From a bacterium (GTDB lineage Bacteria; Actinomycetota; Aquicultoria; Aquicultorales; Aquicultoraceae): a stretch of DNA of 37,976 nucleotides. The notes beneath the pieces were generated by a model that did no database searches, had not been told where the DNA came from, and worked only from the letters and a program-made list of their open reading frames with translations. The position numbers and the translations under genes are program-made. Positions within the stretch are counted from its first letter, which is position 1. Every line of letters starts with the position of its first letter. This document shows positions 1 to 37,976 of this stretch, in pieces. Where the stretch lies: assembly GCA_902810715.1 (NCBI GenBank), contig CADDYS010000010.1, positions 1 to 37,976 on the forward strand, read 5' to 3'.

Positions 1-69
1 CAGTATATCGAGCAACAAGGACACGAGCCCCCGGATGCAGATTTTAAGATCGATGGTGAGGAGCTTTAG
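1..69 (+). CDS. C-terminal end of an unidentified protein (partial)
   Basis: Frame 1 is open from the first base to a TAG at 67-69 and gives 22 residues, rich in acidic and polar residues, ending in DGEEL. The composition looks like an ordinary soluble C-terminus. The start lies outside the window and too little is left to name a family. Two hairpins follow directly (70-113), as expected at a gene end. A chance open frame cannot be excluded. Confidence 0.45.
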   Translation, partial: QYIEQQGHEPPDADFKIDGEEL

Positions 70-113
70 TCGGCTTGCAGCCGATAACAAAGCTACCGGC
101 TTATAGCCGGTAG
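70..113. repeat. Paired short palindromes (dispersed hairpin family)
   Basis: TCGGCT/AGCCGA (70-75 and 79-84) is followed by CTACCGGC-TTATA-GCCGGTAG (93-113). Both are perfect stems with short loops and no T-tract, so they are not classic intrinsic terminators. Similar GC-stem/AT-loop palindromes occur at 1769-1837, 27251-27293, 33367-33378 and 33712-33752. The family looks like REP-type intergenic hairpins. Confidence 0.5.
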
Positions 114-263
114 TAGTTTACTTTTGCATTGCAATTTTGCATTTTTAATTTTGAATTTTGAATTTCTTATTCTAGGCCTCTATAAGCTACCGCCAATGTC
201 ACATAAATACCCAATCCTTCCTCTTCCTCTTGACAACAACCGCTACAGGGATTAATCTATAAT

Positions 264-277
264 CGAACATATGTTCT
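264..277. promoter_or_regulatory. LexA (SOS) box controlling the dinB unit
   Basis: CGAACATATGTTCT contains a perfect GAAC-N4-GTTC, the Gram-positive/actinobacterial LexA operator core. It sits directly behind a TATAAT (258-263), where bound repressor would block RNA polymerase, and 17 bp before the start at 294. A TTGACA lies at 230-235, but its 22-bp distance from the TATAAT is too long for a standard promoter, so the true -35 is unclear. The downstream Pol IV gene makes SOS control very likely. Confidence 0.8.
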
Positions 278-293
278 ATTGTAGGAGAGCCCG

Positions 294-536
294 ATGGTAC
301 TTAATATTCACGAACCAATTGAAGTTTCGGCAGTGTTTACCAACAGTCGGCTAAAGCCCGTCTCGTTTGTGTGGAACCGCAGGCACTACAAGATCGAGGG
401 TATAACAGGCGTTTACAAGTATCTTATAGGCGTTTCCAGGTGTTTTGGCTACACGGTAAAATCTGGCGGTCGGTTGTATGAGATATCGCTAAATACCGGG
501 GAGATGATGTGGCGCCTGGAGAAGATACATGGCTAG
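294..536 (+). CDS. Small DinB-linked protein, DUF6504-like
   Basis: An 80-residue protein preceded by AGGAG (283-287) seven bases before the ATG. It has no membrane segment. The pattern P-V-S-F-V-W-x-R-R-x-Y-K-I near residues 22-34 and a C-terminal aromatic W-R-L stretch resemble the small DUF6504 proteins found beside Y-family polymerase genes in actinobacteria; this assignment is by remembered pattern only. Its stop overlaps the dinB start by 8 bp (ATGGCTAG), so the two are translationally coupled and share the LexA box. The function is unknown; the context suggests a role in damage tolerance. Confidence 0.75.
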   Translation: MVLNIHEPIEVSAVFTNSRLKPVSFVWNRRHYKIEGITGVYKYLIGVSRCFGYTVKSGGRLYEISLNTGEMMWRLEKIHG

Positions 537-1731
537 AACCATCATTCACGTCGATATGGACGCGTACTTTGCCTCAATTGAGCAGCGCGACATGCCCATA
601 TACCGTAATAAGCCCCTGCTCGTGTGCCACACGGATGATCTTTCCTCTTACAGGGGGGTTGTGGCGGCTGCCTCTTACGAGGCGAGAGAATATGGGATAA
701 AGGCAGGTACATCTGTTCTTGAGGCCAAGTTAAAACTGCCGGGCGCCATCTATATCGCCGGCAATTATGAGAAATACCTTTATAACACACGGCGTCTAGT
801 TGAGATATGCGAAAAATATACCGACCTTGTGGAGGTCTATTCCATCGATGAGGCCTTTTTAGATATCACCCCTACTATCGGTCTTTTCAGCTCTGCCAAA
901 GATGCTGCCATAAGCCTGCAGAAAGAGGTAGAGGGAAAACTTAGGCTTACCTGCTCAGTTGGCGTCGGCCCAAACAAGCTGGTTGCAAAGATGGCATCCG
1001 AGTTTAAAAAGCCCTCAGGGCTTGCGGTAGTTGAGCCCAAGGACCTGCCCGGCATACTTGCCCCTCTGCCGGTTGACAGCATCCCGGGAGTAGGAAGGCG
1101 CATGGCAAAGCACCTGGATGCAATCGGGATAAAAACCATCGGGCACCTGGTGTCGGCTCCGGTCGAGATACTTAAGAGAAAATTTGGAGTTATCGGCGAG
1201 ATACTTAGCCGGGCGGCCATCGGCGTTGGCGACAGCCCAGTTGTCCCAGCATACAAGGGAATGGATGTAAAATCATTCGGCCAAAGCCTGTCTTTAGGTA
1301 AGGGCAGCACGGATATTGGTTACCTGCGCGATGTCCTGCTCGGCCTTTGCGATGGGGCGACGAGGAGGATGAGAAAATCCGGCTACTTAGGGAAAACGGT
1401 TGTCATATATATCTATCTGGGTCGGCTCTTTGGCCTAAGCAGGCAAACCAGCATAGGGGCATATACCGATCTCCCCAAGCAGATTTTTGATACAGCTAGG
1501 GGTATCCTGATCTCCTTGCTGGAGGAGCGGGCCTCACTTGATATTTACCCGGTAACCAAAGTCGGGGTAAGCGTAACCAATCTGGTTAAGAAAGAGTCCG
1601 GGCAGCAGATGTCGGTTTTTGATCTCTTATACGAAAAGGAGGCGGTTTTGACTTCAATAGTTGATCGGCTAAAAAACAAGCACGGTGAAAAAGCGATAAC
1701 CAGGTGCTCGCTACTAGAGATTAGAAATTAG
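529..1731 (+). CDS. dinB: DNA polymerase IV (Y-family translesion polymerase)
   Basis: A 400-residue protein, full length for Pol IV. The palm motif HVDMDAYFASIEQ (residues 7-19) carries a catalytic Asp (D9), and YSIDEAFLDIT carries the D107/E108 pair. A steric-gate-type tyrosine or phenylalanine lies in DAYFAS. A helix-hairpin-helix segment (SIPGVGRR, about 183-190) follows, then the little-finger domain. QQMSVFD (359-365) fits the sliding-clamp-binding peptide. The enzyme copies past damaged bases with low fidelity and no proofreading. It overlaps the upstream small gene by 8 bp and lies under a LexA box, so SOS induction is expected. Stop TAG at 1729-1731; hairpins follow at 1769-1837. Confidence 0.96.
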   Translation: MARTIIHVDMDAYFASIEQRDMPIYRNKPLLVCHTDDLSSYRGVVAAASYEAREYGIKAGTSVLEAKLKLPGAIYIAGNYEKYLYNTRRLVEICEKYTDLVEVYSIDEAFLDITPTIGLFSSAKDAAISLQKEVEGKLRLTCSVGVGPNKLVAKMASEFKKPSGLAVVEPKDLPGILAPLPVDSIPGVGRRMAKHLDAIGIKTIGHLVSAPVEILKRKFGVIGEILSRAAIGVGDSPVVPAYKGMDVKSFGQSLSLGKGSTDIGYLRDVLLGLCDGATRRMRKSGYLGKTVVIYIYLGRLFGLSRQTSIGAYTDLPKQIFDTARGILISLLEERASLDIYPVTKVGVSVTNLVKKESGQQMSVFDLLYEKEAVLTSIVDRLKNKHGEKAITRCSLLEIRN

Positions 1732-1768
1732 AGAGTAGTAAGTAGAACGCGTGCTATAAATTGTAGCT

Positions 1769-1837
1769 GCTCCATTTATGGAGCTTCTTTGGCCTGATAA
1801 ATCAGGCAGCTGCTATGAGCTATCGCCGGTAGGCGAT
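1769..1837. repeat. Three adjacent short hairpins between convergent genes
   Basis: Perfect palindromes GCTCCATTTATGGAGC (1769-1784), GCCTGATAAATCAGGC (1792-1807) and ATCGCC-GGTA-GGCGAT (1822-1837) fill the gap between dinB (+) and the anti-sigma gene (-). The loop AATAAA/ATAAAT type matches the hairpins at 33367 and 33712. They could end transcription from both sides, but no T-tract follows. Confidence 0.5.
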
Positions 1838-2746
1838 CTAACTCGATGCGTAATAGAATAAACTCCAGCCTGAGGGGTCGGTTACATAGATGCTTGCCCG
1901 GTAGAGGCTGTTTTCAACCCCGCCAAATCCCCACCGTATGACAACGACCCAGCAGCCCTGCTTGTTAAACTTTGCTTTCTCCATGTACACGGGGGCGGCT
2001 GATCTTTTTGTCTGGTCCAGAAGCGAGTTTATTGGGCTGCGCATCAGCTCGCCGTTGGTGCCCGTCTTGCTACTTATCCTCTCGATCAGGGTGTCCGTGA
2101 TCTGGCCGCGCAAATTTTTTGCATCGTTTACGGTAAGAAGGTTTTCCGTTCTCTTCTTCACATCGGCAAGCAGCCTATCTGCTGCTTTTGCATCGTAGTT
2201 TTTCTGCGAAGCAATTACCTCCGGCCAGGGATCGATTTTTTTTGCCGATGGTTTCGCTACATTTAAATCCGCCTGTCCTGCGGCAGGTGCGCTTTGTGAA
2301 GGAGACTCAGCTCTTTGTGCTTCAGGGCCGCTGTATCCCTTACCAGAAGGCACGCCTTTTTCAGCCGGGATTTGCCTTACCCCAGCGCTTTTATCGGGCG
2401 CGCTTAGATCGATCTGCGAGAGCAGCGCAACCAGCGCTATAGCTGCAACTGCACCTGCCGCAATCAGATAGCGCACGCGAGGCAATAGCAGCATGCGTCT
2501 TTTCTGGGCCGGCTTATCTATCTCATCATGAGCGATTCCCCGAAGAGCGTGCGAGACATCGGCAGGCACTTCAAGCTCACCGAGGCTTCGAACCATCTTT
2601 ACGGCGCTCTTCATTTTAGTTAGTTTTTCTCCGCAGTGGGGGCAATCTCGAAGATGCGAGTCGATCTGCATCTTTTCATCTGCTCCGAGTTCATTATCAA
2701 TATATGCGCTTAGTAAATCGTTGATATCTTTACAGTTCATAACCAT
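1838..2746 (-). CDS. Membrane anti-sigma factor with zinc-finger (ZAS) domain
   Basis: A 302-residue protein. The N-terminus carries C5 and H31-x3-C35-x2-C38, the zinc-binding anti-sigma signature. One transmembrane helix follows a basic stretch (about residues 92-110, after KRRMLLLPR). A proline/alanine-rich linker (about 120-165) leads to an extracytoplasmic domain with no family I recognise. The gene lies 16 bp after the ECF sigma gene, so the pair is co-transcribed. The role is to hold the partner sigma at the membrane until a signal releases it. The start could be the ATG at 2746 or the ATG two codons later; AGGTAG lies upstream of both. Confidence 0.88.
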   Translation of the reverse strand: MVMNCKDINDLLSAYIDNELGADEKMQIDSHLRDCPHCGEKLTKMKSAVKMVRSLGELEVPADVSHALRGIAHDEIDKPAQKRRMLLLPRVRYLIAAGAVAAIALVALLSQIDLSAPDKSAGVRQIPAEKGVPSGKGYSGPEAQRAESPSQSAPAAGQADLNVAKPSAKKIDPWPEVIASQKNYDAKAADRLLADVKKRTENLLTVNDAKNLRGQITDTLIERISSKTGTNGELMRSPINSLLDQTKRSAAPVYMEKAKFNKQGCWVVVIRWGFGGVENSLYRASIYVTDPSGWSLFYYASS

Positions 2747-2762
2747 CTACCTATTTAGACGT

Positions 2763-3332
2763 TTATTTTTCCAAACCGTTCCCATAGGGGGCAAGTTTCT
2801 CGGCCAGCTTTAACCTGGCTCGGGCCAGGCGAGACTTAACGGTTCCGATAGGCGAGCCGGTTATATCGACTATTTCATCATAGCTATAGCCGTAAAGGTC
2901 GTGAAGTATAACTATAATGCGCTGATCCTTTGACAGTGTCAGGATAGCCGCCTGAACCAACCCCTGTATTTCTTTTTGCTCACATACCTGACCGGGAAGC
3001 ATCCCACCATCGGGCAATATCGCCTCATCGATATCGGTTATCTCAACCCGGTGTGATTCCTTTTTAAGCCAATCTTTGCTGTAATTTACTGCTAGCCGGT
3101 ATAGCCAAGTTGAAAAGGCGGACTCTTCCCTAAAGCTGGCTAATTTTTTATGCAGGTGGATAAATATCTCCTGCGTTAGACCCGCGGCATCCGTGTTGTT
3201 ACCAGTCATGCGATATGCAAGGTTATAGACAAATTTTTCGTATCGCTCTACGAGATCATCAAAGGCACGCTTATCCCCGGTAAGGTAACTCCTTATTGTA
3301 GATATGTCCAGGTCGGCTTTGCTAATTACCAT
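2763..3332 (-). CDS. ECF RNA polymerase sigma factor (SigE/RpoE-like)
   Basis: A 189-residue protein. Sigma region 2 spans about residues 25-95 (core-binding TQEIFIHLHKKL followed by the -10-reading FSTWLYRLAVNYSKDWL). Region 4 spans about 132-182, with the helix-turn-helix YSYDEIVDITGSPIGTVKSR. Region 3 is absent, as usual for the ECF class. It directs core polymerase to stress promoters and is paired with the zinc-finger anti-sigma factor immediately downstream. The signal cannot be deduced from sequence. The start at 3332 is an ATG with a purine-rich GAGAGA upstream. Confidence 0.93.
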   Translation of the reverse strand: MVISKADLDISTIRSYLTGDKRAFDDLVERYEKFVYNLAYRMTGNNTDAAGLTQEIFIHLHKKLASFREESAFSTWLYRLAVNYSKDWLKKESHRVEITDIDEAILPDGGMLPGQVCEQKEIQGLVQAAILTLSKDQRIIVILHDLYGYSYDEIVDITGSPIGTVKSRLARARLKLAEKLAPYGNGLEK

Positions 3333-3382
3333 TTCTCTCGCTCATCTGTTTAACTATGGCGCCCGCTTTACGTTGCAAGGAT

Positions 3383-3411
3383 AACATAGATTTAAGTAGC
3401 TAAATAGTCAA
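3383..3411 (-). promoter_or_regulatory. Candidate promoter of the ECF sigma operon
   Basis: On the minus strand, TTGACT (3411-3406) and TATGTT (3388-3383) are separated by 17 bp, about 50 bp before the sigma gene. The -35 matches 5 of 6 and the -10 matches 4 of 6. I did not find a second, clearly ECF-type promoter for autoregulation. Confidence 0.4.
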
Positions 3412-3467
3412 ATCTAGCGCGGGATGGGAACCCAAGCGGGCAAAACGGCGTCTAAGGTTATGAAGGA

Positions 3468-3519
3468 TTAATTCACGGCTTGTAGCCCCAGTTCACAGGG
3501 TGAAAGATAATATATTGTA
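3468..3519. repeat. Direct repeat, left copy, bracketing the HEPN/MNT island
   Basis: The 52 bp match positions 4587-4638 with three mismatches. The segment starts TTAATTCACGG and ends GATAATATATTGTA. It contains a 5-bp hairpin (TTCAC at 3492-3496, GTGAA at 3500-3504). It lies 12 bp beyond the stop of the HEPN gene. See the right copy. Confidence 0.85.
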
Positions 3520-3531
3520 GTATGCCGGTAT

Positions 3532-3975
3532 CTATATGAGTCTAAGCTGCGGATTGTCTTCTTCTATTTTGTTCCTGACAACGTCAACATACTTGCCCGC
3601 CAGGTCCGCTGCTTGAGTAGCCTCAGCTTCGGATACCAACGCAATATCGTAAACAACCTTATTTCGCTTAGCTCTCATTCTATCGTAGGTTGTTATAATA
3701 TCCGCAAATTTCTCACCTAAAACAAATCCTGAAAACTCAACTAACGTTTTGTGATGACCTAACCCAGTCCTCGGTCTGCATCCCCTTGAGAGCATCAAGG
3801 CGAGTGAGGCTTTAAGCATGGCCTCATAGGCCAATATGAAGGAAGAATCGGTGTCTGTATCGATAACTTTCTTGCTTGCCTCTAAGGATTTATAAGCTTT
3901 GTGAATTGTTAGTTCAATCTGCCTATAATTTACAGCTTGTTTCTTTATTAAGCTAAAATCAAATTCTTTGGCCAT
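3532..3975 (-). CDS. HEPN-domain protein (putative toxin of HEPN/MNT pair)
   Basis: A 147-residue, all-helical protein. RPRTGLGHHKTLVEF (about 67-81) and DRMRAKRNKVVYD (98-110) are typical of the HEPN family that pairs with minimal nucleotidyltransferases. HEPN toxins are RNases with an R-x4-6-H site. Here the arginine is R104, but the expected histidine position holds Y109, so either this branch uses a different chemistry or catalysis is lost. Its start overlaps the MNT gene by 17 bp, so the two are coupled. The region is AT-rich compared with its neighbours and lies between 52-bp direct repeats, which suggests acquisition by transfer. Confidence 0.8.
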   Translation of the reverse strand: MAKEFDFSLIKKQAVNYRQIELTIHKAYKSLEASKKVIDTDTDSSFILAYEAMLKASLALMLSRGCRPRTGLGHHKTLVEFSGFVLGEKFADIITTYDRMRAKRNKVVYDIALVSEAEATQAADLAGKYVDVVRNKIEEDNPQLRLI

Positions 3976-4522
3976 TTTTGATTAATTCAATTTTCTCATT
4001 TTTAATTATGTCTTCGATATAGGGGTTGTTTTCTTTTTTCTTCTTTAAAAATTCTTTTTTGCTAAATAAATCGAAGCTAACTTCTCTGCCCAATATATCC
4101 TCTGCTTTACGTGCGGCTTTACTTAGAGCATTATAATCGACATTGCCAATTATAAAAAGATCGATATCGCTTCTGGCATCCATCTCCCCCTTGGCAAGAG
4201 AGCCATAAACAAAAGCCTCCTGAATTCCTTTAAGATCGGCAAGAATATCTTTTAAAATCCGGGCAATTCCGAAAGATTTAATAGCTAGACCTTTGAGTTC
4301 GGCGTAAGTTGGGCTCTCTTTGTTTACCGAGTAAAACTTTTGCGTCCCTCTTTTTTCTGAAATTACAATACCTTCTTGCTCAAGTTTTCTTAGCGCCTTG
4401 AGAGCTCCCATCGGGGAAGAACCGATTAATCTGGCAATTTCCCTTATATAATATGCCTTACCTTCGTTAAGAATGAGCAAGGTCAGAATATTCTGTTTTG
4501 TCTTACTGATTAAATTAACCAT
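3959..4522 (-). CDS. Winged-helix + MNT nucleotidyltransferase protein (putative antitoxin)
   Basis: A 187-residue protein. Residues 5-70 form a winged helix (EIARLIGSSPMGALKALRKL and a KRGTQKFY wing). Residues 95-160 form a minimal nucleotidyltransferase domain with GSLAKGEMDARSDIDL (107-122; D119 and D121 bind metal) and a third acidic residue near D151. MNT antitoxins neutralise HEPN partners, in some systems by AMPylating them. The fused DNA-binding domain is well placed to repress the operon through the palindromes just upstream (4530-4571). The ATG at 4522 has no Shine-Dalgarno sequence, and the predicted promoter starts transcription almost at the ATG, so the mRNA may be leaderless. 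Confidence 0.85.
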   Translation of the reverse strand: MVNLISKTKQNILTLLILNEGKAYYIREIARLIGSSPMGALKALRKLEQEGIVISEKRGTQKFYSVNKESPTYAELKGLAIKSFGIARILKDILADLKGIQEAFVYGSLAKGEMDARSDIDLFIIGNVDYNALSKAARKAEDILGREVSFDLFSKKEFLKKKKENNPYIEDIIKNEKIELIKNGQRI

Positions 4523-4528
4523 AGCCGC

Positions 4529-4571
4529 ATTGTATACTTTAAGTATACAATTGTCAACATTTTGTATACAA
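4529..4571 (-). promoter_or_regulatory. Promoter and palindromic operators of the HEPN/MNT pair
   Basis: On the minus strand, TTGACA (4557-4552) and TACAAT (4534-4529) are 17 bp apart. A perfect palindrome with 10-bp arms TTGTATACTT/AAGTATACAA around one base (4530-4550) covers the spacer and most of the -10. A second palindrome, TTGTATACAA (4562-4571), lies just upstream of the -35. The shared GTATAC half-sites suggest binding by the winged-helix antitoxin. The predicted transcription start is 0-1 bases from the ATG at 4522. Confidence 0.75.
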
Positions 4572-4586
4572 ATAGATATCGGCTGG

Positions 4587-4638
4587 TTAGTTCACGGCTT
4601 GTAGCCCCAGCTCACAGTGTGAAAGATAATATATTGTA
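4587..4638. repeat. Direct repeat, right copy, bracketing the HEPN/MNT island
   Basis: Near-identical (49 of 52) to 3468-3519 and in the same orientation. It begins two bases beyond the stop of the Roadblock gene. Each copy therefore sits just after the stop codon of a minus-strand gene. The simplest reading is that the 3' flank of the Roadblock gene was duplicated when the two-gene island entered. Confidence 0.85.
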
Positions 4639-4640
4639 AT

Positions 4641-5327
4641 CTACAGATGAGCGATGATCTCAGAGCTTCTTTTCTTCATCTCCCAGCGGATTCGTCCCAG
4701 GGTGGTCCATTGCGAAGCGACAACGATAAGCACGATATCCTCGATAAGCGGTGATACAAGTACCGGGCCGTGTTCGTATTCAAGCATAGCAACCGTAAGG
4801 CCGCCCTGGTTCAGCTCGTAACCGATCTTATCAAGCGTGCCAAAGCCGGTCGCAACAACCGCGCTTACCATGTCCATATCAAACTCGATATTGGATGTAT
4901 AATCAATCGTAAAGCCGTCTCGCGTAACCAGGATTGCGGCGATAACTCCATCCAGGTCCGTAAACCGCTGAAGTATCTGCTGCAGGTTAACGATGTTAAG
5001 CGTCTCATTGCCGCTTAGCAGTTGCTCGACCTCTTCTTTTGTTACCAGCTCTTCTTCGATGCCTTCCGCCGCCTGCTCCAAGATGTTTTCTTCCACTACC
5101 GTCTCTTTTAGCGCAGGATTCTCCCCCGCGCTTTCTAAATTACTTGACTCTTTAATTTTCTCAGCCAGGGCCTCGATAATATTTTTCCTGATTTCCGCTT
5201 CACTTGCTTGATTCTCGGAGTCTTTTGTAGCACTTGCTTTCTTCTTTCTCTTGTTGTCTGAGGTCTCCTCAGGCTCGTTGCCTTTTAGAAATACGGATAT
5301 TAACTCAGCAAAGTCTCGCTCATCCAA
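4641..5327 (-). CDS. Roadblock/LC7 (MglB-like) domain protein with acidic N-terminal extension
   Basis: A 228-residue protein. Residues 1-105 are charged and low in complexity (many Glu, Lys and Ala), probably disordered. Residues 110-220 match the Roadblock/LC7 fold: a helix (LQQILQRFTDLDGVIAAILV), then RDGFTIDY, then alternating strands and helices. In bacteria this fold forms dimers that regulate Ras-like GTPases such as MglA. No GTPase gene lies beside it here. The start has AGGAGG (5332-5337) and a candidate promoter at 5376-5404. It follows the KaiC-like/membrane/winged-helix genes on the same strand with a 117-bp gap, and may serve the same pathway. Confidence 0.85.
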   Translation of the reverse strand: MDERDFAELISVFLKGNEPEETSDNKRKKKASATKDSENQASEAEIRKNIIEALAEKIKESSNLESAGENPALKETVVEENILEQAAEGIEEELVTKEEVEQLLSGNETLNIVNLQQILQRFTDLDGVIAAILVTRDGFTIDYTSNIEFDMDMVSAVVATGFGTLDKIGYELNQGGLTVAMLEYEHGPVLVSPLIEDIVLIVVASQWTTLGRIRWEMKKRSSEIIAHL

Positions 5328-5375
5328 GTTGAACCTCCTATGGGACGGGGCATTTAGGACATTAAGTATGTCATT

Positions 5376-5404
5376 AGTTTACAGGCATTCTACTTGGTTG
5401 CCAA
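5376..5404 (-). promoter_or_regulatory. Candidate promoter of the Roadblock gene
   Basis: On the minus strand, TTGGCA (5404-5399) and TAAACT (5381-5376) are separated by 17 bp, giving a start about 42 bp before the AGGAGG-led ATG. GACAT-TAAGT-ATGTC (5358-5372) would form a small hairpin in the leader. The match quality is moderate. Confidence 0.45.
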
Positions 5405-5444
5405 GACCTGACAATTAGTCTAAGTAAATTGGGATTTTGTTAAC

Positions 5445-5828
5445 TTATGAGGACTCTTTAAGCATGCGGCGGAGCTCATCCATGAGGTCGCGTTTCTCAA
5501 GGCTTAACGCAATCAGATCATTTAGAATGCAGGTGTTCTCCGTGCTGGGTTCGTATGCGTAGATCGAGGAGATACCGCTATTCTCAGAGATCACCTTTAA
5601 GACACCGGCTGCCACCAACTCTTCTGCTTCTCTTAGTACTTGCTCGGACCTTCGCCCGATTATATTTGCAAGGCCCTTGGCGGTATGTATAGAAAAGGGG
5701 TTGGCTTGGTAGAAGCAAATCAAGTCCCACTTAATCGGAGATTCAAGAATCTCCAGAACCAGCACTCTTGTTTTGCTATTTAATCCTTTTAACAGTTTGG
5801 ATACTTTCTTATTTATCGTTTTACTCAT
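5445..5828 (-). CDS. Winged-helix DNA-binding protein of unknown target
   Basis: About 127 residues from the ATG at 5828. The central part, TAKGLANIIGRRSEQVLREAE followed by ELVAAGVLKVI, has the helix-turn-helix and wing spacing of archaeal-type winged-helix regulators; the C-terminus is a charged helix. The ATG overlaps the stop of the membrane gene upstream (ATGAGTAA). In-frame GTG (5840) and TTG (5843) codons with AGAGGA nearby are possible alternative starts. It is the fourth gene of the KaiC-like cluster, so it may be the transcriptional output of that module; this is inference from position only. Confidence 0.65.
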   Translation of the reverse strand: MSKTINKKVSKLLKGLNSKTRVLVLEILESPIKWDLICFYQANPFSIHTAKGLANIIGRRSEQVLREAEELVAAGVLKVISENSGISSIYAYEPSTENTCILNDLIALSLEKRDLMDELRRMLKESS

Positions 5829-6240
5829 CGGCGACTTCACCAAGATCCTCTTGATTATCAGACAATTCTTGGAATAGCCGATACTGCCTGACGAGGCCGA
5901 TCAGCACCAAGATTAAGAACAAAAGCTCGGCAAGCAGATGTATATTCTTCAGTACTAGTATTATCGGCTCCCAAACTTGCATGCTAAATTTACCGTGCTT
6001 TGCAAGCAAGTCCAGGTTAAAGGTGGCTGAAACCACCGGTCGCGTAACTTTGTACTCCAGCAAAAAATTATGAACGGTGAGCACTATAAAAGACGTCGCA
6101 TAAACCGGTACGCTTGGCAAAATCCATCGCCAGCTCTCTGCAAGATCGCCCTCAACCAAAAGCCAGGTTTTACGTGCGATGAGAGCAGCCATAAGCCCTA
6201 TGATTGTGACTATAATGGCTATTACATCAACCGATGTCAC
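5821..6240 (-). CDS. Small integral membrane protein, paralogue of its upstream neighbour
   Basis: A 139-residue protein with a GTG start (6240) directly abutting the preceding stop and led by GAGGTG at 5-bp spacing. Hydrophobic segments lie at about residues 5-22, 38-58 and 97-117. It shares with the 103-residue protein upstream the pattern G-(N/D)-L-A-x-S-W after the first helix and G-L-x-R-Q-Y after the last, so the pair arose by duplication. The C-terminal tail is acidic and cytoplasmic by charge. I do not recognise a named family. Overlap with the next gene indicates tight co-translation. Confidence 0.7.
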   Translation of the reverse strand: MTSVDVIAIIVTIIGLMAALIARKTWLLVEGDLAESWRWILPSVPVYATSFIVLTVHNFLLEYKVTRPVVSATFNLDLLAKHGKFSMQVWEPIILVLKNIHLLAELLFLILVLIGLVRQYRLFQELSDNQEDLGEVADE

Positions 6241-6552
6241 CTAAACACCTCGTCCGGTAAGGCCCTTCAATATCTGGTACTGACGTAACAAGCCAAAGAA
6301 AGCAAGTATGACGAAGATAAAGTTGGCTGTATTTCCAAGAAGGTGCATGCTTATACCGGCAATAGAGGTGATGCCGAGCTCGTAAAGGAGCATGAGCAGT
6401 ATCGCCAATGCAAGCACTTGAAAAGCGATAAATGAGTATGCCCAGCTTAGAGCTAAGTTCCCGGCTACCTTTCTCATGATGCCATAAGAAATAAAGGCTG
6501 CCAGACATGCCAGAAAGAAGTTAATTATTTCCACTATAGCTACTAAACTCAT
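6241..6552 (-). CDS. Small integral membrane protein next to KaiC-like ATPase
   Basis: A 103-residue protein with three predicted membrane helices (about residues 5-24, 36-58 and 68-88) and a short basic tail containing GLLRQYQILKGL. The ATG at 6552 has AGG eight bases upstream, inside the end of the ATPase gene; a TTG three bases earlier is less likely. It lies five bases after the stop of the KaiC-like gene. It is paralogous to the next gene (shared GNLALSW and RQY motifs). The two may form a heteromeric membrane partner of the ATPase. Function is unknown. Confidence 0.7.
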   Translation of the reverse strand: MSLVAIVEIINFFLACLAAFISYGIMRKVAGNLALSWAYSFIAFQVLALAILLMLLYELGITSIAGISMHLLGNTANFIFVILAFFGLLRQYQILKGLTGRGV

Positions 6553-6557
6553 CAAAG

Positions 6558-7334
6558 CTACCTTTTCTTGCGTATTAACCCTTCCTCAAGAAGGGTTTTG
6601 CCGCTTATCAGACGCGAGGGGAATCCGGTTAGGATTCCTTGGTGTCCTGCAAACTTGGTATCAATCTTTATGCCTTTTCCTGTAATTTTATATTTTCTAA
6701 TATCTTTAGCATGCTTGCTGCCTCTGGCTTTAAGTATAGTAAGGGCGGTCTCAAGCTCGCTTTCAATCTCGACGTATTTTAGGAAGACAATGTTATCAAC
6801 GACAAAACCCAAGCTTGCCTCAATCGCTCCATCATTGCCAAAGAATAAGGGGATTTCGCTGGTTAGTATAGTGGTAAGCCCCAGTCTCTTAAGCCCGTTG
6901 ATGAGACTGTTAAACACCTGCCTTAGCTCCTGGTGATCGGTTGTTAGCTGCTCCATCAAAGTTACGGAGTCGATTACTATTCTTTTGGCATCGAATTCGG
7001 CGACCAGGCGATCAATAAAGCCGTTCTCTTTTTCAAGCTCGCTTTTAAGCACGGCCGGTGATGTAAAGATTACCTTGATCTTACCCTCAGCCTCGTACTT
7101 TTTAAGGTCCCAGCCGAAATTCATCGCATCCCTGTAGATGATTTCAGGGAACTCTTCAAAAGTAATAAAGATTCCCGGCTCGTTGTATACAGTGACCCCG
7201 TTATATATAAACTGCACGCCAAAGGTGGTTTTTCCGGTTCCCGGTGGACCGGAGATTACGGTTGAACTTCTCTCGTAGAGGCCTCCATCAAGTAGTTCAT
7301 CTAATCCGGGAATCCCGCTTAATATCTTTTTCAC
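6558..7334 (-). CDS. KaiC-like/RecA-superfamily signalling ATPase (single KaiC domain)
   Basis: About 258 residues. GIPGLDELLDGG is the family's N-terminal signature. Walker A is GPPGTGKTT, the tandem catalytic glutamates are in ITFEEFPE, and Walker B is RIVIDSVTLM. The C-terminal part has the KaiC pattern VDNIVFLKYVE. One KaiC domain rather than two separates it from the circadian KaiC; such proteins are common in archaea and in some bacteria as signal-responsive ATPases. The GTG at 7334 has GGAGG at 5 bp. The ATG at 7346 lacks a ribosome-binding site and would add four residues. It heads a tight minus-strand operon with two membrane proteins and a winged-helix protein. Confidence 0.85.
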   Translation of the reverse strand: MKKILSGIPGLDELLDGGLYERSSTVISGPPGTGKTTFGVQFIYNGVTVYNEPGIFITFEEFPEIIYRDAMNFGWDLKKYEAEGKIKVIFTSPAVLKSELEKENGFIDRLVAEFDAKRIVIDSVTLMEQLTTDHQELRQVFNSLINGLKRLGLTTILTSEIPLFFGNDGAIEASLGFVVDNIVFLKYVEIESELETALTILKARGSKHAKDIRKYKITGKGIKIDTKFAGHQGILTGFPSRLISGKTLLEEGLIRKKR

Positions 7335-7377
7335 AATAGCCTCCATAACATTACAATCTTATATACAATCCCTGTCG

Positions 7378-7397
7378 ATAACCAGTGCGTTGGTTAT
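7378..7397. promoter_or_regulatory. Palindrome upstream of the KaiC-like operon
   Basis: ATAACCA-GTGCGT-TGGTTAT has 7-bp perfect arms and lies 32 bp upstream of the ATPase gene. It could be an operator for the operon's winged-helix protein or a 3' hairpin of the ferredoxin transcript. No T-tract follows on either strand. Confidence 0.35.
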
Positions 7398-7506
7398 TGC
7401 GTAGGGACGATAGGCTTGTAAAGCACGTTTGCCTGCAGATAGGTCACTGGCCCGATATGTACCAGGATACCATTAAAATAGTTTCATCTCTAGTTTAATG
7501 CAAAAC

Positions 7507-7695
7507 TTAATCTTCTTCTATCTCCAGTATTGCCTCCATTGCACAGTCTTCCATGCAGGTTGCGCAGCCGTCGCAATCGTCCTCGTTGGCGACCTTGGCG
7601 ATATCGTCAATAAGCTCAAGTACGCCGTTTGGGCAGCTATCTATACATATTCCGCAACCTGTGCATTCATCCTCGTTGATTAGGGGTCTGGGCAT
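7507..7695 (-). CDS. 2[4Fe-4S] ferredoxin
   Basis: A 62-residue protein. Two cysteine sets are complete: C11-x2-C14-x2-C17-x3-C21-P and C41-x2-C44-x2-C47-x3-C51. This is the clostridial-type 8Fe-8S low-potential electron carrier. The acidic composition (many Asp and Glu) is usual for the class. AGGAGG lies seven bases before the ATG. It stands alone between the KaiC-like operon and the divergent dnaK operon. It could supply reduced ferredoxin to the Nfn-type complex and the CoA-dehydratase activase encoded further along. Confidence 0.95.
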   Translation of the reverse strand: MPRPLINEDECTGCGICIDSCPNGVLELIDDIAKVANEDDCDGCATCMEDCAMEAILEIEED

Positions 7696-7850
7696 AAAAA
7701 ATCCTCCTTATAGCCGATCTACAAGTTTTGCTATACCCACTTATACAAAACTACCCTCGGCTTGTAAAGAGTTTACAGGTAAAAAGCCCTTAAGATATAA
7801 ATAAAACGTGCCTAGCGCCGATAAATATAATAAGGACTCTATAATAAAAC

Positions 7851-7879
7851 TTGACAATATCAGGCTTAGATTTTATACT
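7851..7879 (+). promoter_or_regulatory. Sigma-A-type promoter of the dnaK operon
   Basis: TTGACA (7851-7856) and TATACT (7874-7879) are separated by exactly 17 bp. Transcription should start near 7886, about 27 bases before the dnaK ATG. I could find neither a CIRCE element nor a clear HspR box (CTTGAGT-N7-ACTCAAG) over it, although the operon encodes HspR. Confidence 0.75.
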
Positions 7880-7912
7880 GAGATTAAACTAAAGCGTAAG
7901 GAGTGTTGAATA

Positions 7913-9751
7913 ATGGCTAAAGCTCTAGGGGTTGACCTAGGAACAACCAACTCGTGCATGGCTATTCTTGAAGTTGGCGAACCAAAAGTCATCGCCAACG
8001 CCGAGGGCGGCAGGGTTACCCCATCGGTTGTGGCATTTTCTAAAACCGGTGAGGTGCTCGTCGGGGAGGTTGCAAAGCGCCAGGCGATCACCAACCCGGA
8101 CCGCACTATTAAGTCGGTAAAGCGTCATATGGGCAGCGACTGGAAGGTTGATATTGATAGCAAGAATTATACGCCGCAGCAGATCTCGGCCTTTATCCTG
8201 CAGAAGCTAAAAAGGGATGCCGAGGCCTATCTCGGTGAAAAAATCACCCAGGCGGTAATTACCGTTCCGGCGTATTTTGAGGACGCCCAGCGCCAGGCAA
8301 CAAAGGATGCGGGCACAATTGCAGGCCTTGAGGTTTTGCGAATCATCAACGAGCCGACCGCAGCCGCTTTGGCTTACGGCCTTGATAAAGAGCACGACCA
8401 GACGATTCTGGTCTTTGACTTAGGCGGCGGTACGTTTGATGTCTCCATCCTGGATATTGGAGACGGCGTTTTTGAGGTTCGCGCAACTGCGGGTGATAAC
8501 CACCTTGGCGGCGACGATTGGGATCAGAAGGTAATCGACTGGATGGCCGATGACTTCAAGGCCAAAAACGGGATTGATCTCAGGGCGGATAAAATGGCGA
8601 TGCAGCGGCTAAAAGAGGCGGCTGAGAAGGCAAAGATGGAGCTCTCAACGACGCTTACAACCAATATCAACCTGCCGTTTATCACGGCGGACGCCGAAGG
8701 CCCGAAGCATCTGGATATGACGCTTTCTCGTTCAGAGTTTGAGAGGATGACAGCAAATCTACTAGAGAGATGCACGAGGCCAGTTGAGCAGACGATGAAA
8801 GACGCAGGTGTCTCATCATCTGATATCGATCACGTCATCTTAGTCGGTGGCTCGACCAGGATGCCTGCGGTACAAGAGATGGTCAAAAAGATTACCGGCA
8901 AAGAGCCACACAAGGGTGTCAACCCAGATGAGGTAGTCGCCGTTGGTGCTGCGATTCAAGCTGGTGTCTTGAAGGGAGAGGTAAAAGACATCCTGCTTCT
9001 CGATGTTACTCCGCTCTCGCTTGGTATCGAGACCCTGGGCGGAGTTTTTACCAAGATGATCGAGAGAAACACCACCATCCCGACGAAGAAGAGCGAGCTA
9101 TTTACCACGGCGGCCGATGGGCAGACATCTGTTGAAATACACGTGCTGCAAGGCGAGCGCGAGATGGCGGCTTACAATAAAACTCTGGGTCGCTTCCATT
9201 TGGTAGATATTCCGCCGGCCCCACGAGGTATACCACAGATCGAGGTAACCTTTGATATTGATGCCAACGGCATCGTAAATGTATCCGCTAAGGATACGGG
9301 TACCGGAAAAGAGCAGAGGATAACTGTTACCGGTGCGACCGCGCTTGGCAAAGACGAGATCGACCGGATGGTAAAAGAATCCGAGTCTCACGCGGAAGAA
9401 GACCGCAAAAGACGCGAGGAGGTCGAGGTTAGAAACAACGCCGATAACCTCGCATACACGACCGAGCGCACACTAAAGGATGTTGGGGACAAACTTACCC
9501 CGACCGACAAAGAGGCGATTGAAAAAGCTATCGCCGAGGTCAAAGACGCGCTTAAAGGATCTGATATCGAGAGGATTAAGAGAGCTCATGAGGAGCTTCT
9601 CCAGCAGTCGTATAAGATCGGCCAGGCGGTTTACTCGCAGCAGGCATCAAGCGCATCAGCGGACGGTGATGCGACCTCTGCTAACGGACAGGGCGGCGAC
9701 GTTGTCGATGCCGACTACGAAGTGGTAAACGAAGAGGGCGAGAATAAATAG
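7913..9751 (+). CDS. dnaK: Chaperone protein DnaK (Hsp70)
   Basis: A 612-residue protein, full length for actinobacterial DnaK. The ATPase domain shows [13 protein letters not shown] (phosphate 1), [12 protein letters not shown] (connect 1) and [10 protein letters not shown] (phosphate 2). The substrate-binding domain begins near [11 protein letters not shown] (about 363) and a helical lid follows. The C-terminal tail ends [14 protein letters not shown] in place of the classical EEVKD. It binds exposed hydrophobic peptides in an ATP cycle driven by DnaJ and GrpE, both encoded next. AAGGAG lies before the ATG. It is first in dnaK-grpE-dnaJ-hspR-clpB, the actinobacterial order. Confidence 0.98.
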
Positions 9752-9794
9752 GAAGAATACGTCACTTCTTTCCGGAGACTTTGAGGTGATCTCG

Positions 9795-10301
9795 TTGGCA
9801 AAAGATAAAATTACAGAGCAAGAGGATTACAAGAGGCTTCATGACGAGCTTAAAGATAGGCTTGATAAAAAAGAGACCGAGGCGGCGGAGTACCTGGATA
9901 CCTTGAAAAGGGTTCAGGCGGAGATGGAAAATTTCCGCAAGCGAATGATGAAAGAGCAGGAGCAAATAATCCAGTACGCCGCCCAGACGGTTATCCTTGA
10001 GCTTCTGCCGGTAATCGATAACCTGGAGCGGGCGCTTGATACGGCCAAAGCCGAGAGCGAAGGGACAAAACTCCTCGAGGGGGTTGAGCTAATCTACTCG
10101 CAACTTAAAGGTATTCTTGAGAGGGAGTGCGTCGAGGTGGTCGATCCAGTAGGTGAGCCGTTTGATCCCCAGCATCATGAGGCCGTTATGCAGATCGAAA
10201 GCGACGGACATGAGGAGAACACTGTGGTGGAGGTAATGCAAAAGGGATATATCCTAAAGGGCAGGCTCCTCCGCCCGGCGACGGTGATTGTTGCGAAGTA
10301 A
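9795..10301 (+). CDS. grpE: Nucleotide exchange factor GrpE
   Basis: About 168 residues. A long N-terminal coiled coil (about residues 5-60, with RVQAEMENFRKRM) is followed by the four-helix segment LELLPVIDNLERAL and a C-terminal beta domain with VDPVGEPFDPQHHEAV and KGYILKGRLLRPATVIVAK, all diagnostic. It releases ADP from DnaK. I chose the TTG at 9795 because GAGGTGAT, an eight-base match to the anti-Shine-Dalgarno, lies four bases before it. The GTG at 9786 is a possible alternative and lies within that ribosome-binding site. The gene is separated from dnaJ by a 140-bp gap filled by a dispersed repeat. Confidence 0.95.
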   Translation: MAKDKITEQEDYKRLHDELKDRLDKKETEAAEYLDTLKRVQAEMENFRKRMMKEQEQIIQYAAQTVILELLPVIDNLERALDTAKAESEGTKLLEGVELIYSQLKGILERECVEVVDPVGEPFDPQHHEAVMQIESDGHEENTVVEVMQKGYILKGRLLRPATVIVAK

Positions 10302-10315
10302 AGGGTCGAGAATGA

Positions 10316-10425
10316 GGGAAGGCGAAAAGGCCACAAAGCGAAAAGGTGAAAGACAATAATAAAATCCCCTCTTCGCCTTTTGGCGGACCCACAATCTAGA
10401 CCCAAGTATCAGTGGCCTTTTGGCC
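10316..10425. repeat. TCTAGACCCA repeat, copy 1 (inside the heat-shock operon)
   Basis: The left arm has units of the type GCGAAAAGG. After a short AT-rich spacer comes the right arm TTCGCCTTTTGGC, then GGACCCACAATCTAGACCCA (core 10395-10404), then a second right arm TGGCCTTTTGGCC. It lies between the co-directional genes grpE and dnaJ, so it is transcribed and should fold. Other copies are at 17344, 22155, 24180 and 26793. Confidence 0.85.
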
Positions 10426-10441
10426 GAACCAAGTGGTGATA

Positions 10442-11365
10442 ATGATGAATGCAAGCAGAACATATAAGGACTACTATGCGGCTCTTGGGGTTGGAAGAAA
10501 CGCGACCCAAAAAGAGATAAAGGATGCTTACCGGAAGCTTGCGCGTAAATATCATCCAGATGCGAACAAGGGCGGCAAAGAGACAGGGGATAAATTCAAG
10601 GAAATTAGCGAGGCCTATGAGGTTTTAAAAGACCCGAAGAAGCGTAAAGAGTACGACGAGATGGGTCGCTTCTTTAGCGGGCAAGGCGCAGGAGGTTTCG
10701 GCGGCCGGGGACCCTCGGGATACGGAGGAGATTTTTCCGGCTTTACCGGCAACTTTTCCTTTGGGGGTATCGGGGATCTCTTTGATCTACTCGGCTCCGA
10801 TATGGGAAGAAGGGCGGGTGCGCGAGTAGCAAAGGGAGAGGATATTGTCTACAATGTGCACCTGACCTTTGACGAGGCCCTTAAAGGGAAAACCGTACAG
10901 TTTTTACTCAACAAAAAGACCGAGACGGTAAAGATACCGCCGGGAGTCGCCGATGGTAGCAAGCTTAAATTTAAGGGAAGGGGCAGCCCCGGCCAAAATG
11001 GCGGGCCTGCGGGGGACCTTTATGTGGTGACGAGACTGGCCCCCCACCCGTTTTTCAAGCGCAGAGGAAGCGACATTTTGCTAAACGTTCCGGTAACATT
11101 TACCGAAGCGGCGCTCGGTACAAGCATAGAGATTCCCACAATCAATGGGAGCGTTTCTTTAAAAATTCCGGCCGGGACGCAGGACGGCCAGACTTTTAGA
11201 CTACGAGGCAAAGGCGTCCCGAAATTAAAAGGTACGGGGCAAGGCGATATGCTTGCCACCGTTTACATCGAGGTTCCGAAAAACCTTTCTCCCGACGAAA
11301 AAGAGCTTTTAATAAAGTTTGCCGATAGCCGAAACGACAACCCGAGGCGTATTTTTAAGAAGTAG
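10442..11365 (+). CDS. dnaJ: DnaJ-type co-chaperone lacking the zinc finger (CbpA-like)
   Basis: 308 residues from the ATG at 10442, or 307 from the adjacent ATG. The J domain occupies residues 8-70 with HPD at 38-40. A Gly/Phe-rich segment (about 78-115) follows, then the two C-terminal substrate-binding domains ([18 protein letters not shown], then [11 protein letters not shown]). No CxxCxGxG zinc repeats are present, so this is a type II J protein although it sits in the dnaK operon. It stimulates DnaK's ATPase and delivers substrates. An upstream in-frame GTG (10412) lies inside the dispersed repeat and is not a credible start; GGTGAT precedes the chosen ATG pair. Confidence 0.93.
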
Positions 11366-11382
11366 ATTTGGAGTGAACATAA

Positions 11383-11769
11383 GTGTACGACGAGCCGGTC
11401 TATATGATAAGCATCGCAGCAAAACTCGCAGGGATGCATCCTCAGACGCTTAGGATCTATGAGCGCAAGAAGCTCATCACGCCAAGGCGCACCCGGGGGT
11501 GCACGCGTCTTTACTCCCAGCGCGATGTCGACCGCTTGAAGTTAATACAGATGCTCACACAGGAATTGGGAGTAAATCTTGCCGGGGTTTGCAAGATATT
11601 TGAACTACAGGACGAAATTGAGCAGTTGCAATCCATTATGGGAGAGCTTGAGGAGCGGGTCATGAGCCTGCAGGAGAATTTAGATGAGGAGTTGGAGAAG
11701 GTTCAGAGAAACGCTCTCGTGCCGATGTCTCGCGGCCGCATAGTCTTACGTAAACCCAAAAAATCCTAG
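11383..11769 (+). CDS. hspR: Heat-shock repressor HspR (MerR family)
   Basis: A 128-residue protein. The MerR helix-turn-helix begins ISIAAKLAGMHPQTLRIYERK (about residues 9-29), followed by the wing RRTRGCTRLYSQRDV. A coiled-coil dimerisation helix with EIEQLQSIMGELEERV follows, and a basic tail ends it. HspR represses the dnaK operon and clpB through HAIR inverted repeats, with DnaK as co-repressor. The GTG start has GGAGTG eight bases upstream. The gene lies 17 bp after dnaJ and 13 bp before clpB, so it autoregulates its own operon. No convincing HAIR site is visible at the dnaK promoter. Confidence 0.93.
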   Translation: MYDEPVYMISIAAKLAGMHPQTLRIYERKKLITPRRTRGCTRLYSQRDVDRLKLIQMLTQELGVNLAGVCKIFELQDEIEQLQSIMGELEERVMSLQENLDEELEKVQRNALVPMSRGRIVLRKPKKS

Positions 11770-11782
11770 GGGTTGACATTAG

Positions 11783-14359
11783 ATGAGGTTAGATAAATTC
11801 ACGATAAAATCGCAAGAGGCTTTGGGCGAGGCCCAGAGGCTGGCTGAGTCCCAAGGCCACCAACAGGTTGAGTCGGAGCACCTGGTCTTGGCTTTGCTTG
11901 AGCAAAAGGACGGGGTTGTAATTCCGATACTGCAAAAGTTGGGTATTGACCCGGATACGGTCAAAAAACAGCTTAATGCGGAGCTTGCCAAAAGCCCGAA
12001 GGTCTCGGGGGCCACCGTGGCTTCATATATCGCCCCTGAGCTGAAAAAGGTTTTAGACAATGCGTTTGTTGAAGCCGAGAAACTAAAAGATGAATATGTA
12101 AGCACAGAGCATCTTTTAATCGCGATGCTGGCCAGTGAGTGCTCTGCCGCTAAAATAATGCGGTCTTTAGGCATAACCAAAGACGCGGTACTAAAAATGC
12201 TGGTTGATGTGCGGGGAAGCCAAAGGGTGACCGATCAGAACCCGGAGGAGAAATACCAGGCGATTGAGAAATACAGCCGGGACCTCACGCGCTTAGCACG
12301 CATCGGAAAGCTTGATCCGGTGATCGGGCGAGACGACGAGATTCGACGGGTCATCCAGGTGCTCTCACGCCGTACCAAAAACAACCCGGTTCTAATCGGC
12401 GATCCCGGCGTTGGCAAAACCGCAATTGCGGAGGGGTTAGCGCAAAGGATTATAAGCGGCGATGTTCCGGAGGGGCTAAAAGATAAGCGGGTAGTCGCGC
12501 TTGATTTGGGAGCGTTAATTGCCGGTGCAAAATACCGCGGCGAGTTTGAGGATCGCCTGAAGGCAGTCCTAAAAGAAGTGACATCGGCCGAGGGCGAGAT
12601 AATCCTTTTTATCGATGAGCTTCACACGTTGGTTGGTGCGGGTGCGGCCGAGGGTGCAGTAGATGCCGCAAACTTGCTTAAGCCGGCTTTGGCTAGAGGC
12701 GAGCTTCGCGCAATTGGCGCAACCACGCTCGATGAGTATCGCAAATATATCGAAAAAGACGCGGCCCTTGAGAGACGGTTTCAGCCAATACTTGTCGGCG
12801 AGCCTTCTGTTGAAGATACGATAGCGATCCTTCGCGGTCTTAAAGAGCGCTATGAAATACACCATGGCGTTCGCATGACCGACTCGGCACTTGTGGCGGC
12901 GGCGGTTCTATCCAACCGCTATATCGTGGATAGGTTCCTGCCGGACAAAGCCATCGACCTTGTTGATGAGGCGGCCTCGCACCTGCGCATAGAGATAGAC
13001 TCCGTGCCGACCGAGATAGACGAAGTTGAGCGAAGGATCAAGCAGCTTGAGATAGAGCGGCAGGCCTTTAAAAACGACAAAAGCAAGGCGGCTCTGGAGC
13101 GCCTTGCCAATATTGAAAAAGAGCTCGCCGATCTTAAAGAGAAGGTCTTTAATATGCGGGCCCACTGGGAAAACGAGAAAAGTGTAATTCAGGAGATTAG
13201 GGCCTTAAAAGAGAAGATCGAGCAGGCTAAGAACGACGCGACCAATGCGGAGAGATCGGGTGACTTGGCGCTTGCAGCAAAGCTTCGCTACGGCGATATC
13301 CTGGCCTTTGAGAAGGAGCTTGACGACAAAAACCAGCAGCTTCTTGAGCTACAAAAAGACACGAAGATGCTTAAAGAAGAGGTAGATGAGGAGGATATTG
13401 CTGAGGTTGTCTCCAAGTGGACGGGCGTTCCCGTATCAAATCTCATGGAGGGCGAGATTGAAAAACTTATCAGCATGGAAAATCGCCTGCATATGAGGGT
13501 TATCGGCCAGGATGAGGCGGTCTCGGCGGTCTCCAACGCGATACGCCGGGCGCGCGCCGGCCTGCAGGACCCAAACCGCCCCTTGGGCTCGTTTATCTTC
13601 CTGGGGCCAACCGGCGTTGGAAAAACCGAGCTGGCCAGGGCCTTAGCCGAGTTTCTCTTCGATGATGAACGGGCTATGATCCGAATAGATATGTCCGAAT
13701 ACATGGAGAAACACACAGTATCGAGACTAATCGGCGCTCCCCCGGGATACGTCGGCTATGATGAGGGCGGCCAGCTTACCGAAGCTGTACGAAGAAGGCC
13801 GTATTCGGTCATCCTTCTCGATGAGATAGAGAAGGCGCATACGGATGTCTTTAACGTGCTTTTGCAGATTCTAGATGACGGTCGGTTAACCGACGGCAAA
13901 GGACGCACGGTTGATTTTAAAAACACAATTATCATCATGACGTCTAACTTGGGGTCGCAATATATTCAGGAAGTGGTCGACCCGGATGAACTTAAACGGA
14001 AGATTGATGAAGTCACGAAGTTACACTTTAGACCCGAGTTTTTAAACCGGGTCGACGAGATAGTAATCTTTAATCGACTCAGCATGGAAGACATCGAGAA
14101 GATAGTCGATATCCAGGTCGCTCACTTGCAGAGGCGGGTTGCCGAACACGGCATAACTCTTGAGTTAACCGATGCCGCCAAAGAGCTTATCGCACTCGAA
14201 GGGTATGACCCGGTCTTCGGTGCACGTCCTTTGAAGCGAGTCATACAGAAGAAGTTGCAAGACGGCCTGGCGCTAAAAATACTTCAGGGTGAGATAAAAG
14301 ACGGCGATGGTGTAGTTGTCGATGCAAAAGACGGCAACATAACCTTTGGCACAAATTAA
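11783..14359 (+). CDS. clpB: ATP-dependent protein disaggregase ClpB
   Basis: An 858-residue protein, full length. Clp N-domain repeats span about 1-145. AAA-1 has Walker A GDPGVGKT (206-213) and Walker [13 protein letters not shown]. The long coiled-coil M domain spans about 400-520. AAA-2 has Walker A GPTGVGKT (608-615) and Walker [12 protein letters not shown]. The M domain and the absence of an IGF loop mark it as ClpB, not ClpA or ClpC. With DnaK-DnaJ-GrpE it dissolves aggregates. It follows hspR by 13 bp and ends the heat-shock operon; a hairpin (14361-14392) lies just after the stop. Confidence 0.98.
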
Positions 14360-14360
14360 C

Positions 14361-14392
14361 ATTATTCTCCAGGCACAAATTGGCAGAATAAT
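14361..14392 (+). terminator. Hairpin after clpB
   Basis: ATTATTCT (14361-14368) pairs with AGAATAAT (14385-14392), and an inner CCA/TGG may extend the stem. It begins one base after the clpB stop codon. The stem is AT-rich and no T-tract follows, so its efficiency as a terminator is doubtful. Confidence 0.4.
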
Positions 14393-15217
14393 GCCATGTA
14401 TTACCAGCATTTTAGATAGCTAACAAAACTACTAACTATGGCTAGCAAAGTTAGTCTGATTTGCGTGTGGCAGCGCTTTACAGCAGAAGCTAAATCCCTA
14501 TTGATCACAGGTATTAAACTATAATACCATTTCAGCAAGTTAGTGCAAACAATGATATTTAAACAATATTTACCATTTTGCGGCTCAAGTGATATTTAAC
14601 ACAATATGGAATATGTAAAATATTCCCTGGCAAAACAGCAAAACTACAAACTCTGGTTAGCGCGTGCGCCATATTTTAACAGCAGGCCTTGCTATGATAG
14701 TAATAGGTGTTACTATATAACAACCGTACCTTGATACTAGTACAATTACAATTACAATAATTAAGGTATTTCAGTACCAGCATTATAATAAGCACATTGG
14801 ATTTGAAGCGCAATTGGATTTGCTTCATGCGGGGCTGCTCCAACGAACCCTTTACTTTTTTGGCGATGTTTAATTTTTCCTGGTTATGGCAATATTTCCC
14901 AGGTAAATCCTATTACTACGATATATTGTCTAAATTTGACGAATAGTTTGTAGCATGGTATCCTTTTATTAGGTATTTACTGCTAGAATAGGGTAGTTCT
15001 CAGCCCTCACTGTGGATTAAAAACAATCTAAAGGATTGTTGGTCATGGCAAACATAGTGGGGGCTGCTACATTTAAATTTTTATTTCGGTTACGGCCGCT
15101 CCAATCTCTTTGTGTTTTCGCTGTTGGCCTCATACATCATGTTTAAAATTCCTTCGTGCGGGTATGTTAACAAAAATTACCCTATAGGCGATTGCTTAAA
15201 CTAATGTTATTCTAGCT
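14393..15217. other. Gene-free AT-rich spacer with several hairpins
   Basis: No credible coding frame occurs here on either strand. The sequence is clearly richer in A+T than its neighbours. It holds ATAGTAA-TAGGTG-TTACTAT (14697-14716), a palindrome-like GGAATAT/ATATTCC pair near 14610-14630, and a stronger two-stem structure at 15001-15066 (listed separately). It may contain the promoter and leader of the CoA-activase genes or an unrecognised small RNA. I could not match any RNA family (6S, tmRNA, RNase P and SRP were considered). Confidence 0.6.
15001..15066. ncRNA. Candidate structured RNA element (14-bp closing stem, inner hairpin)
   Basis: Positions 15001-15014 can pair with 15053-15066 over 14 base pairs, two of them G-U if read on the plus strand. 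Inside lies the hairpin AACAATC (15022-15028) / GATTGTT (15034-15040) with a five-base loop, followed by an unpaired GGTCATGGCAAAC. It is about 150 bp before the CoA-activase-type gene. The structure is better than expected by chance in such AT-rich DNA, but strand, boundaries and function are unknown. Confidence 0.35.
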
Positions 15218-16243
15218 ATGTACTTTCAATTTTCTGCTCCGAAAATGTATTTTCGGGGCACCTGGGGGTGCAATCTTGCATTGAGTGCAACTATTGGTAT
15301 TCCTCAAGCGTTGCTTTATTACAAATATTATCCTTTATGGGAAGGATTTCTTAAGGGGCTGGGAGCAGAAGTAGTATCCTCAAATGTCACTACTAAAAGG
15401 ATTGTAAATGCGGGTACTTCGGTTGCAGAAAATGAGCTTTGCCTGCCCGTAAAGATATTTTTTGGCCACCTAATAGAGCTTAAGGACAAAGTGGATGCGC
15501 TGTTCGTGCCAAGAGTTATAAGCGTCGAGCAGGGTACGTACACGTGTCCCAAATTTTTAGGCCTTCCCGATCTTGCCAGGGCGGTCGATGCCAAACTGCC
15601 CAAGATACTCGACCCCACATTTAACACGAGACTCGGGCGAAGACATTTTTATGAAGCCCTGTTTGATTTTGGAAAGACTTTTACTAACAGCAAGTACAAG
15701 ATCTGGCGGGCATGGATGACCGGTGTGGCCGCCCAGAAGGCATACCAAAAGAAACTCTTGGCAGGCGTTTCCCCGCTTGAGGCTCTTGGCGGCGACGCCG
15801 GGGCAATCCTATCAACCGGGGATCTAAAAATCGGCATTGCAGGGCATCCATATAATGTCCACGACCCCTATATCAACTTAAACTTAATCAAGAAGCTTAA
15901 GAAGTGGGGCGCCCAGGTTGTAACCGAGGAGATGATCCTACCAAGGGTTCTTGAGCACGAGGCGAACAAGCTACCCAAAAGACTCTTCTGGTCTTACGAG
16001 AGAGAAGTCGTGGGCGCCGCGTTTCACTGGCTGCAGACAAGAACGGTTGACGGCATAATATACATCCTCTCGTTCGCCTGCGGTCAGGACTCGCTGATCC
16101 AGGTTCTTCTTGAAACCGAAGCCAAAAAACACGAAGGCATCCCGTTTATGTCGCTTGTCATCGATGAGCACAGCGGAGAGGCGGGGCTTATCACCCGCGT
16201 CGAGGCCTTTATCGATATGCTTAGATGGAGGTCGCTCTCATGA
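15218..16243 (+). CDS. CoA-dehydratase-activase-associated protein (DUF2229 type), first part
   Basis: A 341-residue protein. IGIPQALLYYKYYPLWEGFLKGLG (from about residue 27), followed by NELCLPVKIFFGH and RVISVEQGTYTCPKFLGLPD, is the DUF2229 pattern found in proteins related to 2-hydroxyacyl-CoA dehydratase and its activator. Later SFACGQDSLIQ and FMSLVIDEHSGEAGLITRVEAFID match the HgdB/BcrC-like half. Homology begins near residue 25. The TTG at 15281 with GGGGGTG upstream may be the true start; the ATG given is the longest option and has no ribosome-binding site. It overlaps the next gene by 4 bp (ATGA). The substrate is unknown. Confidence 0.82.
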   Translation: MYFQFSAPKMYFRGTWGCNLALSATIGIPQALLYYKYYPLWEGFLKGLGAEVVSSNVTTKRIVNAGTSVAENELCLPVKIFFGHLIELKDKVDALFVPRVISVEQGTYTCPKFLGLPDLARAVDAKLPKILDPTFNTRLGRRHFYEALFDFGKTFTNSKYKIWRAWMTGVAAQKAYQKKLLAGVSPLEALGGDAGAILSTGDLKIGIAGHPYNVHDPYINLNLIKKLKKWGAQVVTEEMILPRVLEHEANKLPKRLFWSYEREVVGAAFHWLQTRTVDGIIYILSFACGQDSLIQVLLETEAKKHEGIPFMSLVIDEHSGEAGLITRVEAFIDMLRWRSLS

Positions 16244-17334
16244 AGGTAACGGCCCCACACATGGGAAAGCTGGATTTGATTTTTAAAGACATCTTTGCGC
16301 GAACCGGCATCGACTATGTCATGCCGCCGAGAACAAGCGCCAAGACTATGCAATTGGGATTGCGCTACTCCCCGGAGTTCGCCTGCCTTCCGCTTAAAGT
16401 AACCATAGGAAATTTTATTGAAGCGATAGAGGCCGGGGCGGATACACTTCTTATGGCCGGCGGGGTCGGGCCGTGTCGCTTCGGCTACTACGCCGAGATA
16501 CAAAAATGTGTCCTGCAAGGGGCCGGCTATGAGTTTAACATGCTCGTTCTCGAGCCGCCCGCAGCCGGCTGGAAGCTCTTTATCGACACGTTAAGGGTTC
16601 TTGCGCCGGGGAAATCGATCTACCAGATATGGCAGATCATAAAGATCAGTTTTCGTAAAGCACGCGTCATGGACGGGCTTGAAAAGTACGCGCTAAAGTA
16701 CCGTGCCTACGAAGTGCACCGGGGCGATACCACCAAGGCACACAAAAAAGCACTTGAGATAATGGAGCCCGCAATTACCGATAGGGAGATAACGGCGGCC
16801 TCAGAAAAGGCCTTTGCCGTTATGGAGGCGGTTGAAAAGGATATGGATAAATCTGTCGTCAAAGTTGGTATAGTGGGTGAGTTCTACATCCTTCTTGAGC
16901 CGTTTGTTAACTTCGATATCGAAGAGTATTTGGGGCATATGGGTGTCTCGCTTGAGCGATCGGTCTACTTAACTGATTGGATAAGCCCGTCACCTAAAAA
17001 CCAGATTATGGGTATAACCGATGAGGAGATCGCTCAAGCTGCAAAGCCTTATCTAAACCACTTTGTCGGGGGCGAGGGGCTGCCGAGTGTGGGGCACGCC
17101 ATCATCTACGCAAAAGAGGGATTTGACGGCGTGATCCAGTTGTTCCCGTTTACCTGCATGCCGGACACGATCGCTAAGTCAATCCTGCCGCAGATCAGCA
17201 GGGACTTTGATATACCGGTCATCTCGTTTGTCATCGATGAACAGACGGGCAAAGCGGGCATCTTAACCCGCCTTGAAGCCTTCATCGATCTTCTAGCAAG
17301 CAGGAAGAAGCATCGGGAGTTGGTGGGGGTCTAG
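16240..17334 (+). CDS. CoA-dehydratase-activase-associated protein, second part
   Basis: About 364 residues. YSPEFACLPLKVTIGNFIEAIEAGADTL, GGVGPCRFGYYAEIQ and PFTCMPDTIAK carry the conserved cysteines of the HgdB-like (2-hydroxyacyl-CoA dehydratase) fold, and SFVIDEQTGKAGILTRLEAFIDLL repeats the ending of the previous protein, so the two are distant paralogues. I chose the ATG at 16240: it overlaps the previous stop as ATGA and has GGAGGT seven bases upstream, while the ATG at 16225 contains that ribosome-binding site. In many Firmicutes these parts are fused with the activase into one very long protein; here they are separate genes. Confidence 0.82.
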   Translation: MKVTAPHMGKLDLIFKDIFARTGIDYVMPPRTSAKTMQLGLRYSPEFACLPLKVTIGNFIEAIEAGADTLLMAGGVGPCRFGYYAEIQKCVLQGAGYEFNMLVLEPPAAGWKLFIDTLRVLAPGKSIYQIWQIIKISFRKARVMDGLEKYALKYRAYEVHRGDTTKAHKKALEIMEPAITDREITAASEKAFAVMEAVEKDMDKSVVKVGIVGEFYILLEPFVNFDIEEYLGHMGVSLERSVYLTDWISPSPKNQIMGITDEEIAQAAKPYLNHFVGGEGLPSVGHAIIYAKEGFDGVIQLFPFTCMPDTIAKSILPQISRDFDIPVISFVIDEQTGKAGILTRLEAFIDLLASRKKHRELVGV

Positions 17335-17343
17335 AGTGAGAGA

Positions 17344-17448
17344 GGGCCAAAAGGCGAAAAGGCCACAAGGCCAAAAGGTGAAAGAAAATTCCTTCTGGCC
17401 TTTTGGCGGACCCACAATCTAGACCCAAATATCAGTGGCCTTTTGGCC
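17344..17448. repeat. TCTAGACCCA repeat, copy 2
   Basis: Left arm units GGCCAAAAGG and GGCGAAAAGG, spacer, right arm CTGGCCTTTTGGC, GGACCCACAATCTAGACCCA (core 17418-17427), second right arm TGGCCTTTTGGCC. It sits between the two co-directional CoA-activase-set genes. A leader shared with rpsR continues to the start codon at 17514. Confidence 0.9.
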
Positions 17449-17513
17449 AAGACCGATTTGTGGGCACTACTCATTAACAAGGCAAAAAGGAATCTTGGAA
17501 GGAGACTTTATAT

Positions 17514-18503
17514 ATGAAAGGTTTTTTGGGTGTTGACGTCGGCTCGGTGAGCACCAATTTGGTTGTCTTGGGCGAGCACGGAGACGTTATAAGCCTTATT
17601 TATAGAAGGACGCAAGGCCAGCCGATTAATGCGGTCCAAGAGGGAATGAAAGAAATTCAGGCCGACCTGCCCGGTGACATAGAAATCATCGGTGTTGGAA
17701 CGACCGGTAGCGGCCGTTATTTAAGCGGAGTCATAGTCGGCGCAGATATCGTTAAAAACGAGATAACCGCACATGCGGTTGCCGCGTCCCACGTTGTGCC
17801 GCAGGTTCGAACCGTACTTGAGATCGGCGGACAGGACTCAAAGATCATCCTGCTTCGCGATGGAATTGTCGTCGACTTTGCGATGAACACCGTCTGCGCC
17901 GCCGGCACCGGCTCTTTTTTAGACCACCAATCAACTCGCCTGGGTATCCCCATTGAGGAATTTGGCTCGTACGCACTTGAGTCAACTGTTTCCTGTCAGA
18001 TCGCGGGGCGCTGCTCGGTATTTGCCGAGTCGGATATGATCCATAAGCAACAGATGGGATACCGCATGGAGGATATTATATACGGGCTCTGCCAGGCGCT
18101 GGTGCGGAACTATCTCAACAACCTGGCTAAGGGCAAAGAACTACTTTCACCGATTGTCTTCCAGGGCGGAGTTGCTGCCAACGCGGGTATGAAAAAAGCC
18201 TTTGAAGAGTCGCTTCAGATCGAGATAGTGATCCCTGAGTATCACCATGTAATGGGTGCGATTGGTGCGGCACTTCTCGCCCGGGGAACGGTGAGGGATG
18301 GCAAGACCAACTTTAAGGGATTTGAGATCTCCTCGATCGATTACCAAACGAGAAGCTTTCACTGCAAGGGTTGCGAGAACAACTGCGAGATCGTCAGGAT
18401 TCAGGTTGGCGGCAAAACGCTTGCCTGCTGGGGCGGACGCTGCGGCAAGTGGGAAGTCGCAACGGCAGAGGAAGCGGAATTACTATTGCAGACCTCTGTT
18501 TAA
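17514..18503 (+). CDS. Acyl-CoA dehydratase activase (HgdC/BadF-type ATPase)
   Basis: A 329-residue protein of the ASKHA (acetate kinase/Hsp70/actin) fold. GVDVGSVSTNLVV is the phosphate-1 loop, GVGTTGSGR follows, and EIGGQDSK is the phosphate-2 loop. C128 and C167 are 39 residues apart, matching the two cysteines by which an HgdC dimer holds one [4Fe-4S] cluster. A C-terminal extension adds a second cysteine group (C283, C286, C290, C304 and C309). The enzyme uses ATP to push one electron into a radical dehydratase or reductase. The start has GGAGA within a leader nearly identical to that of rpsR. The partner dehydratase is probably the two genes upstream. Confidence 0.9.
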   Translation: MKGFLGVDVGSVSTNLVVLGEHGDVISLIYRRTQGQPINAVQEGMKEIQADLPGDIEIIGVGTTGSGRYLSGVIVGADIVKNEITAHAVAASHVVPQVRTVLEIGGQDSKIILLRDGIVVDFAMNTVCAAGTGSFLDHQSTRLGIPIEEFGSYALESTVSCQIAGRCSVFAESDMIHKQQMGYRMEDIIYGLCQALVRNYLNNLAKGKELLSPIVFQGGVAANAGMKKAFEESLQIEIVIPEYHHVMGAIGAALLARGTVRDGKTNFKGFEISSIDYQTRSFHCKGCENNCEIVRIQVGGKTLACWGGRCGKWEVATAEEAELLLQTSV

Positions 18504-18774
18504 TCCAAGTGCGCTTAGGGTAAATCCGTGTAAACACTGATTGCCCTCAGCCTAGACACCCAGAAGACAAAAGTACAAAACATCACACATACCCTTCATT
18601 ATTCGTTGTTTTTCACGAGCTCAAGGCAGGTGCATGCTCCGATGTGCTTTTAACCGAATTGCTGTTAGATGGGATTGACGATTAGCCATAGGCGGGTGAG
18701 ATGTGTACAGTGCATGAATAATGCATTATACTTTTGTATCAATAATTACATTGTCAAGGAAGAAAGGAGTGCAA

Positions 18775-19614
18775 GTGGCTAATAAGATACTTGAAAAACG
18801 CGTATTGCGTTCCGATTTATTCTACTTCAGAATTGAAGCACCTGAGCTTGCTAAAAAGGCCAAAGCGGGGCAGTTTGTGGTCGTGCGCGCCGACGATAAC
18901 GGTGAGCGAATCCCGCTATCTCTGGCAAACATCGATCCGGACCGGGGTACGATAAGCCTTCTCGTTCAGACGATTGGTGTAACATCGACCAAGCTTTCAA
19001 CACTAAGCGTAGGAGACGAAATCAAGGACATCGCAGGCCCGATGGGCCACAAGACCCCGATTGAGAAGTACGGTAGGGTGATCCTCGTTGGTGGCGGTTT
19101 TGGTGCAGCACCGCTTTATCCGATTGGCCGCGCTATGAAAGAGGCCGGAAACACCGTTATCTCAATTACCGGTGCAAGGTCTGCCGACCTTCTGGTTTAC
19201 GAGAAAGAACTCGGTGAATTCAGCGATAAGGTTCTAATAAGCACCGATGATGGCAGCAAAGGACACAAAGGTCTCGTCACCGAAGTTCTTAAAAATGAGA
19301 TTGAAGCAAACGGCGCGGATCTTGTTATAGCGGTCGGCCCGGCTATCATGATGAAGTTCGCCTCTTTGACTACAAAACCTTACAATGTAAAAACACTCGT
19401 CAGCTTAAACCCGATCATGGTCGATGGAACCGGAATGTGCGGCGCCTGCCGTGTCTCGGTTGGCGGCAAGACCATGTTTGGCTGCACCGATGGACCGGAT
19501 TTCGATGGTCATCTAGTCGATTGGGATCTTCTAATGTCAAGACAGCGCACGTATCTCGTAGAGGAGAAAGAGGCCATGGAGGCCTACACGTGCAGTTGCG
19601 CACCGCATTCATAA
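18775..19614 (+). CDS. NfnA/SudB-type NAD- and FAD-binding subunit (ferredoxin-NADP reductase-like)
   Basis: About 279 residues. An FAD domain (GQFVVVRADDNGERIPLSLANID) comes first, then the NAD-binding GGGFGAAPLYPIGRAMKEAG. DGTGMCGACRVSV with C222, C225 and C237 (MFGCTDGPDFDGHLVDWD) is the [2Fe-2S] site. The family covers sulfide dehydrogenase SudB and NfnA, the NADH-side subunit of electron-bifurcating transhydrogenase. I chose the GTG at 18775 because AAGGAG lies five bases upstream; the upstream ATG (18721) adds a non-family extension. The partner NfnB gene follows 32 bp later. Bifurcation itself is inferred from the pairing. Confidence 0.92.
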   Translation: MANKILEKRVLRSDLFYFRIEAPELAKKAKAGQFVVVRADDNGERIPLSLANIDPDRGTISLLVQTIGVTSTKLSTLSVGDEIKDIAGPMGHKTPIEKYGRVILVGGGFGAAPLYPIGRAMKEAGNTVISITGARSADLLVYEKELGEFSDKVLISTDDGSKGHKGLVTEVLKNEIEANGADLVIAVGPAIMMKFASLTTKPYNVKTLVSLNPIMVDGTGMCGACRVSVGGKTMFGCTDGPDFDGHLVDWDLLMSRQRTYLVEEKEAMEAYTCSCAPHS

Positions 19615-19646
19615 AGGCATCGGGTAAAGGTAAGGAGAAGAGATAG

Positions 19647-21083
19647 ATGGCAGAGACAAAGATACGTGAATATACGAAAGAAGAAATAAAAGAGATAAGA
19701 AAGTCGCGCACGCCGATACCTGAGCAAGAGCCGATTGTGCGCGGGAAAAACTTCGAAGAAGTCGCGCTCGGCTATACCGAAGAGCAGGCCCTTCGCGAGG
19801 CGAATCGCTGCATGGCCTGCAAAAAAAGGGACTGCGTAGCCGGCTGTCCGGTCGAGGTGCCGATCCCCGAGTTTATCCAGCTTGTGAGAGAAGGCGATTT
19901 TACCGGCGCCGCCAAGAAGATAAAAGAGAAAAACAGCCTCCCGGCGATATGCGGAAGGGTTTGCCCGCAGGAGAGCCAGTGCGAGTCGCTTTGCACTCTC
20001 GGCAAGAAGATGGAGCCGGTTGCCATCGGCCGTCTTGAGAGATTTGTTGCCGATTACGAAAGGGCGCACGGGGGCGGCGGTGAAGTAGCAAAGCCTAAGC
20101 CGACCGGCTTTAAGGTTGCGGTTGTCGGTTCCGGCCCGGCGGGTCTTACCGTTGCATCCGACCTTGCAAAGATAGGTCATGAAGTGACCATCTTCGAGGC
20201 GCTTCATAAGGCGGGGGGCGTGCTGGTCTACGGAATTCCGGAGTTCAGGTTGCCTAAAGCAATTGTTCAATCCGAGGTTGACGGCATTGCGTCACTGGGC
20301 GTAAAATTCGAGCTTGACTCGGTCGTCGGCAAGCTCTACACGGTTGATGAGCTGCTCGAGAGAGGCTTTGATGCGGTCTTTATCGGCTCCGGCGCCGGTC
20401 TTCCAATGTTTATGAATATCCCCGGGGAGAACCTAAACGGCGTCTACTCCGCAAATGAGTTTTTAACCAGGACAAACCTGATGAAGGCGTACCTCTTCCC
20501 GGAATACGATACTCCGATTAAGAAGGGTAAACATGTCGCGGTAGTGGGCGGCGGAAACGTCGCGATGGATTCGGCAAGAACCGCACTTCGTTTGGGCGCC
20601 GACAAGGTATATCTTGTCTACCGCCGCTCGATGGAAGAACTGCCGGCAAGGAAAGAAGAAGTCCACCACGCGGTTGAAGAGGGAATCGACTTCAAGCTTT
20701 TAACCAACCCGGTCGAGATTATCGGCGAGGATGGTTGGGTTAAGGGCATCAAGTGTGTGCAGATGGAACTCGGCGAGCCGGACGAATCCGGCAGGCGCCG
20801 TCCGGTTGTAGTTAAAGGAAGCGACTTCGTAATCGATGTCGATACCGTTGTTATGTCGATCGGTACCGGCTCCAACCCGATCATCCCCGAGTCGACTCCA
20901 GGGCTTGAGTTAACCAAGCGTGGCTACATCGTGGCCGACGAGACCGGTGCGACGTCGAAGCCCGGCGTGTTTGCCGGCGGCGATATTGTAACCGGCTCGG
21001 CAACCGTTATCCTGGCTGCAGGCGCGGGCCGCAGGGCGGCAGATACAATTCATGAGTACTTGATGAGCAAAGTCAAGAACTAG
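19647..21083 (+). CDS. NfnB/SudA-type NADPH-dependent flavoprotein (GltD-like large subunit)
   Basis: A 478-residue protein. An N-terminal double [4Fe-4S] region has CMACKKRDCVAGCP and ICGRVCPQESQCESLC. The FAD-binding motif is VAVVGSGPAGLTVASDL and the NADPH-binding motif is VAVVGGGNVAMDSARTALRLG. YGIPEFRLPK and the C-terminal GVFAGGDIVTGSATVI are usual for this family. With NfnA it forms a soluble complex that couples NADH, NADPH and ferredoxin. It may be annotated as glutamate synthase small chain, but no large glutamate synthase gene is nearby. AGGAGAAGAGAT precedes the ATG. Confidence 0.93.
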   Translation: MAETKIREYTKEEIKEIRKSRTPIPEQEPIVRGKNFEEVALGYTEEQALREANRCMACKKRDCVAGCPVEVPIPEFIQLVREGDFTGAAKKIKEKNSLPAICGRVCPQESQCESLCTLGKKMEPVAIGRLERFVADYERAHGGGGEVAKPKPTGFKVAVVGSGPAGLTVASDLAKIGHEVTIFEALHKAGGVLVYGIPEFRLPKAIVQSEVDGIASLGVKFELDSVVGKLYTVDELLERGFDAVFIGSGAGLPMFMNIPGENLNGVYSANEFLTRTNLMKAYLFPEYDTPIKKGKHVAVVGGGNVAMDSARTALRLGADKVYLVYRRSMEELPARKEEVHHAVEEGIDFKLLTNPVEIIGEDGWVKGIKCVQMELGEPDESGRRRPVVVKGSDFVIDVDTVVMSIGTGSNPIIPESTPGLELTKRGYIVADETGATSKPGVFAGGDIVTGSATVILAAGAGRRAADTIHEYLMSKVKN

Positions 21084-21170
21084 GGCCGTTTATATTGATG
21101 CCGGACGGGAAAAATATAAATTACTTAGGCGAATACAGATTATCGGAGTTAAAAGAAGGGAGGCAGCGTA

Positions 21171-21467
21171 ATGGCATCACGCTTGAGTGCTTTACGTGGA
21201 TCGGCCATGGCGGCCGGTGAACAGTTGGGGGAGCGCGCCTCTAGACTTATGGAGGAAGCACAGGCAAGTAATTTATTAACGTTTTCTCTTATTGCGGTAT
21301 CGGGGTTTGCCCTGGGTATGTTAACGGGTCTTTTAATTGCCCCATCAAGCGGCTATGAGACCCGCCACCGCATTAGCGATCGCGCATCGGAAGCGATGGA
21401 GAGCGCGAGGAAAATGGCAAGAAAAAGAGCCGGGGAAATGGCCGAAGAGGCCGAGAAGATTGCGTAA
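21171..21467 (+). CDS. YtxH-like small membrane protein
   Basis: A 98-residue protein with one membrane helix (about residues 34-56) followed at once by LLIAPSSGYETRHRI, the short motif typical of YtxH-domain proteins. The rest is a basic and acidic amphipathic helix (ASEAMESARKMARKRAGEMAEEAEKIA). Such proteins are linked to general stress and the cell envelope but have no assigned biochemical role. GGGAGG lies before the ATG. A strong intrinsic terminator follows, so the gene ends its transcript. Confidence 0.8.
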   Translation: MASRLSALRGSAMAAGEQLGERASRLMEEAQASNLLTFSLIAVSGFALGMLTGLLIAPSSGYETRHRISDRASEAMESARKMARKRAGEMAEEAEKIA

Positions 21468-21490
21468 GCTGGCTTAAAAAAAGCATGAAT

Positions 21491-21521
21491 AAAGCTGCGG
21501 CGTAACAACCGCAGCTTTTTA
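21491..21521 (+). terminator. Intrinsic terminator after the YtxH-like gene
   Basis: AAAGCTGCGG (21491-21500) pairs perfectly with CCGCAGCTTT (21509-21518) across an eight-base loop, and the stem runs into TTTTT. This is the clearest rho-independent terminator in the window. Confidence 0.9.
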
Positions 21522-21601
21522 CTTATGCGCTATATGCCCTGGTAATATAATAATACCAGTAAGTTAATCAACAAGGTAATATTATCTAAAATACCCACCT
21601 A

Positions 21602-21610
21602 TGGTATAAT
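21602..21610 (+). promoter_or_regulatory. Extended -10 promoter of the PsiE-like gene
   Basis: TGGTATAAT is a perfect TATAAT with the TGN extension. No good -35 is visible at 16-18 bp (closest TTATCT). Transcription would start near 21617, after the TTG at 21613, which argues against that codon as the start of the following gene. Confidence 0.6.
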
Positions 21611-21690
21611 AGTTGACCAAAACATACGGTTCGGATGCTGTTGTAGGTACAAGTTCAACTATTAATAAGAGCGAGGTAAACTTTAATCCA

Positions 21691-22152
21691 ATGTCGAAAG
21701 AAGAGAGCTTAATAACCAGGAGTGGCATAGTTGAGATATTTAGAAAAGGCCTCGTGCGGGCGGATATGATTTTTCATATCGTTGCCGGGATTTTCTTGCT
21801 CGCTGCGGCGGCTGTTATATTTTACTACGCAATGCTTAATATCCTAACTCCCACCAAAGACTCGATGATTCGCCTTGTAAACGATGTCCTTCTTGTCTTG
21901 ATCATCCTTGAGCTTCTCTGGACGGTTTTAAGGTTTTTGAAAAAGCAAAAATTTATACTGGGGCCTTTCTTGGCTATCGGTATTATCGCCTCGGTGAGAA
22001 GGATTCTTCTAATTGAGGCACAGACCTCAGGCATGAACCAAGTACCCATCGGCAAACTCTACGAGATGGGCTTAAGCGCGCTTGTTATTATCACACTTAT
22101 GGTCGCCTACTACCTCTCTGTTAAAGCGCAGAACATGGAACAGCAAGACTAA
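21691..22152 (+). CDS. PsiE-family membrane protein
   Basis: 153 residues from the ATG at 21691; the frame is open back to a TTG at 21613. Four hydrophobic helices are visible (about 57-78, 89-107, 116-135 and 158-175 in the longer numbering). FLKKQKFILGPFLAIGIIASVRRILLIEA matches the conserved third helix of PsiE (phosphate-starvation-inducible E) family proteins, whose function is unknown. The start is uncertain: GAGGTAA is 14 bases from the ATG, but the predicted transcript begins after the TTG. A nested repeat block follows directly after the stop. Confidence 0.75.
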   Translation: MSKEESLITRSGIVEIFRKGLVRADMIFHIVAGIFLLAAAAVIFYYAMLNILTPTKDSMIRLVNDVLLVLIILELLWTVLRFLKKQKFILGPFLAIGIIASVRRILLIEAQTSGMNQVPIGKLYEMGLSALVIITLMVAYYLSVKAQNMEQQD

Positions 22153-22154
22153 GA

Positions 22155-22511
22155 GAGGCCAAATAGCCAAATAGCCAAATAGCCAATAGCCAATGATGTG
22201 TCATTGCGAGCACCCGACCCACTGAAAGTGGGTAATTTAAGAAAGAAAACACTTTGGCAGAAGAAGTGTTTTCTTAGGAGCATAGCGAAGCAATCTCGGG
22301 AAGTTAGAGCCAACGTGTAGATTGCTTTCCAAGCTCCTTCGGAGTCACTTCGTTCCTCGCAATGACAGACCAGGGTTGCCTTCCAAGCCCCTTCGGAGGG
22401 GCTATCGCCCCTCGCAATGACAATTTTTTGGCTATTTGGCTATTGTCTGCTTTTTCATTGGCTCTTGGCTGACCTTACATATCTAGACCCATAAAACATT
22501 GGCTATTTGGC
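22155..22511. repeat. TCTAGACCCA repeat, copy 4, interrupted by a nested element
   Basis: The left arm has three 8-bp GCCAAATA units and two shorter variants (to about 22192). The right arm TTTTGGCTATTTGGCTATTG lies at about 22426-22446. A further TTGGC arm, GACCTTACATATCTAGACCC (core 22482-22491) and a final TTGGCTATTTGGC follow. The arms differ from copies 1-3 (AAATAG instead of AAAAGG) but pair with each other. The interior is occupied by the element at 22201-22422. It lies between two convergent genes. Confidence 0.8.
22201..22422. repeat. Nested TCATTGCGAG/CTCGCAATGA inverted-repeat element
   Basis: It begins TCATTGCGAG (22201-22210) and ends CTCGCAATGA (22411-22420), a perfect 10-bp terminal inverted repeat. 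Its right end is duplicated in tandem: about 50 bp with TTCCAAGCTCCTTCGGAG ending CTCGCAATGACA at 22367, then a second variant. It contains two strong stems, CCCACT/AGTGGG (22218-22232) and AAGAAAACACTT/AAGTGTTTTCTT (22243-22254 and 22264-22275). Similar TCATTGCGAG...GCAATGAC repeats are widespread in bacterial genomes. No coding frame is present. Confidence 0.8.
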
Positions 22512-23873
22512 TTAATTATTCAGGCTTGTAAGTGGTGCAGGTATCCTGCCGCCTCTTCGCACAAAGTTTGCGCAAGAGAACTTGCTTACCGGCATAACGG
22601 GAGCGAACCCCAGGAGATCCCCAAAGGTTGCCCGCTCTCCCTCTACCTTGCCCGGCGATGGGATCAATCTTACTCCGGCGGCTTTGTGGTTTACAACGGC
22701 AATCGCCATTTGATCTGCAATGATCCCGGCAATCGTCTCAACGGACGTGTCTCCGGGGATGACTATCATATCAAGCCCTACCGAGCAGACCGCGGTCATT
22801 GCCTCTAACTTCTCGATGGAAAGCGCCCCCGCCTCAACAGCTTCCACCATCCCCAAATCCTCAGATACCGGGATAAAGGCGCCCGATAGCCCGCCTGTTG
22901 AAGATGTCGCCATCGCGCCGCCTTTTTTAACCGCGTCGTTTAGCATAGCAAGCGCGGCTGTGGTTCCCGGTGCGCCACATCGCTCAATCCCCATCGCCTC
23001 GATAATCTGTGCAACCGAGTCGCCTGGTGTCGGGGTCGGCGCAAGCGAAAGGTCAACGACACCGGGCTTAACTCCAAGTAGAGCGGCCGACTCGCGCCCG
23101 ATAAGCTCACCCATACGTGTAATCTTAAACGCCGTTTCTTTTATGAGCTCGGCAAGGCGTAAGAGGTCGGCATCCGGGTACTTCTCAAGCATAGCGCGCA
23201 CCACGCCCGGCCCGCTTATCCCTACGTTTATCACTTTATCCGGCTCGCCAAAACCGTGGTATGCCCCGGCCATAAACGGGTTGTCCTCAGGGATGTTGGC
23301 AAAGACGACGAGTTTGGCGCAGCCGATGCCATCCTGCCCGGCTGTGCGCTCGGCTGTCTCCTTGACCACTTCGGCCATCTTTAAGACCGCGTCCATATTG
23401 ATTCCCGCCTTGCTTGAGGCCACGTTAACCGAGGAGCAAAGCCGCTCGGTCTCGGAAAGCGCTTGCGGTATTGAGCCGATTAGCTTAGCATCCCCAGGGG
23501 TCATACCCTTTTGGACAAGTGCGGTAAAACCGCCGATAAAGTCAACTCCGATATCGATCGCGGCACGGTCAAGCGATTTTGCTATCGGTACGTAGTCGCT
23601 AAGTTTACCGGCCTCGGCGATCGCCGCAATCGGGGAGACGGAGACCCGCTTGTTTACAATCGGGATGCCGTATTTTTTTTGAAGCGACCCGGCCACATCG
23701 ACCAGCTTTCCGGCCGAGTCGGTTATTTTTCTGTAGATGTTTCTTGCCAGCTTATTCCCATCGGGGTCGATGCAGTCGCGAAGACTTATCCCCATGGTAA
23801 TGGTTCTAATATCAAGCCTTTGCTCCTGGATCATCTCGACGGTTTCTTTTATCTCCTCGGCGTTAAACCACAT
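22512..23873 (-). CDS. UPF0210 (PFL-like, DUF711) family protein
   Basis: A 453-residue protein, the usual length. It has the family N-terminus [15 protein letters not shown] and conserved blocks [58 protein letters not shown] and [15 protein letters not shown]. The fold is related to pyruvate formate-lyase, but the glycyl-radical motif is not expected and not seen. The catalytic role is not established. The ACT-domain gene lies 11 bp upstream on the same strand, a pairing widespread in anaerobes, which suggests amino-acid-responsive control. Confidence 0.93.
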
Positions 23874-23884
23874 CTTTAAGCCCC

Positions 23885-24160
23885 CTAAATCCGGTGCATG
23901 TAGCGGAAGATATCCTCGTGCTGCACGGTAATTTTTAAATCAAGCTCCTCCGCCAGTGCATTTAGTTTTTTCTGGAGGTCGGCTATTGAGATCTCGTCCT
24001 CGTCGACGGTAACCAGCATCATCATGGTAAAGAAGTCCTGCATGATTGTCTGGCTGATATCCTCAATATTTACATTGTTTTCGGCAAGCACCCGGCTCAC
24101 CCCGGCGACAATTCCTACGCGGTCTTTACCCAGGACCGTCACTATCGCTTTGCCTTTCAT
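23885..24160 (-). CDS. ACT-domain regulatory protein (UPF0237)
   Basis: 91 residues from the ATG at 24160. [37 protein letters not shown] is the ACT fold pattern (ligand-binding strand, GIVAGV turn, helix), followed by [11 protein letters not shown] and a second helix. This is the stand-alone UPF0237 class. GGAGG lies six bases before the ATG. The frame runs further upstream to a TTG at 24193, but that part is encoded by the dispersed repeat and is not protein-like. It is translated just ahead of the UPF0210 gene and probably senses a small ligand for it. Confidence 0.92.
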
Positions 24161-24179
24161 CTGTTCCTCCCCATCAAAC

Positions 24180-24252
24180 AAGCCAATAGCCAATTAGCCA
24201 ATAGGATTTGGTATTTTCATTGCCTATTTGGCTGACTTTCGATCTAGACCCA
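24180..24252. repeat. TCTAGACCCA repeat, copy 5 (short)
   Basis: Left arm AGCCAATAGCC and TTAGCCAATAGG, spacer, right arm TTGCCTATTTGGC, then TGACTTTCGATCTAGACCCA (core 24243-24252). The second right arm present in copies 1-4 is missing. It lies between the divergent ACT and DUF951 genes. Confidence 0.75.
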
Positions 24253-24362
24253 CATTTTAGTATAAGATAGTTTTATATACCTGGAAATATTGGACGAAAT
24301 TGAGGACTCCGTCAAATCTTCATATCGTATGTGTAGCGTTGTATTATTTACTTGGTGATTTT

Positions 24363-24569
24363 ATGGATGTTGTAAATGTTGAGATCGGGGATGTCGTAAA
24401 ACTAAAAAAAGCCCACCCCTGCGGCGCGAACGAGTGGGAAGTCGCAAAATTGGGGATGGACGTCGGTCTTACATGTCTGGGATGCGGGCGCAAGGTTCGC
24501 CTTTTGAGATATGACTTTGACCGTAGGTTTCGGGGATTTTTAAGGCGATACCGGGACAAGCAGGAATAA
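24363..24569 (+). CDS. DUF951 family protein
   Basis: 68 residues from the ATG at 24363. EIGDVVKLKKAHPCGANEWEVAKLGMDVGLTCLGCGRKVRLLRYDFDRR is the whole DUF951 domain, with C-x2-C (CLGC) and HPCG as probable metal-binding positions. Proteins of this family are small and conserved, and often lie near rpsF-ssb-rpsR, as here, but have no known function. GGTGAT lies just before the ATG. An in-frame TTG at 24300 would add a non-family extension. Confidence 0.88.
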   Translation: MDVVNVEIGDVVKLKKAHPCGANEWEVAKLGMDVGLTCLGCGRKVRLLRYDFDRRFRGFLRRYRDKQE

Positions 24570-24570
24570 A

Positions 24571-24598
24571 TAAGAGGAAAGGTTGTCCCCTCCTCTTA
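24571..24598. terminator. Bidirectional hairpin between convergent genes
   Basis: TAAGAGGA (24571-24578) pairs with TCCTCTTA (24591-24598). It is placed directly after the DUF951 stop and directly before the end of the convergent two-CW gene, so it can serve both. T-tracts are weak. Confidence 0.55.
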
Positions 24599-24793
24599 TC
24601 AACTAATACCCTTAACTTTTTTGTAGTAGTCGCACTCCATGCAGTTTGCAAGCTTCTGGGCAAATGTTCCCTGCACTACTCCGCCGCACATGGTGCCGGA
24701 CACTCTCCAGCACTCATTGCCGTTGTCAGGATAAGCGGGGCAATCATTGCTCTTATCCCTTCCGCAGTTTTTAAACTCCCAACAGTTCACCAC
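24599..24793 (-). CDS. Two-CW domain protein (small cysteine-rich)
   Basis: About 64 residues from the GTG at 24793, which has AAGGAG five bases upstream; a GTG at 24799 overlaps that site. Two C-W pairs (NCWEFKNCGR and ECWRVSG) and further cysteines (DCPAYP, MCGG, ANCMECDYY) give eight cysteines in all. This is the two-CW domain family, small probable metal-binding proteins of anaerobes without known function. It is convergent with DUF951. Confidence 0.8.
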   Translation of the reverse strand: MVNCWEFKNCGRDKSNDCPAYPDNGNECWRVSGTMCGGVVQGTFAQKLANCMECDYYKKVKGIS

Positions 24794-25045
24794 GATCACT
24801 CCTTCTAAATACCTGTAGTTTAGTAGGTTTAATGCTAGTTATCGACCCCGTTTTGGTTATTTTAAATCCCCCATTTGGGTGATTACATTACATATAATCG
24901 TTAAAACTTATGGTTAACGTTAGCAAAATAACTAAAAAAAGAAATTTTTTAAATCGCTCGAAAAGGCCTTGACCCTATCCCTAGCTTGCGGTAGTTTTAT
25001 ATCATAAACGTAAAAGCACAAAAGCATATCTTATGGAGGGGCGCC

Positions 25046-26044
25046 ATGACTGCAAGAAGGCTTCTAATGGTTTTAGCTGTTTTTGTAATGCTTTGCCTTG
25101 CGTTTTCATCTCATGTCTTTGCAAGCGATTCCTTGAATTGGCCGGTTAAAGGCGGGGTTCTAAGGCAATTCAGCGCGGGGGAGCACCGGGGTGTCGATAT
25201 TTCTGCAAACGTGGGCGACCCCGTTGCCGCCGCCCAGGACGGCGTTATCTACTGGGTGGGAAAGACCCCAACCGGCGAGCCGTGCATATCGATAGACCAT
25301 CCCGGCGGTTTGACAAGCACGTATCTCCCGGTTAAGGCATCGGTTCAAAAGGGGCAGGCGGTAAAGGCGGGTGAGGCAATCGGAACGATATCCTCAGAGA
25401 CCGATAAGTCGAGTGGCGTCCCGCATCTTCACTTCGGTATTTTCGATACAGCGTCTCGGGACGGTAAAAATTACCTTAACCCTTGTGATTTTCTAGTAAG
25501 TCAGGGAGTACGGACAGAAGATAAGTGCCCGCAGGAAGTGGAGAAGCCGGTGCAAGCGGTAGTGCCGGCGGATATCCCAAAGAATAGCCCTGGCGAGGTA
25601 GTTGCGGCCAAGCCAAGTGGTGAGCCCAAGCCAAGCAATGGGACTGGCGCGCCAAGTCCGGTAGAGGCAGCCACGCCAAGCCGGGTAGAGGCAATTGTGC
25701 CGGGCAGCCCGCCCGTTAAAAATCAAGGCGTCGCCACCGCCAACCCAAAGATTACAACTTTTACCGGGCCGCCTTTAAAAGATCGCAGCAGAGAGACAAA
25801 CTTGAACCGCCTGGTTTTGGTGACCGAAAATACGCTTGTTGTTGGCTTGGATAAAGGCGGGCATACAGGCGCCGTAAAGCCGCCCTGGTATTTGCAGGTA
25901 GTTCTGCTGCGCAGTAAACTCTTGTCTGAAATCGGGTTTGCTTTTTTGGTCCTTGTTATGCTTATGTTAATTGCGGGGCGCGTCTTGTCGACATTCCGCG
26001 TACCTGCTATAATTGATAGGTCTTATACTCCTGCTTCAGCCTAA
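25046..26044 (+). CDS. Exported M23-family (LytM-like) peptidase, membrane-anchored
   Basis: A 332-residue protein. A signal peptide (residues 1-26) ends near HVFA. The M23 domain runs over residues 30-145 with zinc-binding H47-x3-D51 (HRGVDIS) and H127-x-H129 (HLHFG). A proline/alanine-rich linker spans about 150-235 and a single membrane helix about 295-311, near the C-terminus. It may cleave peptidoglycan cross-links at the cell surface. The C-terminal anchor is unusual; most homologues are N-terminally anchored or secreted. GGAGGGG precedes the ATG. It lies 31 bp before rpsF but is not obviously part of that operon. Confidence 0.85.
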   Translation: MTARRLLMVLAVFVMLCLAFSSHVFASDSLNWPVKGGVLRQFSAGEHRGVDISANVGDPVAAAQDGVIYWVGKTPTGEPCISIDHPGGLTSTYLPVKASVQKGQAVKAGEAIGTISSETDKSSGVPHLHFGIFDTASRDGKNYLNPCDFLVSQGVRTEDKCPQEVEKPVQAVVPADIPKNSPGEVVAAKPSGEPKPSNGTGAPSPVEAATPSRVEAIVPGSPPVKNQGVATANPKITTFTGPPLKDRSRETNLNRLVLVTENTLVVGLDKGGHTGAVKPPWYLQVVLLRSKLLSEIGFAFLVLVMLMLIAGRVLSTFRVPAIIDRSYTPASA

Positions 26045-26075
26045 CTGAAGCCGATTAGTCCAGAGGAGGTGAAAA

Positions 26076-26363
26076 GTGAGGAACTACGAGTGCATGATCA
26101 TTCTTGACCCCACTTTGGAAACAGAGGCGATCGACAATTCGCTCGCCAGGTTTTTAGATATAGTTGCCAAAAATGGCGGCAAGGTTGAGAATGTAAACAA
26201 ATGGGGGAAACGCCGTCTTGCCTATCAGATCGGTCAAAGCACCGAGGGTTACTATGTCATCTTAGATATCCAAGGCAAAAACGAGACCGTTTCTGAGCTA
26301 GACCGTATCCTTAAAATTACCGATGAAGTTGTCCGCCACATGATCGTTCGTATTGGAAAATAG
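26076..26363 (+). CDS. rpsF: 30S ribosomal protein S6
   Basis: 95 residues, standard length. It begins MRNYECMIILDPTLE and ends TDEVVRHMIVRIGK, both typical of S6. AGGAGGTG lies six bases before the GTG start. It binds the central domain of 16S rRNA together with S18, encoded two genes later. First gene of rpsF-ssb-rpsR-rplI-dnaB. Confidence 0.97.
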   Translation: MRNYECMIILDPTLETEAIDNSLARFLDIVAKNGGKVENVNKWGKRRLAYQIGQSTEGYYVILDIQGKNETVSELDRILKITDEVVRHMIVRIGK

Positions 26364-26372
26364 GAGAGTAAA

Positions 26373-26792
26373 ATGGCCAGTCTAAACAGGGTGTTTATTA
26401 TCGGAAATCTGACGATGGACCCGGAACTTAGATTCACGCCAAACGGGACCGCCGTTGCCAACTTAAGAGTTGCGGTAAACCATCGCTATCAGGGTGCGTC
26501 GGGTGATTGGGTGGAAGAGGCAAGTTTTTTTAATGTGGTTGCATGGGGAAGACAAGCCGAGGTCTGCAACGAGTATTTAAGAAAAGGACGGCCGGTTCTT
26601 ATCGAGGGAAGGCTTCGAAGCCGCTCCTGGGAGACACCCGAAGGCCAAAAACGATCGGCTGTTGAGATCGTCGCAAGTAGAGTCCAGTTCTTAGGCAAGG
26701 CGGAGACCCGCAGCGAGGACACGATAGCGGCGGAAGCCGATGCCGATCTCCAGGCGCTTGGAGTCGGCGAGATCGGCGATGTACCGTTCTAG
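26373..26792 (+). CDS. ssb: Single-stranded DNA-binding protein
   Basis: A 139-residue protein. The OB-fold covers residues 1-105 (NRVFIIGNLTMDPELRFTPNGTAVANLRVAVN, then FFNVVAWGRQAE and GRPVLIEGRLRSRSWE). The usual glycine-rich linker is nearly absent. The tail ends GEIGDVPF, the acidic hydrophobic tip that recruits repair and replication proteins. It lies nine bases after rpsF. A dispersed repeat separates it from rpsR. Confidence 0.97.
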   Translation: MASLNRVFIIGNLTMDPELRFTPNGTAVANLRVAVNHRYQGASGDWVEEASFFNVVAWGRQAEVCNEYLRKGRPVLIEGRLRSRSWETPEGQKRSAVEIVASRVQFLGKAETRSEDTIAAEADADLQALGVGEIGDVPF

Positions 26793-26936
26793 AAAAGGCC
26801 AAAGGGCGAAAAGGCCACTATTTAGGCGAAAAGGCCATAAGGCCAAAAGGCCAAAAGGTGAAAAAAATCTTAGAATACCTTTCTGGCCTTTTGGCGGACT
26901 TACAATCTAGACCCAAAAAACAGTGGCCTTTTGGCG
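26793..26936. repeat. TCTAGACCCA repeat, copy 3 (inside the ribosomal operon)
   Basis: The left arm is longer than in the other copies, with about five GGCCAAAAGG- or GGCGAAAAGG-like units. The spacer is AT-rich; right arm CTGGCCTTTTGGC, GGACTTACAATCTAGACCCA (core 26906-26915), second right arm TGGCCTTTTGGCG. It begins at the base after the ssb stop codon. A leader shared with the CoA-activase gene continues to the rpsR ATG. Confidence 0.9.
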
Positions 26937-27000
26937 AGACAGAGTGATGAGCACTACTCATTGAAAAGACAAAAAAGAATCTTGGAAGGAGATTTAACAC

Positions 27001-27228
27001 ATGGCAGATTATGTCCGCAGGCCGAGGCGTAAGTACTGCGCCTTTTGTAAGGATAAAGTTGATTATATCGATTATAAAGATTTCAATCTCTTGCGCCGGT
27101 TCATGAGCGACCGTGGCAAAATCAGGCCGCGCCGTGTTACCGGCACGTGCTCCCAGCACCAGCGTGACTTATCAATTGCGATAAAGCGCGCAAGAGAGAT
27201 GGCGCTATTGCCTTATACATTACGGTAG
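27001..27228 (+). CDS. rpsR: 30S ribosomal protein S18 (zinc-binding form)
   Basis: 75 residues. C13-x2-C16 and C50-x2-H53 form the zinc site of the C+ form; [26 protein letters not shown] is diagnostic of S18. A cell that also had a C- copy could switch under zinc limitation, but none is seen here. GGAAGGAG precedes the ATG within a leader almost identical to that of the gene at 17514. Confidence 0.97.
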
Positions 27229-27250
27229 CCGGTATATGGTAACGTAGTTG

Positions 27251-27293
27251 CCGATTTATCGGGCGGTAATGTAGCGCAGGGCTTTAGCCCTGC
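27251..27293. repeat. Double-hairpin repeat before rplI
   Basis: CCGA-TTTA-TCGG (27251-27262) and GCAGGGC-TTTA-GCCCTGC (27276-27293). The same two hairpins occur in opposite orientation at 33712-33752. It lies between rpsR and rplI, and so is transcribed. Confidence 0.65.
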
Positions 27294-27343
27294 CAAGCGG
27301 TGAAATGGTTAAATGGTTTTGGGTTAAAGGGTGAAAGGGAATA

Positions 27344-27799
27344 ATGAAAGTAATCCTTAAGGAGGCCGTAGGAGGCCTTGGTAAGATTGGAGACGTTATA
27401 AATGTAGCGGATGGCTACGCCCGCAACTACCTCATCCCGAAGGGATTGGCTGTTGCAGCCACTCCGGGTGCTCTTAAAGAATGGGAACAAAAGAAAGTGG
27501 TTATTACCAAGCGGGAATCCCAGGAGAGGTCTGAGGCCGAGAGGCTGGCTGCTGAACTAAACGACAAAGAAGTAACGGTCGGGGCCAAAGTCGGCGAGGA
27601 AGGCAAGCTCTACGGCTCGGTTGGCTCTAAAGAAGTCGCGGCTGCAATTCATGAGCAACTTAAGGTAGAGGTGGATAGGAGGAAGATCGAGGTTGGCCAG
27701 ACGATAAAAGAAGTCGGCACCTATCCGGCCCACGTAAGGATCTACCCGGGCGTTGAGGCCCTTGTTAAGGTCACCGTTGTTGCAGGTAAAGAGGAGTAA
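27344..27799 (+). CDS. rplI: 50S ribosomal protein L9
   Basis: A 151-residue protein. The N-terminal domain [36 protein letters not shown] is diagnostic, followed by the long helix ([27 protein letters not shown]) and the C-terminal domain ([15 protein letters not shown]). It binds 23S rRNA domain V. The stop overlaps the dnaB start by one base (TAATG), so dnaB translation is coupled. Confidence 0.97.
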
Positions 27800-29172
27800 T
27801 GAAGGCGGCTGATAGACCGCAGCAATTTGCAAGCTTCGACAAGGTTCCGCCGCATAACATGGAGGCGGAGCAGTCGCTCCTTGGCGCCATGCTTATATCC
27901 CCGGATGCAATCTCGGAGATATTGGAGTTTTTAGGCGCGGACGCTTTCTACACCGAGGCACACCGAAAAATTTATGAGACGATAATCGAGCTCTATGCAA
28001 AGGGAGAGCCGGTTGACCCGATTACCCTTTCTGAGGCCCTCTCAAGTAGGGGATATCTTGAAGTTTGCGGTGGCAAGCCCTACGTACACACTCTAGTAAG
28101 TTCCGTACCCAGTGCGGCAAACGCGAGGTATTACGCTAGAATTATCGAGAGAAACTCGACTTTACGCGCGCTTATTAAGGTTTCGACGGAGATAGCCTCG
28201 CTTGGCTATGAGGCCCCCGAGGATGTCGAGGGGCTAATCGACCGGGCGGAAAATCTCATCTTTCAAATTGCGCACAAGCGCATGAGCGAGAAGTTTGTCC
28301 ATATCAAAGATCTTCTTAAGGAAGGCTTTGAGATGGTCGAGAGCCTCTACGAGAAAAAAGAGCAGATTACCGGCATCCCGACCGGCTTTGTTGACTTGGA
28401 TAAACTTCTGGCCGGTTTTCATCCAGGCGATCTTGTCATCCTGGCCGCAAGACCCGCCATGGGTAAAACCGCGCTTGCGCTAAATATCGCCGCCAATATC
28501 GCATCCAACAAGGGATTAAACAACATACCTGTAGCCATCTTCTCGCTTGAGATGAGCCGGCAGCAACTCGCCCAGAGGATGATGTGCGCCGAAGCCAGAA
28601 TCGACAGCCACCGCCTCCGCACGGGTCATCTGCGAGACGAGGACTGGAAGGATCTCGTCAATGCAATCGGAAGAATCGCGGATAGACCGATCTTTATCGA
28701 TGATACCCCAAACATTGGTATTCTTGAGATACGTGCCAAGGCAAGACGCCTTTTTGCAAGACACTCGCCGGGAATCATTATCGTCGATTATTTGCAGCTT
28801 ATGCAGTCCTATCGCAGGGTAGAAAACCGGCAACAGGAGATCGCCGAGGTCTCAAGGGGACTCAAGATACTTGCCAAGGAGTTAGAGGTACCGGTTATTG
28901 CTCTCTCCCAGCTCTCCCGAGCAGTTGAGCAAAGAAGCGACAAGAAACCGCAACTCAGTGACCTTCGTGAGAGCGGCTCGATCGAGCAAGATAGCGACAT
29001 CGTCATGTTTATCCACCGCAATATGTATGGCAACTTGGATGACCCGGATGCGGCAGATGAGAGAAGGATCGCCGAGATACATATCGCAAAACACAGAAAC
29101 GGACCAACTGGGCTTATAAGACTTACCTTCCAGGAGCACTTCACGAGGTTTGATAACTATATCGGCGGCTAA
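27799..29172 (+). CDS. dnaB: Replicative DNA helicase DnaB
   Basis: 457 residues, standard length without an intein. The N-terminal domain starts VPPHNMEAEQSLLGAMLISPDAI. The RecA-like motor has Walker A AARPAMGKT (216-224), Walker B IIIVDYLQLM, and QLSRAVEQRSDKKPQLSDLRESGSIEQDSD near the end. It unwinds DNA ahead of the replisome as a hexamer. It is the last gene of the rpsF operon; hairpin ATCAC/GTGAT (29175-29188) follows the stop. Confidence 0.97.
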   Translation: MKAADRPQQFASFDKVPPHNMEAEQSLLGAMLISPDAISEILEFLGADAFYTEAHRKIYETIIELYAKGEPVDPITLSEALSSRGYLEVCGGKPYVHTLVSSVPSAANARYYARIIERNSTLRALIKVSTEIASLGYEAPEDVEGLIDRAENLIFQIAHKRMSEKFVHIKDLLKEGFEMVESLYEKKEQITGIPTGFVDLDKLLAGFHPGDLVILAARPAMGKTALALNIAANIASNKGLNNIPVAIFSLEMSRQQLAQRMMCAEARIDSHRLRTGHLRDEDWKDLVNAIGRIADRPIFIDDTPNIGILEIRAKARRLFARHSPGIIIVDYLQLMQSYRRVENRQQEIAEVSRGLKILAKELEVPVIALSQLSRAVEQRSDKKPQLSDLRESGSIEQDSDIVMFIHRNMYGNLDDPDAADERRIAEIHIAKHRNGPTGLIRLTFQEHFTRFDNYIGG

Positions 29173-29334
29173 GAATCACTGGGGTGATCTCTAGGCCACT
29201 CTTCTCTTAGGTAGGTTAAAAAGTAATTCCACTTTGCTTTTTAAACAATTTTAAAGCACAAAAAACAAGCTTTTGCTGCGCTTTTGCAACAAAATGTTGC
29301 TTTTGCGTAAATTCTATTTTTAACTGCCGGAAAG

Positions 29335-29811
29335 TTAGGTTAGCTCCCAATAACTTGCTTTCTTTGACCCAACTAAATGAATTTTGCCTTCATTTCTCAA
29401 TATCTCGAGTAAATATCGTATTTGCCGTTGTGTTAACATAGGCAGCATATCCTCAAAGTCCCTAATTACACCCTTCTTATGGACTTTTAAGTGTTTTAGT
29501 ATTAGCTCCTTGTTAGTTTCTCTATCGAGCCCTCTTTTACGCGTATAGATGCCCTTTTTCCCTATAAAGTTATAATATTTCCCTGCAAGAATATAACGAA
29601 CACCCCTGCCCCTTCCACCCAGTTTCTCAATAACTCCTAGATCAACTAATCTTGGCAAGCGTTCTCTTAAATTTTTAGGGATAAGTTTACTGTCGCGAAT
29701 GTAGTCTAAAATCAAAAAGTCCTCAGTTGAGAAAACTTCCTGGCTCTCCTGACCTACGCGCTCCAAGAATTGGAGGAAGTAAGGGTCTTTAACTTCGCCG
29801 TGTAGTGTTAA
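29335..29811 (-). pseudogene. C-terminal remnant of an AlbA_2-type ATP-binding regulator
   Basis: The frame is open from just after a TAA (29814-29812) to the stop at 29335, 159 codons, but the only start codons are weak (TTG at 29766). DPYFLQFLERVG before that TTG is also protein-like, so coding sequence extends upstream of any usable start. The C-terminal half, with FSTEDFLILDYIRDSKLIP and two winged-helix-like segments (RGVRYILAGKYY and LTQRQIRYLLEILRNEGKIHLVG), resembles the end of AlbA_2/ATP-dependent-helicase-like regulators. The N-terminal ATP-binding part is missing. The stretch is AT-rich compared with its neighbours. A short functional protein remains possible. Confidence 0.6.
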
Positions 29812-29978
29812 TTAAAAATTATGAAGCACCGATGAATTTATTTTCACCTAGCGTTACAGCAGCTTAGTTAGGTTGTCGTTTAATTTGTCATCGTGGTTGT
29901 TGTTTCGTTAAGACCGGAGATACTATGTTGTTTCACCTAACTTGTCCTACTCTTTTACTGGTTCTTGATGCAAGCCAA

Positions 29979-30563
29979 TTATGAGCAGATATAGGTGACA
30001 AAAGGAAACTTTGCGTGCTCTTTATTGATCTCCCAGCCAGCTTCTTTAATCATTTCAGCAATATTATATCTAGTGAATTTAAGAAACCCCGGGGGCTCAA
30101 ATAGCGCAAGTGCGTATCTAAAAAAGCTCCAGAAAAGCGTCCACTTATCAAGGCCAAACTCTGTGACGGCCAGCTCTTTAGAAATGCGCCTTGCCTCTTT
30201 TAGTGCGGATTTAGCACCGGGCGCCGTCATCTCATGCAAGCCAAGGACGATAAGAGCAACATCAAACGTTTTATCAGCGAAGTCGGTGTGCGTTGCGTCC
30301 ATCACGCGAAAATCGATGTTATCTGCACGCGGGTCGGTCTTGGCGATATTGATGCGCTGCTCAGAGATATCGATTGCCGTAACATGACGGGATTTCTCGG
30401 CGGCGGCATAGGCCATACCACCAACGGCCGTTGCCATATCAATCACCCTGGTATCTGGGCCAATACCGGCTGTCTCGATGATTCGGCGCCTAAAATCAGA
30501 TGTTTGCCCCGACCTGCCCATCCTTTTAAGCGCAAATGTTTCGATTGTTTCTCTTAATCCCAA
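29979..30563 (-). CDS. Class I SAM-dependent methyltransferase
   Basis: A 194-residue protein. VIDMATAVGGMAYAAAE (40-56) occupies motif I, VTAIDIS (61-67) motif II, and FDVALIVLGLHEM motif IV, so the Rossmann-like methyltransferase fold is clear. The first glycines of motif I (usually DxGxGxG) are Ala-Thr-Ala, which is unusual, but the last Gly-Gly is kept. The substrate is unknown; the hydrophobic segment LFWSFFRYALALFEPPGFL near 130-150 hints at a lipid or membrane-quinone substrate, which is speculative. It is divergent from the VanZ-like gene. Confidence 0.82.
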   Translation of the reverse strand: MGLRETIETFALKRMGRSGQTSDFRRRIIETAGIGPDTRVIDMATAVGGMAYAAAEKSRHVTAIDISEQRINIAKTDPRADNIDFRVMDATHTDFADKTFDVALIVLGLHEMTAPGAKSALKEARRISKELAVTEFGLDKWTLFWSFFRYALALFEPPGFLKFTRYNIAEMIKEAGWEINKEHAKFPFVTYICS

Positions 30564-30706
30564 GATGCTCTCCTAAAGGCTATCTTGCGTGCCTTAGCTT
30601 GTTCACATAACTATACTTCGAGTATCTAGTGGACGAAATTCCGCGATTATATGGAAATAAGTTTATAATCATTGTTGTAAGTATATCAACTAAATAGGTG
30701 CTCTGG

Positions 30707-31219
30707 ATGAAATCTAATTCGATAAAAAATTTGTTGCCTTATCTTATGGCCCTCACTTGCTTAGCTGGCATTGCTTATTCATCCAGTCAACCGTTCTATG
30801 AGCAAGACTTGCGGCCGGAGATTGGACAGTACGATAAGATCATGAAAGGGATAAAGGGGATGCCGGAGATAAGGTTTCATTATGGTCGCCAACTAGTGGA
30901 TAGCCGCAGACCGGCGGACTTCATCCAGTTCTGGATTCGCAAGGCAGGGCATGTGCTATCTTACGGGATATTGGGCTTATCGCTTGCGGCAATACTTGCC
31001 GGTAAAGGGTTGACAGGTGTTAAGCGATTGCTAGCGGCAAGCATGCTAATTATCCTGATAGCAAGTATTGATGAGTGGCACCAGACTTTTGTCTTCGACA
31101 GAACCGGCAGGGCGATCGATGTCGAACTAGACCTGGCTGGATACCTGGTACTTGCGCTCATTGTGTGGCTCGGTAAACAAGTCACCATTAAAACCCGTCG
31201 CCCTCTTTCATCTGCTTAA
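30707..31219 (+). CDS. VanZ-family membrane protein
   Basis: About 170 residues from the ATG at 30707, with AGGTG six bases upstream; a GTG at 30698 lies in that site. Helices are visible at about residues 9-26, 84-102 and 110-127, plus one at the C-terminus. KAGHVLSYGILGLSL and SIDEWHQTFVFDRTGRAIDVELDLAG are the VanZ signature. Function is unknown in most bacteria; VanZ gives teicoplanin resistance in one system. Its 3' end overlaps that of the convergent GMC gene by 32 bp. Confidence 0.88.
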   Translation: MKSNSIKNLLPYLMALTCLAGIAYSSSQPFYEQDLRPEIGQYDKIMKGIKGMPEIRFHYGRQLVDSRRPADFIQFWIRKAGHVLSYGILGLSLAAILAGKGLTGVKRLLAASMLIILIASIDEWHQTFVFDRTGRAIDVELDLAGYLVLALIVWLGKQVTIKTRRPLSSA

Positions 31220-32759
31220 TGATGTATTCCGCGGTTCTTGCGGCTAAGGCTTGTGCGGTCAATGTGGGGTTTACCGCTCCTGAAGTTACAAAAATCGGTG
31301 TGCCTGCAATAAATAAATTTGGGATATCGTACGACTGGCCGTAAGAGTTAACAACGGATGTCTTGGGGTCTTCTCCCATCCGGCAGGTCCCCATAAGGTG
31401 TGCCGATGCCGGGGCGGGGAATATCTCTACTGCGCCGGCCGCCTCCATGATGTCGGCAGAGAGTTTTAACCCGTGCTCAATTAACTTCTTATCGTTATCT
31501 CCATATTTAAAATAAACGATCGGGATGGGAAGGCCGAACTCACCAACTTCATCGGATAGCTCGACACGGTTTTCCTTGTTGGGGAGGACCTCGCCGATGA
31601 TGCCGTTTCGCATCCAGTAATTGTAGCCTTTCATAAAATCAAGCAACTTGTGTCCCCACATGTCGCGCCTTGAGTTAATCGCAAGGTTTGCGAAATCAAT
31701 TGGTCTTCCGGCGTAAGGGCCAATGGTAAAGCCGCGTTTGTAGTCGTTACCTGCATCGGTCTCGTAAAAGTCCTGTGTGATCACAGTTGTCGGGGGGTTT
31801 CTGTATTGGCGTACCGGCTCTTTAAATCTTGCGTAGACTAGATGATCGGAGTGAACCATCAAATACTTACCGACCGCACCAGACGAGTTGGCAAGGCCAT
31901 CCGGAAAATCCGAGTTGGCCGAGGCAAGAAGAAGCCTTGGCGTCTCGACTACAAAGGCCGATAAGATCACAACTCTTGCCTTGATACATTGCTTGGCGCC
32001 CTCCCGGATGAATTCGGCCCCGCTTACTTTTCCGCTTTTGTCGGTTGTGATCTTCGTGACGTAGGCATCCGGTACTATAGTGGCATTATACTTTTTTGCC
32101 TTGGGGATAAAGTTTAAAAGGGTGTAGGACTTGGCGTTTGGCTTGCATCCCTCGTGGCAATATCCCCGGTTGGTACAGGGCTCGCGCTTAAATCCCCAGG
32201 GGTCTTTGTAGTAGGCGGTGACCATTGCAAGCGGGCATACCGCCGGCTTGATACCTAGCTTCCCACAGCCATCCATGAATTTTTGCGCCTGGCAGTCCGT
32301 CTCGTGCTCTGGCTGCGGGTAGCTTCCTTTACCCTCCCAGGGCCACTCTTCAGGGCCGGCTACGGGGAGCTCATGCTCCATAAATTCGTAGTAGGGTGCA
32401 AGGTCGTCGTAGGTAATCGGCCAGTCCTCGCCTACACCATCTAATGTTTTCGTTCTAAAATCGGAGGGATGTAGACGAAGCGCCATCATGGTGTAGTGGA
32501 TGGTTCCACCACCGACTGCCTTTCCAGAAGTCGATGTCCCGATGCTGACACGGTTTTCTGCAGTTGATGCGTTGATACGCGGCCCGTCCCAGAAGAGCTT
32601 TCGCATCTCCCACTCGTCGGAAGCCCAGTCTTTTTCAGGATTCCAGTAGGGGCCGGCATCCAGGCAGATAACTTTTAAGCCGCCCTCGGCAAGTTGACCG
32701 GCCAGCACCGAGCCAGCCGCTCCCGTCCCGATAATTAAAACATCGAACAACTCACTCAT
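31188..32759 (-). CDS. GMC-family FAD oxidoreductase
   Basis: About 523 residues from the ATG at 32759, which overlaps the stop of the previous gene (ATGAGTGA) and has GGAGAG upstream. FAD-binding DVLIIGTGAAGSVLAGQLAEGG is N-terminal. VSIGTSTSGKAVGGGTIHYTMMALR binds FAD. SAHLMGTCRMG (His) and GAVNPTLTAQALAART (Asn) hold the catalytic pair. CTNRGYCHEGCKPNAKS and nearby cysteines match the Fe-S-type cysteine set of some gluconate/glucose dehydrogenases. It oxidises an alcohol or sugar and passes electrons on. Its small subunit is the preceding gene; no cytochrome subunit gene is adjacent. The substrate cannot be named. Confidence 0.9.
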   Translation of the reverse strand: MSELFDVLIIGTGAAGSVLAGQLAEGGLKVICLDAGPYWNPEKDWASDEWEMRKLFWDGPRINASTAENRVSIGTSTSGKAVGGGTIHYTMMALRLHPSDFRTKTLDGVGEDWPITYDDLAPYYEFMEHELPVAGPEEWPWEGKGSYPQPEHETDCQAQKFMDGCGKLGIKPAVCPLAMVTAYYKDPWGFKREPCTNRGYCHEGCKPNAKSYTLLNFIPKAKKYNATIVPDAYVTKITTDKSGKVSGAEFIREGAKQCIKARVVILSAFVVETPRLLLASANSDFPDGLANSSGAVGKYLMVHSDHLVYARFKEPVRQYRNPPTTVITQDFYETDAGNDYKRGFTIGPYAGRPIDFANLAINSRRDMWGHKLLDFMKGYNYWMRNGIIGEVLPNKENRVELSDEVGEFGLPIPIVYFKYGDNDKKLIEHGLKLSADIMEAAGAVEIFPAPASAHLMGTCRMGEDPKTSVVNSYGQSYDIPNLFIAGTPIFVTSGAVNPTLTAQALAARTAEYIIKQMKEGDGF

Positions 32760-33330
32760 TGCCACTCTCTCCAAGCTCGGGTTCGTACTCCATCTTCTCG
32801 TCGCATCCCAAAGCATAATACCCATAGGGATAGGCGGGGCCGGCAAATTGTATCTCATTCCAAGCATGCGGGAACGAGTAGTAGATTGCGGCTATGTCGG
32901 CAATCATCGCCTGCGAGAACAAATCGGATGGAAACTCCCAAATATCCTTGTTAACTTGTTCTTGCAAGGTTTTCTCAAGAAGAGCGGTCGTCTCATCAAA
33001 GGTAAGATCAGCTACACCCTTGCTGAAAGTCGCCTTGGATTCTTTATCTAAAAACGAGAGGCCTTGTTTATACATCTGCGGGCGCCAGGGAAGATCAACC
33101 GGGCGCACGCCTTTTTTCTCACTTCCCTCGATCTTGCGCCCGAGTATCTCTTTTATCGGGATATCTTCGTGGATGCCGGGGATCACCGCCTCGATGATTT
33201 TTGCTACCGCACGCAACTCGCTGTCGTCAAAGAAAGTTTGGGTCGGCACCTCGCTGATACGCTTTTCAATTACTTCTTGTGTTGTTTTGTCCCAGTGGTA
33301 TTTCCAGGGCATTACGTCAAACTCGGGCAT
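32752..33330 (-). CDS. Gluconate 2-dehydrogenase subunit 3-like protein
   Basis: About 192 residues from the ATG at 33330, with GGAG five bases upstream; a GTG at 33351 is the longer option. It belongs by pattern to the gluconate 2-dehydrogenase subunit 3 family: FFDDSELRAVAKIIEAVIPG near the N-terminus and a helical body ending AWNEIQFAGPAYPYGYYALG. No twin-arginine signal is visible. It overlaps the GMC oxidoreductase gene by 8 bp, the usual arrangement for the small subunit. Confidence 0.87.
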   Translation of the reverse strand: MPEFDVMPWKYHWDKTTQEVIEKRISEVPTQTFFDDSELRAVAKIIEAVIPGIHEDIPIKEILGRKIEGSEKKGVRPVDLPWRPQMYKQGLSFLDKESKATFSKGVADLTFDETTALLEKTLQEQVNKDIWEFPSDLFSQAMIADIAAIYYSFPHAWNEIQFAGPAYPYGYYALGCDEKMEYEPELGESGNE

Positions 33331-33366
33331 AAACACTCCGTGTTCGTTCACCGTTCATAGAATCGT

Positions 33367-33378
33367 CCGATAAATCGG
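33367..33378. repeat. Short hairpin of the ATAAAT type
   Basis: CCGA-TAAA-TCGG, the same hairpin as at 27251 (opposite orientation) and 33712, followed by GCAACTAC. It lies between the DUF2769 gene and the oxidoreductase genes on the minus strand. Confidence 0.5.
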
Positions 33379-33382
33379 GCAA

Positions 33383-33688
33383 CTACTGCATATCGACTTC
33401 GTCGGCGTTGCCGCGTAGGCAGTAGTAGCGAGATGTTAAATTATACCCATCCCATACCGGGCAGCCCGGACACATACAGGGAAACAGGCCATCAAAGCCG
33501 TCGCAATCGGTTGTGCCGATTGAACAGTAAAGTCTAACATACTGCTGCGGGTTGGATATCTGGGATGTGTCCTGTGGCACCTGGTTTTTGTCCATCCGCT
33601 CGTTGGCACAGTCGCTGCTGGTCTCAACGGGGCAGGATGGGCAGATACATCCGTCTAAGTTATCTGCGCTTAGTTTTACCTTTGGCAT
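33383..33688 (-). CDS. DUF2769 cysteine-rich protein
   Basis: About 101 residues from the ATG at 33688. DGCICPSCPVETSSDC and later CDGFDGLFPCMCPGCPVWDGYNLTSRYYCL form the DUF2769 pattern with paired C-x-C-x2-C-P motifs, about ten cysteines in all. It is probably a metal- or Fe-S-binding protein of anaerobes, function unknown. The open frame continues upstream to 33850, but that part is the translation of a hairpin repeat and is not protein. It may be co-transcribed with the GMC oxidoreductase genes, perhaps as an electron-transfer partner (inference). Confidence 0.82.
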   Translation of the reverse strand: MPKVKLSADNLDGCICPSCPVETSSDCANERMDKNQVPQDTSQISNPQQYVRLYCSIGTTDCDGFDGLFPCMCPGCPVWDGYNLTSRYYCLRGNADEVDMQ

Positions 33689-33711
33689 TTTAATGTTTAT
33701 TCCCATTTTAA

Positions 33712-33752
33712 GCCCAATAAATCGGGCAGCTACGGCAGGGCTAAAGCCCTGC
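33712..33752. repeat. Double-hairpin repeat upstream of the DUF2769 gene
   Basis: GCCC-(AATAAATC)-GGGC (33712-33727) and GCAGGGC-TAAA-GCCCTGC (33735-33752). The pair is the reverse-orientation counterpart of 27251-27293. It creates a false upstream extension of the DUF2769 frame. Confidence 0.65.
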
Positions 33753-33968
33753 GCTACAGATGCTGTTCCCCGGTTCCCGGCGTCGTTTTTCTTGACTTTA
33801 GCAGGGCATTTGGCTATGCTAAATACGCAGTTTATTTGTAGTTTTAGCAAAAATTGCGCAATTTTTATAAATTCTCATGTGCCTTATAGAGATTTTAGCG
33901 CCTGCACGCTCTTGTGCAGGCAAATTATTGCGTAGTTTGAAATCTTTGCGCAAAAAAGGTGACGCAAG

Positions 33969-35354
33969 ATGGCAGGTTACGATGTCATCATAGTTGGAAG
34001 CGGCCCGGCGGGTATATTCGCCGCCCTTGAGCTTACCAAAAAAGAAAATCTCAAAGTTCTTATTCTCGAGAAGGGGCCGGATATTGAAAAGAGAAAATGC
34101 TATGAGAGGACAACGGGCAAATGTGCCCACTGCAAGCCCTGCCGCATAACCTCAGGTTGGGGCGGTGCCGGCGCATTTAGCGACGGCAAGCTCACGCTAT
34201 CTAACGAGATCGGCGGCTGGATGAGCGAATACGTAGGCGACAAAGAGCTTACCGGACTTATCGACTATGTCGATGGCGTCTACCGTGAGTTTGGCGCAAC
34301 CGATGTGGTACATGGTACAGATGGTGGTAAGGTAGGCCGTCTTCAGAAGAAGGCAACCCTTGCGGATATGAGGCTCGTCCCCATGCAGGTCCGCCACCTG
34401 GGAACCGACCGCAGTAACGATATCCTAACCGCGATGAAGGAGCGGCTTGCGCCGCGACTCGATATCCAAACCGGCGTTAGAGTATCCCACATCCTGGTTG
34501 AGAACGACCGCGTGGCCGGAGTCTTAACCGGTGACGGTCAGGTAATTACCGGCAAGCACATCATCGCCGCTCCGGGTAGGGAGGGCGCCGAGTGGCTCAA
34601 CATCGAGGCAAGGCGGCTTGGACTAAAGCCGGTAAATAACGCGGTAGACATCGGTGTACGCGTTGAGGTGCCGGCGGTCGTCATGGAGCCTTTAACCAAG
34701 GATCTCTACGAGCCCAAGCTTATCTACACGTCGAAATCATTCCAGGATAAGGTTAGGACGTTTTGCGTTTGCCCGTATGGAGTAGTCGCATCCGAGTCGA
34801 CCGATGGGATAACGACGGTAAATGGCCACAGCTACGCCGAGAAGAAGACGGAAAATACGAACTTCGCGCTTCTCGTAAGCACAAGCTTTACCGAGCCGTT
34901 CCATGAGCCCATCGCATATGGCAAGTACATCGCCCGGTTGGCAAATCTTTTAGGCGAGGGGATAATCATCCAGCGGCTTGGCGACCTCATGGATGGGCAC
35001 CGCTCAACACCAGAGCGTATTGCAAGGGGTACAACAGTGCCGACGTATACCGAGGCAACTCCGGGTGATTTAAGTTTCGTGTTGCCGTATCGTTACATAT
35101 CCGATATCAAAGAGATGCTCGAGGCGCTCGATAAGCTTGCGCCGGGAGTCAACTCAAGAAATACGCTTCTTTATGGAGTCGAGGTTAAGTTTTACTCATC
35201 AAGGCTTAAGTTGAAGCCAACGCTTGAAACCGAGATTAAAAACTTGTACGCCATCGGCGATGGGGCCGGGATCACGAGGGGGCTTATGCAGTCCTCGGCA
35301 AGCGGTGTTGTCGCAGCGCGTGCGATTTTGAATTCAACATCTAGGAGGAAATAG
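33969..35354 (+). CDS. FAD-dependent dehydrogenase (COG2509-like)
   Basis: A 461-residue protein. YDVIIVGSGPAGIFAALEL binds FAD (residues 4-22), and GDGAGITRGLMQSSASGVVAARAIL is the C-terminal FAD motif. C44, C52, C55 and C58 (GKCAHCKPC) form a C-x7-C-x2-C-x2-C cluster that could hold an Fe-S centre. GWGGAGAFSDGKLTLS is the COG2509 signature. The substrate is unknown. The gene abuts purA with zero spacing, as in several clostridia and actinobacteria, so the two are co-transcribed; the functional link is not known. Confidence 0.88.
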   Translation: MAGYDVIIVGSGPAGIFAALELTKKENLKVLILEKGPDIEKRKCYERTTGKCAHCKPCRITSGWGGAGAFSDGKLTLSNEIGGWMSEYVGDKELTGLIDYVDGVYREFGATDVVHGTDGGKVGRLQKKATLADMRLVPMQVRHLGTDRSNDILTAMKERLAPRLDIQTGVRVSHILVENDRVAGVLTGDGQVITGKHIIAAPGREGAEWLNIEARRLGLKPVNNAVDIGVRVEVPAVVMEPLTKDLYEPKLIYTSKSFQDKVRTFCVCPYGVVASESTDGITTVNGHSYAEKKTENTNFALLVSTSFTEPFHEPIAYGKYIARLANLLGEGIIIQRLGDLMDGHRSTPERIARGTTVPTYTEATPGDLSFVLPYRYISDIKEMLEALDKLAPGVNSRNTLLYGVEVKFYSSRLKLKPTLETEIKNLYAIGDGAGITRGLMQSSASGVVAARAILNSTSRRK

Positions 35355-36626
35355 ATGCCTGCAACAATTATTATAGGGACGCAATGGGGAGATGAGGGAA
35401 AAGGAAAAGTCACCGATTGGTTGGCAAACGAGATGGATATGATCGTTCGCTACCAGGGTGGACACAACGCGGGACATACGGTTATTGCCGAAGGTCATGA
35501 GTTAAAGCTACATCTTCTACCGTCGGGTATCCTGCGCCCGAATATCACCTCGGTTATTGCTTCCGGGCTTGTTATCGATCCCGAGGCGCTCATTGCCGAG
35601 TTGGATAAGATAAAAGAGGTCGGTATCGCCGATCCCAACCTCATCATAAGTTCCAACGCACACCTTATAATGCCGTACCACAGGCTGCTCGATCAAGCGG
35701 CTGAAGTTAAACTCGGCATGTCGAAGATTGGTACGACGGGTTTAGGCATCGGCCCGTGCTACACCGATAAAGCTTCAAGAGTCGGGCTTCGCATGCAAGA
35801 CCTTCTTGATATGAAGATCTTCCGCGAAAAACTCGCCGTTGCGCTTGAGTTTAAAAACCAGGTTCTAACCAAGATCTACGGGATGGAGCCGGTTGAGCTT
35901 GATGCGGTTATGGATGAATATAGCGCCTATGTCAAAAGGCTCAAAGGCATGATAGGAGACACCAGCCGGGTTATCAACGAGGCGCTTGATGAGGGCAAGA
36001 ATGTTCTTCTAGAGGGCGCACAGGGGACGATGCTTGATATCGATCACGGTACCTATCCGTTTGTAACGTCTTCTTCGCCAATTGCCGGTGGGGCCTGTAT
36101 CGGAACTGGTATCAGCCCCATAAGGATTAAGAGAATCATCGGTATTTTAAAGGCCTACACGACAAGGGTGGGCTCGGGTCCTTTCCCGACAGAGCTGGAT
36201 AACGAGACCGGCGAGACGATACGCTCGGTCGGTGGTGAGTTTGGCACGACCACGGGGCGGCCACGCCGCTGCGGCTGGCTCGACGGCGTTATCCTAAAAT
36301 ATTCAGTCAGGCTTAATGGGCTTACCGAAATCGCCCTGACCAAGCTCGACGTACTCTCGCATTTTGAGACGGTAAAGATTGCAATGGGCTATAAGCACGA
36401 CGGCATAGTTTATGAGCACATGCCCAACCACCAGACGGTTTTTCATAAATGCACTCCTGTTTATGAGGAGATGGAGGGCTGGCAGGCAGATATAAGCGAT
36501 GTTACCTCGTTTGATAAATTGCCCAAGCAGGCACGTGCCTACATCGAGAGAATTCAGGAGATAGCCGGGGTGCCGATTGCGATGATCTCAGTCGGCCCAA
36601 ATAGAACGCAGACGATACTACGTTAG
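35355..36626 (+). CDS. purA: Adenylosuccinate synthase
   Basis: 423 residues, full length. IIGTQWGDEGKGKVTDWLA (residues 5-23) is the GTP-binding P-loop and catalytic Asp/Lys region. GHNAGHTVI follows, QGTMLDIDHGTYPFVTSS lies in the middle, and TTGRPRRCGWLDGV binds IMP. It joins aspartate to IMP with GTP, the first step to AMP. AGGAGG lies before the ATG. It follows the COG2509 flavoprotein gene without a gap; a strong hairpin terminator at 36682-36709 follows. Confidence 0.98.
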   Translation: MPATIIIGTQWGDEGKGKVTDWLANEMDMIVRYQGGHNAGHTVIAEGHELKLHLLPSGILRPNITSVIASGLVIDPEALIAELDKIKEVGIADPNLIISSNAHLIMPYHRLLDQAAEVKLGMSKIGTTGLGIGPCYTDKASRVGLRMQDLLDMKIFREKLAVALEFKNQVLTKIYGMEPVELDAVMDEYSAYVKRLKGMIGDTSRVINEALDEGKNVLLEGAQGTMLDIDHGTYPFVTSSSPIAGGACIGTGISPIRIKRIIGILKAYTTRVGSGPFPTELDNETGETIRSVGGEFGTTTGRPRRCGWLDGVILKYSVRLNGLTEIALTKLDVLSHFETVKIAMGYKHDGIVYEHMPNHQTVFHKCTPVYEEMEGWQADISDVTSFDKLPKQARAYIERIQEIAGVPIAMISVGPNRTQTILR

Positions 36627-36681
36627 GGTCCGGGGTCCAGAGGACAGGGCCCGGGGAATTAAAACATAAGGGAAAAACAAA

Positions 36682-36709
36682 AAAGGGGAAGCCGCCTGGC
36701 TTCCCCTTT
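36682..36709. terminator. Bidirectional intrinsic terminator between purA and the cytochrome gene
   Basis: AAAGGGGAAGCC (36682-36693) pairs perfectly over 12 bp with GGCTTCCCCTTT (36698-36709), with a four-base loop. On the minus strand the stem is followed by TTTTTTG and TTTTT, so it is a strong terminator for the cytochrome gene. For purA the downstream T-run is weaker. Confidence 0.9.
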
Positions 36710-36740
36710 AGTTGTGCGTTCCTAATTACCGTTGCTGTGA

Positions 36741-37976
36741 TTACCTGTGCATATTTTGCTGGGTCTTGTTGGTGTGGCAGACCGTGCAATTCCAGATCCA
36801 GTAGCTGTCTCCCTGGAACTTCTGGGTTATGGCCTGGTCTGATCCATTTATGGTCTGGTTGTTGTACACTACGTTATCAGTTGTATACACAGCATGTGTA
36901 CCGTTGTGGCACGCCTCGCAGTAGAGTTTGTTATTCATGGTGTTGTTTGGACCATTCTGAAGTAGTGAGTTGCGATACAGCGTGTTCGCATTCTCCGCAT
37001 GCTTAGCATCATGGCACTGGCCACATTTTGGCTCATCTAGCCATGGACGGCGTCCGTTTATAATGGAGTTTGCCACGTTGGCAGCATCTCCATGGCAATC
37101 AATACAACCCTTACCGGCACGCTTCATTATGCCGCGCAGGCAGTTGGTCTTTGGCCCCGGATGGCAGTTGTAGCAGCCATCGGTCGTGGGGGCTACTTTG
37201 TTCGCATGGAAATTATGCATTGCTTCAGAAAGACTCTTTACGCCCGGTTGGCCTGGTGCACCAAGAGCATTGCTTGCATGGCACTCGGCGCAGAGGTGCG
37301 GATGACCAGCGTTGGCATCAGCAAGTAGCGTCGTGCCATTTGCTGAGTCATGCTTCGAGAGGATATCAGCTTGTGGGTTAGTTGTCCCATGGCAGTTTGA
37401 GCACATCATCTCGGTAGAGACCGGTGCTACCACATCTGCCGTCTGAAGTGTGGCCCCAGTTGCGCTGTCTTTAACCGTAATGGTTGCAGGGCCATAGGGA
37501 TCCCAAGTGCCGTCATCATCATACGGGGTAATTGGGATACCGTCTGCTACCCAACTCAGGTTGTTGGAGTCGGCCTTCATGGTTCCAGAAAGACCGTTTC
37601 CAGTTAGACCAATGTTTGGTGCTAAGTTCCAGCCAAAGCTCGGGGCATAGGTCCAGAAGTTGGTGTGAAGCGTCGAGTTGGTCTTCTTCGCAAATGCATA
37701 AGATACGGTAACACCGCTCATGATCGGGTTATTCCTTGATTTACGGTTCTGTATCTGCACATGTAGCGTATTAAACGGCGGCAGCACGCAGAAGTAGGAG
37801 TAGTCATCCTGGTCGCAGTGCATACCAAGGTCATTCCATGCTAATACTGTGTAATCCATACCTGCGGCTGGAATTGCCTGGTTGCCGTATGCCTTGGTTA
37901 GGCTCCAGTTAACCGTAGTGGTTGCACCGGTGTTAACAGTGCAGACCTGCCATGTCGTCTGGTATCCGCTCATCGT
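36741..37976 (-). CDS. Multiheme cytochrome c (at least seven hemes), N-terminus outside window
   Basis: At least 411 codons are in frame to the edge, and the gene probably continues beyond it, since no signal peptide is seen and the only early ATG (37973) lies at the border. Seven C-x2-C-H heme sites are present (CSNCH, CAECH, CYNCH, CIDCH, CGQCH, CEACH and CTVCH). The N-terminal part has VLAWNDLGMHCDQDDYSYF, a motif I associate with large extracellular multiheme cytochromes, and a beta-rich region. It would act outside the membrane in electron transfer to extracellular acceptors or to a periplasmic partner. Terminated by the 36682-36709 hairpin. Confidence 0.88.
   Translation of the reverse strand, partial: TMSGYQTTWQVCTVNTGATTTVNWSLTKAYGNQAIPAAGMDYTVLAWNDLGMHCDQDDYSYFCVLPPFNTLHVQIQNRKSRNNPIMSGVTVSYAFAKKTNSTLHTNFWTYAPSFGWNLAPNIGLTGNGLSGTMKADSNNLSWVADGIPITPYDDDGTWDPYGPATITVKDSATGATLQTADVVAPVSTEMMCSNCHGTTNPQADILSKHDSANGTTLLADANAGHPHLCAECHASNALGAPGQPGVKSLSEAMHNFHANKVAPTTDGCYNCHPGPKTNCLRGIMKRAGKGCIDCHGDAANVANSIINGRRPWLDEPKCGQCHDAKHAENANTLYRNSLLQNGPNNTMNNKLYCEACHNGTHAVYTTDNVVYNNQTINGSDQAITQKFQGDSYWIWNCTVCHTNKTQQNMHR

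Follow-up and report, generated by a model that had tools for sequence, protein, structure and literature searches.

Four tightly packed genes in the window (the whole 37,976-nucleotide stretch of DNA that was analysed) encode a KaiC-family ATPase, two paralogous membrane proteins, TM1 and TM2, and a winged-helix protein. They very probably constitute a functional unit, and gene context together with knowledge of the protein families gives roughly an even chance that the unit is a KaiC-based signalling operon, forming a relay from membrane to DNA. The source genome (G000) is an Actinomycetota MAG of 2.43 Mb in 153 contigs, 98% complete, to which the closest named loci are those of Candidatus Aquicultor; these Aquicultor relatives are uncultured and little known. 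Below, G-numbers designate the genomes of relatives, and families and genera are labelled by f- and g-numbers. The genes read leftwards in the order KaiC, TM1, TM2 and winged helix, followed after a gap of 117 bp by a gene for a Roadblock protein.

6558-7346, minus strand: KaiC-family ATPase, single-domain, CII-like, 262 aa (Pfam KaiC, 1.9e-59; solved KaiC chains, 9e-86; 10-sequence alignment)
6241-6555, minus strand: TM1, 104 aa, three predicted TM helices, no known family (no NCBIfam or Pfam match; alignment; hydropathy and charge positions)
5821-6240, minus strand: TM2, 139 aa, paralogue of TM1 (profile match and controls; model; no significant PDB fold match)
5445-5843, minus strand: winged-helix protein, 132 aa, ArsR/MarR-type fold, from a family that often adjoins KaiC (model, Foldseek, family alignment, neighbourhoods)
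5375-5405, minus strand: conserved promoter-like element 5' of the Roadblock gene (conserved upstream in the family genomes compared; consensus scan hit)
4641-5327, minus strand: Roadblock/LC7 protein, N-terminal segment conserved, linker variable, membership of the relay uncertain (Pfam Robl_LC7; alignment)

An earlier note on this DNA had described a strand-consistent cluster of five genes, the first four overlapping or lying within five bases of each other, and this description is accurate, all five open reading frames being on the minus strand and the gaps among the first four being 2, 0 and −23 bp. The unit is divergent from dnaK-grpE-dnaJ-merR-clpB (7913-14359). A gene for a 62-aa 2x[4Fe-4S] ferredoxin with two CxxCxxCxxxC motifs lies at 7507-7695 on the minus strand, 160 bp upstream of KaiC; it is present in G001 and G003-G010, was not detected in G002 and G011, and may be independent of the operon or a neighbour of it with a redox role.

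The four-gene unit within and outside the order

The earlier note had made its proposal depend on the genes being conserved together in relatives, and the four-gene unit does recur across the order. The neighbourhood search that it had suggested, for the membrane pair beside KaiC-like ATPases, located KaiC-TM1-TM2 in 10 of 12 genomes of the order, representing 6 genera; nine of these also have the winged helix, and the full order ending with Roadblock is found in eight of the 12 (G000, G002, G004, G006-G010). In G011, which belongs to a different family of the order, only the first four genes are present, the downstream genes differ, and a Roadblock homologue is on another contig; persistence of the unit despite the different downstream genes supports the relay reading. 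G005 retains KaiC-TM1-TM2 and the Roadblock gene without this winged helix, whereas G003 retains the winged helix and Roadblock beside dnaK but has no KaiC or TM1 and has TM2 as a pseudogene (tblastn 4e-6, with stops), a pattern consistent with loss as a unit. The winged helix and KaiC are therefore each dispensable. G001 was rejected as a case of loss, as the contig breaks off just past the ferredoxin gene, about 580 bp short of dnaK.

The proposal that the membrane pair was derived by duplication is supported by comparison of the TM1 and TM2 profiles (hhalign, 97.8%, E = 8.3e-13, score 74), as control comparisons, in which TM1 or TM2 was paired with a reversed profile or with YggT, gave noise-level scores of about 17 or less. 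Both proteins have LAxSW following helix 1 and GLxRQY where helix 3 ends. The latter, noted previously as a shared motif, occurs without deviation in the two proteins of the window and does not vary among relatives of TM2, but in relatives of TM1 it is loosened (GLLRNY, GLLRYY, GLLYQY, GLWYQF). The model of TM2 is of moderate quality (pLDDT 71.6, pTM 0.50) and predicts three long helices (residues 3-28, 43-61 and 91-138), a short helix (32-40) and two strands (71-77 and 82-90) forming a putative β hairpin between long helices 2 and 3. No Pfam or NCBIfam family scored above cut-off with TM1 or TM2, and a PDB fold search with the TM2 model gave nothing at E<=0.001, so that the possibility raised earlier, that the membrane proteins belong to a known unrelated system, found no support in these searches. 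Among 396 sampled genomes of the phylum, no relatives of TM1 or TM2 were found beyond the family of G000 and that of G011; weak TM matches in G091 and G249 were treated as spurious, being in short frames with no TM-like protein or KaiC alongside. TM1 and TM2 define two new membrane-protein families.

The identification of the fourth protein as a winged-helix protein is backed by an AlphaFold model (pLDDT 89.7), which Foldseek matches most closely to regulators of the ArsR and MarR types (probability ~1.00). The family is broad, with a member in 48 of 296 sampled Actinomycetota genomes, many of them away from KaiC. Paralogues in L112, L114, L116 and L118-L120 have a recurrent neighbourhood unrelated to KaiC, with genes for a DivIVA-like protein, one resembling YggT, a protein of 98-104 aa and, on contigs that extend far enough, a protein of 930-945 aa. 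As paralogues also adjoin unrelated genes, the family is not exclusive to KaiC.

Outside the order, the scan of the genomes' contigs recovered only close KaiCs. KaiC relatives away from dnaK have a 3-TM or 7-TM protein next and, often, a winged helix before. For the nearest KaiCs in the class (54-61% identity), the gene directly after KaiC encodes a 3-TM protein of 122 aa (L064, L068) or one with 7 TM helices (L065, L066). The winged helix is directly upstream of KaiC in f10 (L064, L068) and in a single locus of f7, L067, where the KaiC is more distant (42%) and is also followed by a multi-TM protein. A candidate homology of TM1 and TM2 to these 3-TM and 7-TM proteins was rejected, the scores being at the level of the reversed and unrelated controls. 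The order is reversed in f27, where KaiC comes first and about 30-40 bp separate it from the adjacent winged helix, and f29 has winged helix-KaiC with the two genes overlapping. In three Armatimonadota genomes, the only member of the winged-helix family is fused to the C-terminal side of a MerR domain, and this fusion is directly upstream of a longer KaiC-family protein. The earlier statement that no described bacterial system has this exact composition thus holds for the TM1/TM2 families only, as the KaiC-winged helix combination extends to several other families of actinobacteria and to Armatimonadota.

In f43, and for a second type of KaiC in f27, the genes after KaiC encode a receiver protein, a pair of 3-TM proteins (the first of about 100 aa, the second of 117-126 aa) and a PAS histidine kinase. 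The partners of these cousin KaiCs are signalling proteins, which lends support to the relay. Six such loci were read (L156-L160, L162), an example being L158:1255-5394 from another actinobacterial lineage. They resemble the window unit in having, near a KaiC relative, a pair of small 3-TM proteins of which the second is longer, but two-component proteins replace the winged helix and the TM proteins are not detectably homologous to TM1 or TM2; histidine kinase and receiver are absent from the window unit and present only in the cousin loci. In the KaiC tree, the KaiCs of the order form one clade (98/99), those with winged-helix partners fall in several separate clades and the receiver-type KaiCs are apart, but it should be recognized that the deep joins are unsure because of the midpoint root and several long branches.

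These neighbourhoods bear on an alternative in which KaiC, TM1 and TM2 form a membrane machine or transporter-like device, comparable with ArlH in the archaellum motor, and the winged helix is merely a local regulator. The presence of the three genes together in G005, the position of TM1 directly after KaiC wherever the unit is present, and the role of the KaiC-family protein ArlH as a motor component (PMC13286277) are consistent with such a device. However, the unit has no archaellum or pilus genes, TM1 and TM2 are small and have no significant fold match, and the KaiC-winged helix pairing recurs in KaiC clades that have no TM1 or TM2, so that this alternative appears unlikely.

The Roadblock gene and the surrounding region

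The nearby Roadblock protein reported earlier contains a Roadblock/LC7 domain (PF03259, E=1.3e-8), and comparison with solved structures gave matches to Robl_LC7 (1e-6) and MglB (0.024). Its gene is 92-199 bp downstream of the unit in the different genomes and is the next gene in G005 as well as in all eight family genomes that have the unit complete. The region 5' of the gene includes, across the compared genomes of the family, CTTGGCAA...TGCCTGTAAACTA, readable as TTGGCA, a 17-nt spacer and TAAACT, with an inverted repeat, GGCAA-N9-WTGCC, that overlaps the first hexamer. This conserved promoter-like element suggests that the gene is transcribed separately. In G005, where the winged helix is missing, the repeat has an altered second arm (TTGCT); being a single case, this is just a hint that the winged helix might bind there. 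A regular-expression scan of the window and the larger loci found no second full copy of the element, and no conserved element was found before KaiC.

That all five genes constitute a single relay of the MglB/CvnB type is distinctly unlikely. The constant position of the Roadblock gene next to the unit would accord with it, but synteny of the flanking genes is general in the family, the gene has its own promoter-like element, and it is retained in G003 without KaiC and TM1 and is unlinked in G011. The protein resembles components of MglA/MglB and of the Streptomyces conservons (CvnB) in its Roadblock domain and in a weak sequence match to CvnB5 and MglB, but differs in having no partner small GTPase that could be found and no reliable tie to KaiC. 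The absence of a Ras-like GTPase, remarked on previously for the locus, extends to the whole G000 genome as tested, the sole match being a weak one to PF00025 (Arf; 23.8 bits) inside a 720-aa ORF. The evidence does not support the Roadblock protein as an integral part of the system; its gene would be no more than an accessory or a target under common regulation. Of the archaeal-style signal relay envisaged in the earlier note, a KaiC-hub relay with a conserved four-gene unit stands as the best-supported reading, but not the membership of the Roadblock protein.

Further downstream, at 3532-4522 on the minus strand, a gene for a nucleotidyltransferase with an N-terminal HTH (Pfam NTP_transf_2) overlaps one for a 147-aa, HEPN-like-looking protein with no Pfam match; this toxin-antitoxin-like pair is located between the Roadblock and ECF sigma genes and is absent from this position in the relatives compared. 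The ECF sigma factor and a zf-HC2 anti-sigma-like protein are encoded at 1838-3332 (minus strand) and are near the Roadblock gene in several relatives also.

A further alternative is that the genes are neighbours without a common function, held together by general synteny around dnaK. The genes dnaK-grpE-dnaJ-merR-clpB are conserved alongside in the family loci that reach them and, as the whole region is syntenic within the family, conserved order there is by itself weak evidence. Overlapping or near-zero gene spacing, and the pairing of KaiC with a winged helix and with membrane proteins away from dnaK, in another phylum and with changed gene order, argue against this explanation and make it very unlikely.

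The KaiC ATPase

The ATPase matches PF06745 with E=1.9e-59 (201 bits, as compared with a cut-off of 26.6). Its Walker A motif (residues 33-41, GPPGTGKTT), Glu64-Glu65 and Walker B motif (122-128) are retained in an alignment of 10 homologues, in agreement with its earlier description as a single-domain KaiC ATPase with a catalytic Glu-Glu pair. The protein is one domain of 262 aa, with sequence similarity to each half of KaiC, rather than a two-domain (CI and CII) protein; after the core it has a CII-like segment (KFAGHQGILTGFPSR) that ends in a highly conserved basic C-terminal tail (LTGFPSR...TLLEEGLIRKKR). The positions of Ser431 and Thr432 are Gly-Phe in all ten homologues, which excludes clock-type phosphorylation at those sites. 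Thus, as judged from sequence, the ATPase site is intact and the clock phosphosites are missing. No match to KaiB (PF07689) was found in the 98%-complete G000 genome. According to PMC5520375, KaiCs of about 250 aa are devoid of the oscillator sites, and their bacterial carriers had no KaiB. G000 has a second KaiC gene (L036:9779-11116), present in most family members, which encodes a 445-aa protein with a KaiC domain and an unassigned C-terminal part containing several Cys.

The enzyme shares with the cyanobacterial KaiABC clock the KaiC fold, Walker motifs, catalytic Glu pair and CII-like C-terminal segment, but it has one domain, no equivalents of Ser431/Thr432 and no KaiB that could be found. 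A KaiC-type timekeeper or phospho-oscillator, suggested by the fold and the similarity to both KaiC halves, is for these reasons, and given the KaiB-free carriers of similar short KaiCs, so improbable that it can hardly be entertained.

A putative relay from membrane to DNA

The KaiC gene is stably linked to genes for putative input and output proteins, and the relay, if it exists, is probably one without a histidine kinase and without a clock. TM1 and TM2 may associate as a heteromer that serves as sensor or anchor in the membrane. The basic residues following helices 1 and 3 suggest an N-out, C-in topology, in which the extra hairpin of TM2 would be the outward part and the cytoplasmic tails (GLxRQY...) could touch the conserved basic C-terminal tail of KaiC. 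The state of the membrane would in this way be conveyed to a KaiC ring, setting its assembly or nucleotide state, and the ring would bind or release the winged-helix protein and so control transcription. A more specific version, which should be regarded as tentative and is rather doubtful, is a bacterial, non-two-component relay within one operon, in which the TM pair controls a KaiC ring that directly governs the winged-helix transcription factor, KaiC and the winged helix being an old, portable switch core combined with varied membrane modules, and the inverted repeat before the Roadblock gene being one operator.

KaiC ATPases have been proposed as archaeal signalling hubs (cited in PMC5847659), and in Haloferax a KaiC-like protein and a transcription factor are in one regulon (PMC13286277). 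As far as the archaeal hubs (Makarova, Galperin and Koonin 2017) are represented in PMC5847659 and PMC13286277, they resemble the present unit in having a KaiC-family ATPase, including a single-domain form, with putative input and output partners; the unit described here differs in being bacterial, in its TM1/TM2 paralogue pair, seen only in this order, and in its stand-alone winged-helix output. Our literature search found no paper on the KaiC-TM1-TM2-winged helix gene set. What is new is a bacterial version of the KaiC-hub idea, with new membrane families.

KaiC-like ATPases are widespread, with few known roles beyond the cyanobacterial clock and the archaellum. The compact operon, with relatives in which the membrane part varies and KaiC and the winged helix are constant, represents a small, testable hub system in bacteria.
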